A program made the position numbers and the translations under genes. From contig JABMLP010000024.1 of the NCBI GenBank assembly GCA_013176395.1, forward strand, positions 558,001 through 622,000: 64,000 bases of DNA. The letters run 5' to 3'. The notes below the pieces were generated by a model, which saw only the letters and a list, made by a program, of their open reading frames with translations, had not been told where the DNA came from and searched no databases. The DNA is from Venturia oleaginea (taxonomy: Eukaryota; Ascomycota; Dothideomycetes; Venturiales; Venturiaceae). Positions 1 through 64,000 of this stretch are shown one piece after another (within the stretch, counting starts at the first letter, position 1; each line of letters starts with the position of its first letter).

Positions 1-1114
1 CCTCGATCTCTCCGTCCAAATCAACCTTGTGTGTGATCTGGTCCTCCTCTTCGACCAAATCCAGCTCCTCCTTGATGGCTGGGTATTCCTTCCATTTGTC
101 CCGTCGCACCTGGAAAAGCACTTCAATCATGTACTGCGTCCTCTTCTCCAAATCTGTTCCTTCGTGGAGAATCGATCGGAATTGATCAAATACAGCAACC
201 GCGATGGCGGAGTTGAATTCCTCCAAATGCTGACCCACCTCCTTGCACAAGCTCACGGCAATCTCGACACTGTCATCCGTTGGCTGATGGAGTAGAAGAA
301 GTAGGATTTGCGCAATTAACATTTCATGCACAACCTGCTGGTTGCACAGCTGCGCAAGGAAAGTAGTGCTAGAAATACAGACCGTTTTGTCGTTACGCTT
401 GAAGGCCTTCCTGAACTGAACTACCAATCGGTTGACCAGGAGCTCTCCAATCTGTGGAAGTTTTGTGTTCACAATCGCAACGGCTGCGGCAAAAATTGGC
501 GAGAAAGGTAGGGATGAAGACTGAGCCTTCATGATACTCCTGCAAAACAAGCCGCGCCCTCGGACCAAGTTCTCTGCAAACAGCTCCGGAACAATTGATT
601 TGATATTTGCCACATTGACCTTATTGATGAGACCATTGATGGACTTCTTGAGTGCCTCCCATGCCATACGCTGGTATTCCTTCGAAGTCTTGTCCGTGAT
701 CTGAGCTTGTAACGCGCGAAGTCTGGCTGGAGGAATATAGACACCTCCGGATCTCTTATTGAGCAGTTCATCGTACTCTTTCTTTGCAGCGGCCTGTTTT
801 GCTTCTTCCGTGACCGGTTTCATGACTACCTCTCTCTGGCGCATCTCGAGCTGGCGGGCTCGTTCCATAGCCCTCTCACGGTCGATATCCTTTGGCAGAG
901 GGCCGTTTCGCGAAATTCCATCGCGAAACGAGGTGTCGCGATAGTCATCGCGTATTGGACTGGGCGAGTATGAGCGTCTTAATGGAGGTGAAGGGCGGCG
1001 CTGCGGTGATGGAGAACGGGAAGGTGGAGAGCGCTTTCGTTTGCCCGCTGAGATAGGCAGCGCATCTTGCGGTTCCGGGGTGGGTATCCGGATGGCTGAT
1101 GCGACGGTCGCCAT
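1..1114 (-). CDS. CWC22: Pre-mRNA-splicing factor CWC22, 3' part cut off by window edge
   Basis: An uninterrupted reading frame starts at the ATG complementary to 1112-1114 and runs off the left edge, giving about 371 residues. The first ~100 residues are a low-complexity Ser/Arg/Pro tail (KRKRSPPSRSPSPQRRPSPP) typical of spliceosome factors. It is followed by the family signature around residues 125-185 (GGVYIPPARLRAL, then EYQRMAWEALKKSINGLINK and LFAENLVRGRGLFCRSIMKAQ-like text), which opens the MIF4G domain. CWC22 is a spliceosomal protein that binds the exon-junction helicase eIF4A3 and is needed for the first catalytic step. The MA3 domain and C-terminus lie outside the window. It shares a 234-bp divergent promoter with DPM2. 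No intron is needed in the visible part. The motif match makes the identity secure. Confidence 0.93.
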   Translation of the reverse strand, partial: MATVASAIRIPTPEPQDALPISAGKRKRSPPSRSPSPQRRPSPPLRRSYSPSPIRDDYRDTSFRDGISRNGPLPKDIDRERAMERARQLEMRQREVVMKPVTEEAKQAAAKKEYDELLNKRSGGVYIPPARLRALQAQITDKTSKEYQRMAWEALKKSINGLINKVNVANIKSIVPELFAENLVRGRGLFCRSIMKAQSSSLPFSPIFAAAVAIVNTKLPQIGELLVNRLVVQFRKAFKRNDKTVCISSTTFLAQLCNQQVVHEMLIAQILLLLLHQPTDDSVEIAVSLCKEVGQHLEEFNSAIAVAVFDQFRSILHEGTDLEKRTQYMIEVLFQVRRDKWKEYPAIKEELDLVEEEDQITHKVDLDGEIE

Positions 1115-1348
1115 GGTGGATGTTGTTGAGACGAGTCTGGGGAAAGGAAGTACTGGTGATGAGGCAGTTGTTGGTGTTGTGACTATTTTTCCCTTGGAGC
1201 TTCGACAGGAACGGTTAGGTTGACTCTTTGTCTCCTATTCTTAACCACCCCCCAACTGCTATCGAATGCGACTTGTCTTCTACAACACCAAAAGACTCCC
1301 TCTGGCCCGTTCAACTTCTCGTCACTCCTTCACACGTATTCAATCAAA

Positions 1349-1709
1349 ATGGTGTGTTTTCTGTACTCGGATCTCATGCGCAAATGCTAACACGTTACAG
1401 CTCGACCGCCTGGTTGGACTCGCGATGCTAATCGTTGCTACAACCGTCTTTGCCTACTACACCGTATGGGCTTTGTTGATGGTACAAATAATACCCATAT
1501 TTCTAGTGACCCAGCTAATAGTATAACAGCCATTCGTCGACGAAGAGCACCCTCTCCACAGCCTCTTCCCACCTCGAGTCTGGGCCATTCGCATCCCCGT
1601 CATCCTCATTCTCCTGGGCTCCGCCGTTGTCGGCTCTTTCCTATCCGTCGTTATGATCAGAAGCAATAGAAAGAAAGCTTTGAAGACAAAACAGGCCAAG
1701 AAAGCATGA
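1349..1709 (+). CDS. DPM2: Dolichol-phosphate mannosyltransferase regulatory subunit DPM2
   Basis: Three exons (1349-1351, 1401-1481, 1530-1709) encode 87 residues. The first exon is only the start codon; intron 1 (1352-1400) follows the ATG directly and has a CTAAC branch point, and intron 2 is 1482-1529. The protein has two membrane segments (around LVGLAMLIVATTVFAYYTVW and IPVILILLGSAVVGSFLSVV) separated by an FVDEEHPLHSLFPPR-type loop, and ends in a lysine-rich tail (KKALKTKQAKKA) suiting ER retention. DPM2 stabilises and anchors the DPM1 catalytic subunit in the ER, supplying dolichol-phosphate-mannose for N-glycans, O-mannose and GPI anchors. Length and topology match the family (about 84 aa). 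No ORF longer than 60 codons covers the whole gene because of the introns. Confidence 0.9.
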
Positions 1710-2825
1710 GAGGTTGTTGTCAACATGGAAGGCGTTTTGGATTCAGGGGACATGCGGAAAAGGGGGCTAAGGCCAGTTAGTATACCATTTGATAATGTTG
1801 GAATGTCAGAAGATATTGCAGAAGCCATAATGCAATAGCTCCTCTCCACTTATGCGTCGCTCATGGTCTCGTAGACCCCTGATTGTTGGAGCGAACACTT
1901 ATAGCACAATAGGAAAGACTGCCATTGGCCCATGAAACGTTGATTGCAAGAACTGACGTTGATTTGTGTTGAATCTCCTACAAGTAGCCTAGAACCTAGG
2001 CCATTCGAAATGATTTGCGATCTTGCTGGAGCGGTCCATTCTGTGAGTCTAAACTCGAAAGCCTATTGTACTGATTCTATTAGTTTGCCCAAAAATACTC
2101 GTTTGATATCTTCACAAGATCGTTGCTATTCGTATCTCTTATAGGACTCTCACGATGTTTGCAAACTGTTAGGGAGTTTTAGCATTGATGAATCTGGCAA
2201 GCAACTATTTTGATCGAGAGGAGGGGATCTCACAGATGAATCGAATAAAAAGAATAACAAACGCCCAACTCGCAAGAAAAAAAACTCTCTACCGCCCTCT
2301 GGCGACAAGAGACTGGTTTTTTGTTTTGAGAGAACTATGTGCAGCGCTCGATTTCAGATTACAGCTTCCCTTGCATGAGGTAAAGGAAATTTGACTTCCA
2401 CTGTAGGTTCGAGCGCTCTTGCGTGTTACCGATTGCACTGTAACACCATTAGTAGGAGGTGAATTCAGGGACGTTATTTAAGTGTTGCGTGTGGGCGCGT
2501 TGGTATTGTGGTGTGGAGGGGAGGTTCCTGGCGGGTCACCAAAGCCTCAAGAGAGATATTTACGACGGCAAAATACCAGAACTCCATCTCTAGTGTAATC
2601 ATTACTGGGTTACCCAACTGTGCGCTTGATTTTGAGGCTGGGTCGAGCTGTTCAGTACGACGCGTCTTTTACCTTTCTTAAGTGTTGTTCTAACTAACTA
2701 TAGGTTGTTTAGCACTTTCACTCAAAAGACCCGTACCGACATCATCAAACACTGAATTTTATCGAGTAACGTACGCCCTCTCAATACCTAGCTTCACTGA
2801 CCCCTCATACCTTCCATTACATCGA
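1710..2825. other. Intergenic, no gene recognised
   Basis: About 1.1 kb between DPM2 and the broken gene at 2826. Only short, unconserved ORFs (<70 codons) are present, and none starts with a signal peptide or recognisable motif. The right half probably carries the promoter of the downstream gene. Confidence 0.6.
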
Positions 2826-4233
2826 TTGTCATCTTCTCACTCAAAGCGCGAAAGGAAAGGAGACAAAGAACCAGATATGGCTCGACCGTCGCGAGTGGGC
2901 AAGGAGCCTGATCCATACAAGCCCGAGTCTTGGACCGCCAGCAAATCAAGGAGCGAACCATATACAGGGCTGAAGACGCGAGCGCGAGCGCGGGATACAC
3001 TACCCCCGCTCGACAGGCCAAAGGCATCCAGCAAACCAACACCAGGACCCGAGGGGACTGTCTCTGTCAGTGGAAGCCGAACATCAGGGAGCAAAGTAGC
3101 CGCAAAACCCGCACCTCGAGAGCCTGGTAGCCCCAAGGGTGTTCTCCAAACAGACACGGCACCAGCTCCCTCGCCGTCCAGGGAGCTTGCTGGCAAGACC
3201 TTTACCGCCGCGGTGAGCAAACCAAAGAGACATGATTCTGGATATTACTTGGCAGTCTCCAAGCAAGCTCAACCACGGCTTGTGCAAAAGACAGGACTGT
3301 ACCCTGCAGAATGGCAGCAGAAGCTTGAAAGTACGTCATAATGAAACATGTTACTGCTCAGGCTCTCATGTGCTGACCAAATGTGCAGGTAGCCGTGCAA
3401 AGAACCCAACATACCATTTTCGCGCTTCGTCTCCAGCATCCGGCAGTGGTATAAAAGCCACCGAAGGCGACAGCGTAAAGATGGTTCCCCGCGCTTTTCT
3501 CAATGGAAAAAAGGGACACGAAAATATCTACGAAATCCCTGATGTGATCAGCATGGTCGCTGGCCACCTTCAAGGAAGCACCATCATGTCAGAGTTTACT
3601 TCTTAGGGAGCGAGCTTTTCTATAGCCATGTCATTCCTCAAAGCTCATCCCCAAGCCCGCATTTCCGTCATCGACACCAGGTGATTCCCCAACACGGGAA
3701 TTTACTACGTCGCTGACTTGTGCGACGCATGTTTGGCGATGTGCCATGTTCCTTGGGAATATCTTCTACATGCTTTCATTGAGGGAGGTCCAGGATCTGG
3801 GTACACTTCTGTTCTGTTGTCCGATCTACAGAAATTAGGTATTGCCAACGTGATGCCCTCTCCCGATGTCATCAATCGCCTTCCCTTGCCAGGATTCCTG
3901 CGACTTTCCATGGTTATTCCACCCCTAGAAATCGCTGAAGTACGCGCCGCTAAACGTATCGCCATGGCCAATGGTCTACAATTTGTCGTCCCAGTCACTG
4001 CTGCCTTGCTAAGCCACAAACATCGAAACTGGCAACGACCGGATTCTGAGCTTGCGAAGAAGGGGGTTGAGATTATTTCTCAAGAGCTGAGGAAGGGTGA
4101 CGGGGCTTTGGTTGAAGATTTCTCTCAAGCTACGGCAATTATGGACGATGTTTGTTACAGATCACCTCGAGACCGAAGAGCAGGGACAGCGGGACTTGCA
4201 GAGGATGGTTGGATAACAAGAAGTTGTTGTTAG
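2826..4233 (+). pseudogene. DUF7587-like hypothetical protein interrupted by two in-frame stops
   Basis: Exon 1 (2826-3330) encodes a charged Ser/Pro-rich N-terminus ending in YPAEWQQKLE. A 58-nt intron (3331-3388, branch TGCTGAC) leads to exon 2, which stays in one frame from 3389 to the stop at 4231-4233. That frame is broken only by TAG at 3604-3606 and TGA at 3682-3684. The text across the breaks is coherent (EIPDVISMVAGHLQG, stop, GASFSIAMSFLKAH, stop, NTGIYYVADLCDACLA), so a single ancestral protein of about 450 aa is likely. The layout, with a conserved SWxxSxxxA-type element where the first stop falls, resembles the fungal DUF7587 family; that assignment is from memory and tentative. 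TAG can arise from TGG and TGA from CGA by single transitions. A 63-nt GT..AG intron (3544-3606) ending exactly at the first stop is a less likely alternative. Confidence 0.5.
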
Positions 4234-4330
4234 GACTGATGTGGAGGGGAATCCTTTGGGCGCACAAGAGGGGACTGGTGCAACCAGGTCAGTCCTAAGA
4301 GAGAATAGTACGTGCAGGAGTCACGTGATA

Positions 4331-4384
4331 TTCCCACAGTTCCCACAGCACTTGGCATTGCCCACAGTGTGGGAAGTGTGGGAA
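4331..4384. repeat. 17-bp nested inverted repeat (TTCCCACAGTTCCCACA)
   Basis: The left arm 4331-4347 and right arm 4368-4384 (TGTGGGAAGTGTGGGAA) are complementary at 16 of 17 positions, around a 20-bp loop. Each arm is itself a direct repeat of TTCCCACA. Such ends resemble LTR termini (TG...CA). A TATA-like GTATATACG lies about 50 bp downstream at 4430-4438, so part of 4368-4510 could be an old solo LTR. The rest of 4234-4896 has no supported gene. Confidence 0.4.
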
Positions 4385-4896
4385 GAGCCAAGAGGTTTGG
4401 GAATGCACCTTGGCACCCAGAACCAGAAGGGTATATACGGAGGACGTTGGACAGACTTTCCTTTCTCTCGGTGTGGTTATCTCATGTTATGTTTCTCACA
4501 TAGGAGCTTCTTCAACCTACTACAGTAACGACCTTTTACTTAGATACAATCAAGCACAAGTCATATGCACACAAAGCAAGCCCACCCCCAACCTTCATAC
4601 TAACCGACAAGCGTTCAGGATTGATCTGAGGATCAAATCGGTTAGACGACAATTGAATTGGGAGATACATCGGACGGCTAGGATCTAGTGAGCCTCTAAA
4701 GAACCTGATCAAGGGAAGGTACTTAAGGTAAGTACTTCCAGACTGATATTGCCCTTACCCCAAACCCACGGACCAGAACAAGAGAACACAGGTGTCAAGA
4801 AGGTCTTGACATACCAACGGTGTTGAGAAACGAGTTCCCCGTAACAATGTTGTGCACACTACCAGATTTATGGATATCAAACAGCAAATTGTTTTA

Positions 4897-5250
4897 CTAC
4901 GTTTGCTGAGCGAATACAGCTATGGTGAGGGCGCCAACAATCGCAACCAGGAGTGAAGAAGAAGAAGAAGAAGGCTGCTGCGAGTGGGTAGAGGGGAAGG
5001 TGAGTAGGATGAAGCCTATGAAGATGAGAGCGGCTGAATGGTTAGAAAATGAGAATAGGAAGGGAGAAGCGGCAGATATGGACGAGACAGATCGTATTGG
5101 GAATGGGAAGAAGTTGCAAACTTTCCAAGAAGATGTTTGAAAATGTTGCGAGTAAAATGCTGTGGCTAAACTCACAAAGGCCACGTTCTTGTAGAAAGGG
5201 TCTTGGATATTGTCTAGAAGATGCCGAAGAGTCATAATGGTTTTTTGCAC
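4897..5250 (-). CDS. Hypothetical small protein with two hydrophobic stretches
   Basis: A 117-codon frame begins MQKTIMTLRHLLDNIQ and contains a hydrophobic segment around residues 75-90 (AALIFIGFILLTFPS), a poly-Ser linker and a second hydrophobic end (LLVAIVGALTIAVFAQQT). A GTGAGT sequence after codon 25 could be an intron donor (acceptor AAAG before TTTGCAACT), which would change the downstream frame, so the gene model is uncertain. I do not recognise a family. It lies beside the degenerate transposase and may be spurious. Confidence 0.25.
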   Translation of the reverse strand: MQKTIMTLRHLLDNIQDPFYKNVAFVSLATAFYSQHFQTSSWKVCNFFPFPIRSVSSISAASPFLFSFSNHSAALIFIGFILLTFPSTHSQQPSSSSSSLLVAIVGALTIAVFAQQT

Positions 5251-5463
5251 TTTGCAAGAATGTAAAAAGCACGATTTGGATCAGCGGATCGTCAATTCAG
5301 GCTTCAAGTACATGGCTCCGCTGGGCTCAAGTCCTATTCCCTACTCCATCGGGTGTAGGACTCTAACTGGTAAATAGTAGTTTCTTCACTCTAGATCGAT
5401 ATTGTTTGATTTCTTGTAGCTTCTTTAGTTAAGGATATAGACCTCTTAAGTAAACTACTCATG

Positions 5464-7237
5464 CTATAACGTATTCCACCACCTGAACCGCCACACCACC
5501 CAACCCGCCAAAATCTCTTGGCATGACCAACTCATCTTACGACTCTTCAATTTTATCGCTATCACAATAGATTCCAAGTCTGTCGTGCTGCTATCTGATT
5601 CAGAAGATATCTCAATACCCTTTTTACACGTTCGCGCATTGTGCCCAGTCGCGCCGCAGTTCCCACAGCGCCTTTGAGTTGGTCGGGCTGTTTCTTGACC
5701 ACTACTACTACGAGCATTCTTTGATCCCTGAGGCGCAACAGACGCCTCAGCAGCTACCCGCGCTGCTGCAGTCTCACACTCTACAGTACCACCTTGCTGG
5801 ATCCGCTTCCTTTTACGCGATTTTCGCTTCGTCATTACTGCCAACTGCTCTTCAAGCTCGTGGTTTCGTGCAATAAGTAGAGCGTTCTGGTGTAGCATCA
5901 ATTCAGCGCCTTTAACAAGCTGGGAAAAGCCTGCCTGCGCAGTAACTGGTAACCGAGTAAAAGACTCGCTTACGAGCTTGGATTGAAATCCAAATTCAAG
6001 AGTATTGCTTGAATTCTTCGACTGCCACGGCGTCTCCTGTGGTGGGGGTGCTGGTGGGGTACGTAGCCGTACTTCAAGGCGATCAAACACTACCTGCGCG
6101 TTAATAGGGACTAGCCCTACTGCCTCAAAGGCCTTTCGACAATTATCTTCCGTGAACACATCGAAAAACGCGTCTTTAAAGGCAGGGAGAAAGCCTTCCT
6201 TGTTGATATGGTACACGCGTCGGCGTGCCAGGTCCCGGATGCGTTGGGAGTACTTGCGCTTTAACGGCGAGAAGCAGACCACGTCAAGGGGCTGGAGTAT
6301 ATGCGACGAGTGCGATGGCATGCAGAGGGTTAGGATCTTATTTTCGAGGCAGTAGTCCTTGAAATCCTGGTTGAGATGGCTCTCATGGCCGTCCAAAATG
6401 AGTAGCCTGTACCCCCCCCACCTGCCGCGCCTTTGTATGCGCGTCAAAATGCTTCAACCACTCAAGACCAAGCGCGTTGTTCGTCCAGCCGTTCTCAGAG
6501 ACTGAGAGCTTCCAATTCCGTGGTATATCTGCCTCCTCGTACCACGCAGAGATGTGAACGCGTCCTTTATAGATAATGAATGGCGGGGTCGCATACCCAG
6601 CTGCGCAGATTCTCTGAATAACCGTAACCCATTCGCGATCGCCCGGCTGGATGAGTTCAGCGCCTTGTACGTCTTTCAGAGGCTGTAACGACCTTCATTG
6701 ACCCAATAACGCCCATCTGGAAGCCAATCTCATCAAAGTTGTGCGTGTCCTCATCGTGGACGCCGTACTTTGCCTTAGTGTCTGCAACAGGCTTGAACCA
6801 CGCGCCAACAATCTCTGGATCTTCCTGTAGTATCCTCTGCCTATCCTTTGATCGATTGAAGGCTACCTTGAACTCATCTGAGCGCGTTACGAATCTCTCA
6901 GCCCAGTTTTTGCCTACTGGCTCTCCACCGCGTATACCCAGTAGTTTATCCGCCATATCTGCCACCTCACATAACCGGGGCGCAGATCCTCGCGAATTGA
7001 GGTCGAGAATATATTGGATAAGCGTTTGTTCCTCGGTAAGGGTAAGTTTCCGACCGTTTGGTAGTTTTTCGAGGATAAATGGGACTCCTCGGGCGCGATT
7101 AGAGAGGTTCTGGTTTTTAACGACGGTAAACAAGCGCAAGGGGTTGGAATATTAAGTGATTTGTCTGCCTGCGTGAAGAGCTCCAACAATATGTCGCGGC
7201 AGAGAAGAAGTATATTGTTTGTCCGGTTGCTCAACAC
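5464..7237 (-). mobile_element. Degenerate pogo/Fot1-type (Tc1/mariner superfamily) transposase
   Basis: Read on the minus strand, pieces in different frames add up to one pogo-type transposase. The DNA-binding part lies near 7140-6950 (LRLFTVVKNQNLSNRARG resembles a helix-turn-helix, followed by a CENP-B-like LTLTEEQTLIQYILDL region). The first catalytic Asp sits in HNFDEIGFQMG (about 6720). The second lies in LLILDGHESHLN and the third in SHILQPLDVVCFSPLKR (6380-6240). The C-terminus carries a CCHC zinc knuckle (C-x2-C-x4-H-x4-C in CGNCGATGHNARTC, about 5665-5625). At least two frameshifts are clear: near 6665 (the frame ends ASERRTRR while the neighbouring frame continues ELIQPGDREW) and in a run of eight C at 6412-6419 (seven would restore LLILDGH). 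A third probably lies near 7148. No matching terminal inverted repeat was found at the right end, so the copy is inactive and probably truncated. Confidence 0.8.
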
Positions 7238-7476
7238 TTCTACACCAAACCTAAGATCCAGATTCCTCCGTCTTGTTACCTAAAATAAGCTATCCACTTC
7301 GATTGACTATTTACATCGGTATTGACTTGAGCAACGGCTTTTGAATAGCTGGATCGATGGAGCCGGAGGCAATTGTGTTAGCTTCAGTGACATATTCACA
7401 GAAAGAGAACTTGGTGTCAACTCACCTTATGGTAATCTCCCTTTCGTGAATCAATCTGCAGCTTCACATGAGCGAG

Positions 7477-8590
7477 TTATTTGAGACGACCATTACGACG
7501 AGCAAGCCATATCCAGGCGATCTGATCGCGGAGATGAACTCGCTCTTGAGCTGTACTTCCCAATAAGAAAACTTCGATCGGAATTTGGCGGATCGAGATG
7601 TCTTCAATGGAAACAGGGAGGCGTCGCGCGGCTTCTTAGGTAGGGTCCCGTGGGTTGCTGATCAAGTCCCAGGTAACGTCGAGACTGCTAAGCAGTGATA
7701 GCCCGGACAAATTTAGAGAATCAGGGCGGCCGTGTTGGTCAGTTATGTTCTTTAATTCGCCTTTGTGGACATGATCATAATTCAAATTTAGGTTGATCAG
7801 AGAATCGTTTACAATTCGAATCAGTGCCCAGTATCTTGGCTGCACAACACGTTGCAGGCTACCCGCCAGCAGCGACAAACAGACACGTTCTTGACCTTAT
7901 AAATTCGTCGAAACAAGTCTGCAAAAATTGCCGCTGATGACAGAATGACTATTTCTAGCGAGAAGAGGTTGTTCGAAAGGTGCGTTCGTGGAAACGAAGG
8001 CAAGGAGTTACTATCTTGAATGTTTGCAGCGTCGGTAAGGTTTCCAGGCTCTGAATCAGACCAAGTGATTGCGCTTCGTGCCATGGCTGGAGATTTCGCA
8101 TGTCGAGATGACGAAGTCGAAGGTGGCTTACAAGCTTCTCCAAAGGAAGAGTTGGAGGCGACCTTTCGAAATTTGGTGCTGGAAAGCCAGCATAGTCCAG
8201 GGTCAGAGAACGTAGACGTGACACTTGGGAGAGAGGGAGTGCGAGAAGCGCATTGTAGGCGATTGATAGGACCTGCTCGTGTAGCTCACCACATGGGTTT
8301 TATAAGAAAAGACAATTACAGCACCTAGACCATGATACGAACCCTGGAAATTCCTCGCGTTCAAACCTATCACGCAGTATGTTTAGAAGTCTCCTGAAAT
8401 CGAAGCCTTTCCCAGTTACAGGTTTGTCAGGAGGTCATATTCGATTGTCAATTACAACGTTTCGTCTGGCAGAACAACGACTTCTTCCTCAAGCTCTTCT
8501 AGAATAGCTGTATTTTACTGGAAGCAGCACTCTGAAGATCCGATGCCAGAGACCATGACCCAGAAAGTGAATTGACTCTTCCTGGGCCGC
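7477..8590 (-). pseudogene. Remnant of an F-box/LRR-like gene
   Basis: Minus-strand fragments in all three frames read as one leucine-rich protein. They run from LWHRIFRVLL and FDFRRLLNILRDRF (8560-8350), through ELHEQVLSIAYNALLALP and LVSHLRLRHLDMRNLQ (8300-8100), to FSLEIVILSSAAIFADL (about 7950), then LINLNLNYDH and LSLLSSLDVTWDLIS (7800-7650). After a TAA at 7636-7638 the frame continues with ARRLPVSIEDISIRQI to a final TAA at 7477-7479. Stops and frame changes occur at several points. The pattern fits the large, rapidly evolving fungal F-box/LRR families, but no F-box could be read cleanly, so the family name is an inference. It sits immediately upstream of the dead transposase in a decayed block. 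Confidence 0.4.
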
Positions 8591-8987
8591 TAACGTCGGC
8601 CTTTTGGGAGTGATGTGAAAAGCTCGATGCTGGCCGAGTAAAGAGTGTTTATGGTTGAGTAATCCCGTGGCACCAATGTATCAGAGAGGCTCTTTCAATA
8701 TTGGCTCAAGCTGAAGGAGGTGGCCTTTGTTGTGATGGGGATGTTTTGTGGTCGTTCAGAGCATCCGATCGTGACTTTGATGATCCCATGTCTTGGCGTG
8801 TGAAGCTCAACTGACAAACCACCATCTAACACCAATCCAGCGTCCACATAGCACAGCGCCCGTCCAACTCTTACAAAGTGAGCCTGCCTTCTTTACCATG
8901 CCAATGAGGTCCAATTGGCTTCTATCCACACCCAAAATCCTCCGCCAGCCCATCTCCACCTCCAAGCTAACGTCTATCACCACGCAG

Positions 8988-9530
8988 ATGCTCCCACGAC
9001 GAGTACTGGCCGCGCGCCCGCTCACCAAGCTCCTTACCCCCGCCTCAATCAACCGCTCCTTCTCCCTCACACCCCGTCTCCGAGACAGCGTCGACCCAGA
9101 AATCGTAGATCCAGGCCAGGTACCTCTCTCCCCGCTCTGCCATACACACACCCACTGACACAACCCACAGAACGGCGGCTACATTAACCCCCCTGCACAA
9201 AAACGCGCCCTCCGCGATCCTCACGCCGACTGGTGGGACAAGCAAGAACGAAGGAATTATGGCGAGCCCGTCCACGAGGACAACGATACCCTCGGTCTCT
9301 TCACCACGGAAGTTTACACATGGACTACCCCCGGTCACGGAATTAAGCTACAGGCCGCCTTCGTCGTAGCTCTATTCACTCTTTTGGGAGCCATCTACGT
9401 GACAGTACCCGACAAGCCGAGTGTACCAAGGACATTCCCAGGTGGATTGGAGAAGGAATTGGGTGGCCCGGGAGCTGTGGGTGCGATTCCAGATGGCACC
9501 GAATTTACCACTGCAAATGAGAGGGTTTAA
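8988..9530 (+). CDS. NADH:ubiquinone oxidoreductase (complex I) NDUFB8-type subunit
   Basis: Exon 1 (8988-9119) and exon 2 (9171-9530), joined over a 51-nt intron, encode 163 residues. The start at 8988 gives a classic mitochondrial presequence (MLPRRVLAARPLTKLL, rich in Arg and Leu, no acidic residues). ATGs further upstream in the same frame (8898, 8793) would extend it and cannot be excluded. The mature part carries the family signature DPHADWWDKQERRNYGEPVH, then EDNDTLGLFTTEVYTW, and one membrane segment (LQAAFVVALFTLLGAIYVTV) near residue 110. NDUFB8 is an accessory subunit of the membrane arm of complex I in the inner mitochondrial membrane. The CAG just before the chosen ATG could be the acceptor of a 5'UTR intron. 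Confidence 0.88.
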
Positions 9531-10102
9531 AGTGTGACATTTTGGGATATGAGGGCGCAAACACATGTATATAGGTCCACGAAGATTTGCGTTTACGCGG
9601 TCGAACGATATTTCCTTTGTCTGGAATGGATGTTGTGGCAAAACCTCGTCACTGCCGATACTGTGATCATGGCCATCTCCTCGCCAAGTGATTCGACCTC
9701 AGAAGACTTACCTCAGTCCATTACCTCACGTTTGGGAAGAAGATGCAAACCGCAGGACGAACGTTGAAATATGATCGCGACTTGGTGAATGAAGAGCTGA
9801 TCCTCACTCAGTAAATTCTTGTGGAAAGAACATATTGCAGTAAATCCAATCCCCGGGTATTCATCGGGATACTATGGTCAAAGTCGCTAGGCCTTCGAGA
9901 ATTATGAATCGTTATCTGGGATAAAAGACAACAACATAACACAGCAACCAAACACACCAATTCACCCGGGATTTATTTTTGCCATTTTCGAAGCAGCAGA
10001 TTTAATGCCGGCGCGGCAAGTGTATCATAATGTACAAGACTCCATACAATTACGAAGTAAGATACCATCAGAAACGCCCAAAGCCCAATATCCCCAATCT
10101 AT
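9531..10102. other. Convergent 3' intergenic region
   Basis: About 570 bp between the NDUFB8-type gene and the nuclease gene, which point toward each other. It should hold both 3'UTRs. The only ORF (9534-9767) has no recognisable content. Confidence 0.6.
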
Positions 10103-12025
10103 CTACGAACAAACATCAACCCTAACAACACTCGGATCATGATCACTCCCCTTCCCCTCCGCCCCAACCCACGTATTAACATGCAAATGCTCCACCCCAC
10201 CCCCTTGCACCTCAACCATCTCACTAACAAAAACATGATCCAACATCTGACACTTGCCATCATACAAATACGTATACCTCTCCAAATCCGGCACACCTGC
10301 CACCTCATCCACATCAACCAATCCACTCCCCTCCACAAAATACCGGAGTGGTTTCGCAAACGCGAATTCATTGAAATCGCCCGCTGCGATGATCTTGGCT
10401 GAGGGGTCGAGGGTGAGGATTTCCTTGATGAAAGAGGCTGTTACGTTGGCTTGGAGGATGCGTTGCTCTATGCCGCCGTTGACGGGTGGTCGGGCGTCAC
10501 CTTGGAGGGAAGAAGATCCACCCTTGGAAGCAAAGTGGACGTTTACGGTGAAGAAATTACTAACCGGGGAAGAGAGCGTTTCCCACTCTGCGACTATGGG
10601 CTTGCGAGATGCGTCCCACGCCTCGTTAGCAGGGTCGATGCGGCCGGGGTTGTATTTGAGTGTTGGACCGGAGTAGGTAGAGATAATGGCATTGGCGTCG
10701 AGACTTGAGCCGGGGTTAGGATCTCGGAGACGGAGGATGAGTGGGTTGTAAAGGTATGCAACTCTGATGTTTCCGCCTGGTTCGCCGCCGTCTTGATCAT
10801 CGGATGGGCTGATGGTGGTATAGTTGTAGGTGACATTACTCAAAGCTTCGATGGCGTTGATCAAAGTTGTAAGCGTAAAGTCATGCATCCACTACGTCAT
10901 CATTTGTAGCACCATTGTTGTCTTGGATTTCCTGTAGGAATATGAGATCAGGTGAGTTCATGTAGTTGACGATGTGCTCTGCAATCTTTGGAAGATGAGT
11001 CGAGTTCGGCGTCAAGTTTGCAACATTGTAATCACCTAGGGTGAGGCCGGAACATGATTTGCTGGACACAAGACTTGTAGCGGGTGGAAGTGCTGGCTCA
11101 AGGGAACCTTTGATCTTAATGGCGGTGAGGGGGACGATGCGATAAAAGTTGAAGTCCCACCTGACAATTCCCACGATGTCCTCGAGAGAGTCGCCGAGTT
11201 TAGTGGTCTCAGGGTTCATAGTGCCATCCAGTGGTGAGCCGATTATAATAGCCTCCGGGTTACTATCTGGTCTTTTGTAAGCAGCAGTCTCAAAGTGCTT
11301 GATTTGTCGGGTCTACCTTTGTCCGTCATTGTCAATCCACCGCGAACGTTTCTTCCAGTCACAGGCCAATCCCCTGTCACCCACGTGTCTTGGACACTCG
11401 GAGAACTCGACACCGTGGTTGGCTGTGAAAGAGCAGTAACCCCCTTGATGACCACCAATTCTCCGCTCAAGCTCTCCCAAAAGTCCATCTCGTACAGGCT
11501 AGGCTCGAGTGATGGATTCAAGACGGAAATCAGACTTTTGTTGTTGGGGACCGCAAGCACATCACCTTCATCAAGTAAGGAGAACTGTGTCGTCGGTGGA
11601 AGACGACCATTTTCTCCAACTAGCACGGGCTCTACCGAATTGTTGCTCGATATCTTCCGAACATTGCGTGGACTGGTGAGTTCCGTAGTGTAAATTGCTG
11701 CAGCGTTCACTCGATATTCCGTGATGCGACCATCGAGCACAATCCGATCTCCTACTGTGAAATTGGAACCGATGCTACTGCTGAAAACCAGGAGAGAGTT
11801 GGATGTCGCATCACTCCCATTCGAAATTGGGGAGCGAAGGTAGAGGCCGGTGGTGGCTTTCGCTGTGAGGATTCCAGTTACGTTACTAACACTTTGGTCC
11901 TGATACGGCGAATGATATCTTCCTCCCGTGATCTCAGTGATCTCGAGAGCAGTAGCCGGCAAAAGACGGGAGATGGTAATTGAGAAGCTGTAGACCCATA
12001 TTGAGAGCCTCATCGTGATCGTCAA
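10103..12025 (-). CDS. Secreted endonuclease/exonuclease/phosphatase (EEP) family protein, apparent one-base frameshift
   Basis: Exon 1 (12025-11317) begins with a hydrophobic leader (start 12025, or 12013 for MRLSIWVYSFSITISRLLP) and encodes an N-terminal OB-like region. A 50-nt intron (11316-11267, acceptor CCAG) restores DKDSNPEAIIIGSPLDG. The EEP core follows: GDYNVANLTP, then DLIFLQEIQDNNG (catalytic Glu), later AGDFNEFAF and the terminal SDHDPSVVRVD (catalytic His). Many N-glycosylation sequons fit secretion. At about 10886 the frame must shift by one: GATNDDVVDA ends at TGA while the overlapping frame continues DFTLTTLINAIEAL, a conserved stretch. An intron here would delete it. The enzyme type is like bacterial/fungal extracellular nucleases, but the substrate is not known. 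The gene may be a recent pseudogene or contain an assembly error. Confidence 0.78.
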
Positions 12026-12575
12026 TACGCTTGGTTAATGATGGTATATGAGAGAAACGATCACAAATTGTTAGTCGTCTTGCCGAAGGGAGAGTTGTAT
12101 CTTCACATCACAGCGCGTATGTTACTATGCCAATTTATACATTCAAACCACTTCAAGCAGATCATCGGAAAAGCCAACCGTATTCGAGAAGAGGTTTAGC
12201 CAAGCAGCACGGGTGCTATCATTTTGCAAAGGACATTTGGGATTGGAGATGCCAAGATGTGGGTCCGAAGACGGAGACGGGCAATCATTCGGTCGTGTCC
12301 GTCTTGGTCCTGCAGGTCCCGGGATGACTTCGGAGATTGAAATCGCTGCTTCAGGCAGGCGAATGGCATCGTGTCCCGATAGACTGCAGCGATATCAGTT
12401 GTCCTCATAAGTTTGCGAACATCTTCGCGGCTCGGAGCGCCACGATCCATTCTTTTGGTGAACTATATGTGATTCTTCTGAATATGGTGTATGCTTTCGG
12501 GCCCGCTGTCTTCCTAACCTCGAGTGAATGGGCAGAGAATTTGCGTTGCGTTAATCCGAACTTCTGATCTGTCGC
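12026..12575. other. Intergenic, no gene recognised
   Basis: 550 bp upstream of the nuclease gene and downstream of the FAD oxidoreductase. Only shadow ORFs are visible; it should contain the nuclease promoter. Confidence 0.55.
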
Positions 12576-13937
12576 TCAGGATTGAGTAGATCGAAGAGCC
12601 AGCGCAGCGACATCTGCCGATGTTGGTAATCCTTCTATCAACTCGGACAGTACTTTGCCTGTTCCCATTGATTGAGAGATACCCCACGGCCCATGACCAC
12701 CAGAGACAAACACTCCTCCTTCGCCACCGCCTCGAGTCGAAATGCCATCGCCTAAGCAGGAATCTTCAATTCTCGATATAATAGGCGTACCGTCCTCCGT
12801 CACAGGTCGAAAGCACAAGCCCTCTCTCAGAATCTGTAAATCGTTTTCTTGATCAGGCATGCCCAGCATTTGCTTCGCTACTGATTTCAACTTTTCCATG
12901 TCGTGAGGATTGATTGTGGCGTCGGTGGGTAAATTTGGAAGTGGAATTGTGGAGTTGTTCAAGCCTGCGAGAAAGATTTCTTCAGCAGCGCGAGAGAATA
13001 TCTCAGGCGAGAAGCCTTGAGTGTCCGTCGCAAAGACGGCATGGCAACCATTCTTCTCGTGCTCTTTGAGCCACCGTGGTGACTTGATCAGAAGAGAGTG
13101 GCCAGCCAAAGGCGTAATAGGGATGCATGTTGTGGCATTGGGGAAGAGCTGTTTGAAGACGGAAGGCGACCATGCACCGGCTGTGATTACAAGTCGAGTA
13201 CAAGGAACTTCAGATCAGTAATTAGCGTGCCAGAGTAAGATAAGCACACTTACCATCGACCTCGTCACCATTGTCAGTGGCGATTCTCACGCTAGAAAGT
13301 TGCTCTCGCATGTCCCTGTCCACCAGCACAACTTTGGCAGGCTGATATAGCTTCACTCCGCGCTCCAGGCATTTATCGAGTAGAAATCGGCAGAGCCTCT
13401 TGGGATCGACTTGTGCAACTGTGCCCTCATCTGATATGATGTCCAGCTTATCCCCAGCCTCTTTTGTCAACCACGCAGGAACAGCTCCTTGTACAAATTC
13501 GTTGATTGTCCCTGAAGCGGCGGCACGACTGCCACCATGTCTTATCCAGTCTTCGCCTCGAGCGCCTGGCTTCGAAACAGATTGGGGCTGCCTCGTCAAA
13601 GACGTCCCTGTACAGCGGCTGTAACCCCATTCCTCGGAACCATTATATTTGTCGGCGAGTTCTTTGTGCAGTTTGAAGGAGAGGGCGCCGAGTGGAGCAA
13701 TGGATGGCACGAACCCTGTCAATAGAATGTCAGTATAGACGTCTGCGAGCAATCTCGACGGATCTGCCAACAATCTTCGGCTAGGAAGCCACCACCAAGC
13801 CCAGATGCACAATGGAACAGCTCCGGAGATGTCTCGACGAGGTGAATGCTTTGGGCTTGCGATCTAGGGGATTCAGAGAGATAGAAGGCAGTGGACAGTC
13901 CCATCAGGCCGCTACCGATAATTACTGTATTAGCCAT
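12576..13937 (-). CDS. FAD-dependent oxidoreductase (DAO family, TDA3-like)
   Basis: Three exons (13937-13772, 13715-13254, 13207-12576) with introns of 56 and 46 nt encode 419 residues. The N-terminus is a Rossmann FAD-binding motif, VIIGSGLMGLSTAFYL (GxGxxG, residues 5-20), and the join gives GGGFLAEDWFVPSIAPLGAL, as in the fungal family. The second half has RLVITAGAWSP, PLAGHSLLIKSP and the C-terminal VFVSGGHGPWGISQSMGTGK flavin-contact region. This pattern matches the D-amino-acid-oxidase-fold group including yeast Tda3, linked to endosome-Golgi traffic. The actual substrate is unknown. The start at 13937 places the glycine motif at the N-terminus; an in-frame ATG at 13976 is less likely. 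The UstYa-like gene lies about 1 kb upstream, but nothing shows that this enzyme belongs to that locus. Confidence 0.88.
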
Positions 13938-14919
13938 TGTTGGTGGAGGTCTATACTGTTGGATCAAGGTAGGCAAGCTACAATAGCTAGTGGCGTCATG
14001 GCATCCAGCGCTTCTGTGCGAAGGATGGCATACAAGACATGCAGTATTCTCATGTCTATTTCGACTTGAGCATCTGAATATACTGTGTAAGAAAAAAGAT
14101 CAAATGGAGAGAATCAAGACAAACAGGCCGATCTCGGCCGTCTAACCTCGAACGACGACTTGACGACACGACTTCAAACACCTCGATATCAACGCAGCAT
14201 TACAGACCGATCGAACTTCAGTCAGCACATTGTCCGCTCCACAGCTCCCATCGTCTACTGACTAGCTCGACTACTCCGAAGAAGTAGTATAGATACTGAT
14301 TCAATCCCGCGTATCAATAACAGCAACTGTCAATCTTTCCCACCGACCTCCTAATACCCCAAGTCCCTCACCACAACGCTGTTATTCGGTCCAAGTCTCC
14401 CAAAGACATTGGAAGCCTTCTCTCCCTGTGAGTCGTGGTCGTAGACGTACTTGTAAAGCTTTCAGTTATCCGTCAACCCCTGCACGCTCTACTCCGGGGT
14501 GACCGTAGAGATCCAACGTTGTTTCTACGTCACATCTTAATGACTGGCCTAGCAGTTTTCGAATCACCAGTGGAAGAATAAATTAATGTCGAAGGGCTAC
14601 AATAATAGTCTTTGACGGAAAAGGCGGGAACGTAGAAGGGTCTATAGAGGATATTATTATACTAGCAGACATATGTACCCTGTTTTTGAAGGTTACGTTT
14701 ATACCTCGAATATTAACTTTGAATAAGTCGTCTACGGTCCGAGACTATGCACACCCTCGATCCATGCAGCTTGCAAAATAGGTCGGCGTGCAATATCGGT
14801 GGCGATTTTGGTGGCCAATCCGCACAATTTACGCTGGCACAGAGAGTGAGACAACCTTCCACCGGAAGTCGGGCTTTCGCCAATCTTCCATCGGGCTCCC
14901 CCAATACACCACGCAGCCT
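13938..14919. other. Intergenic, no gene recognised
   Basis: Nearly 1 kb upstream of the FAD oxidoreductase and downstream of the UstYa-like gene. No ORF, repeat or RNA-like structure that I could support. Confidence 0.55.
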
Positions 14920-15979
14920 TCACAATTCCTCCTCCACCTCTCTAACCCACTCCAACAACCCCTCCTCCGGCCCCCTCACAACCGCCCCCACAGGCACCTC
15001 AATATCCCTCCATCTCTCCAACGTAGCCACATTCCTCTCCCTCTGCCACTCAAAAATACCATCATGATCCACAAATTTCCTCTGAATCGAAAGATCGGGA
15101 AACGGATTCCCCTGCGTCTCAACCCAATAAATCGTAATGACACCCGTGCTTGGTTGACACAGTAGGTTTTGCAGGACAATGTGTAAACAATGCGCCAGAT
15201 GGACTTTGGAGATGCGAGGGAGATTGATGTGAGAGCTCTATTTGGGCCGTAGTAGTGATCGAAGTAGGCATGTTTGCGGATGGCGTTGAGGCAGTGGAGG
15301 GTATGTTGGGTATCTATTTCAGCTAGGTGGGCGTTGGATCCTTGACCTGATTGTTCGTTAGCTAGTCTTCTTTTGCTATCATGGAGGAGTAGGGCTAGTA
15401 CTTACCCCATGATTCTGGAGCTTTTACGACTTGTGAAGGATCCTTGCCCAGTCTTGTTACTTCATCGGCGGTGATTGTGAAGATGCCGATGTCGGATATG
15501 GCGTCCCATGCTGCATCGAGAGCATCAGACGGCTCTTGTCTGAATATGGAATGAGATGTGTTGAAGAGAAATCCGTCTACTGCGTGAGTATGGAAAGGCA
15601 AATCGAGACGGTCTAGCAGGGGAGCTTGAAATGTGTGAGTGGGCGGCTGTAGTGCAATTGAGAGCTAAGATTACTGACAGAATGAATTGATCTCTTTGAT
15701 ATTACTGTTGATGGAACCGGTCTTCCTCGCAAGAATATAATCTATCTTCAGAAGAGAAATTGTTGAGACGATGAAAAGAAGGATGTTCAGGAGGCAGAAC
15801 AGTGGTAGTAAAAAAGTGAGTCGACGTCTAGGTTTCTCCGCAATTTGGAAATCAAGTTCCTCCTAGTTGTGGAATTTCAGCAAGAATAAAGGGTGCTTTG
15901 CGATAAAACATACCCGGGGGGCTTTACTATTGAGTAATCCATACCTCACATCGTTTGAGTCTCTGGACCCTGAAGCCAT
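14920..15979 (-). CDS. UstYa-like (DUF3328) oxidase, probable RiPP-modifying enzyme, with a one-base frameshift
   Basis: The start is at 15979 (MASGSRDSNDVRYGLL). An intron 15913-15863 precedes a membrane segment (LTFLLPLFCLLNILLFIVSTI). A probable second intron precedes PLLDRLDLPFHTHAV, and a third (GTAAGT donor near 15409) joins APESWG to QGSNAHLAEID. The first metal-binding HxxHC motif is QHTLHCLNAIRKH. The second, HLAHCLHIVLQNLLC, followed by ITIYWVETQGNPFPD, lies in the neighbouring frame; a single missing base just after HYYGPN (about 15245) explains the shift. The second frame runs to the TGA at 14920-14922. UstYa-family proteins are membrane-anchored oxidases that cyclise tyrosine-containing core peptides in ustiloxin, phomopsin and asperipin pathways. 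The gene is divergent from the repeat precursor at 16959, the usual pairing. It is either a recent pseudogene or carries a sequence error. Confidence 0.75.
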
Positions 15980-16958
15980 AGCGAAGATGTGAAGGAATAG
16001 AGCAAGCAGTGCAAGAAGCTCGCTGGGTCGAATTTAGCTTGGGGTGATTAGATAGATTACAAGAAAGCATATGTACTGATTTATGAAGTGCTAAGACGTA
16101 TCCCGCCTTTTTGGCTGACTTTGTCCTACTTTATGACATCCAAAACCTTAAATTGCTCACCAATAAGATGAAGATTGAATATCGTCCAGTCGGTCGAAAA
16201 GTCTACAGTTCTATCAGTAGTGCCTCGGATGCATCGGATCGAAGGCATGCTTATGGTCGGACAGCAGTAGACTTTGCCACCGGGTCACATCAGCTCGGTT
16301 GACTTTCGAGGCCCGATTGTGTAACATTTCGTGTTGGTCCGGGAGCTTCAAACGTTGAAAGAAGAATTCAATATCATGAGTGATATGACGATCCATGAGA
16401 GCTCTGAATACGCGTGTGATATTGTGCTGATGGGATCGGAGGTCAGAGCATTGTGTGCTTCCTCGAAAAGTATGAAGCTTTCCAACGCCACTTGGTGACC
16501 TTTACGTCATGCCTTTGACGCTACATTTTGCTTTATGAATGCAACGATGTGGTATTCTTCCTTGTTTCGCTTACTGATAATTGATACAGAAACTGGAGAT
16601 GAGCGTTTTCTCGCCGCAGTAAGAGGTACAGTGAGCTGTTCATGATCGCGTCTTGAGAATCTTAGAGATCTACACGTAACACGGTAAAGCGTTACGTTGT
16701 CCACTCACCGACAAAAAACTACGTTGGCTGGATGTATGGCTCTCTTTGTCGCCAAAAAAGTGCGGTCAGCGCATTGCTGCGTATGAGTTTTCTCAGTCCG
16801 TATGAACCTCGAAAATGCAGGACCTGGCCGCGGTTTTGGGATACTGCAAGCATTGCTGAGCATAAAGAAGCACGTTTTCCCACTTTGTATTAACCATACC
16901 AGCACATCTCATTTCACCTGACGAACCTCTTCTTCAAGACTTAAACACCATAGCCAAT
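15980..16958. promoter_or_regulatory. Shared divergent promoter region of the UstYa-like gene and precursor gene
   Basis: The 979 bp between the two opposed start codons contain no convincing ORF and should carry both promoters. I did not find a TATA box or palindromic regulator site that I would defend. Confidence 0.4.
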
Positions 16959-17356
16959 ATGAAGCCTGCAAAATACATTGTCATCATGGCCTTCCTCGCC
17001 ACCAGCACTCTCGCTGGCCCAATCCCAGTCAATCGCGAACGAGCGGCTTCTTGTGATGTGTGCTCCTAGAAGAATTTGTCAACAATCCAAGCTGTATCTG
17101 ACTCTCCTTAGGACCAAGTCAGGCTTACTGCGCCGATTCCAACAACCCTTAACTTCCAGAGAAACATGCAGAGGCCTATCAAGGCTTCAACAACAAGGTC
17201 AGCAAGGGGAAGCGTGCAGAAGCCTATCAAGGCTTCAATAACAAGGTCAGCAAGGAGAAGCGTGCAGAGGCCTATCCAATCTATAACAACTCCGTCAGCA
17301 AGGAAAAGGAAAAGCGCACAGTGGCTTATCCAAGCTATAACAATTCGGTGGAGTGA
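16959..17356 (+). CDS. Putative Kex2-processed RiPP (dikaritin-like) precursor peptide
   Basis: Exon 1 (16959-17057) encodes a signal peptide (MKPAKYIVIMAFLATSTLAG, followed by PIPVNRERAASCD). A downstream exon ending at the TGA 17354-17356 encodes four repeats of the type AEAYQGFNN-KVSKxKR, the later ones being AEAYPIYNN and VAYPSYNN, separated by Kex2 sites (GKR, EKR, EKEKR). Differences between repeats are almost all synonymous in this frame (GAG/GAA, AAC/AAT, CGT/CGC, GCC/GCT), which shows it is the translated one. Secretion leader plus Kex2-spaced tyrosine cores is the architecture of UstA-type precursors. The splice is unsettled. Donor GTGTGC at 17058 is phase 0. The best-looking acceptor (CTTAG ending 17111) gives the wrong frame, whereas the weaker CAGAG ending 17161 restores it. 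A degenerate fifth repeat with a stop (QAY..ADSNN) precedes at 17121-17150. Mating-factor precursors have a similar build but Trp/Cys-rich cores, unlike these. Confidence 0.68.
17168..17356 (+). repeat. Core-peptide tandem repeats of the precursor
   Basis: Units lie at 17168-17215, 17216-17263 (48 bp each), 17264-17317 (54 bp, longer EKEKR spacer) and 17318-17353 (last, no spacer). Two unit types exist: YQGFNN twice and YPxYNN twice. Confidence 0.85.
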
Positions 17357-18224
17357 GGCACACGAGGTCTTTTGAGGCCGTGAGGTGTGCGTTTTAGCCA
17401 AGCCTTGCGAGGATGAGATAAAATTGCAGAGATGGAATTTGAATTCGATCGTCCGGTCATTGAAGAGTATGTTGTTTTTGGTGGAAAATAGTCCATGGTA
17501 GTGTAATCGAGTATGCTCCAATCTGATATCATTTATCCTTGTGATGGTCGAATTCAAACTTCTCTTGGTAGCGATATCATGGCCGTCTAAGGGGAATGAT
17601 ACTGTAGGCAATTTGTTATTCATCTTTGGATATCCGGTGGCAATGGGAATGAAGGTGAGGGGACTGAAGCGTGAGGTTGGAGTTAGAGGAGAGTGGGAGG
17701 TTACTATAGTTCTAGGGGTCTTCGTCTGGAGCATATGATTGGCTGAATTGGCGCCTTCCAGCCGACCTCTTTCAGGCCTTGATGGTGTTACTCGCAGGCT
17801 GAACTTTGAAGCAAATGTCAAATGTTCGCTGTATATCCGACCATAAGAAATACTGTGACTCGATAGAAAAGACTCCCACAGAGTCTCGCTCATTCCTCCC
17901 ACCACGGCCGAACCAACGAAGTCTTCCGATCCCTCCCCCTCCCCCTCACCCTCACCCTTATCCTCACCCAAATCTACAGCCCCGCCTTCCCCGTTGGCCA
18001 TAGCCACCAAGCTCATAACTGCGAGCGCTCTTCTCTGGGACCCCAAATACACAAACTGGTATATACAACAGCACACTGAATGTTCCCAACCCCGTCTCAC
18101 ATAATAACATTCTAGGAGGCCTCCTCCTGGCACTCTCAAGCCCACCCAAGTCCTCTCACAGCACGACCGAACAGACTCTACCATCAGCGTACGCGACCTC
18201 GGCGGCCCGTCAGAAGTAGCTGTC
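17357..18224. other. Intergenic, with C-rich simple sequence near 17930-17970
   Basis: About 870 bp between the precursor and PHO85. It contains a (CCCTCAC)-like pyrimidine tract. A long minus-strand frame crosses it, but it also runs antisense through the precursor repeats and has no family signature, so it is treated as spurious. The right end must carry the PHO85 promoter. Confidence 0.55.
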
Positions 18225-19297
18225 ATGGACAACAAGAGGACTCCGAGTTCCTTCCAGCAGCTTGAGAAGCTCGGTGAAGGAACCTATGCTACCGTGTGTA
18301 TATCCTGGGCCTATATTTCACACGGCATTAACACCACTCACAGGTCTTCAAAGGTCGCAACCGCCAGACGGGCGAGTTCGTCGCCTTGAAAGAAATCCAC
18401 CTCGACTCCGAGGAGGGCACCCCGAGTACCGCCATTCGAGAGATATCGCTCATGAAAGAGCTCAAACACGAAAACATCGTCTCCCTCCACGATGTCATCC
18501 ACACCGAGAAAAAGCTCATGCTCGTCTTCGAGTTCATGGACAAGGATCTGAAGAAGTACATGGACTCCAGAGGCGATCGAGGCGCCTTAGACCCAGTCAC
18601 GATCAAGAGCTTCATGTGGCAGCTGCTGAAGGGAATTGCATTCTGTCATGAGAACCGTGTTCTGCACAGAGATCTGAAGCCTCAGAACTTGCTCATCAAC
18701 ACCAAGGGACAGCTAAAATTGGCCGATTTTGGTCTTGCAAGAGCTTTTGGAATTCCCGTCAACACTTTCTCCAACGAAGTCGTCACACTATGGTATCGCG
18801 CCCCGGATGTGCTTCTCGGTTCGCGAACATACAACACAAGCATCGACATCTGGTCCGCTGGATGTATCATGGCAGAGATGTACACGGGTCGCCCTCTCTT
18901 CCCTGGAACCACGAACGAGGACCAACTCCAGAAGATCTTCCGCCTCATGGGCACACCGTCCGAGCGCACTTGGCCTGGCATCTCGCAGTTCCAAGAGTAC
19001 AAGTCAAACTGGCCCGTCTTTGCTACTCAAGACCTTAGAGTTCTTCTCCCACAAATCGACCCAGTCGGTTTACAGCTTCTGGGCAGCATGCTTCACGTCC
19101 GCCCAGAACAGAGAGTCAGTGCTGCAGATTCGCTCAACCATCCTTGGTTCCAAGAATTCGCCGCTACAGAACGAGGTGGTCAACAGAGGCTCCCACCAGC
19201 ACCTATGCAGCCATATGCTCATCAACAGCAGCATCAACAGCACCAGCAAGCGCCACTTCCAGGGGGATACCAAATGCGTCAAGGCGGTGGATATTAG
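18225..19297 (+). CDS. PHO85: Cyclin-dependent protein kinase PHO85
   Basis: Exon 1 (18225-18293) and exon 2 (18344-19297), split by a 50-nt intron inside the glycine-rich loop (LGEGTYAT / [18 protein letters not shown]), encode 340 residues. Visible kinase elements: the catalytic Lys in VALKEI, the cyclin-binding helix [14 protein letters not shown] (the variant typical of Pho85/Cdk5), [12 protein letters not shown] with the catalytic Asp, DFGLARAFG, the activation loop to [11 protein letters not shown], and [12 protein letters not shown]. The C-terminus has a Gln/His-rich extension after the kinase fold. Pho85 pairs with several Pcl cyclins to control phosphate signalling, glycogen metabolism and the cell cycle. 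The gene looks intact. Confidence 0.96.
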
Positions 19298-19944
19298 GCT
19301 ATGGAGTCACTATTTCAGAAATTGTGGCTCACATCTGCAGAATTGCCGCACATATCGCGTTTAGAAACACGCCGAGAGAGATGGCGCATGATCAGGCCAA
19401 AGAGGTTCGGGATAGTGGCGAACTTCGAGAAAACTCCCCATCTTAACCTCACCCAAGGCGTGCTTGATCCACTCGAGGCAGCAAAATTACCGTGGTCACA
19501 GCGTAATCGGGAAAAGGTGCCCATCAACTCGCAGGGTGATGAGCTTAGTATTTACTCGTCGCAAGGAAACATACACCGAAGGCTTAAGCAGTGGCTAGCT
19601 TTGATTCAGCAAAAGGTCGGGCGTGTGAGGCAGTTCTTTACGAAGCACAACAAGAAGGACAATTATGAATGAGATGCTGCAGGAAGTTGGAGCTGTACCA
19701 AGGTTAGCGCTGTACTCAACACCCTATGATTCTAGCGGCTTGTTCGTTTTATCGTCCTCATTGGTTTTTTCTTCAAGAGAACGAGATTACACCCAGAAGT
19801 AATCGATTGCATTCTTCAAGATAAACGACGCAAACCATAACAGAAACTTTCCCGTATTTTGTGTCTGCTATTGCAATTCACGACTCCGCACGACACCCAT
19901 CCCAACACCCATCCGTCTCAGACAGGACAGGACAGGACAGAAAA
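19298..19944. other. Convergent 3' region of PHO85 and xylanase gene
   Basis: About 650 bp, expected to hold both 3'UTRs. A short (GGACA)n tract lies at 19921-19939. ORF 19301-19672 has no recognisable motif and overlaps the presumed UTR. Confidence 0.5.
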
Positions 19945-21255
19945 TCACACCTTCCCTGCCGAAATTCCCAAAACAGCCGCATAAGCCGGCTTCGCAGCAA
20001 ACTTGCCATCAAACAACAAAGGCGTCGTATTCTTCCTCCACGAATCCCCATCGCTAACACCCCACACGGTAACGCCGACACAATTCTGTATATCGACGCA
20101 CGCCTTGACGGCGGTCGCGTACTCCTCTGCCTTGGCCTGCTCGACATCCAATTCTGTGATTGCGCATTCGGGAGCGGCGGCGCAGAGGGCGGATAGAGCT
20201 GCTTTTGTGCCTTTTGCTTGGCCCGGTTTTAGGTGGGATTGGGAGCCTATTCCGTCGATTGGGATGCCGGCTTTGCGCCAGGCGGTGACTTTTGTTATCA
20301 TTGCTTTTGTTTTTGGGTAGGTTGCTGTTTTTTTCGGGGATGGGTTGGTTAGTTCATGTAATTGGTTGGTTGGTTATACTTTGATTATGATGCTTTTCCG
20401 CCCGCCTGGTTTTGGAGCACGCGACGCGGGAGGAGGATGTGATGTAAACTCACCGGAATCAAGGTTATAATCGTTAATATACAACTTTGCCGCCGGATCC
20501 GCCTTCCTCGCCGCCTCGAAAGCAATCTTGACCATATTATCCCCGCCCAAAACCTTACTCCAAACACTCTGTCTGAAATTCCCCTGCTCGTCCAGAATCT
20601 CGTTCGCGACGTCCCAGGCGTACACGCGCCCTTTATACCGCGTCATAGTCGTTTTGATTTGTTTCTCGAGGACGGCTTGAAGATCGGTTTTATCCGTTAT
20701 GGATTGGACCCATTGGGGGAGTTGGGAGTGCCAGAGGAAGGTATGGCCGCGAGCGATGATGGAGTTGTTTTTAGCAAAGTCGAGGAGGTAGTCTGGCCAG
20801 GCCCATTGAAAGGTTTCGCGTTTTGGCTGGATTGAGTCCCATTTCATGCTTTGGGTGTGGGGTGTTAGTATTCTTCAGCAAACTGTGTAACATCCAATCC
20901 TATCCTATTCAATTCACGCCAGTGTACATACTATGGATGGAGAAGTGTTCCCAATATTCCCCTTGGGCGAGGAAATCCTGCATCCTTGACCTGAAAAGAA
21001 AAGAAAAGGCAACACTTACGAGTTCTCAGGTGTGACCTGACCGAAAACCGCAGGAATAATAGCGGCGTTAGATCCCTTAATAAGAAGAGGTTTATCAGTA
21101 CAAGTCCCAAAGTACATCTTCCCCAACGCCTTGAACTTTTTATCGATGCTCTCCGGAGCCTTCACAGCCGCCGTCTGCGGTGGCGATTGCGGCAACGCAA
21201 TCGCAGAAGAGAAAGTTGACAGCGCCAGGCCGGTTAAAAAGAAGGTCGACTTCAT
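19945..21255 (-). CDS. Secreted GH10 endo-1,4-beta-xylanase
   Basis: Exons 21255-21020, 20848-20454 and 20324-19945 encode 336 residues. A signal peptide ([20 protein letters not shown]) is followed directly by the GH10 catalytic domain with no carbohydrate-binding module. Landmarks are [31 protein letters not shown], the acid/base Glu in [10 protein letters not shown], the nucleophile Glu in [11 protein letters not shown], and [12 protein letters not shown] near the end. The length matches compact fungal GH10 enzymes. It cleaves internal beta-1,4 bonds of plant xylan outside the cell, suggesting a saprotrophic or plant-associated life. Introns are longer than elsewhere here (171 and 129 nt); the first contains a possible alternative exon between two further GT/AG sites. 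All catalytic residues are present. Confidence 0.93.
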
Positions 21256-21840
21256 GATCACAAAAGAGCGAGCGACCAAAGAAGTGAAGGAAGGAATGTG
21301 TGTGAATAAAGAACGTGTCCAGCAACGTCGTGCAGACAAAGTCCGGGTGATTAGCAAGATTGGCGACGTCGGAATATTATACAGCTATGTTCAATAAAAA
21401 TAGTCCTTGCAGGCGACGTGCGGCATCTCGGGGACGGGATAATAAGAGACGAGGTTTCAAACAAATTGCCTAGGAGTTTACAGGAGGGACACACGGGAAG
21501 GACACCATGTACCCGAGCTCCACTTCCCCATACAAACGCATGGGAAAAAAGAGGGCGAACAGCCACGAGCAGCCTCAGAATGTGGGAGCAACGCAGGGGA
21601 ATATGTTTGATTCGAACAGGTGGGTCCGAGGCGCAAAGCTGGCTGGTGGAATGTGTTTCATGGTGCATCTTGTGGCTGTATGATTTATTTTGTTTCTTGA
21701 GTGATTAGAAGGATGGGAACGAAATCCGATTGCTTCGAGGAAACAAGAGGTCGATATAACAACAAAGTCATGATGTTTGAATCTACACGGTTACTAAGCA
21801 AAATAACTAAACAGCAGGGTATTATATTTCGTGTTTCTCA
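21256..21840. other. Xylanase promoter and downstream region of arrestin gene
   Basis: About 585 bp with no supported gene. It lies upstream of the xylanase start and downstream of the arrestin stop. I could not pick out a defensible XlnR-type site. Confidence 0.5.
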
Positions 21841-23574
21841 TCAATGTCTTCTCTTTTCGTCTCCTGTAATCCTTGATTCTCCCTCGGGAGCCGGAGGAGG
21901 ATTATATCCAGGTCTAGGTCCGTTGATAGGCGGTAGATCTTGACCAACGGCATCTTCATAACTTGGTGGCGCTTCTTCGTAAGGTGGACCTTGAGGCTGC
22001 TGTGGCGCACTGCTTGGCCCTTGTTGCGCCGCATAGGTCGGAAGTTTCGAACCAGATGGGCCAGGACCTTGAGTGATTGCTCCGACAGGGGCAGAGTCCA
22101 TTCGCTTGATGAGGTCTGGTGGAGGTGCTATTCCCGAAAATACTTCGCAAGCAATTCGAAGCGGTAGCACGACGTTTTGCTGGTGCTGCAGTTTGAAGTT
22201 AGAGCATGCCAAAATTCTTGGGATCGTCCAACTTACAGCTCCTCCGCGTGGTCCATATGACAGGCCTACAGATACTTGAAGTTCGTACGATCGTGAAATA
22301 TTGCATGTTACAAACGACGGCGCGACAGTGTCTGGAAGTTTATGACCATACCAAAGCTCTTTCGTCAACTCAGTCTCGGTCTCAGCCGGGTCGTTGAAAG
22401 CCCCAATCGGCTGGTTCAAGTTGCTCAAGCTGATGATGACCCAGCTGCTCGTTTCCGTGCGAGTTGCTTCATGCGCTCGGACTTTGGTGAACCCAATCAG
22501 CTCGATCTGAAGTGTCTGCAAATACAGCTCTTCCGAACGTTCATTCAACTGCTTAACAAGGATCTTAATTGGTAAGTCTTGACCACAAGTTAACACGGCA
22601 GGATTTGGTAATCGAGCATCTATGCTGAATCGGGCTGGAGGCAATGAACCTGAAGTTGGAGATGCTGGTGAGCCCGTCTTCTCCTTGTCTTTTAGTAGTG
22701 AGCCAAGTAGACTGCCTTTTCTGTCTGGAAATGCTGGTGGGCGAATGAATTGATGTTGCCGTCTCGCATATACCTCTCCATCCTGCCTCGTTCGTGGTGG
22801 CTCAATTGGCACAAACGTGAGATTTGCAAACTGGTATTCGATATTAGTTCCGACATGTGATAACCAAGGGGAGCATCGTATCAGACTCACAGCTCTGGGA
22901 TTCTCCTTCAACAAAGACGGTCGATTCACAGTAGTTTTCAAAAAATATCGAATTTCAGCCTCTCCAGGGAAATAGATCGAAGGTGGCAATGTTGTTTTGA
23001 CATGCTGAGTTGACGGCCTCGCCACCTCGATTGGCAGCGAGAAGCCTCCAAAATTTAGGCTCGTTGCAAGATTGTTTGAAGTGGTACATGAATTGTTAAA
23101 GGGTAGCTTGAAATGTGTCAGCTGAGATTCAATTGAAGTATCGTTGAAGGATTTAGATTGGGCTTAGTCAGTAGAAGAGGCTGTCATTACCTTGAACTGA
23201 AATGGATATGTATATTGGCCAGGATTGAGAATATATTCCGGTTTTCGGCCCGGAGGTGGTTGCGTGCCTTCGGGCGGAAACACCTGGAGGACTTTGTAGA
23301 GAAGCTAATTTAGATCAGCCAGAGAACAAAATGTCCAGCAATTTAGCATCAAATATACCTTATGAACTTCTAGAACCGGTCGGGGCTCATTCCTGCGGTT
23401 TTGATGAGGATTCTGGCTTGGTGGTGCCAACAATCGGGTCCGAGATTCGGCTTCGAGTTTCACGGTGATATGGGATATTGTCGTACTCGTAGGATTGTGT
23501 AAGATGACTCTCCCAGTGACCAAATCCAAATTTGTGTACTGGCCGTGAGGGTCCAGCTGGAGCTGTACATTCAT
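21841..23574 (-). CDS. Arrestin-like protein with PPxY motif (alpha-arrestin / ART type)
   Basis: Five exons (23574-23359, 23304-23191, 23106-22891, 22830-22237, 22185-21841) are split by introns of 54, 84, 60 and 51 nt. The last two introns are multiples of three and would otherwise be read through. The N-terminal arrestin fold begins LDPHGQYTNLDLVTGRVILH and continues with ISHITVKLEAESRTR, NPGQYTYPFQFKLP and LPPSIYFPGEAEIRYFLK. The C-terminal arrestin half includes CGQDLPIKILVKQL and VAPSFVTCNISRSYELQV. A proline-rich tail holds a PPSYEDA motif. PPxY motifs recruit the WW domains of Rsp5/NEDD4 ubiquitin ligases, so this is likely an endocytic adaptor that targets plasma-membrane transporters. 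The cargo is not predictable; the permease at 27790 is only a positional neighbour. Confidence 0.85.
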
Positions 23575-24271
23575 CGTGGTAGAATGATTTTGAAGGCGCT
23601 AGGTCTGGGGACGTAGGTATAGAGTAGCCTAGACGAGATGATGAAAGCCAGCGGCAGGTCCGGAAGAGGTCGTATGAGAAGACAAATCCATGGAAAGCTG
23701 CCTGGAAGATTACGTAGGTGCGGAATATGGTAGTGGCAAGCGCAGTCCGTGTTGTCGAGAAATACTAGTATTGGTGGTTGGTTGGTTGGTTGCTTCTTTA
23801 TAATCGCAGTCACAGATCGAAGACTCCGCCACGCTCATGGCAAAACTCTGAACCCAACTCGATGAATAGGCTCAAATCACGAAACTATTGCAAATCATTC
23901 GCGTATTTCATACATTTAGATGGACTGCTTGCATATCACGTGCATAATACAGTATCAGCAGAACCTTGTGTGAATTCAAAGGGCTAGTTAACTGGCAGCC
24001 CAGGAACCGATATTCATACCTGTGTAGTCATCACCACGAATGTATTTGGTTGGTGCATGAACATTAATCTCATAAAGGGTAGTGACCCGAAACAATCTTT
24101 CCCATTCCCGTATCCCTCGTTGCTCTGGGTATCTGAATATCAAAATGCAAGCAACACCCAAAGAAATCAACGCCTCCTGCTGATGACAGAAATCAACGCC
24201 TCCTGCGGATGACAGAAATCAACGCCTCCTGCGGATGACCAAAATCCTTCGTGTTTGTGCAATGCACCTCT
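23575..24271. other. Intergenic with a short tandem repeat
   Basis: About 700 bp with no supported gene. The right end holds three 26-bp repeats (24163-24240), just beyond the stop of the glycine-rich gene. Confidence 0.5.
24163..24240. repeat. 26-bp tandem repeat, three copies
   Basis: Copies at 24163-24188, 24189-24214 and 24215-24240 start GAAATCAACGCCTCCTGC. Copies 2 and 3 differ from each other only at the last base and from copy 1 by one T/G change, so the array is recent. Confidence 0.9.
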
Positions 24272-25129
24272 CTACAGCAGCCACATGGCGAAAGAAATGG
24301 CACCGCCAATGACACACCAGCCAGCAGTCTCAATTGATCGGCCGCGAGGGCTGGCAGAATCGGTCCCCCCTGAAGCTGTGGTGCCATTGGGCAGAGTTCC
24401 GTTGATGAAGAGAGTGTCGGTGCCATTTACATTCGCTACTCGGACCAGAGTTTGATTTAAAGCTGCAGAGCTGCCATTTCCAACCAAGCTGTCCAAATAA
24501 GTTGTGTCATCGTTATCATCGCAGCCGCAGACGCTGTATTGCTGGCACAAGCAATCAACTGCTCTGGTCTGATTTTGTTGCGCGCTTTGGTTGTAAAATC
24601 GGTAGGGGTTGGAGTATGGGTACGAGTAGGCACCATATAGCCACAAGCCGGGGAAGAAGGCGAGTGCGCCTATTCCTAAGAAGGCGACTGGGGCGAGTCC
24701 CTTGGGTGTTCTACCACCAGAAGTGTATGGTGCTGTTGCTCCTCCTCCGTAATAGCGTCCTCCACCATACGAGTGAGGTGCTCCTGAGCCGGCTGAGGTT
24801 GCACCTCCGGCGTTCGATGAGGAACCGCTACGGCCACCACCAGATGACGATGAACCGCCGCTACTAGAACCTGTTTTACCACCGCCTGTTAGATTCCATA
24901 TCATTAAATAGCAGTGTAGAATAAAAAAACGCATACCACTGGAGCTGCCTCCACCCTTTCCGCCTCCACCACCTTTGCGCTTCCACAAGTTGTTCCATGC
25001 TGATACTTCGCGTTTTGCTGGTACTTGTGCGTCGCGGGGAGCCAGCGATGTTGTGTCGGATGGGATAAGCAGGGCCTGGATTGCGGACATGCTTGCCAAC
25101 GCAGCGACCATCGTGGTAAGAAACTTCAT
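24272..25129 (-). CDS. Secreted glycine-rich protein, possibly GPI- or membrane-anchored
   Basis: Exons 25129-24937 and 24885-24272 (51-nt intron, in frame) encode 268 residues. The N-terminus is a signal peptide (MKFLTTMVAALASMSAIQALL) with a KR site near residue 38. A Gly/Ser-rich linker follows, then a hydrophobic segment (VAFLGIGALAFFPGLWLYGAY) and a conserved-looking Cys cluster, DCLCQQYSVCGCDDND. Several N-glycosylation sequons precede a hydrophobic C-terminus (CVIGGAISFAMWLL) that could be a GPI signal. Similar glycine-rich proteins with this CLCQQY..CGC block are common in ascomycetes (I believe DUF7732, from memory). The function is unknown. Confidence 0.75.
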   Translation of the reverse strand: MKFLTTMVAALASMSAIQALLIPSDTTSLAPRDAQVPAKREVSAWNNLWKRKGGGGGKGGGSSSGMRFFILHCYLMIWNLTGGGKTGSSSGGSSSSGGGRSGSSSNAGGATSAGSGAPHSYGGGRYYGGGATAPYTSGGRTPKGLAPVAFLGIGALAFFPGLWLYGAYSYPYSNPYRFYNQSAQQNQTRAVDCLCQQYSVCGCDDNDDTTYLDSLVGNGSSAALNQTLVRVANVNGTDTLFINGTLPNGTTASGGTDSASPRGRSIETAGWCVIGGAISFAMWLL

Positions 25130-25239
25130 GGTGTATGTTGCGATGATAGGTAGGATTGAAGACGTCGGGGAAGTGTCAGAAATCTGTTTAGTAGCCAAGC
25201 AAAAGTGATGTATCAATCAGCCCTTGGCAATAGTCCTTG

Positions 25240-25354
25240 TGATGAGAGTTGGGAATTGGTATGTGCTGGGATTGGAAAGAGGGAGCAATGGTGTTGGTGA
25301 TGAGAGTTAGGAATTGGTAGGTAATGGGATTGGAAAGAGGGAACAATGGTTATA
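25240..25354. repeat. 58-bp direct duplication
   Basis: Copies at 25240-25297 and 25298-25354 (TGATGAGAGTTGGGAATTGG / TGATGAGAGTTAGGAATTGG) share nearly all bases. It lies in the upstream region of the glycine-rich gene and may duplicate a promoter element. Confidence 0.8.
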
Positions 25355-25722
25355 TTGATGGGTAACTTCGCCCCTCGTCATGGCTGTAAGGTGCAGTACG
25401 GCGCGATGACAGCTAGACAAATACGAGCCAAGGAAATGTAGGTGCTTCTCCAATGGGCCTCGAGACGCTGCGCCTTTTGGTGGCGCTCTTCCACTCCGCA
25501 TCTCTGCCCAGACGTTGATCACCGGCAATGGCATGAAATCAATGGCAAATCTAACCGGCCATTTGCACCGCCACTCCAACATCATCAGACCGCCAAATCC
25601 CCTTCACCGCACCAAAACCCGCACCTCCGAGAGACTGGTCTCCAGCATTAGAGCCCTTACATGTACCTGACATCTACGCAGTTGGAGCAGGAAGATGCCC
25701 TGTGAACTTCACTCCCGTGTAG

Positions 25723-26465
25723 TTCATTTCGCTCTTTGAAGGCAAGTATCGAACTGTCCATCTCCCAATTGATATTGATAGCTCGATATCTTCGGGCTTC
25801 TTCAGTGGAGAAACCACTAAATATAGCTTCATCCGCATCCCAGAAGAAATCATCTCAAACGAATTGACCAGGTACAGAAACAAAAAACGGTGAGTTGCAT
25901 GAGCGAATGCGACAACAATGGTTTATATTCGCTGCCTCTCACATGCGGCTTCATTTTATTACTTATGTCGCTCTCCCCAACTGTTGATGAGTCTGATATT
26001 GCGAAATCGAACGAACAAGGAAATCGAAGTGAAACAGCATACCCCGAACGCGTATCTGAATTCAAGACGGGTAAGCGAGGCTTCCGGCTCCAGCAAACAC
26101 TGGATCGCCCGTGCTAAAAGTAGTAAAGCGTGAGTTTTCCTTGTGCTCAAAGTCACTTTCTCAAAAGACTAGAAGCTGAGTACACGAAAGAATACCAGAT
26201 CGGTGGCACTATCGAACACGCCGCGATCCTGCTCCGATCCTACATGAGGACTGAAATGCCCAATCATCACAGGTCAAGTATCATGGACTTTATAAGCCGA
26301 CGGGTAGAAGTGCAAGACAATCGGAGGCACGAGACCTTCATATCTCCAGATCCAATGAAGCGGTGGAATTTGGAATGTTTGAGTCACACAGGTTGGAACA
26401 ATAGCCGTACATTCCTCAAAATTTGGGCGCTTCACCACTGGATGTCCTCTTGCTCGCTCCGATGA
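25723..26465 (+). CDS. Hypothetical multi-exon gene, 5' end not found
   Basis: Three plus-strand blocks join in frame: 25723-25889 (FISLFEGKYRTVHLPIDID ... ELTRYRNKKR), 25992-26129 (LRNRTNKEIEVKQHTPNAYL) and 26168 onward (LEAEYTKEYQIGGTIEHAAI). They are separated by introns with GTGAGT donors at 25890 and 26130. The phases agree and the text is hydrophilic and protein-like. The TAG before 25723 may be an intron acceptor, so at least one upstream exon is missing. The 3' part after 26270 may contain a further intron. No family was recognised and it may be decayed. Confidence 0.3.
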
Positions 26466-26656
26466 CCATATGTCGTGGTTCCATCCCGCATATGTAAAGT
26501 AGCACACGGCAACACCAAATCTCACCATCGCATCGCATTCGCATTCGATAGACCTATTCGAGGTGGACAAGTACCATCTCCTCATCTTTGTTATTACATG
26601 TTGCCACAACACGACTATCAACGCATTTTAGAGCTTCAATAATAAGATTACTTACC

Positions 26657-26866
26657 ATGTTTTCCATACTATCCCTCGCCCTCTTCATAACCAGCGCAAA
26701 AGCCTTCAGCCAATCCAGTGAAAACCAATACGCAATCTCAAACACCGAAAAGCAGCCTTTTGAAAAGAGGACAGTATGGAATGGTTCGTACGAGCCACTT
26801 AGATGCGCAGTCTTGGTATGCAAAACACCATTATCAGTACCGTCAGCAAACCAAAACCTGAACTAA
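26657..26866 (+). CDS. Possible small secreted protein
   Basis: A 69-codon frame from 26657 has a good signal peptide (MFSILSLALFITSAKAFSQ), a KR site (EKRTVWNGSYEP) and two cysteines. Size and leader fit a small secreted or effector-like peptide, but its end may lie in a further exon: a Cys-containing frame at 27310-27480 ([14 protein letters not shown] ...) follows the microsatellite. No homology is claimed. Confidence 0.35.
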   Translation: MFSILSLALFITSAKAFSQSSENQYAISNTEKQPFEKRTVWNGSYEPLRCAVLVCKTPLSVPSANQNLN

Positions 26867-27087
26867 ACGTCCCCCATGAATATGATAATAAGAATCCCGG
26901 GAATACTAACTTCTGAATCCAGACAAGCTGTCCCTGTCCCTGCAAATCTCCCTCCCCTCCCTACACAGATCTAAACAACCAAGGCCACGAAAGCATAGAA
27001 CACGGTTGTGTGAGATGTTTGGATGGTGAGGCTGGACAGGTGTGTATCCCAATTTTCTCTTCCTTTCTCTTCCACCCATCCTTCCTC

Positions 27088-27264
27088 CATGCCCCTTCCA
27101 TGCCCCTTCCATGCCCCTTCCATCCCCTTTCCAATCCACCCATCCACCCATCCACCCGTCCACCCATCCACCCATCCACCCATCCACCCATCCACCCATC
27201 CACCCATCCACCCATCCACCCATCCATCCACCCATCCATCCACCCACTCATCCACCCACCCATC
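27088..27264. repeat. Microsatellites: (CATGCCCCTTC)n then (CATCCACC)n
   Basis: 27088-27130 holds an 11-bp repeat in about 3-4 copies. 27135-27264 is a long, slightly imperfect CATCCACC/CATCCACCCA array. All frames across it are open, giving artificial [12 protein letters not shown] and [12 protein letters not shown] ORFs on both strands. Confidence 0.95.
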
Positions 27265-27505
27265 CCGTATCATCAAAAACAAAAACCAACAAAATCAACT
27301 ATACAGTGGATCTGCACGTCCCCATACCGCGGATACGCCTATGGTCCTCTATGTGGTCGGCTTGAACCGTGGTATGGCACGCCTCACGAGTTCCGGTGTG
27401 ATTTTAGGATGACGGAGGAGGAGGAGGGGGAGGAGAGTTGTTATGCTGTGCCAAGTGGTCGGTATGTGCCCAAGACGTAGGTGGTATGGATTGAAGGGAT
27501 GGTGG

Positions 27506-27608
27506 GGTGGGACTATGGAGTCAAAGGGGATGGTGAGGATATTGAGTTAAAGTAAATGGTGGGACTATGGAGTCAGAGGAGATGGGAGACGATCGAGTCA
27601 AGGTAAAT
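27506..27608. repeat. Imperfect ~52-bp tandem duplication
   Basis: 27506-27557 and 27558-27608 both begin GGTGGGACTATGGAGTCA and end AAGTAAAT/AGGTAAAT with scattered differences. The array lies downstream of the permease gene. Confidence 0.7.
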
Positions 27609-27789
27609 GGTGAAGTGACTTGTTGAGAGAACGCGGTCAGAAGATTTCGGGGTTGATAATAACATGAATTACTCCATTCAAAGCATATGCGTCCCTGAAC
27701 AAGTACTTTTACTCCCTCTCCATTCGAAGCGCAACAGCTAGTCTCCCAAGCCATGGCGAAACCCAATTTCAGCTACACTCGAAGACAAC

Positions 27790-29643
27790 TCACTCCGTCT
27801 TCCTCACATACTCCACCGGTCCCACGTAAACCCTCCTTCCCTTGAAATAGAAGTAGAACATCGATAATCCCATGACACCCACGTACATGACCACACTCCA
27901 ATTCATCTCGTCAACATTTGGCCTCACCACCGGAGGAAACAAGCAGAAGACGAATACCACTGATAGATATAGCACCGAGAAAACATTTACGGCAAAGCCC
28001 GCCTTGCCTAGAGAGAAGCGACGAGGAAGTAGAGGTTCTTTGTTGTATCGTTTGAGACACACGCAGGATATCGAAACGATATAGGAAGAGAGAAGAGCGC
28101 AGACTCCGAGGGAAGTCATGTTGTTGTAGGCAGTTCGAGAGCCGATGTTGATGAGGGAGAGAGATATGGATACCAGCATTGTCAGAAGGACGGAGTTGAG
28201 AGGAATATCCCAGCCGAGAGGAACCTATCAAACACGTTAATGATGTGAATAGTCAATATGCTGAAAGCAAGAACATACGTGTGCGAAGAACTTTGAAAAA
28301 GGCAACCCTTGGTCTCGGGCAAACGCGAAGAGTTGTCGAGATGCCGTTGCGATGTTGGTGATGCAGCAGAATGTAGATAAGATGATGAGTATCGAGGTCA
28401 TGACTGTGGCTCCAGCAATGGATTGTGTCGCATTTACGAAGACCTGGACAAATGGGAAACCGGTCTGCCCAACAGGGGTGTCTTGGATTCCGGAATAATC
28501 TCCCAGACAGAAGCAAAATGCGACCAGCATGGCTAGGCCTAGAGTCCCATTAAAAACTCCGGTGGCAATCATTGCTCTTGGAAGTGTGTATGAAGCATCC
28601 CGTAGCTCTTCGCTCATGTGGGTGGCCGCATCGCTGCCGAGGAGGGCAACAGTCGGGCCAAGGATACCCACCAGGCAAGCCACAGCAGTACTTGACCAAG
28701 GTCGATCACCGGAAGGATCATATTTGCCATTATTGAAGGTGAAGAAAACTTCTTTGGCGGTGGATCTGGTAGGAGATAAGACCACCAATGGAACGATGAT
28801 GGCGAAGAATCCAAGGATATGCAAAACCAGGACCGTCCCCTCTACCAAGGGCAGTTTCCGGGCCAGAAGAGTGTTGAACAAACCACAGAATGTTGCCATC
28901 GCGATGACTATAAGCGTCCCATGCCATGGTTTTGGGTCGTAATGAGGGTTATTGAGAACAACGAGCGATTGTATCTCCGTGCCTGCTAGAAAGGCTTGCG
29001 AAGCCGCACCTGTTTGCCAGCCTATGACACATAGCCAACCGACCACATAACTGAGTATTTTCTGGCATGACTTTGGAGAAAATTCGGATACCCTTGGTCT
29101 GTTAGGAATACCAAAATACTAAGATGGGCTTTGTCCATACCAATGATATTGGCCTCCAGCGGTGGGAGCCCTAACCTTGAGTCAGTAAAAATCAATCAAA
29201 GATATGATGGCTGCACTAACATTGAGGCCATTTCCGCCATGGAGGCGATGACAGCGGACATGCCAACCAGAGTGCCTACGTACACCCAGATGAGACCACC
29301 GCTGCCGCCATTGGAGAGACCAAAGAATGATGTTCTGAGACATGTCAGTACTGATCCCCGCCAAGTATCGTCTTAATTACCCCAGTAGAGTCTCCCACGT
29401 ACTCAGCAAGATCATGCTGAAACCGAAGATACTGAAGAATCCAAAATTTCTCTGCAAGTACCATCTTGTCAGTTAACAGACGCCATCCGAGAGCTGAAAA
29501 CATACTCGCAGCTTCTGTGTCTTGCCCATCCGGTACATGTCCCGCCGGTCAGCGGAGTTCCCATATCGCTTAGATATTTGGCGAAAGTCTTCATCGTCAA
29601 TGCTGCCCAACTCGGCGTGGCTCTCGGTCTTGATTTCATCCAT
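27790..29643 (-). CDS. Amino acid/choline-type permease (APC superfamily)
   Basis: Six exons (29643-29506, 29451-29381, 29334-29221, 29170-29141, 29092-28279, 28224-27790) encode 533 residues. Joins restore RNFGFFSIFGFSMILLSTWE, SMAPTAGGQYHWVSEFSP (the consensus motif of this family, used to fix two acceptors) and VGWLCVIGWQTGAASQAFL. Roughly 12 membrane helices are visible, plus DAATHMSEELRDASYTLPRAM and ASRQLFAFARDQGLPFSKFF, diagnostic for the fungal GABA/choline/polyamine permease group. The soluble N-terminus (MDEIKTESHAELGSIDDEDF) is acidic, as expected for endocytic regulation. The substrate cannot be told from sequence. Confidence 0.9.
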
Positions 29644-30801
29644 TGGCTTTGAAAAGGAGTAAAATCTGCGGTGAATTGACCAGAACAAAGGTAGGAAAAC
29701 CCTCATGTCTGAGTGTAACAACAAGTCCGTCCCAGCTCTTTTATCTCCATAGAGGATTTTCTGGCAGTCGAGCACGAGATTTCGCCGTTGTTGACAGCTG
29801 CAAGAATCCACGATAGATGCACCTTATCACCCAAGCGCGTTGCATATTGCAAAGGATTTTAGCAAGGAAGCTGGTAGTGCAAAAAACGAAGAAGCGTTGG
29901 ACATGCCAGTGACCCCTTGGAATATGGGCGTGCCCAATTGATGGTGTAACCATAGACGGATGCCATTCGGAGATTTTCCTGATGATCAATACTAGGCGAC
30001 GTGCAGCAGCATGGTACCACCAGCACGGCGGGCACTCGCATGTTTGCCTCGCAAATGCTTTGCTGTTGCAAGGCGATGCGAGAACTAGGCGGAGTGGGAG
30101 GGTGAGAGATGAGGATGAGAAAGACAGCGCCACGCTTTGACCTCATTCGGCAGTCAAGCCTTGGCTTTAAACTCTTCTCCCTGCATCGACACCGACACCG
30201 ACACCGACACCGACTTCGACTTCGACCTCACATCTATCAAGTACCGCTGCATCTGTGGCTTTCATACTGGACTCGATTCATGGAGACAGGCTTGACATGC
30301 ACGACCTTAGATAGCTGACCAGCAAACACGGATGCTCCCACGTAATGATCCCACAAGAAGCACTACGACTCTAGTCCTGGTAGGACTATGATTAGATCAC
30401 GGACATGGAGCCAATCTGCTTGATAGCCATGGCCTGATGGAGCAGCTAAAATCAACAGGAACATGCACGCAGACGACAGGTCAGTGATGATGACAGGCTT
30501 GTAACGTCGCACAGGGCCATTTTTGCACAGGGATAGGTCGTCTCTCCTTTGGCTTAGACACTTCTTTGAGGTATTCCAAGACTATCGATCGAAATAATAA
30601 GGATTCATGCTTCATTGGAAAGGTCTCCAGGCCATATAGGGGAACTCCTCAGCTTGGAAGCACCAGAACCGTCGGAACTCATATTTATGTTCTACATGTG
30701 TCCTATGTGCGCGGACAGTCGATTAGACTCTACAAAGGAAGCCTTCTCAGTCTCCTCCCGATCACTCAGCATCACGCACAGCTCTCCATGAGTTATTCGA
30801 C
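29644..30801. other. Intergenic, with hexanucleotide repeat at 30185-30226
   Basis: About 1.16 kb between the divergent permease and membrane-protein genes. It contains an (ACACCG)n/(ACTTCG)n tract, giving poly-HR or poly-DxD frames, and otherwise only shadow ORFs. Confidence 0.55.
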
Positions 30802-32247
30802 ATGCTATCCTCTTCAGGGGCCAACTCGACCTCCTTGCCAGGCTTTGCTCCGATTACCGACACCAATAAGGCCGGGATCCTGTGGATAGCTTCGTTACTA
30901 TCTGCCATCTACGCCCTGCTCGCCTTTCTTGTTAGGTGGTATCAAAAACGGAAATGCTTCGGCATTGACGACTGGATATGCCTAGCAGCCACAGTTCGTT
31001 CTTCAGCCCTTGCTGGCATTCGAACGACTCTAACGAGCTACAGGTCGTGGGCGTGGGCTCTTTCGTCGCCATTTACATTGCGCTCTCCCAAGGTCTAGGC
31101 AAATCCACCGAATTGCTCAGCCCAGCTGCTTTGCAAGACATCGGAAAGGTACCGTCATGCCTTTGATGCACGGCTGCCTGGAAATTCTCACACTAATCTG
31201 TGCGCAATATTCTAGGCCGTTTTTGCTAGCCGCATAAGCCTTATCGCTGCGCTTTGCCTCTCGAAATGCTCAGTCACTTGCCTGATCAAACGACTTTTCT
31301 CGCAGGATATGCAGACCCACCGAATGCTATGTGATGTACGTACTCACAGAAATTTGTTTCTTCTTGCTAACTCTTTGCGCAAAGTTTGTTCTCGCCGCTG
31401 TCGCCTTCTGGGGCGTTTCGTCAATCATTGGTATCTCCATAGTATGCCAGCCATCGGAATTATTGGAACATCACTATGCAACTTGTGGTGGCCAAACCTT
31501 ACGGTGGCAGCTGATCGGAGCGTTCGATTCCTTGACCGAGGTGTGTAGGACTGTTTCCCTGCACGAGGCTTCAACTAATACTTTAAAAAAGGTCATGATT
31601 GTCATCCTCACTTTAAGCCTTATTTGGCGACTGCAAATGCGCCTGGAGCTGAAGATTAAGGTAGTGCTCGCATTTGTTTTCAGATTGCCGTAGGTGCAAA
31701 ATGCTCTGCAGCCTTATGCTCCGCCCTAACCAGACACAGACTTGTCATAATCGTTTCGGTCCACAGTCGCTTTATCACACAGGCATCTCAACACAATCTT
31801 TCCATGACAATCATTTGGGTTCTCACCATCGAGCAAGTTCAACTCGGGTACTCATTGATATCCGCCACTATTCCAAACTTGAAATCATTCCTGATGATGT
31901 TCGATACTGCTGTCATGATGGATATTAGCCACAAGCTCAGCTCGGTCGACCGATCTGCCACGACAGCTCAAGACGGGGTCGGCTCTGTTGGTGCAAGGCC
32001 GCCTCGGCTTTCGGACGATTATCACGGCTTCCATATTGGCAGTCTGAGACCAGAGCGCTTTGAACACGTCGCATCTATACATCACACAGAAACCCGCTCA
32101 ACATCAACATGCAAGGACGACAAATCTGATGGTCGGCTCAGCGCCAGCAGCGCGAGCCGGGAGTGCCAGCACGAAGGCGATAGGACAATCCGAAGGGACA
32201 TGCAGTGGACGGTCGAGGAAGCTTTTGCCGAAGCATCGCGGTTATGA
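30802..32247 (+). CDS. PTH11/fungal rhodopsin-domain integral membrane protein, one apparent frameshift
   Basis: Exons 30802-30993, 31044-31148, 31216-31335, 31385-31540 and 31592 onward give a seven-helix-type protein. Key text: GILWIASLLSAIYALLAFLV, KRKCFGIDDWICLAA (the conserved DDW after helix 1), ALSQGLGKSTELL, IAALCLSKCSVTCLIKRLF, VWGVSSI-like text before a Cys, and VLAFVFRLP, with helix 7 at QLGYSLISATIPNLKSFL. At about 31690 the frame changes: RLP hits TAG while the next frame continues VGAKCSAALCSAL to 32247. The 23-bp GT..AG space there is too short for an intron, so one base seems lost. The family is thought to include PTH11-like receptors for surface or nutrient cues. The long polar C-tail fits a cytoplasmic signalling tail. 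The ligand is unknown. Confidence 0.75.
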
Positions 32248-32971
32248 CAGCATCTCGCTCGCGAATTCTGCACTTGGAATTGCCATATCCACAATAATAG
32301 AAAGAGTTCATGTTCCTAGTGTCGATTGAACTGTCAGGCACAGAGAATACAAGCGAAGGGCTTAGCCGCAACGGATCTTCAGGACTAGAGGGGGCGGAAA
32401 ACTGCGTTAATCTGTTTCATTAACCTTAAAATGCTGTGAAAGGTGACATCGAACATCGGTATAGCCTACTTTCTTCCCTCCGTCTGGGGTTGGTTCATGT
32501 GCGTCCCGCTTACGCTTGGCTACACTCGTGCTACGTTGAACGATCTGGGGCCTCTGTTAATCTCTTTTATTCTCTGCCACTTCATGATGGAACCTCCTTT
32601 CACGAGCCACATTTGATCTATCAATCTTGTGTCACTGACCAATTGGGGACACGGTGCTGACACCTTATCATGGCACGATTTAGTGCGCTGTGTACTTCAC
32701 TATCACGCCAATTCTTTCACATTGTCATCGATTAGTGAACGGCATCGGGTAACACGCTATAGAAGAGCCTCAAGAGCCCTAGCTAGGGGATCAACAAAGC
32801 AATCGCCACGTTTAAGCCGAGAAGGGGTATAATCCTCACACCATATCACCAAAGCATGCCCCATTAAACGCCCATACCCATTTCCCGCATAATCTAACAA
32901 AAAATGAGAGACTTCCCACTCTCTCCAATCATCCCTCGCCAAAACACCAAAATCCCCCAACAAAACCCCAC
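32248..32971. other. Convergent intergenic, no gene recognised
   Basis: About 720 bp between the 3' ends of the membrane-protein and acetyltransferase genes. ORFs present are short and lack motifs. Confidence 0.5.
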
Positions 32972-33861
32972 TCAAACCCCCTTCACAAATATATCCCCTC
33001 CCCTAACCCCCTCCAACGGATTCCCCTCCCCCTCCGTAACACACCCAACCCTCCTCCCAAACCACCTTCCATAAAACCCCTCCGTCCCCTCCGCCGTAAC
33101 AACACTAATAGGAATACCCCCTCCCACCCCCGCAGCACGGTCAACCCCCCATTGCACAAGTAAACTACCATATCCCTGTCCCTGGTACGAAGGGTGTACA
33201 CCCAACGTTTCCAGATCGTAGCGTGGTGGTTTTGGTAATTTGTCGGCGTAGAAGGGGAGGGCGCGGGATGTTGCTGTTATGTTTTGCTGGTTGGCGGCGC
33301 GGTTTGGGGAGAGGGTTGTTTTGAGGTGGGTGAGGGATTTGTGAGGGATTGTTTTTAGGGTGTGGAGGAGCTTCTTGATGAGGGGTTTTGGTTTTGTTTC
33401 TACGGGTGGAGTTAGTTTTGTTTTTATGGGGGGGTTGTGATTCTTCCTTTTTTGGTGTTGGTGATATCGACAGAAGAATATCGGTGTCGATTATCAACTT
33501 TGATGTACGACTATTCATACCTCATACCCCCACCCCAAATTATAATACTGCCCACACAATATACACAATCCGTATCTGCTAAGAAAAAGAAAAAAAAACA
33601 GAAAAAAAACTCACCATCAACAAACACCCACCCAGCATACCCAACAATCGTACCTGTATCACTCACAACCACGATATGCGAATGACCCTCCTTCCACCAC
33701 GAACCCCTCAACATCCTCCTCCAGTATTTCTCAACATCATCTGGATATTTTTCGCGATATGGATGCATGAACCGCCCAACAGCATCTTCGTCCCAGAATG
33801 CCTTTGTGAGAATATTGACGATGGTTGGGATATCGCTTTTTAGGGCGTGTCGGATTGACAT
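32972..33861 (-). CDS. GNAT-family N-acetyltransferase
   Basis: Exon 1 (33861-33615) starts MSIRHALKSDIPTIVNILTKAFWDE, a GNAT N-terminus, and ends VGYAGWVFVDG before a GTGAGT donor. The distal exon encodes a Lys/Pro-rich insert, then DLETLGVHPSYQGQGYG followed by LLVQWGVDRA: motif A with the acetyl-CoA Q/RxxGxG/A loop. After it comes PISVVTAEGTEGFYGRWFG (motif B). It ends KGV at 32972-32974. The exact acceptor between 33614 and about 33450 is unclear because of a long T-rich intron. The product transfers acetyl from acetyl-CoA to an unidentified amine. An in-frame ATG at 33930 would add 23 residues. Confidence 0.78.
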
Positions 33862-34670
33862 ACCTAGTCGATGATTGGAAGGTGATATGGTAAAGAGTGG
33901 GACTTGGAAGGAGTTGAACACGTGAAACATATATATGTATCATACCAATGACATCCCACTGAGGAAATCGTGAAAGGACAAGTGGATTGTTGTTACCTAG
34001 CACCCAACACAGAGAAAATACATACATAACGATTGGTTCGCAAATAATCGATACCACGATCAAGGCAGTCAAATCGACATCAACGGCGCACGGAGACGAT
34101 AGGTCAAAGCCCCTTCCAATAGTTGGTTCCACGCAGGAAACACCATGGTCGTACCTAATTACCGCCATCTACGTAGTAGAGATACACACGACCCCGTATT
34201 CGCTGGCATCGCACAACAGGACAACTCGTTCCACAGCAGAAGAATTGGTGTTCTTCAAAGTGGCGTTGACAAAGACCTGGTGATCATATGTCGATAAGAC
34301 TAGAGGTTATTTGATGGCGGTTGGTTAGGTACACACGTGGAATGCGATATGTTGTGCTTCTGTTAAGGTATGTCTCGGATAACGGAGTGACGGGTACGGC
34401 AGATTCCCGGGGTTTGGAGGCTGGGGAATGGTTGGATGATTCACACACCAAGAATTGAATGATGAAAACATGTACTTCTGTTGGGAAAGACGATATTCGA
34501 GAGACAGAGGACGAGAAAAATGGCCATCTGTCCAAGTCCACTTGCCATCGTGTAGCCGCCGTCATCAATCATTGAAGTATCAATTTGCAGATCCTGAAGC
34601 GACGCACAATCTCCATTGCTACTGTGAGGGCGAACAATGTCGATCACGCTCTAGAGAGAAAAGGTCCCTC
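33862..34670. other. Intergenic, no gene recognised
   Basis: About 800 bp. It should contain the acetyltransferase promoter and the 3'UTR of the next minus-strand gene. Short overlapping ORFs on both strands carry no motif. Confidence 0.5.
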
Positions 34671-36687
34671 CTACTTGTGTATCTCAACAAAAGAGTCCTG
34701 GTTCTCAACAGAAAGGGTCGTGTGTTCTTCAACCATATCACCCAGATTGTATTGCGAGAAATTAGGTGGAGGTGGAACGCGGCGAAGTTCTGCCTCCAAG
34801 TCTGTTTTTGCAGTCTTGTTGCGAACTGGAAAGGGTGGGCCATGAAGGAAGTCAAACTCCGGAATAGCGGGACGGCGCGGCCCATGTAGATCTCCACCAG
34901 GAAGACTGCGGTATTTTCGGTATAGACGCTCTTCGCGGAAAGTGCTGGTGGCGCCAACGAGCAGTTCAAGATCACCCCATGTGAGTCGAGGATCCAATGA
35001 GAAATGTCCGGAAGGCAGGACCTCGAATTGGAAGCCAAAGCGTTGAATAGCTTCCTCTTCGACCCACTCCGCACTCATAATAAGATATTCTGGGGCTTCA
35101 GAGCTGTCTTCGAGCTTTATGGGGCCTTCTTGGGGAGTATAGGACTCGTCGAAGCGACGAACATGGGCCACTGTGGGACCGTAGAACCAAGTCTGTCCAG
35201 AACCTAGAGTCGATTAACAGTGTAAAGTGCGAGCAGAAGGACAACTTACTCGTGCCTCGCATGTACACAGGCAACCAGCCACGAGATTTGAGAGAAGAGA
35301 ATAGCTGTGCGGATTGTTGGCCCCACGGACGCCAGTACTCAGTCTTCGCATCCAGTTCTCTCACGACACGGCGAGGAAGCGGATGCCTACTTGGAGGCGG
35401 AGAAAAGCTGCGTTCACGAATGAAGCTTCGTTCACGACGAATGGTCTCTCTTGGTTTCTCATATTGCTCTTTGAGCTCTTGAAGATCTTTCTCAAGTTGG
35501 TCGCGCTCGGCTTCTTCGGTGGCCGCTGGTATAGCTGGGATGGATTCTGGAACCGCTTGCGCCCATTTCTTGAGGAGCGAGTCAACCACCTCGTTCGGCT
35601 TGATCAGTGCCTGCTCTTCATTGATGCGAAGCTTCTTGGTGTGTACGAAGAGGTTGTCACATTCCCATACCTCCATGGACTTCCAGATAATGTAATATTT
35701 CGGGTCATCCTTGAGCTTAGACCATGGCAAACCATAGAAGGTGAGTGATCGTTCATCCACGTCTTTGGTGGCAATCTTAGCATAAATACGATCAGGGCTA
35801 TGTCTGATGTGAGAAGGCATGCCATCCAGGTTAGGATCGGCGCCTGCACAAAGTTAGCTAGCTGTGCATTGACCAAGGGTTCTTGAGATCTTACCGAAGT
35901 GGTCGAATCTGACGGAATCGACCTTCTCCACTTCTTTGATGGACTTTTTGTCGTCGTCGTCGAACTTTTCAGTTGCCTCCTGTTGCTCAGACTCCTGATC
36001 TAGGTCCTCCGTGTAAGGCAGTAACATGGAAGAGATCCATTCTGTGATGGCCTCATGCGCTTTAGCACGTCTGGAGGCAACACCGCGGTATCTCAAATCT
36101 TTAGGTTGAGACAATTTGAGAGATTTGATCACTCGAAGGATGTGGACTACGAGGCTCTCGGCAACACGGCGTGAAGGCTTGACCCCAATCACCCGTATAA
36201 ATCGTCTCTTCTTGCTTGACAAGGAGATTCTAGAAAGTTGTCAGTGGTCATATCCTGATCCAAACATTGAGCAGGTAATATACATCTCTGCAAGTAGTAG
36301 TATCGTCGCAACCAAAGTTGCTGCAGCCTGTAAAGATTCCACCTGTTCGATCAGGGCGTCGAAATTGAAAGGAAGCGTAAACTCGACCTCATTATCCCAG
36401 ACTCTCCGAGGCAATGCTTCTTTGACATCGTCAAACGCGGCATCAGCAAAATCGAGCAGCTTGATAAGGTCTCCGTGTATCTTGGCTTCGTCAGGGAGCT
36501 CAAGAGAAGGAAGGACGGTGCCAATCTGCTCGAGTTCGATGGCAAGATACAGGATTTGGTCGGCAAATGTGGTGTACTCATAAGCTGCTGAAGGCAAAAC
36601 TTGTCCGATACGCGAGAATCGGGTCGAGATATCGAAGCCAGCTTCAGTTGAACTCTCCACTCTCCTCAAGATGGCTGCGGAACTCAT
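34671..36687 (-). CDS. Hypothetical fungal protein, 621 aa
   Basis: Exons 36687-36284, 36229-35895, 35843-35250 and 35203-34671 join with consistent phases across introns of 54, 51 and 46 nt. The N-terminal 130 residues are helical (ILRRVESSTEAGFDISTRFS ... LQAAATLVATILLLAEI), resembling the N-terminal helical domains of fungal signalling/STAND-type proteins. A basic region and an acidic coil (EKFDDDDKKSIKEVEKVD) follow. A conserved-looking centre has DPKYYIIWKSMEVWECDNLF, then a long Glu/Arg coiled coil (EEAERDQLEKDLQELKEQYE) and a C-terminal block AEWVEEEAIQRFGFQFEVL. I do not recognise a named family. The gene looks intact and is probably cytoplasmic or nuclear. Confidence 0.72.
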
Positions 36688-37393
36688 CGTGTGGGCTCGT
36701 TGTCAGTAGAAGGCAAGTGTAAATTGAGAAGAGTTTAAAGATTGATGGTGTAGGGAAGACTTGGAAACGGGTTGGATATCGATTCGAGAGTCATCAAAGG
36801 ATTTCAACGATACTTATCTTGTTCTTCGGGATAGTTACTGAGTTTGGCCCCCACAATTGAAGCCTTGCGTGATACAGCCGGCAGCTCCATGCAGCTATTA
36901 GAGGCGCACCAAAAACACAGCCCTGTTCATTTCCGGTCAGCTAGTCAGCCAGTATATAGGCAACGAAAAGGCAAGGATGCAGGATGATGAAAAGAGGCAG
37001 ACCGATGCCTACGAATAGCGCAATTGGCTGCTTTTTTCGTTCGAGGAGACATCTGATGGCCTAAGATCGGTCGAGGACGTGAGAGGGTGGTGAGGCCCCG
37101 CATTGAGGCGACAATTTGTCCACCACACTCGATACAGGTCAATTGTTTCGGTGCGGGCGTGCGTATTACTTGACGATAATCTTCAAGGTATCCTGGATGG
37201 CCGGTCTGGTGCGTTGTTGATGATGGTTGAGGCCGCGACATGCACGAAGAAGAAGCCAGACCTGTACCTACTTTGAGCATTGCTGCCTTGGGACTCAAGC
37301 TCCATACCCGAGCTATCATCTCAACTTCAGCCACTCTTCACTTTCCAGTACTCTGTCCACCTTGGAGCAGTCCTTGATTGACTACTCCCAAAC
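36688..37393. other. Intergenic, no gene recognised
   Basis: About 700 bp between a minus-strand start and a plus-strand pseudogene. A minus ORF at 36945-37334 has a CxxC pair but no other support. Confidence 0.5.
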
Positions 37394-39013
<1,620 letters not shown>

Positions 39014-39326
39014 GGGACTGTTGGTCTCTTTCTGTTGAGCATCAAACTGCGTCTCAAAGGCTGTTTTATATCTTACGACTCTTTCGGGTGCAGATCAAAG
39101 TTATTGCATGTCTTGCAGTTTTCAGATCCTAATAGCTATAGGATTGCTGGCACAATTTTTCAACCGAAGAGTCAAAAGATGAGAGAACACATGGTTCCAA
39201 AATCCATGATGTAGTCAGCCACGATTCTCAATTGCTAAGCAATAAGAATAAAAATCCAGATACCCCATCTTGTGAACAACACTTCATCCTCAATACCAGG
39301 TACCGAAAACCCCGAACTCCAACCCC

Positions 39327-39812
39327 TCACAATGCCAAAACAGCTCCCAGTCCCCCAACAACAACCATCCCCACACCCACCATCCCAACACCAGTCGGCT
39401 GCACCCCATTCCCCGTCGCCAGCCGAGTCTCCACACTAGCCACACTCTCCAAATACGCCTTCACACCTTCCGGCAACCCAATATACCAACTCTCCCCTGT
39501 CGGCACCCCAAAATACGTCGTCGCCGCTTTCCAAATCGTCGTCGTCGCTTCCCCATTCCCCCCTTTATCGTTATCATTCTTTTCGATGGCGTCGGCGATG
39601 ATGTTGCCGACGGAGGTGTATTGGGATTGTGCCGTTAGAGAGGTTTGGTAGGCGGAGATGCGGCTTTTGGCTGCTGAGAGGTGGGAGGGGTTGGTTGTTC
39701 CTGCGGGGAGTGAGGTACCTATCGGGACGAAGGCAATGCCGGATTCTTTTGTTATTAGGGCGGCGAGGGTTAGGTCGAGGGTGAGAGCGAGGAGGAGTGT
39801 TTGGAGGTGCAT
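39327..39812 (-). CDS. Secreted protein with GPI-anchor-like tail
   Basis: A single-exon 161-aa frame has a signal peptide (MHLQTLLLALTLDLTLAALI), a central domain (SLPAGTTNPSHLSAAKSRIS ... TTYFGVPTGESWYIGLPEGV) and a small-residue plus hydrophobic end (VGMVGVGMVVVGGLGAVLAL) typical of GPI anchoring or membrane insertion. There are no cysteines in the mature part. I know no function; similar short surface proteins are frequent in filamentous ascomycetes. The opposite-strand ORF here is its antisense shadow. Confidence 0.7.
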   Translation of the reverse strand: MHLQTLLLALTLDLTLAALITKESGIAFVPIGTSLPAGTTNPSHLSAAKSRISAYQTSLTAQSQYTSVGNIIADAIEKNDNDKGGNGEATTTIWKAATTYFGVPTGESWYIGLPEGVKAYLESVASVETRLATGNGVQPTGVGMVGVGMVVVGGLGAVLAL

Positions 39813-40467
39813 TTGTCTGGTTTTTGGTTGTTTGGAGTACGTAGATAGGAGAAGATTTGCTTGATTTAGTGATTTGGTATGGTGTTTGTGGATGTGGTTG
39901 GTGTAGGTTGTGAGGATTTGTTGTTGTCCGATGATCGATCAGACAGCTTGAAGATCTTCTGTCTAGTTATCTGGACTTCATCGATAGGCAAGAACGTTTC
40001 CTCAACCTCACCTTCCTATCTCGGCCCTACGATCTTCGTCGCTTAAGAATCCTTTGAATCCTTCTTGTTGTTTTCCAGTCCCGATACAAGGTAGAGCTAG
40101 AACTTGTCCGCGCTTAATCTCATGTTCTGCTGTTCTGCTCGATTCATCGTATCAGGGAACGTTGACCAGGACTTCCACGATTACATGGGTTGTTTGAACA
40201 TAACAGATTCCTGGATTTCATGACGAAGAATGGCTGACAGTCAAGAGCAAGAACCTGGGAACTCTTCGAGCGTATGTTACGTGATGAGGCCTACAGAGCA
40301 CCTTGTTGTTCTTCTCGGGTGCATATAGGAAGTAGTCAGGGAACACCAAGGACACACCCCGATCTTGGAATGAGGCTGAAGCGCCATGAGAAGACTTTAA
40401 AGCGTTCTTACCCTGTCAATACCTACCGAGTAGTGGATCTCATCGCCGCAACATTACTGTCCTTCGT
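39813..40467. other. Intergenic, no gene recognised
   Basis: About 650 bp upstream of the GPI-like gene and downstream of the EthD-like gene; no supported feature. Confidence 0.5.
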
Positions 40468-41231
40468 TCATTTTGGTGTGTAAATCCCAGCCTCAATTCT
40501 CTGTGCTTCCTGCATACATTCCTTCGTCCATTCAGTCATCGGATCCAAGGGCTGCACTTGTTTTCGCAACTTCGCTGTCTCATCGAACTCGTATAGGGCC
40601 AGAAAAGAGGGTACTTTCTCTGTAAAACCAATGTTGAAGAAAAGACGGTATCGCCTAGAGCGACGCCATCCTGGCTCCTTAGACATTTGTTCTAGATGCT
40701 CTTGTCTATACCAAGCGTCAAGGTCCGCTGCCATTTCGAGACTCGGGCCTGGCTCCATTGCGGCTAGAAGTAGATTTGAAAATGGTAGGCCTAGTGTATA
40801 TGAGAGGATACACCTCCGAAAAATTGCGTTCAAGTACCTGGCTCCTGTTCTTCCGTCACATGCTCCTGAATCACAGAGTAGATTTTCGTGTCGAAATCGG
40901 CAAGGGTATGAATGCTGGCGCCATCGGGTAGAGATGAGTGCGTCATTGGTATGTTTTTGAAAGCCTCAGATTCAAGTGCCGCAAGGTCTGACACAAAATA
41001 AACTGCCATATATGGCTTGGGGGATTTAGAATCGGCCTGCCGAAAACGATAGGCTCCTGTAACTGCTCCCGTGGCCATTAGATCTGGTATGTGTACAGTA
41101 TTGTACCAGGTTTTGAACAGGTCGTTAGAACGGACTTCTGGCCTCGTGATATTTGAATGACTGGTGATAAGACCGACCCCTGAAAGAGGTGGGCCAGAAT
41201 GGGCTGGACGTGATGCTGGAGATTCGGCCAT
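40468..41231 (-). CDS. EthD-like dimeric alpha/beta-barrel protein
   Basis: Exons 41231-40838 and 40790-40468 (47-nt intron, phase 1) encode 238 residues. Two ferredoxin-like halves are visible: GVGLITSHSNITRPE ... FKTWYNTVHIPDLMATGAV, and MEPGPSLEMAADLDAWYRQE followed by HLEQMSKEPGWRRSRRYRL. Each half carries the W/Y-x-x-x-H-I/L pattern of EthD/dimeric barrel proteins. Fungal members are often oxidative or polyketide-tailoring accessory proteins, but no specific activity can be claimed. The gene is divergent from UTP11. Confidence 0.72.
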
Positions 41232-41771
41232 ATTTGAGTGTGCTGTAGTAGGCTAATTTGTTGAATATGTGAGAATCAAACATACGAAGAAAGGGGGGCA
41301 TGAATATGATATACGTTGTAAGAATGGATCTCTTTCTCCAGTACTTCCAAAGCGCTGACACGGTGAAACCATCACTTGGCAATTGAGTTTTGCTACGCGT
41401 CTCCCTCAACAAAGATTCGAAGCCTGTCTTGCATCCTATTTGAGCGTTGATAGAACTGCTAACTCCGCATAAAGGAGGATACAATCGACGAAAGCTGTTG
41501 GATTCGTGGGCATTGAGGTCCCCAGAACACCGCAAGGCAGTTGATGTTCTGTGGTACCATGATATGCGAGTAAGTTCAGGACATAACCTTCCGGAAATTC
41601 AAAGATGGTAAGGTGATGAATGAGTTGTTGTCACTATGAGTATGGAGGTTTAAGGAGCTCGGATTTTCGGACATAAGTTGCAACCGACACGTGACCTTGG
41701 AAGTAAAAGAAATCTTCGAACAACTTATCGAAGAATATCTCCAACACAAACCACGCAACCAGTTCGCAATC
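41232..41771. promoter_or_regulatory. Divergent promoter region (EthD-like gene / UTP11)
   Basis: 540 bp between opposed start codons, with no supported ORF. No specific factor site is claimed. Confidence 0.4.
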
Positions 41772-42631
41772 ATGTCGTCTATGAGAAATGCTGTTCAAAG
41801 GTAGCTAGATTCTGAAAAATTCAAGAATTGCAATTAACACTTCCCCAGGCGCAACCACAAAGAGCGCGCGCAACCTCTCGAGGTACGACAACTACAATCT
41901 CTCTCCAAAGATCCTCTGCTAACATCCTGAAGCGTCAAAAATGGGGCATCCTCGAGAAGCACAAGGACTACTCTCTCCGAGCCAAAGATCACAATGAAAA
42001 GCGACGACGCCTCAAAGTCCTGAAAGAGAAGGCAACATTCCGCAATCCAGATGAGTTCCACTTCGGGATGATGTCTGCAAAGACAATCGATGGCATGAAG
42101 GTTGGAGATCGAGGGAATAAGGCATTATCGCAGAATGTGGTCAAGCTTCTGAAAACACAGGACGCTGGATATATTAGGACGACGCTACAAAAGACGAGGA
42201 AAGAGAGGGAGAGGTTAGAGCAGGAAATACAGATTGCAGATGGCAAAGTTAAAGCGTTGAAGGGGGGAAGTGGAAATGGCGCCAGGTTGACTACGTTCGT
42301 GGAGTCGAGGGAGGAGCAAATGGCTTTCGCGCTACCTGTGATAGCGGATAGCGAAGAAAGTGATGCTTGGAGCGATGAGGATGAAGAGAAGGAAAAGGCG
42401 ACGAAGTCCTCCAGCAAACCAAAGGAAACAAAGGAAGAGATCATACTGCGGAGGAAGCGTTCCCGAGCACAAGAGGCACGGCGGACACTTTTGGCGACTA
42501 TCAAAGAGCGAGAGCATGATCTTACGACAGCAGACAACGAGCTCGAACTGCAGCGGGCAAAGATGAACAATGCCGTTGGCGGAGTCAACAAAGCAGGTGT
42601 CAAGTTCAAGATACGGGCAAGGAAGCGTTGA
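41772..42631 (+). CDS. UTP11: U3 snoRNA-associated protein UTP11 (SSU processome)
   Basis: Exons 41772-41800, 41849-41882 and 41933-42631 encode 253 residues. The small first exons give MSSMRNAVQRRNHKERAQPLE, and exon 3 continues RQKWGILEKHKDYSLRAKDH, all near-invariant in UTP11. Further on come NPDEFHFGMMSAKTIDG and TQDAGYIRTTLQKTRKERE. The second half is an acidic then basic coiled coil ending GVKFKIRARKR. UTP11 is part of the nucleolar small-subunit processome needed for 18S rRNA maturation. Its 3' end is only 24 bp from the stop of the convergent SDR gene, so the 3'UTRs must overlap. Confidence 0.94.
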
Positions 42632-42655
42632 GATATGGTTTATTAAGCGCATGCA

Positions 42656-43502
42656 CTACATTTTACTCGGCATCCTCATGGCACCATCTAGCCGTAGCAC
42701 GGTTCCGTTCAACATCTCATTCTCAATGCTATGCAAAACCAGACTCGAGAACTCTTCCGGCTTCCCAGGCCTGACGGGCCACTCCATAACGCGCTCCAAA
42801 CTCTTGCGAGCCTTTTCAGGCAGTACAGCGGTCATAGCACTCTCGAACAGACTTGGAGCAATGGTGACAGCGCGGATGCCAAATCGGGCGAGATCTCTAG
42901 CGAGAGGCAGTGTAAGGGAGGCGATGGCACCTTTGGACGCGGCATATGCGACTTGTCCTGGTTGTCCATCAAATGCTGCCGAAGATGCGACCATGATGAG
43001 CACGCCACGCTCTCCGTCTGGCCCTGCTGGGTCGTTATGGACCAAATGGGGGACGACTAATCGAATGAGGTCGAGGGTTCCTCGAACGTTGATGTTCATA
43101 ACAAAATCTATTTGAGAGATTGGGACGGGCGATTCTGATCGGACATCGTAGATCTACCATATACACGTTAGCATCATCTCCACACATTCCACTCGTGATT
43201 GTATATACCTTCGCAGCGCCACCAACTCCAGCAGCAGCAACAACCCCTCCAATCGGTTTTCCAGTCTTCTTCACCCACTCCACAGATCCCTTGACCGCAG
43301 CCTCTACGCTCGACGTATCGCTAACATCTGTCTCGAAGAATGTCGATTTGTCGCCGAACTCCTTGGTTATTTTCTCTCCTGCTTCGGCGTTAAGATCTAG
43401 GAGCGCAACATAAGCCCCTGCTTTGACGAGGTCGCGCGCAGTCGCCAGACCGAGACCACTGCAGCCGCCTGAGATTACGAAGGTACGTCCTGAGAGCTTC
43501 AT
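42656..43502 (-). CDS. Short-chain dehydrogenase (3-hydroxyacyl-CoA dehydrogenase type-2-like)
   Basis: Exons 43502-43209 and 43153-42656 (55-nt intron) encode 263 residues. The NAD-binding motif is FVISGGCSGLGLATARDL (residues 8-25). Asp in ALLDLNAEAG favours NAD over NADP. VAAAGVG stands for the NAAG-type loop, the active-site Ser is in MVASSAAFDGQPGQ, and the catalytic pair is YAASKGA. The C-terminal text (RAVTIAPSLFESAMT; NEMLNGTVLRLDGAMRM) is characteristic of the HSD10/type-2 hydroxyacyl-CoA dehydrogenase group. It probably oxidises 3-hydroxyacyl-CoA or related alcohols, possibly in mitochondria, although no clear targeting peptide is seen. Convergent with UTP11. Confidence 0.88.
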
Positions 43503-45523
43503 TGTTGATTTTCAAGAAAAAGAAGAAGAGGATGGTTAGTAGCTACACTCTGAAAAGTTCAGATGGCTTTGCGTCACATGTCAATGCCGAGGCTGGATTT
43601 TGAGGCACTAAGGCTGAACTTGGGCGGTCTTTTTCTTAGTCTCTCATCAATTCCGTCAACGTTACCTCAGCTCGTACACTCTTTGATTTTCCACACTCTT
43701 ATCGCGAACAAACAGCTGCAAAAATGTTTCGACCTGTCTCAACATCTGCGATACAGTGAGTTTATCCCTCCAAGAGCTTGCTTCGACTCGACGGCCTCAA
43801 GTTGAGATCGATATCGAAAATTTTCTGTAAATCTTTAAAGACGACTTTGCCAAAAATTTAGCCGTATTAATCAGAACATGAGAGAGCTTTATGAAGTTGA
43901 TCTATTTCTTGGCCGACTTGAATTGGTGGACCGGCTGTGACGGCACCGAAGAAACGTCAGTGCCGGTCAACTCGGTGGATGAACTGATTCGAGAGCACTC
44001 CGCCCTGGCTGTTTAGATGCCTTCGGATCTTTGGAATGTCACTCCTATTGCGACAAGTGTGCAATGATTGGATATGAGCCATAGAGCTTACTAACAAACA
44101 GAGATTGCGTTGCATTAACCTTGTATGCTTCAGGCCATCCAGTTGCCTCGATTAAGAACTCTCCAGGACCAGCGCCTTGGAAATTCTTGAAAACTCCCTC
44201 GATCGATTCAACAACCTCGAAATTTATCCAATGCTTTTAATGAGAGATGTTGACATATTGACTCGATTACATACGCCGCTTTTATCATCTTGGTTCTCGG
44301 CTTGTGGGATATGGTACGGGTGGGAAAAACAGTACCTCTTTCCTACAAGATGAAACAGACCAAGAGCTGATTGGACTCCCAATGGACATACTTCAGGATG
44401 TGTTAGATCAGATGGAAGACAGGGTGACTTCTCGAAGCTTTCAGGCTCTTCCAAGACTCATCTGATCCAAATTCTTCGATGCTACCCATGACACCTATCC
44501 CAACAAGAGTTTCATAAATCACTACCTTGGAGAAAGCTGTGTAACTCGCGAAGTCTTTATTGCAGAGCAAACGACACAACTGTGCGTACCTCAATCTCAG
44601 CAAGAGATCATGAGGATTCACCTCTTCCAGAGTTTCATGAACCCCCTCGGAATTATGACAACGTCGTTAATTTCCAGAGCCAACAGCCAGACCTTCTCCT
44701 CTGGCCAAGCTATGATCCGGAGAATTTTCCAATGAATCAGGGATACGCCGAGGAGGCTGGCACTAAAAAATTCGATGAAATTACGGCGTTATGATCCCAG
44801 GTGGCATGGTGAAGGCTTCGAAGGCGGTTGCGAAGAATTGGACTATTGGGGCGATGCTTATAGAGAGATATTGATGATTTCGAAAGAGAAGGAAAGATTC
44901 TCGGCAGCAAAGGAAGAGGCTGAGGCATTTTATAGCCGGAATTGAAAGGCCAGGATATATCTGAAATGCGAAGTTTGCGTTGACGGAGTACAGGAGTTTT
45001 GCCTGGCGTCCTGCCATGACATGCAATTTTCTGGTTCAACATAGTGCTTCGATCCATGGGGAACTGTTTGCCTCCAAAAAGCTTGCGCTGGGTACACGTG
45101 TTGCTCCGAAAATGCTACCTCCGATCGATGGGATTCATCCCGATGAGTATTCGCCAAGTCATTTGAGTCTCCGCTACAATTCAAGAATTGAGCCGACCGA
45201 ATTAGTCAGTGTTGGAGGTGGAACTTATTAGATGGAGATAGTCATCGGATTGATAGGAGAACGGACGACTGCGAGGAGGAAAGGGAGCCCAGGAGAAGTT
45301 GCCTTTGCAACTTTTTTGAGACTGCATTCCACGTGATTACCAGCCGCCTTTTTTATGGACAATGTTCACCGCTATTGTTGATCTGGTCTATTAAAAGACT
45401 TCTGGTCGTTCCAATCGACTTGAATCACCTCTTGCCATCGTCAAAAGTTCTTTTAAAGTGACCGTTTTGCACGCCAATTTGCCTGGTTGAATTGCCTTAT
45501 TCGGCCCTACCTTGAATTGCAAT
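43503..45523. other. Gene-poor stretch with a small plus-strand coding remnant near 44590-44945
   Basis: Two kilobases lack a convincing gene. On the plus strand, DSPLPEFHEPPRNYDN and LLLWPSYDPENFPMNQGYAE (44600-44760) are followed in another frame by RRYDPRWHGEGFEGG and REILMISKEKERFSAAKEEA, ending at a stop near 44945. The text looks protein-like and may be the 3' end of a frameshifted gene. No family was recognised. Confidence 0.35.
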
Positions 45524-46549
45524 ATGGAATACGGCCACCAACCTGAGCACCACCAGCTAGCAGAGTACCACCGGCCTCAACCGAATAATTATCCAACACC
45601 ACCACAAAGCTCGTCGCCGAAGGAATATGACCCTTTCTCCCAAACGGCTTTGCCTGCCCCTATAGAAAACCAGTCCTTTGTATCAACTCAGCCAGCATAC
45701 TCCCTCTCCAATCTCGAAGCCTACCAGAACGGTTATCATTCACAAGAGCAATACTCGGACTATCCACCACAAAAGCCAGTTTACTACCATGAACTCACTC
45801 AATTCCATGCAAAGGGCCGGGACACACAGGGACAGGACACTGAGGAACAGTACTCGACATTTACACCAACTCGGAAATCAAGCTACAATGAACTCACTCC
45901 ATACCATGCAAAGGGACAGGAGCCTCGGGGGCAGTACTTGACATCTACACCAAGAACTCCAAGCTACACTACCCACACTCTAGGCATAGAAGATGAATAC
46001 CGCGATCCTTCCACGCAACCACAAAAAGCCTCGCAGCTACCCCCTCGTCTAGGCATAGAAGATGCCCAGCACGCGACGCAAGCACGAAAAACCTCCCGAC
46101 CCTCCTCTCGCCCACATTCACCACTTCACAGATCGCAAAATCCCCTTTCCCCCTACAACTCCTCTCGCGCCCGTCCCCGCCCTGGCTTCTTGAAACGCGT
46201 CTCCACCCGCTGTAAAACCCTCATCCAATGGATCATCTCCCTCGGAAAAAGACACCCCTTACTATTCGGTCTGGCAACGTTTCTCCCCGTCATGGCTATA
46301 GCCGTTGGCGTGAAGGTAGCAAGGAATCTTGGAAGACTTTTTGGTGGCAGTAAGAAATTTGGTGCTGGTATGATTGCGGAACATTTTGCGGATTTCAAAG
46401 GGCTGGCGGGTGCGAAGAGCGAGTTGCATGGGGTGCTTAAGGTTGTAAATATGTATGCGAATCATTGGTGTATGGTTAGTCCTAGTCCGTGGCCGAGGAC
46501 GTTGAGCATGCTTTTGGAGATTTTCTTCATGGAGCATAAGAAGTTTTGA
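45524..46549 (+). CDS. Hypothetical Pro/Gln/Tyr-rich protein with one membrane segment
   Basis: A single-exon 341-aa frame from the ATG at 45524. The first 220 residues are low-complexity (HQPEHHQLAEYHRPQPNNYP) with internal duplications of the type ELTQFHAKGR/ELTPYHAKGQ and LGIEDEYRD/LGIEDAQHA. A basic stretch (RARPRPGFLKRVSTRCK) precedes a membrane helix (LLFGLATFLPVMAIAVGVKV) near residue 255 and a conserved-looking end (GAGMIAEHFADFKGLAGAKS). The function is unknown. Internal repeats suggest fast evolution of the disordered part. Confidence 0.6.
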   Translation: MEYGHQPEHHQLAEYHRPQPNNYPTPPQSSSPKEYDPFSQTALPAPIENQSFVSTQPAYSLSNLEAYQNGYHSQEQYSDYPPQKPVYYHELTQFHAKGRDTQGQDTEEQYSTFTPTRKSSYNELTPYHAKGQEPRGQYLTSTPRTPSYTTHTLGIEDEYRDPSTQPQKASQLPPRLGIEDAQHATQARKTSRPSSRPHSPLHRSQNPLSPYNSSRARPRPGFLKRVSTRCKTLIQWIISLGKRHPLLFGLATFLPVMAIAVGVKVARNLGRLFGGSKKFGAGMIAEHFADFKGLAGAKSELHGVLKVVNMYANHWCMVSPSPWPRTLSMLLEIFFMEHKKF

Positions 46550-47748
46550 GGAGATTTATGAGGAGGAAAAGAAGAAGCGATGGGATGACGGAACGAAGTA
46601 CGAATTGATGGATGATGGTCACGATTATGTCTGAAATATGGCTATGATGAGGTATGTTTAGATGGCTGGGCATTTACCTATAGAAGAAAACGGCAAAAAT
46701 CATAGACTTGCAGAAGATGTGGAAATCCGAGGCAACACTTTCCCGGCTCACTTGCTCCATCAATATAAATTCCTAGGCATTCAGGCTTTGAGTATGGGTC
46801 CAACGCCCACTCTTCTTACCTATTCCAGCTTCGCCTCGTCCTTGCAATTGTTGAAATTGCCAAATCTGGTACAAACCCCAGGTCGTAGATTCGGAAATCA
46901 CCATTGGAATGCGAACATGCCTATCGACACCATAACTACCACGTTCCTATCCAGCCATCTATTTGGTACTTGGGTTGTACTGATCATAGTCAAAACGCCA
47001 ATTCATTCGCATATGCCACGAAAATAGTGGAAATTGAAGGCTTGGTAAGATGCAGTATTGCAGTATACTGAGGACATTCACCATCGATATCGCAATCGCG
47101 CCATCCTCTAACAGCAACATTCCAGCATCCTGTCTTCCCCATTTGACTTCGAACTGTAAGTCTTACAAAAAGAAAGCAGCCCAGTCGGAACAGGTACTAC
47201 TCTAACAGACTGGATCGACGCCATAGGTTACTGCAAGGTAGGTAAATTATGACACGACCATACGGACCACTTTGACAATTGTATTCGCTCACTTTATATA
47301 CAACACTTCGATTGTCCCATCTGGGTAAAATTTCATAAAGATGCCAAAGTCTGGCTACAGATATTGAAGCTCTCGCTCCATAACTTACAAATTCAGCTTT
47401 CTGATCCTAGCCGACAAATGCCAGATCCCATCTTTCTGAACGCTAACAGACCGACTTGCTCAGAAGAGAGAATTACAAGGGGAGCACATCGTTGCTAAAA
47501 TATGGCACTCTCCATTCCAAAGTATATTCCAACCAGCAGGAGAATATACCAGCCTATTGTAATGATCAGAAGCACGGCAACTACAACGCCTTCTTCCCAA
47601 GATATTACATCGTAAGAAAATTGAGGTTTCGTAAATCTGTTCTCGACAACTCCTCCACATACATGAGTCAGCATCACATTACAAGCTTCAACGCAACAAG
47701 TACAGCTAAGCACTACGAACACCAATTCTTGCCCAATCCCAAATTGTA
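46550..47748. other. Intergenic, no gene supported
   Basis: 1.2 kb between convergent genes. ORFs at 46662-47027, 47456-47791 (plus) and 47495-47725 (minus, with a hydrophobic stretch) overlap one another and lack motifs or leaders. Confidence 0.45.
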
Positions 47749-48977
47749 CTATACTGTGCCCGGCGCTCGCTGCTCGAGGGCGTTCCGTTGACGGAGCTTT
47801 GGGGGTGGTTTTCGTCCTGGAGTCTGGGTTTCGATATGCTGGGGAGGGCTTGAAATCCGTCGTCGCTTTTCTTGTCCCACGATTGCATCGACTCGGTCGG
47901 TGTCGGCGTCGTTTGCATCAGCGAGGCCGTTGACTTTCGGCGATTTGGGCGGACTCGACCGGCGCGATCGTGGAGTTGGAGTAGTGGGTGATGAGGTTCT
48001 ACTCGAGACTGGTCTGATGCCTTTATTGAGCGTCAAAGACGAGGCTAATGAAGATGCTCTGGGACGGATCGGGGAATGACACGCTTTTGTGGGTTGTATA
48101 TGAAAGAGGTTTATTTACCTAGCTTTTTGCGACCCTTCCCTTTGATGTGGCAGTTTGGTCCGTTATCGTGATCGTGGTATTCGCAGTCTGCGCTTTCTGT
48201 TGGATCTTCAAAGAGCATGCCACCACCGCAACCAGCCTTGATAGCATTGACTAAGTCAATTGCAAAGTCTGGACTGCCATCGAAGCACTTTCGATAGCTT
48301 TCGGCATCCTTTTCGGTGTCTGGATCCATGATCTGGCGTGCCGCGATCTTGACCATCAACTTTCGGAATAGAGATGTCTCAGAGCTCTGCTTATATATGG
48401 CATTTAACTCTTCAGCATCTGGCACCAAACCGGCTTGACTGAGACCCTTCCGGTATTGGTCCATTGCGATGTTCTTGAGCTTTGGCAGCTCGAACCGATC
48501 GCAGAGTATATGCAGCTTTTGGCAAGCCACAGCGTATTCGTATTTCTCCTGATCGTCATCTATTGATGATACATCGTCAAGCCTGCCTTGGTATAACCAT
48601 TTCACCAGCAATTCGAATCCCGCCGGATCGTCCTCTGGCAGATCCAGGCGAAGGCCTATCGATGCGCCGTAGCCATTCTTGAGCGAAGGGTCTGGAGACT
48701 GCTGTAGCTCGGCCTCGAGGTATTCGGAGTGGTATGCGAGGAGGTTTTTATGCAAGGACCAGTGTCTTTTCGCCTCGCCAACATATATATCTACCATCGG
48801 GCCGGAAAGTAATCTTTCGCGCAACGACTTAGCATTTGTTTGAACGTGCAAACGATGGGAATGTATACGAAAGAGTAGAGATGGTCGGTGAGGCTGACCG
48901 GGACGATAAGAGACGACATACTCAGCGAACGTCTTTGCTACTTCGTCTGCGATGTTGCTGTTGCCATGATTTGCCAT
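47749..48977 (-). CDS. BTB/POZ domain protein
   Basis: Exon 1 (48977-48119) and exon 2 (48044-47749), over a 74-nt intron, encode 384 residues. The BTB fold starts LLSGPMVDIYVGEAKRHWSL and continues HKNLLAYHSEYLEAEL, with PEDDPAGFELLVKWLYQGRL and YEYAVACQKLHILCDRFELP. The middle part is helical. The C-terminus of exon 1 has a Cys/His cluster (DCEYHDHDNGPNCHIKGKG). Exon 2 is a disordered Ser/Pro/Arg tail (SSRTSSPTTPTPRSRRSSPP) that would be missed if the GTAAAT donor were ignored. BTB proteins dimerise and often act as adaptors for Cul3 ligases; the partner is unknown. The start at 48977 (MANHGNSN) is preferred; an in-frame ATG at 49052 adds 25 residues. Confidence 0.8.
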
Positions 48978-49364
48978 GGAGAGCAGCTTCCTCGAGTTTG
49001 TGGAGTAGCCAAAATCGCGGTAGAAGATGGCGTTATGTTGCCAAAGTCCCATTCGACAGGTGGATGGGGATCAAGTTGAGGCGGCGCAGAATCATGGACG
49101 ACGATAGAAATGGAAAGTTGGAGAGTCCAGAGGCACATTGCGACAGCATTTCACTTTCCCATGTTCAGCGGCGGCCCAGCACCAGCTAGCCGCTAACATT
49201 TAGGCGATAGCCCCTCAACCAGCTGACATAATTAATTGGTATGCACGATGCGTTCGTCCCAGCGCGTCGCGTGAAATTGGCCGAAGCTTCAAAGCCCTCT
49301 CCTACTCCAGCAACACCACTTCTGCTTAGTTAAGATGCTACTTTGACCAAATTTCTCTTGTCTA

Positions 49365-49679
49365 ATGCCTGTGCTCTCTTCTCCGCAATATCCTTCTTCT
49401 TTTGATCCTGCTATCCACCTGCAAATTGAACACGAACACAACGCGTCCAATACTGTCGCATTCTCCGACGATTTAGAGCAATTGCAGATACACATTCAGC
49501 AAACCACAGCGGAAAAGAGCAAGGAAGGAATAGTGATACAGCATAGGGCCTGGAGAACACCAGACGTCTTTCGTAGCGACGAGGACTATCTGAATGGTAG
49601 CATCTTCTGCCCATTTGAAAGTCTTGAGCTCGCGTTAACACGCAACAGACACACCCGCGAAGCGTGTACCAAAACGTAA
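49365..49679 (+). CDS. Short ORF upstream of CTF18 (uncertain)
   Basis: A 104-codon ATG frame ends 74 bp before the CTF18 start. The sequence (SSPQYPSSFDPAIHLQIEHE; DDLEQLQIHIQQTTAEKSKE) is composition-normal but matches nothing I know. It could be a small gene, a long upstream ORF in the CTF18 leader, or chance. Confidence 0.22.
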   Translation: MPVLSSPQYPSSFDPAIHLQIEHEHNASNTVAFSDDLEQLQIHIQQTTAEKSKEGIVIQHRAWRTPDVFRSDEDYLNGSIFCPFESLELALTRNRHTREACTKT

Positions 49680-49752
49680 CTTTAGTCTTCTGAGGTCTAT
49701 TTCTGACGACACTGGCTCCATTGCTATCCCATCCTCCCCTCCAGTCGCCAAA

Positions 49753-52752
49753 ATGTCCTCTCCTACACAATACCTAGCCATGTCGTCTCCGCCATTGGCG
49801 GACTCTCCTCGAAAGAGGAGGAAAGTAGATGATCAAAGGACCCCGCTCAAGAGCATGAATGGGAACTCTCGCGTTGGAGGCTTCATGGAGGATGATTCTG
49901 ACGACGACGAGCTCAATCTTCCATCCACACTTTTCCACAAGAGGCGCACACTGGAATTGGAACAGGAAGATATCGTGCTCGACTTACCTGGTTTCGAAGC
50001 TACGATACAAAAAGAAAGCGGAAGGCCCAGGCTGGACAGACCAACAGAGCCAGAAACCCTATCGGATTCAGCTTATGCATCGGACAACCAGGATGGATTT
50101 CGACATATCGACGATCTTGAACCTATGGTCCCCGATGCACCACAAAAGGGAGCTCCCACACTCCTGAAAGTCACCACGACTTCTGGCCGAGCAGTCTACG
50201 TAGAAGAGAGGCGGAAAGCTGCTGAAATTTCATATGAGCAACTGATTGCAGCACGATCAATTGTGGTGGAAGGTCAGGCACGGCGGAATTACTACGGAAT
50301 TGACATTCACCAGCTCATGGACGATGCTACACGGGAGGCCGAACTTGACGCACAGAGAACAAAGATCGCACCACCTTCTCCAGTGCGGCAATCTGTAGAG
50401 GCACAAACTGGAAAGAAGAGCAGGACTTTGATGTGGAGCGAGAAATATCGAGCTCGAAAATTCACCGACTTGGTTGGAGATGAGCGTACTCATCGCTCTG
50501 TCTTGCGATGGCTGAAGCACTGGGACCCGATTGTCTTTCCTGGATCAGGTAAACCAAAGTCAAAGGCTGGCAAGGCTGAGGCAGAAGCTGAAGAACGACC
50601 CCACCGCAAAATTTTACTTCTGACTGGACCTCCAGGACTGGGCAAGACGACATTAGCACATGTTTGTGCCAAACAGGCTGGTTACGAAGTTCAAGAAATC
50701 AACGCTAGCGACGAGAGAAGCAGCCAAGTTGTCAAAGGTCGCATCCGAGACATGGTCGGCACCGAGAACGTCAAAGGCAGTGACGTGAGGACAGCGGACG
50801 GGAAGGTCAGAAAAGCAGGGAAACCAGTTTGCGTCATTGTAGACGAGGTCGACGGTGTGGTAGGCGGTGGGAGTGGCGGCGAAGGTGGATTTGTGAAAGC
50901 ACTCATCGATCTCGTCACGTTAGACGCGAAAAACTCGAACGCTAATAGCGCCCAATCGGCGTCGATGGGACCCAAGAAAAAGAACAAAGGCGACAAATTT
51001 CGGCTTCTACGACCTTTGATACTGATTTGCAACGATGTTTATCATCCTTCTCTGCGCCCCCTCCGTCAAAGTAACATGGCCGAAATTGTCCACATCCGGA
51101 AGCCTCCTCTGAACATGGTAGTCTCCCGGGTACATTCCATTTTTGAAAAAGAAGGTGTGCCGAGTGACACTGACGGCATTCGACGTCTGTGTGAAGTGAC
51201 ATGGGGTGTTGGGAGCCGTAAAGAAGGAGGTTCTGCTGATGGAACTGGTGCTGGAGACATACGAAGTGTCATGGTTGTGGGAGAATGGGTGGCTTCGAAA
51301 TTACGAGCATCTGCCGGTCCTCAGCAGACCGAGTGTCCGAGACTGACGAGACGTTGGCTGGAAGAAAACGTGCTAAATGACCTGTCTCACGGCGGAGGTG
51401 GCGCGCGCTCTCTCGGCCGTGGAGGTGCGAGGGAGGTCACTGATCGTGTGTTCCAAGAAGGCGCAGGCTTTCCCAAGACCGATATTCTAGCCACCAAACT
51501 GGCTTCGGCTACTGGACTTGAGAGTACGGGTGTGATTGGTGTCGCTGAAGGCAACAAGAGACGGGCGATGGAGCGATTACGAGAGATGGTCGATATGAGT
51601 GGAGAGACGGACAGGATCGTGACAGGCAAGAGTCTGGTAATTGTCTCAGCAAGACTCACACTAATTCTTAACCTAGATTGCTTCACAGCCTACCCGTCAG
51701 AGCCGATCCAAGACGACACCTTTCTTAGCAAACCAAACGCCGCTTACGACTGGCTGAATTTTCACGACGTCCTCTCATCCCAAGTTCACCTATCACAAGA
51801 ATGGGAGCTTGCATCATATCTCTCCAGTCCTGTCCTAGCATTTCACCATCTCTTCGCCTCCACAAACTCGGCCCGCAAGTCTTTTGCAGTTGCATCGAAT
51901 AACAACAATTGGAGCAAGTTCAATGGTGACAAAGACGCTGAAGTTGAAGCGCCAGCGCCTTTCTCTGGCCCTACTGCTAATTACACGGCTTCTGAAACGC
52001 TGAAAGCTAATGCTGCCACCATCACACTACTCCAGAATTCTTTGTCGCTGCCATTGATGAGGATGTACCGATCGACTGCTTCCATAGCATGTGAGCTCCT
52101 CCCTTACACACTCCGCATGCTTTCGCCAGAAGTCAAGCCCGTCATCATCTACTCCTCCGCTCTTGGCTCAGCAAAATCAGCACCAACAGCATCTGTACGG
52201 AAAGCCTCAGAAAAGGCACTAGTAGCGCGAGCAGTCCAGTGCATGGCAGCCACAGGTGTTCGTTTCGAAAAATCCAGAGTCGAAGTCGAAACAAGATCGG
52301 TGCCAGGTGGATATGTTTTCCGAATGGAACCACCTCTCGATTCTCTGGGAACGATGGATACCCTCAAAAATGGCGAGGCCACGCTCTCTGTCCGCTACGC
52401 CGTCCGTCAAGTTCTAGAAATGGAATGGAAGAAAGAAAACATGAGGCGGGAAGAGGAACTGAGAAGAGCGAGGATGGGTGGTGGCCCAGCTCTTTTTGAT
52501 CTCAAGCCATTGAGTGGGAGGGATAAAGAGGTTGGTAGACTTGATGCTAGAGTGCTTGGTGCAAAGAAGGATTTCTTTGGTAGGACTGTCAAGGTTGCAC
52601 CTCAGTATGATCAGAATGGAGATTTGAAGGATGAAAAGAAGGAAGTGACTGGCAAGGCGGAGGAGAGGAGGGTGTGGGTCAGGTATCAGGAGGGATTTTC
52701 AAATGCGGTTAAGAAAACTATTTCCCTCAGGGAGTTGATGGACGGGCTTTGA
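49753..52752 (+). CDS. CTF18: Chromosome transmission fidelity protein 18 (alternative clamp loader large subunit)
   Basis: A 999-codon frame with a nuclear-signal-like N-terminus (SPRKRRKVDD). The AAA+ module begins LMWSEKYRARKFTDLVGDER, with Walker A LLLTGPPGLGKTTLAHVCAK (residues about 290-310), INASDERSSQVV, Walker B VCVIVDEVDG and sensor text PLILICNDVYHPSLRPLRQ. The long C-terminal RFC-collar and Ctf8/Dcc1-binding region follows and ends SNAVKKTISLRELMDGL. Ctf18-RFC loads PCNA for sister-chromatid cohesion and checkpoint activation. A probable 45-nt in-frame intron (51633-51677, donor GTCTGG, acceptor CCTAG) would remove the odd LVIVSARLTLILNLD segment before CFTAYPSEP. Otherwise the gene is intact. 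Confidence 0.95.
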   Translation: MSSPTQYLAMSSPPLADSPRKRRKVDDQRTPLKSMNGNSRVGGFMEDDSDDDELNLPSTLFHKRRTLELEQEDIVLDLPGFEATIQKESGRPRLDRPTEPETLSDSAYASDNQDGFRHIDDLEPMVPDAPQKGAPTLLKVTTTSGRAVYVEERRKAAEISYEQLIAARSIVVEGQARRNYYGIDIHQLMDDATREAELDAQRTKIAPPSPVRQSVEAQTGKKSRTLMWSEKYRARKFTDLVGDERTHRSVLRWLKHWDPIVFPGSGKPKSKAGKAEAEAEERPHRKILLLTGPPGLGKTTLAHVCAKQAGYEVQEINASDERSSQVVKGRIRDMVGTENVKGSDVRTADGKVRKAGKPVCVIVDEVDGVVGGGSGGEGGFVKALIDLVTLDAKNSNANSAQSASMGPKKKNKGDKFRLLRPLILICNDVYHPSLRPLRQSNMAEIVHIRKPPLNMVVSRVHSIFEKEGVPSDTDGIRRLCEVTWGVGSRKEGGSADGTGAGDIRSVMVVGEWVASKLRASAGPQQTECPRLTRRWLEENVLNDLSHGGGGARSLGRGGAREVTDRVFQEGAGFPKTDILATKLASATGLESTGVIGVAEGNKRRAMERLREMVDMSGETDRIVTGKSLVIVSARLTLILNLDCFTAYPSEPIQDDTFLSKPNAAYDWLNFHDVLSSQVHLSQEWELASYLSSPVLAFHHLFASTNSARKSFAVASNNNNWSKFNGDKDAEVEAPAPFSGPTANYTASETLKANAATITLLQNSLSLPLMRMYRSTASIACELLPYTLRMLSPEVKPVIIYSSALGSAKSAPTASVRKASEKALVARAVQCMAATGVRFEKSRVEVETRSVPGGYVFRMEPPLDSLGTMDTLKNGEATLSVRYAVRQVLEMEWKKENMRREEELRRARMGGGPALFDLKPLSGRDKEVGRLDARVLGAKKDFFGRTVKVAPQYDQNGDLKDEKKEVTGKAEERRVWVRYQEGFSNAVKKTISLRELMDGL

Positions 52753-53155
52753 GATAATCACAGGGGATGTACACTGTAATGCATGACATGAATGAGGACG
52801 CTCTGGAAGGTTCCCGATGCTATGAGAGTTGGGTCGCACCCCTTGAAAGACAGTTGCCCTAGAGTAAAAGAAAAGTGCGAAACGGCTTTTTGCTTCGATT
52901 GACATCAACTAGCAGGAGTCTTGGCATGAACCTAAGGCCATAGCAGTAGTTGCTATGCGCTGGACTTGGATGGAGTTCGTTACCTCTGTGAGACTTCTCC
53001 TTAGCTGCAAGCTGGGGATTTGTCACCGCTTCTCTATTTCATAAAATTGCGACATGGCGCTTGCTGACTACAACTCCCGGACCTGGATAGGCATATATTC
53101 GAGCGGCCTCTCGATTCCTGTTGTCCGCTCAAAATTGTTAGCTCTAAAGACCACA

Positions 53156-54289
53156 TCATCCGCCCAAGGCTCTCGCAGTTTTGTCTAGTAATCTTCGAAT
53201 GTGTCGAGTCTTCTGTTCGGAGAAATATACCCAAATCACCAGAGTAACAATTGTCAAGACGGCAGTGATGCACCAGTAAAGCCAGATCCAAGATGAAACA
53301 AGGCGATCGTGAGTAGTGGACTGAAAATTGAAGAAACCCGTGCTGAAGAGAGTCGCAGTGAAGGTTCCAGGTAGAAAGACAGCAGTGATGGTGGTGATGA
53401 TGGACATGGAGGTGCTGTCCCGTGCCGTCACTTGGGCAATGAGTTTCATCGGGTTACTGTCTGCTCGACTACTTTCGGAGACGCGGATGGACGCTTCTGC
53501 GGCTTGCATATTGAGCATATTGTCTCTTTGGGCGATCATGGCGTTGACGGTCTCGCGCTGTGCATTGGCGCTGCGTGTGTAGCGTTCTCTCTCGATATCC
53601 ATGGATTGGACGTAGGAAGCCAGCTCTGTTAATTTGGTCTTTTCGAGAACGTGGTCTGGGGCAGATTTCACCTTGGCAGCAACTAGGGGGGAATTGAAAA
53701 GACATGATTCGACTATGCTTTGGAGCATAGCCGTACAGACCTGTGATTCTGCCTTGAAGCGTGCGAGTTCGGTGGAGACGTGAGTGATGCAGGAAGTTGT
53801 CTTATTCAGATCGAGACTGAAAAGCCACTGGCGTGCAACAGATGCCACGGCTTTGGACGTCGGGATTGAGTTGAGGGGCGTGGTAGATGATGCAGTCTTG
53901 AGGTACTATCCGATATCTTTCAGAAGAAGCACACAATCCCGCAATGCCCACATCAAAATTTCCGCTCTCTTGTCGATCAGAAGAAGGGGTAGAGCAAGAG
54001 GCCCCCACAATCGCTCATATTCGGGTCCACAGAGGAGTTTTGCGAGGTCGGGAATCTCTGCTACCGTGGGACCATGGAGAATTATCTGGCTTGTGGTTTC
54101 GGTGTGGTTGATCATAGCTGCTAGGCTGGAATACCATGTGGCCGTCGGTCTTGACTGGAAAATGAAGCAGTCCACCTCTTTCTGTGGTTGCACTCGCATT
54201 GAGGCAGAAAGACCAGATTGGTCGTTTCTTTGTCTGAATAGTTCAACAAGGCTGAGTGCTTGGCAATCCAGGCTGTGCGGGGTGAGCAT
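53156..54289 (-). pseudogene. CorA-like membrane protein with a premature TAG
   Basis: One frame runs from about 54289 to the stop at 53156-53158 but is cut by a TAG at 53906-53908 (..CVLLLKDIG, stop, YLKTASSTTPLNSI..). The distal part is a clear fungal CorA-like C-terminus: a coiled coil (ERERYTRSANAQRETVNAMI), then SIITTITAVFLPGTFTATLF and WLYWCITAVLTIVTLVIWVY, two membrane helices with a basic tail. The Mg2+-transporter GMN signature is absent, as in many fungal relatives of unknown role. No plausible intron covers the stop (the only GT..AG span there is about 29 nt). The true start may lie upstream, since an open frame continues above 54289. It is most likely a recent pseudogene. Confidence 0.65.
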
Positions 54290-54627
54290 GGATGATTCTT
54301 CTGGTTTTCTTCTCTTTGCGATTGATACGATGGGAAATTTGCGATTCGAGTCTGATATTAGAATGGTTCAAACTGTAGATGCACGGTATGGAACGAAGGG
54401 TTTTTGGTTGTTACAGCTGCGGGGCTGTGTTGAATGTACTTGACAAGATGATCAACTTCGCCTCTCGAGGCAGACTTTGCGCAGATATCTTGTTAAAATT
54501 TGATGACTGGAGACATTCGTATTCATCGGCGAAGAAATTTGTGATTTAAATACTGGACGATTGAGCGCCGCCGAGGATTACCTATTATCATATCAGGGTC
54601 CGAATGAGTAGACAATTGTGCCCCCCT

Positions 54628-55134
54628 TCAAGCCTTCCACCACCACGGATCATCGCATTGCCAGTACAGCAACGATCCCCCAACCAAGAGCGAGTTTGCA
54701 ACTCCTATCACATGTCCAAAAGCAGCCTCTTTCACTCCGTACCATTTGACCACGAAATAATCGGTCGCGGTCGTAACCACACCCAACGCAGTCGCAATAC
54801 CAAGAGCCTTCCTGTCCCTGAGAACCAATCCGAATGTCAATAGCAGCATTCCATTCTGTATATTCCTTGCAGCGCAGGCAGCAATGAGTGCTTTTTGCGC
54901 GTCCTGCACCTGTTTGTCCTTCGATTTCTCAGCTGACGAAGCTTCAATGGCGCCCGGGTGCTGTTGAGTTGTGGATGGAGGTAATGTAGGGATGCCGAAG
55001 CCTTCTGCCCATTGTGTTGGGTCTATGAGACCTCCGAGGCCGAAGATGGTGAGCTCAGCTGTGCCAATGAGGATTGCGAGGCATTCTGCTGGGGGTGGTA
55101 GGTGTTGGAAGAGGTTTCGTGATGTTGTAGCCAT
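54628..55134 (-). CDS. DUF4267-type small membrane protein
   Basis: A single-exon 168-aa frame from the ATG at 55134 (MATTSRNLFQHLPPP). Four hydrophobic helices: ECLAILIGTAELTIFGLGGL, NIQNGMLLLTFGLVL, LGIATALGVVTTATDYFVV and VIGVANSLLVGGSLLYW. The pattern AARNIQNGMLLLTF near the middle with a DY in helix 3 matches the DUF4267 family found in fungi and bacteria. The function is unknown. The upstream ATG at 55200 would add 22 residues and is less likely. Confidence 0.72.
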   Translation of the reverse strand: MATTSRNLFQHLPPPAECLAILIGTAELTIFGLGGLIDPTQWAEGFGIPTLPPSTTQQHPGAIEASSAEKSKDKQVQDAQKALIAACAARNIQNGMLLLTFGLVLRDRKALGIATALGVVTTATDYFVVKWYGVKEAAFGHVIGVANSLLVGGSLLYWQCDDPWWWKA

Positions 55135-56395
55135 GATTACGTCTTGGAGAGTGAATATCGACAAGGTGATAGTAAACAATTGACTTGTTGATGGTAGCAA
55201 TACTGCATCAAGATCAATTGGTATCTAAGCCCGTTCTCCTGAGGTTGAAACGTACAGAGTAAAAAGCATAAACATCCGCAGGCTGCAGCTGTAGATCAAT
55301 GATGCTGTCATCCCATACGCGTCAACGGCCCGATAGACCCCTCGTCTGTTCTGTTCCCAGACGCCATCAATCCTCTCACATTCAACATTCAACATATTGT
55401 TCATCAAGCCCATCTCCATTAAGAGAGCAACAATGGAGAGCTGAAGAGAATCAGAATCCTACGCAAGAGAAGCCATCAATGACTACGGTTGATCTACCAG
55501 ACCCATTTCGCTCCGCATCCGCGGGATGACAAGGCTCAATCCGCCGGGAACTCTGCATACAGCTACTCTTCTAAAAGCTAGTCTTCTGAGATTATTTCGG
55601 GTCCCTCCATCGGTTCAGCTAGCCATAAAACTGCAGTGCTGCAAGGCCAAAGATTCCTGGGTTAAACAAGAAGCTCGTACGTACAACAGATAGCTGACCA
55701 GCTCAATCTTATCTGAAGGCAAGCGATCTAGATAGAGCTGGAAAAAAAGATGAAAAAGAAAAAAGCTCGTAGAGCCTTTACAAAGTCACGGACCGAACAC
55801 ATAGCGCGTTTTATTGACACATCTGCTGTGAGCATGTGGAGCAGAAAACAAAAGAGCTAGGATATCGGATGTTCTGGCTTCTACATCGACTTACTGTGAT
55901 AGAATAAAGTTCTCCTGGAAGCTTAGTAGGTTCTCGATGTCTTTCAATGTTGACTTGATTCACTCAACACCACGTGAAAAATCGAACGATCGAAGCACTC
56001 AACCTCTTTTTTAAAGTTGGAGGAGCCAGAAGCATGATAAATGTGGCTTCATCTACTGAAGCTGAATTTCAGCTCATCCTTTGTACTCCGATCAACCACT
56101 GCATAGTGCATACACGAAGATCGCCCTTGGGCTTCGTGTCCTTCGTCAATTGAGCAAGAGTCCTGGTCGCGCTACAGCACTCTGAGGTCGTACAGTACAT
56201 CCACACTTGCTACATTATGCCCCGCACCTTCCTTCGCATCTGGTTAAGGGTTGTGAAACATTTGTGTCTATAAAGTACTGCTCCATCTACTCGCGTCCTC
56301 CTCTCACTTCACCGATCCTTCAGTGATCTCAATTTACCCAGGAATTCGACTGTTTCTCATTTCACTTGGTATCTACCTCATTTCACTCTTCAAAA
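55135..56395. other. Intergenic between divergent genes
   Basis: 1.26 kb upstream of both the DUF4267 gene and DUG3. No convincing ORF, repeat or RNA; it must hold both promoters. Confidence 0.5.
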
Positions 56396-57544
56396 ATGTG
56401 CCGTTGGTTTGCTTACATCTCTCCTGAGGAGCCATGTCTTCTTTCAGACGTGCTTCTGACCCCATCCAATGCCATTTCGAAGCAGTGCTCTGAGCACTAC
56501 CTTCCCAAACTTCTTCCTCATGGGGAAGAAAGGGAGCTTGACGATGCCGATCAGATACTTCAGATGCGTAACAGCCTCTTGAATATGGACGGCCTTGGAA
56601 TTGCTGTATGATTGTCTCCCAATTGCCAGGTTCCAGACGAGAAACTGATCAATGATTAGTGGTACACAGATGCTGCCCAGAACTACATGTCCTCCGTCAA
56701 AGGCGCTCGACCTGCCATGTACAAGTCTCAACAGCCTCCATCCAATGACTTCAATTTTCGGTCTCTCTGTGCCAACACAGAGACAAAATGTGTCTTTGCC
56801 CATATCCGTGCTACCAGCGGATCCGTAGTCACTCAAGTCAACTCTCACCCATTCGTCTTTGGACGACATGTCTTTGTAAGTACTGAGTCGTATGTCAATT
56901 CCACAAAACCAACATACCCCACCCAGATGCACAACGGCGCAATCAGCAACTTCACCACCGTCCGCCGCGATATCAGTCACCTCCTAGGCTACGACGCCTT
57001 CAGCAACGTCCTCGGCAGCACCGACTCCGAACACGCCGCCGCCCTCTACATAACCAACCTAACCAACGCCGGCACCCGCGACACCTGGGAGCAAACATAC
57101 ACACTCAAAGAAATGACCGACGCTCTCGTAAAATCCGTCATCCAAATCATGACGCTCCAGCAAAAACTCGGCGAAAAGAATGCTCCCAATTCTTTGAATT
57201 TCTGCGCCACCGATGGCGAGAAAATGGTCGCTATTCGCTTTCGTAATCATGCTACTCAGCAGCCTCCAAGTTTGTACTGGTCTGAGTTCGCGGGGAGAAC
57301 TCTGAATCAGAAGTTCCCTGGGCAGCCGGATGCACCGGTTGAAAATCCAGAGGCGAGTAAGGAACCAAGGGAGAGGATTGGGAAACACACTATTATTGCT
57401 AGTGAACCTACTACCTATGATGAGGGGGAATGGAACTTGATTAGTAGGAATTGTGTGCTTACTGTTGATGAGTTTGGGGTTGAGACGGAGGTGCCGATTA
57501 AGTATGATGCCGTGTTGAATGCTAGGGATCTGTTGTATGGGTAA
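56396..57544 (+). CDS. DUG3: Class II glutamine amidotransferase DUG3 (glutathione degradation)
   Basis: Exons 56396-56605, 56660-56875 and 56927-57544 encode 347 residues. The second intron is 51 nt and in frame. The catalytic Cys2 follows the initiator Met (MCRWFAYISPEEPCLLSDVL), the hallmark of Ntn-type amidotransferases. Other landmarks are NMDGLGIAWYTD, CVFAHIRATSGS, VNSHPFVFGRH and MHNGAISNF, then a DSEHAAALYI substrate-binding element and HTIIASEPTTYDEGEWNLIS at the end. Dug3 acts with Dug2 to release glutamate from glutathione in the cytosol. All expected residues are present. It has no operon-like relation to its neighbours. Confidence 0.93.
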
Positions 57545-57832
57545 TATATTGTGCAGGGAGGCGGTGATGTTGTTGTTGATGGTTTGTTTTTGATATGTAG
57601 TCCGGTTAATCTTACCGGGTCTTGGTGACTGATGAACTTTAAGGTTTTTCTATGAATGAACAATAAATGCGTGGATTATATAGAACATCGTTTTTACTGA
57701 ATAGATTCTCGGAGCGCCATATACCATCGAGCTCTGCTATCTTTGCTTGTCAAGCGTCAAGAGAGAGCGGCGAGATTGAGTTTGAAACCAAAAGGTATTA
57801 TTAGTTTTGCGTGCTCGATAAATACCGTTGTA

Positions 57833-59659
57833 GAGTGTGGACCCCAGATATGACCCACGAAAATCAAACCTCGACATGTGAGAACACTGCGCGCCGCCCA
57901 CGTGCCACTGGCGTTTTAATAAAACCATCTAATAAATCCTCAGAATCCTCATCTTGCTCCTCCGAACTAGTCTCAACTATAATAACTTTGCGTTGGCGCC
58001 CCCGTGGCTTTTTTGCTTCAACGCGCGCCTCCTCCTCGCGGGCTATACGCAACACTTCCGTAGTCGAATAGACCGCAACACCCTCTAATCGAACTCTTTT
58101 ACCCTTTTTAGCCTTCTTCCGCTTCCGCAAAAGTTCGGATTGCTCAGCTATTTGTTTAGCTTGAATTGCAATGGTTGCATTTTGAGTTTCGCATAGGCGT
58201 ATCATACGCTCTGCATAGCGCCGTACCGGCGAAACAACGGCATGGCACTCGCGCAACGACTCTATGAACTTTTTGTTTGATTTTGATAGTTCAACTACTT
58301 CTGGAGGAGAGCTCTGTAGTAAAGAGAGATCGAGAGTAGTTATTGCGCGTGGTGTAATTGGTTGTGGAGCCGGTATAGGTGAGTCTTTCGGAAGCCCTCT
58401 GAGTACTCGCATAGGAAGCGCAGACCATAAGCCGGTGCCACGCCATCCACTAAGGATATTCTCCTTGCTCATAGCCCTTTCGCGTGCACGAGAGAGTAAT
58501 TCAATCCATTCTGAGCGTGGGATGCGCTGTGAACTGAGCCGGGAGATCGCATGCGTTTCGATAGTATGGGCCCGTTTAAACGCCGCAAACACGCCTACAT
58601 CAAGCGGTTGTAGTATATGTGAGCAGTGAGGAGGCATAATTAGGAGATCAATATTATGCTCCATGCAGTAGGCAATAAAATCGACCTGTATATGACTTCC
58701 ATGGCCATCCGCAACAAGTAAACGCTGGCGACCCGCAGCCTTCTCGCGGGTAAGAGGGTCGAAAACATTGATTAACCACGCCAACCCAAGGTTATTCGAG
58801 GTCCAGCCATTCTTGCTTGTTGCAAAGTGCCATCCCAGAGGTGATGATTCATTGATCCATCGCGTATTAACGTCCTGGCCTTTGAATATCAGGAGCGGCG
58901 CCAGCGCTTTGCCTGCGGCATTGATGCACTCAATCACTGTTACCCACTCCTGTTTGCCTCCGATCACCTTGTACTTCTGTGTACTGTCGAGGTGCACAAG
59001 CACCTTCAACGTCTGCTCTTCGCCAATACCAAATCCAGCCTCATCCATATTCCACATATGCGCAGGATCGTACTTATGCTCCTGGAGCATCTCTCCGACT
59101 GCGTCAAACCAGCGTTTTACATGCTCATATGTTGCCCCCTCGTTGCGTACATGCTCTAGCTGACGAGCATATACTCCTGCTATCTCAGGATGTCTTTTTT
59201 GAAAGCGCTGGATCCATTTATCGTTGATAGTGAAGCGTGGGGTGGTAGGTAGGATAAGATGTGACGCGTGCGTGTCGAATATGAATTGCGAGCTCTTTGA
59301 GCATCGGGTTGGTAATATCAGTTCCAGTATTTGTGTATCGCTTAATCCAGCGTACAAGAGTATCTTCTTCCGCGATGGTAAGAATTTGGGTCATTTCGTG
59401 GCTGGTAGAGTTCGTCAAGCCGCCGTTGAGCCTGCGCTGTAGTGTTTTGTTATCAACTTGAAAGAACTTTGCAGCAGCCCTAATAGACGAAAAGTCTTTA
59501 TTTTGTAGTGCATAAATAGCCTTTGATAGATGAACTTCGTAATCCGGCGATTTTTTGGATGATTTTGAAGGCATTGGTGGGGATAACGCGTGTAGCATGC
59601 GCTTTGGAGGATTTTCGTGGGTCATATCTGGGGTTGGGTCATATCTGGGGTCCACACTC
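57833..59659 (-). mobile_element. Complete pogo/Fot1-type DNA transposon with TIRs and TA duplication, transposase frameshifted
   Basis: The element is bounded by TA at 57831-57832 and 59660-59661. The left TIR (57833-57865, GAGTGTGGACCCCAGATATG...) matches the right end read in reverse (59659-59610), except that the right end carries an extra 17-bp unit (CCCCAGATATGACCCAA). The transposase runs leftward. A helix-turn-helix (FSSIRAAAKFFQVDNKTLQR) and CENP-B-type region lie in one frame (59655-59218). The DDD domain lies in another (59357-57864): MWNMDEAGFGIG, LLVADGHGSHIQ and HILQPLDVGVFAAFKRA. The two frames overlap at 59218-59357, so a single indel separates NPMLKELAIHI from HLILPTTPRFTINDKWIQRF. 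The stop codon overlaps the left TIR. Size (1.83 kb) and TA target fit the Tc1/mariner superfamily. The copy is non-autonomous unless the shift is bypassed. Confidence 0.92.
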
Positions 59660-61520
59660 TACACCAAACCGTCAGATAAGTTAGTAAGTTACACCGAGAA
59701 AGGTAAAACAACCAATCGACAACCAGCTACAACGAAATCATTGTTCAAACGAGCGGGCAAGCGGTATATCACCATCTCCTTCCTTCATCACAACAACTAC
59801 CTCTACCCATCATCCCCTCGATAAAACAGCAACCCTGTGACGGCACAGCACGTGATCATTAAATCACGTGCCGTGGCTCGTGCATTTTCCCTACTTAGTC
59901 GGAGTTTCCTTACGAAACTCTTACCTCTCTCTACCTTAGATCCTAAGTGTAATTCGGTGACATGTTCTGAAGTGCCTTGTGCCTTCGTATGGATATGCCG
60001 TGCCGTCACAAACCCAGTAACCCAGCAACCCCCAAAGCCCCGGCAACATCATCGCCCTGACCACTTATTTCCAAAACCAGCGATCTAGCTACCATTACAC
60101 CTCCCAAGAAAAAATAAAAAAAACGGGAAAATATGACCATTTCTTCCCATATACAACAACAACAACAACAACGCTACTTAAAATTATACAGCGTCACAAT
60201 TTCAAAGTATGCTCTAGTCCTAAAGGGTTTAGGACAAGACAGGACGGGACAGGAAGATAGTGCAGTAACGTACGTTTATGCGTTGATTCATGGAGAGATT
60301 ATACGGATACTTATGACAAAGGAGGAAAGGGAGAAGTATCGAGTATGCATCCATATCTATGTCTATATCTACGTAGGCACAGTATCGTCCTCAGATTCTT
60401 CAGCTACCAGTTCTAATCTCCAGAGCCATTTTGATATATCGTAGGGCCTAGTATATATCGAAGGTGGAATTCTGCCTTCTACCTTCTTGACGGGAATACA
60501 TATATAGGTTTAATTTGACTCGTAAATTTATTAGAGTAGGGATTTAGCCTTGCTAGATACGCGTTTACTTATGATGATGTAGGTACTTTGCCAAATGTGA
60601 ATGAACCGAGAGTTGTTATTCCTTGTACCGCTATCAAGATCAGCGCGGGAGGCGTATAAAAACCTTTTTTTAAAATAGTCGAGGATATGGAGTATATACG
60701 AGATCGGAATAGAGGGATTTAATTGAATGGATCTGGGTTCTGATTCTAGTCTATTAATCAACGAAAAAAAGTCCTACACCGTATTGAAAGCAGTGCGGTG
60801 CGTAAGATCAGCGCCTCAAATCCAATCAAGTAAGATACTAAGCAAAAGGATCGCATTGCGTATTATCGAAGACTCGGATACCCTCCCGCTTCCCATTATC
60901 ATTGGCAAAATCATCAAAGGCCTTTTTGGTCACGTAGGTCAAATAACACTATATAAACGCGGATTGGTACCAGTACCTCGCATAAATAAATGACTGGAAC
61001 TTCAAGGAAAGGAATCATATAAGATGCCTACACAGAATGTATTCAATCCACAGCAAGACTAGGTGTAACCAGTTTGCCTGCAGACGGGACATACCCCCGT
61101 TGTGACAAGTCGGCAAGCAACGCGCTTTTTTACTTGTCCGGCAGGACATGGGGTTGGAACGGTAACAGAGGATCCATCGATTGATCGTGCAACGTATGGA
61201 AAAGGGTCCGGGCAGACATGATGGTTGTGGGTTGAAAAGAGGTTTGTAGGCAGTTGAGAGTAGGTTGTTTCTGGAGGATACAAAAGGAGTAGCCTGTGAG
61301 ATGTGCGTCGATTGTCGAAGTTATTAACGTGTGTTGCTACTCGGCAGTTCCTGCCTTCATGCACGTACGTATTCTAGCGCCTGTACCTTTTCCCTTGGCA
61401 CTCGCATCTCCCTTTTGCAACTTCAAGCTTCTTATAGGATCCTGCCACCACCAACCTCTCTCGAGGAGTTGCTGATCGAATTCACGACGCTCAACCACTC
61501 CGCTGCCAACCGCACACTTG
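59660..61520. other. Gene-poor, AT-rich stretch with simple repeats
   Basis: About 1.9 kb without a supported gene. It holds a (CAA)n tract near 60151-60170, a (GGACA)n-like tract near 60235-60256, and a visibly AT-rich, TA-rich block from about 60430 to 60780 compared with its surroundings, which could be an old mutated repeat. The last 200 bp should contain the promoter of the Kelch-BTB gene. Confidence 0.5.
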
Positions 61521-63782
61521 ATGGCTTCACTTTCCGCCAACACGCTCACTCAGACACCCAATTCCTCCTCCACCTCACGCCAAAACGTCTCTCACACGAC
61601 CCCCGCCTCTGCATCTTCTTCGAACCATACCTTCCTAATGCCTGGAAGTCCTATACGACAACGGAAGGCGCAAGCAGAGAGCTACCGCCCACAGATCATA
61701 ACTACCGTCGGTGCCCGGCCCGCCTGCCTTGTCAACGCCTCAGTCACACATGTCGGAAACGATCAGATCTACGCGTTCGGAGGCTTCGACCAGTACACAG
61801 ATGAAGGTTGGTGAATGATTGATTCAAGAAAAACAAGGCAGCTTGTTGATTTGGTCGACTAGTCTACAACCATGTCCTGAGGCTGAACCTACAGTCTAAG
61901 CAGTGGAGCCTCGTTGACAACTATGGTGACATTCCGGGTGTGCGCATGGGTAAGATCCATGGTTCAAGAGAGGGCGGAACATGTAAGATTGACTTTCACA
62001 GGTCACACTGCAAACCTTTGGGGCGGAACCAAACTTCTGGTCTACGGAGGAGAGAACGAGCATCGCGCTTACCTTTCCGATGTAATCATATTTGACCTGC
62101 AAACTGCGCATTGGACTCAACCAGAACTTCATGGACCGACTCCGCGAGGCAGAGCCCGACACTCGGCTGTTATTCACAATGAGCGTCTCTACGTCTTGGG
62201 AGGCATGACTGGCCACGACAACTACGTTCTGGACGACATCTGCTACCTGGATCTGAAGTCCTGGACTTGGTCTCGGACCTGGAAATTCTCTGCCCGTTAC
62301 GACCATACATCATGGATCTGGGGAGGTAAGATTTGGATATTTGGAGGCATGGACGAAGAAATGAATCGATCCAACGATATTTCGTGGTTGGACATAAGAG
62401 GCAGCCCGGCGTTCGACTCTTCAACGACCTTTTCCGACCGTAGAGTTGCAAGCTCAAGATACTCTCCATCCACGGAACGTTCTTCAGCACCAGCGCCATC
62501 GCCGTCAGGCTACGCGGCGAATTCCAGCAGTCTGGCAACGGGTCCAACATCAATAGCCAGTCGTACTAGCCCTCCAGTTGCGCCCGGTAGCATATCGTCC
62601 CTCAAGTTTGTCTCCAGTCCAAATTTACCGAATCAATCACTTGGAGCGCATTTCCACATGTTCTCGTCAGGCTGCTTGTTGGATTTCGGCACGCCAGCCT
62701 CCATTATTTCGGCTGATCAGATAAGCCTCTCAGCACTGGACCTCGAAACACTTCGCTGGCAGAAACTCGCTGATGGTCAAGACTTGTTTAATATAAGCTA
62801 TCGCTGGCATTACTGTGCAATGAATGAGGATGGCACTCAAGCGTGGCTTCTGGGTTGCCCCTCGGAGCCTACAGCGAACGGCGCAGGTGCTGCAGAGGAG
62901 TATTTGAGTGATGTCCTGCCGGTCGATCTCCGTAAACTCGGTCTGTTGGGCAATGCACTCACTGAGGAAACGCGTCCTCAGTATTCAAAGATGCCAGCAT
63001 CAGATACCACTGCAACTTCTGCCTTGTGCAGCATTGGAACGGATCTGGCGCGGGTTTTTGACACACCTCCAGATTCAGGCAGCGGTACTGACTTTATCGT
63101 CACTGGCCAACCTGATGACTGGGATGACGAAATGATCGACGAGACATCGCCTCCATCGGAACCTATTCACGTTCACAAGCTCATCCTATCAGCTCGCTGG
63201 CCGCACTTTCAGAGACTGTACTCATCACAAATGCTCGAATTTCACACAAAGAAGATGCACATACCAGAGCCACACAGCGCGGTTCGGGCATTCTTGTACT
63301 ATCTTTACACGGACTCGATAATGGACGCCGACACTACCCTGGATGATGTGGCTGGTATGCTCGTTATGTCGAATATCTACGACATGCCACGATTGCGACT
63401 ACTCTGTGTCAATCGTCTTGGTAAAGAACTCGACGTACCGCATGCGGCATTCATCTGGGAGCGCGCTGGTACAGCTGGCGAAGAGTGGCTACGTCGACGT
63501 GCGGCGAACTACTGCATGACGCATTGGGGCCGGATCGTTCGAACGCAAGGGTTCAAGAATCTCAAACGAGCTGCCTTGGTGGAGCTCTGCGAAGAGACAG
63601 ACGGCGAGGGTAGAGTTGTCAGTGGCGAGGAATTGGAGCGAGTTGGTGGTCTTGGTGGGACCCAATATGGCATCAATGGAGCGGGAGGCCGAAAGAGAAA
63701 GGGCAGTGCACAGCAAAGCACTGTGGGCGAGGAATTGGACAGCGAGACCGAAGACGGTGAGGAGGGTATGGATGTAAGTTGA
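61521..63782 (+). CDS. Kelch-repeat and BTB protein, Ral2-like Ras regulator
   Basis: Exons 61521-61806, 61863-61949 and 62002-63782 (introns 56 and 52 nt) encode 717 residues. A Ser/Thr-rich leader (MASLSANTLTQTPN) precedes Kelch blades with repeated GG motifs: DQIYAFGGFDQYTDE, LLVYGGENEHRAYL, LYVLGGMTGHDNYV and IWIFGGMDEEMNRS. A long Ser-rich linker follows. The C-terminal third contains a BTB fold (IHVHKLILSARWPHFQRLYS; RAFLYYLYTDSIMDADTTLD). An acidic end finishes EDGEEGMDVS. This Kelch plus BTB order resembles S. pombe Ral2, needed for Ras1 activation in morphology and mating. A GTAAGT at 63774 could start one more intron, so the last residues are uncertain. Confidence 0.82.
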
Positions 63783-64000
63783 CTTTGAACGTGACAGCTA
63801 ACAGCGGGCGTTTGTGTATATCTTGATGGGAAGGAGTTCCGGTGTGATATCTTTGGCATGGCCAGGTGTGATGATTTATTAGAGGCGTTCGGTCTCGCAA
63901 GTCTAGCGAAATGATTTTGGCGAGCCAGCGAACTCACGAGAACATGTATCGACCATTACAGTCAATTGATCGATCACTTGCCTTGTTTTATGTAGATAAA
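63783..64000. other. 3' flank of the Kelch-BTB gene
   Basis: The remaining 218 bp hold either the 3'UTR or a short last exon following a possible intron (donor 63774, acceptor near 63805). Confidence 0.4.

What the first reader, a model, noticed from the sequence alone, without database searches (positions are those of the whole stretch)
14920..17356. Candidate minimal dikaritin-type RiPP locus: UstYa-like oxidase divergent from a Kex2-repeat precursor
Seen: a secreted precursor with four tyrosine-containing repeats (YQGFNN x2, YPxYNN x2) separated by KR sites, opposite a DUF3328 protein with two HxxHC motifs. Known: UstA/UstYa pairs of this layout make ustiloxins, phomopsins and asperipin through Kex2 release and oxidative Tyr cyclisation. 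Inferred: the NN-ending cores would give cyclic peptides with sequences I do not recall from described families. No P450, tyrosinase or peptidase is nearby, so the cluster would be very small.
Basis: partly seen in the sequence, partly recalled or inferred. Interest (0 to 1): 0.88.

Follow-up and report, generated by a model that had tools for sequence, protein, structure and literature searches.

The report
Frame-broken fungal cyclic-peptide gene pair
A fungal gene pair of a well-known kind, a repeat-bearing peptide precursor beside a ring-forming oxidase, is really there, but as assembled the oxidase gene is broken between its two key motifs and the precursor does not splice cleanly, so it is either a recently dead or a misassembled member of a common family.

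Summary
Four Kex2-type repeats (YQGFNN twice, YPIYNN, YPSYNN) lie at 17153-17356 (+), opposite a UstYa/DUF3328 gene at 15979-14920 (-). The nearest relative of that gene is an uninterrupted 297-aa Venturia nashicola protein. (1) The two HxxHC motifs lie in different reading frames; no GT donor lies between them. A Cys found in 4 of 4 database relatives and 14 of 14 paralogue fragments that reach it is Phe here. (2) The signal-peptide-like ORF is in another frame than the repeats; every GT-AG pair that keeps it and all four cores needs an acceptor ending in GAG. Two searches found no homologue of the precursor, and the core words are in no paper of the library searched. The same genome has at least five other Kex2-repeat ORFs within 5 kb of UstYa genes. 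A neighbouring nuclease gene is also frame-broken, so a poorly assembled stretch is a serious rival to real gene death. Best reading: a dikaritin-type (ustiloxin-like) RiPP pair with unrecorded cores, recently inactivated here. It is a new member of a known kind and cannot be filed as a working dikaritin locus as assembled. Interest is low.

The parts
14976..15979 (-). UstYa/DUF3328 gene as it stands: exons 15979-15914, 15862-15679, 15624-15406 and from 15346; 279-aa product that carries only the first motif (HTLHC) and ends out of frame
   Evidence: exons; 51-, 54- and 59-nt introns; PF11807; P0001, Venturia nashicola, 70% identity, 99% of residues 1-195 covered
14920..15237 (-). C-terminal piece of the same UstYa gene, in a different frame, with the second motif (HLAHC); the Cys of the ...KC... 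motif is Phe
   Evidence: PF11807 162-220, E 1.2e-15; 78% to P0001 residues 189-295; Cys in relatives and paralogues
15205..15298 (-). stretch between the two motifs in which the reading frame changes; no GT donor inside it
16959..17069 (+). signal-peptide-like ORF MKPAKYIVIMAFLATSTLAGPIPVNRERAASCDVCS (by eye, not run through a predictor)
17058..17161 (+). one of four GT-AG pairs (donor 17028 or 17058, acceptor ending at 17161 or 17173) that would join the signal-peptide stretch in frame to all four cores; each of the four acceptors ends in GAG
   Evidence: single introns only
17153..17356 (+). Kex2-type repeat frame: AYQGFNN, AYQGFNN, AYPIYNN, AYPSYNN separated by KR sites

Best explanation
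This is a RiPP gene pair of the ustiloxin/dikaritin type. In the ancestor, a secreted precursor was cut by the Golgi protease Kex2 at KR sites into small Tyr-containing peptides (AEAYxxxNN...), and a membrane-anchored UstYa/DUF3328 oxidase closed a ring through the Tyr side chain; both steps are inferred from known members of the class. In this genome the pair is most likely no longer working. The oxidase frame is broken between its two HxxHC motifs and a conserved Cys is gone, and the precursor has no clean in-frame splice. The lesion, if real, is young: the part after the break is still 78% identical to the V. nashicola protein.
For: PF11807 in three pieces. A gene model with three introns of ordinary length up to the break. 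An uninterrupted V. nashicola relative, P0001, which aligns piece by piece at 56, 82, 64 and 78% across one frame change. No GT between the motifs. The Cys that is Phe here is present in 4 of 4 database relatives and, by eye, in 14 of 14 paralogue fragments that reach it, out of 16 other UstYa genes counted; this is a substitution, which an indel error does not explain. Of 35 neighbouring pairs of domain pieces of UstYa, P450 and tyrosinase genes compared by implied inserted length, 30 imply 44 nt or more, as introns would; this break implies 5 nt, the smallest. The repeats and their frame. One Kex2-like P_proprotein match in the genome.
Against: An assembly error would look the same, and no reads could be checked. 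A nuclease gene about 4.3 kb away is also frame-broken at about 10884-10894, so this stretch may be badly assembled. Two other domain pairs also imply short insertions (8 and 10 nt), so such breaks are rare but not unique. Downstream identity is still high. The repeats have no stop in the Kex2 frame.
Confidence: 0.48

Rival explanations
1. The locus is intact and working in the living fungus. The frame breaks are assembly errors in a poorly read stretch (or confined to this strain), and the precursor is spliced normally in the true sequence or uses a weak splice site. It makes cyclic peptides from the YQGFNN/YPIYNN/YPSYNN cores.
For: Frame trouble occurs in up to three genes within about 6.5 kb: the nuclease at about 10884-10894, the oxidase and perhaps the precursor. 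V. nashicola keeps an uninterrupted relative, and the part after the break is still 78% identical to it. The repeats have no stop and an intact KR register. Weak donors may be used here: the DAO gene seems to use one beginning GTTGGC (by eye).
Against: Besides the break, a conserved Cys is lost by substitution. The DAO gene between the two broken genes reads through in the stretches checked (by eye), and long ORFs such as the kinase (18332-19297), the arrestin-like ORF (21841-23163) and 49639-52752 are unbroken.
Confidence: 0.37
2. The repeat gene is an independent Kex2-processed precursor of unmodified (pheromone-like or signalling) peptides, and the broken UstYa gene beside it is unrelated.
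For: 6120 of 7878 known KEP genes have no DUF3328 neighbour (PMC7329392, passages). AEA after KR resembles Ste13-type dipeptides (motif described in PMC6339444, passages).
Against: The two genes are divergent and about 1 kb apart. The cores carry Tyr, as in the cyclised class. The same genome pairs UstYa genes with KEP-like ORFs elsewhere.
Confidence: 0.1
3. The repeats are a non-coding tandem repeat and the Kex2 frame is a coincidence.
For: No homologue of the peptide in two searches. The repeats stay open in another frame too (17112-17375). The signal-peptide ORF is not cleanly joined.
Against: Synonymous changes are most frequent in the Kex2 frame. A Kex2-repeat scan finds 1 in the window and 0 in each of 30 shuffles. 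A UstYa gene is next door.
Confidence: 0.05

Closest known systems
Ustiloxin / phomopsin / asperipin-2a type RiPP loci (dikaritins, ust-RiPS)
   Same: Repeated Tyr-containing cores between KR sites beside a UstYa/DUF3328 gene; asperipin-2a also has just one DUF3328 gene (PMC7329392, passages)
   Different: Cores YQGFNN/YPIYNN/YPSYNN instead of YAIG/YVIG/YVIP (those named in PMC7329392); no tyrosinase or P450 match in the window; oxidase frame broken; precursor not cleanly spliced
Kex2-processed repeat proteins (KEPs) with a DUF3328 gene nearby (1758 of 7878 KEPs in PMC7329392, passages)
   Same: Repeat units of 16-18 aa with KR sites and a DUF3328 gene nearby
   Different: Signal peptide not in frame without a weak splice; last repeat lacks a KR
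Venturia nashicola hypothetical protein E2P81_ATG00944 (P0001)
   Same: 70% identical over residues 1-195 of the window's product; both HxxHC motifs and the Cys in one protein there
   Different: The window gene is frame-broken and lacks the Cys; whether V. nashicola has the precursor beside it could not be looked up

Membership tests
Dikaritin (UstYa-dependent RiPP) locus | UstYa/DUF3328 domain gene | tested here: met
   PF11807 over cut-off in three pieces
Dikaritin (UstYa-dependent RiPP) locus | two HxxHC motifs in the DUF3328 protein (criterion cited in PMC12048977, passages) | tested here: not met
   as assembled, HTLHC and HLAHC are in different frames of exon 4 with no GT between them
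Dikaritin (UstYa-dependent RiPP) locus | precursor with repeated cores between Kex2 sites | tested here: met
   four repeats, KR register
Dikaritin (UstYa-dependent RiPP) locus | signal peptide in frame with the repeats | tested here: inconclusive
   signal-peptide-like ORF is in another frame; only weak splice pairs join it; no signal-peptide predictor or RNA-seq at hand
Dikaritin (UstYa-dependent RiPP) locus | Tyr in the core for ring closure | tested here: met
   Tyr in 4 of 4 cores
Dikaritin (UstYa-dependent RiPP) locus | tyrosinase in the cluster (older five-gene definition, PMC12048977, passages) | tested here: not met
   none of the 25 PF00264 matches is on contig C17; later definitions do not require it
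Dikaritin (UstYa-dependent RiPP) locus | methyltransferase, transporter or peptidase in the cluster (older definition) | not tested
   19 ORFs or ORF pieces of the window were scanned with Pfam, none of the near ones matching such a family; the families were not searched for one by one (an amino acid permease lies at 28237-29118)
Dikaritin (UstYa-dependent RiPP) locus | oxidatively cyclised peptide product | not testable with these tools
   needs LC-MS
Kex2-processed repeat protein (KEP) | at least three similar units separated by KR/RR/KK | tested here: met
Kex2-processed repeat protein (KEP) | secreted | tested here: inconclusive
   see signal peptide row

The most novel reading that the evidence does not exclude
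A working two-gene dikaritin-type locus that turns YQGFNN, YPIYNN and YPSYNN cores into cyclic peptides with a single oxidase, the frame breaks being assembly errors. The cores are in no protein or paper found here.
Probability: 0.27. Interest if true: 0.4.

Novelty: new member of a known kind. Interest (0 to 1): 0.18.

Why it matters
If dead, it is a small example of how RiPP loci of this kind are lost between related fungi, and a caution that six-frame domain hits can make a broken oxidase look whole. If alive, it adds core sequences to a class with many orphan precursors. Neither changes the picture of the class.

Tried and rejected
An intron between the two HxxHC motifs was considered. No GT donor lies there. 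A 44-nt GC-AG stretch (15247-15204) would rejoin the frames, but it would remove residues that are present in P0001 (LPRISK here, LPKISK there) and it has no donor consensus (by eye), so I rejected it.

Single introns from the signal-peptide ORF to the repeats were enumerated, with GT and GC donors. The GT pairs that keep the signal peptide as far as GPIP and all four cores are four: donor 17028 or 17058 with an acceptor ending at 17161 or 17173, every acceptor ending in GAG. Pairs with AAG or CAG acceptors lose part or all of the first core or more. GC donors were listed but are poor by eye. The acceptor with the best branch site and pyrimidine tract by eye (ending at 17111), with the GTGTGC donor, leads into a frame other than the Kex2 frame. 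A two-intron reading was looked at by hand only.

Two protein searches with the precursor found nothing: the repeat piece (199 candidates, E up to 1) and the 97-aa splice model (341 candidates, E up to 10); these reach only relatives that share exact 5-residue words. No second copy was found in the genome: of 4 matches one is the locus itself and three are weak (E 0.75).

The paper search for six core words gave 0 papers (supplementary files not searched). Searches with Venturia, RiPP, UstYa, Kex2 terms gave 49 and 42 papers, of which 15 each were listed; none of the listed titles treats this locus, and most were not opened. PMC7329392 names Venturia once, in the table row of KEP type G-9 (passage; column headings not seen).

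The sigma-70 promoter scan does not apply to a fungus and was ignored. A regular expression for paralogue motifs was too strict and found only the window's own copy; searches replaced it. One search translated several minus-strand hits on the wrong strand; redid them.

The nuclease does not: its two pieces match consecutive parts of the same solved structures (chain residues to 319 and from 325, or to 318 and from 324) in two frames that overlap at about 10884-10894. The odds of real inactivation were lowered and those of an assembly error raised for that reason. I had also called the pair 17058-17161 nearly the only one; there are four such pairs.

Full report
What the window is. It is contig C17:558001-622000 of a 46.1-Mb assembly in 61 contigs. 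The assembly is unnamed. Of the four oxidase relatives found, two bear species names: Venturia nashicola (70%) and Amylocarpus encephaloides (44%). A fungus of or near Venturia is therefore likely; the species was not determined.

The precursor. Window 17153-17356 (+) is open and reads four Tyr-containing units separated by KR: AEAYQGFNN (twice), AEAYPIYNN, TVAYPSYNN. The DNA is a 48-nt tandem repeat. A scan for ORFs with similar fragments between KR sites finds this one in the window and none in 30 shuffled copies (shuffling by 3-base blocks). Codon differences between units are synonymous most often in this frame (21, against 4 and 13), but changed codons are mostly non-synonymous in each frame (31, 39, 35; six overlapping pairs pooled, weak support). 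A signal-peptide-like ORF starts at 16959 (by eye), in another frame. Four GT-AG pairs keep it as far as GPIP and all four cores in frame: donor 17028 or 17058, acceptor ending at 17161 or 17173. All four acceptors end in GAG, which is unusual for fungi (recalled).

The oxidase. PF11807 (UstYa) matches three pieces on the minus strand. Exons 15979-15914, 15862-15679, 15624-15406 and one from 15346 are joined by introns of 51, 54 and 59 nt and give a UstYa product with one membrane-spanning stretch (by eye) as far as YYGPN. Then the frame changes: the second motif, HLAHC, and the rest (15237-14920) are in another frame. Against P0001 the pieces align at 56% (residues 22-85), 82% (84-159), 64% (151-195) and 78% (189-295). 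No GT lies between the motifs, so no GT-AG intron can account for the change. In addition, a Cys near the end (KC in P0001-P0004, 4 of 4) is Phe here. By eye it is Cys in 14 of 14 fragments of other UstYa genes of this genome that reach the position; two of the 16 others do not reach it (my count of genes from the 23 matches).

Is it an assembly fault? Evidence points both ways. For a fault: a nuclease gene of the ExeM/NucH kind, about 4.3 kb away, is also broken. Its pieces 11258-10884 and 10891-10106 match consecutive parts of the same solved structures, in two overlapping frames (family, below its cut-off). Against: the DAO gene lying between reads through in the stretches checked (by eye), the kinase, arrestin-like and 49639-52752 ORFs are long and unbroken, and the Cys loss is a substitution. 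Across the genome, 35 neighbouring pairs of domain pieces (one of them not consecutive, one a duplicate) were compared: 30 imply inserted lengths of 44 nt or more, and five imply less (5 for this gene, 8, 10, 26 and 29, a rough measure). High identity after the break says that the lesion is young or not real.

Surroundings. Neighbours are a DAO-type oxidoreductase, the nuclease, a protein kinase and a GH10 xylanase. Farther out are arrestin-like, amino acid permease, dehydrogenase, DDE-transposase and Kelch/BTB proteins. No P450 or tyrosinase match falls in the window; the nearest P450 match on the contig is at C17:631371, about 56 kb from the precursor (92 of 157 P450 candidates were scored). 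One P_proprotein (Kex2-type) match is on C13.

The same arrangement elsewhere in the genome. Fourteen stretches of 9.9 kb around the 16 other UstYa genes were fetched and scanned. By eye, five hold credible Kex2-repeat ORFs within 5 kb of a UstYa match: L025 (YEDIIRDVSDRETGGVIANK units), L026 (DADAGMSYY), L028 (DDTKYAWYNF), L032 (EPYAYV) and L036 (PLFAKVD). A sixth, L024, has a unit repeated exon by exon. The scan was loose and also flagged ORFs that look like chance. The pairing in the window is therefore one of several in this genome, and of a kind counted in the thousands in fungi (1758 of 7878 KEPs have a DUF3328 neighbour; PMC7329392, passages).

How it would work. Inferred from known members: entry into the secretory pathway, Kex2 cleavage after KR, trimming of AEA, ring closure at Tyr by the oxidase. 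None of these steps is shown here.

Verdict. What it works like: a ustiloxin-type pair. Membership as a working dikaritin locus: not granted, because the two-motif criterion fails as assembled. Recent inactivation is somewhat more likely than an assembly error.

Noticed in passing
window 10884-10894 (-): The ExeM/NucH-like nuclease gene changes reading frame here without room for an intron: its two pieces match consecutive parts of one solved structure. It is a second frame break near the one in the oxidase.
   Followed up: yes
L025 1637-2028 (C9, about 679.1-679.5 kb): About six near-identical 66-nt units encoding KR-YEDIIRDVSDRETGGVIANK beside two UstYa genes: a better-looking RiPP precursor than the one in the window.
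   Followed up: partly
L026, plus-strand ORF of 267 aa (C7, about 77.8-78.6 kb): Kex2-repeat ORF with many DADAGMSYY cores about 2 kb from the UstYa gene with the best Pfam score in the genome.
   Followed up: partly
L024 8807-9698 (C12, about 848.8-849.7 kb): A 190-nt unit repeated 4.7 times in which each copy looks like one exon (VEPSETAVDAVNYVLSLEKSGPGVTAYDDEINSAVPADVLGKR) plus one intron, near two UstYa genes: a repeat protein that seems to grow by exon-plus-intron duplication.
   Followed up: partly
L036 3402-4039 (C5, about 722 kb): PLFAKVDKR-type repeats spread over three reading frames on the minus strand behind a signal-peptide-like start, divergent from a UstYa gene; introns or frame breaks, undecided.
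   Followed up: partly
L028 and L032: Further Kex2-repeat ORFs near UstYa genes, with cores DDTKYAWYNF and EPYAYV.
   Followed up: partly
contigs C19, C41 and C60: Tyrosinase matches on C19 and C41, and P450 matches on C19 and C60, have identical scores: possibly duplicated ends or haplotype copies in the assembly.
   Followed up: no
window 57864-59390: Long open DDE_1 (PF03184) transposase-like frame of 508 aa.
   Followed up: no
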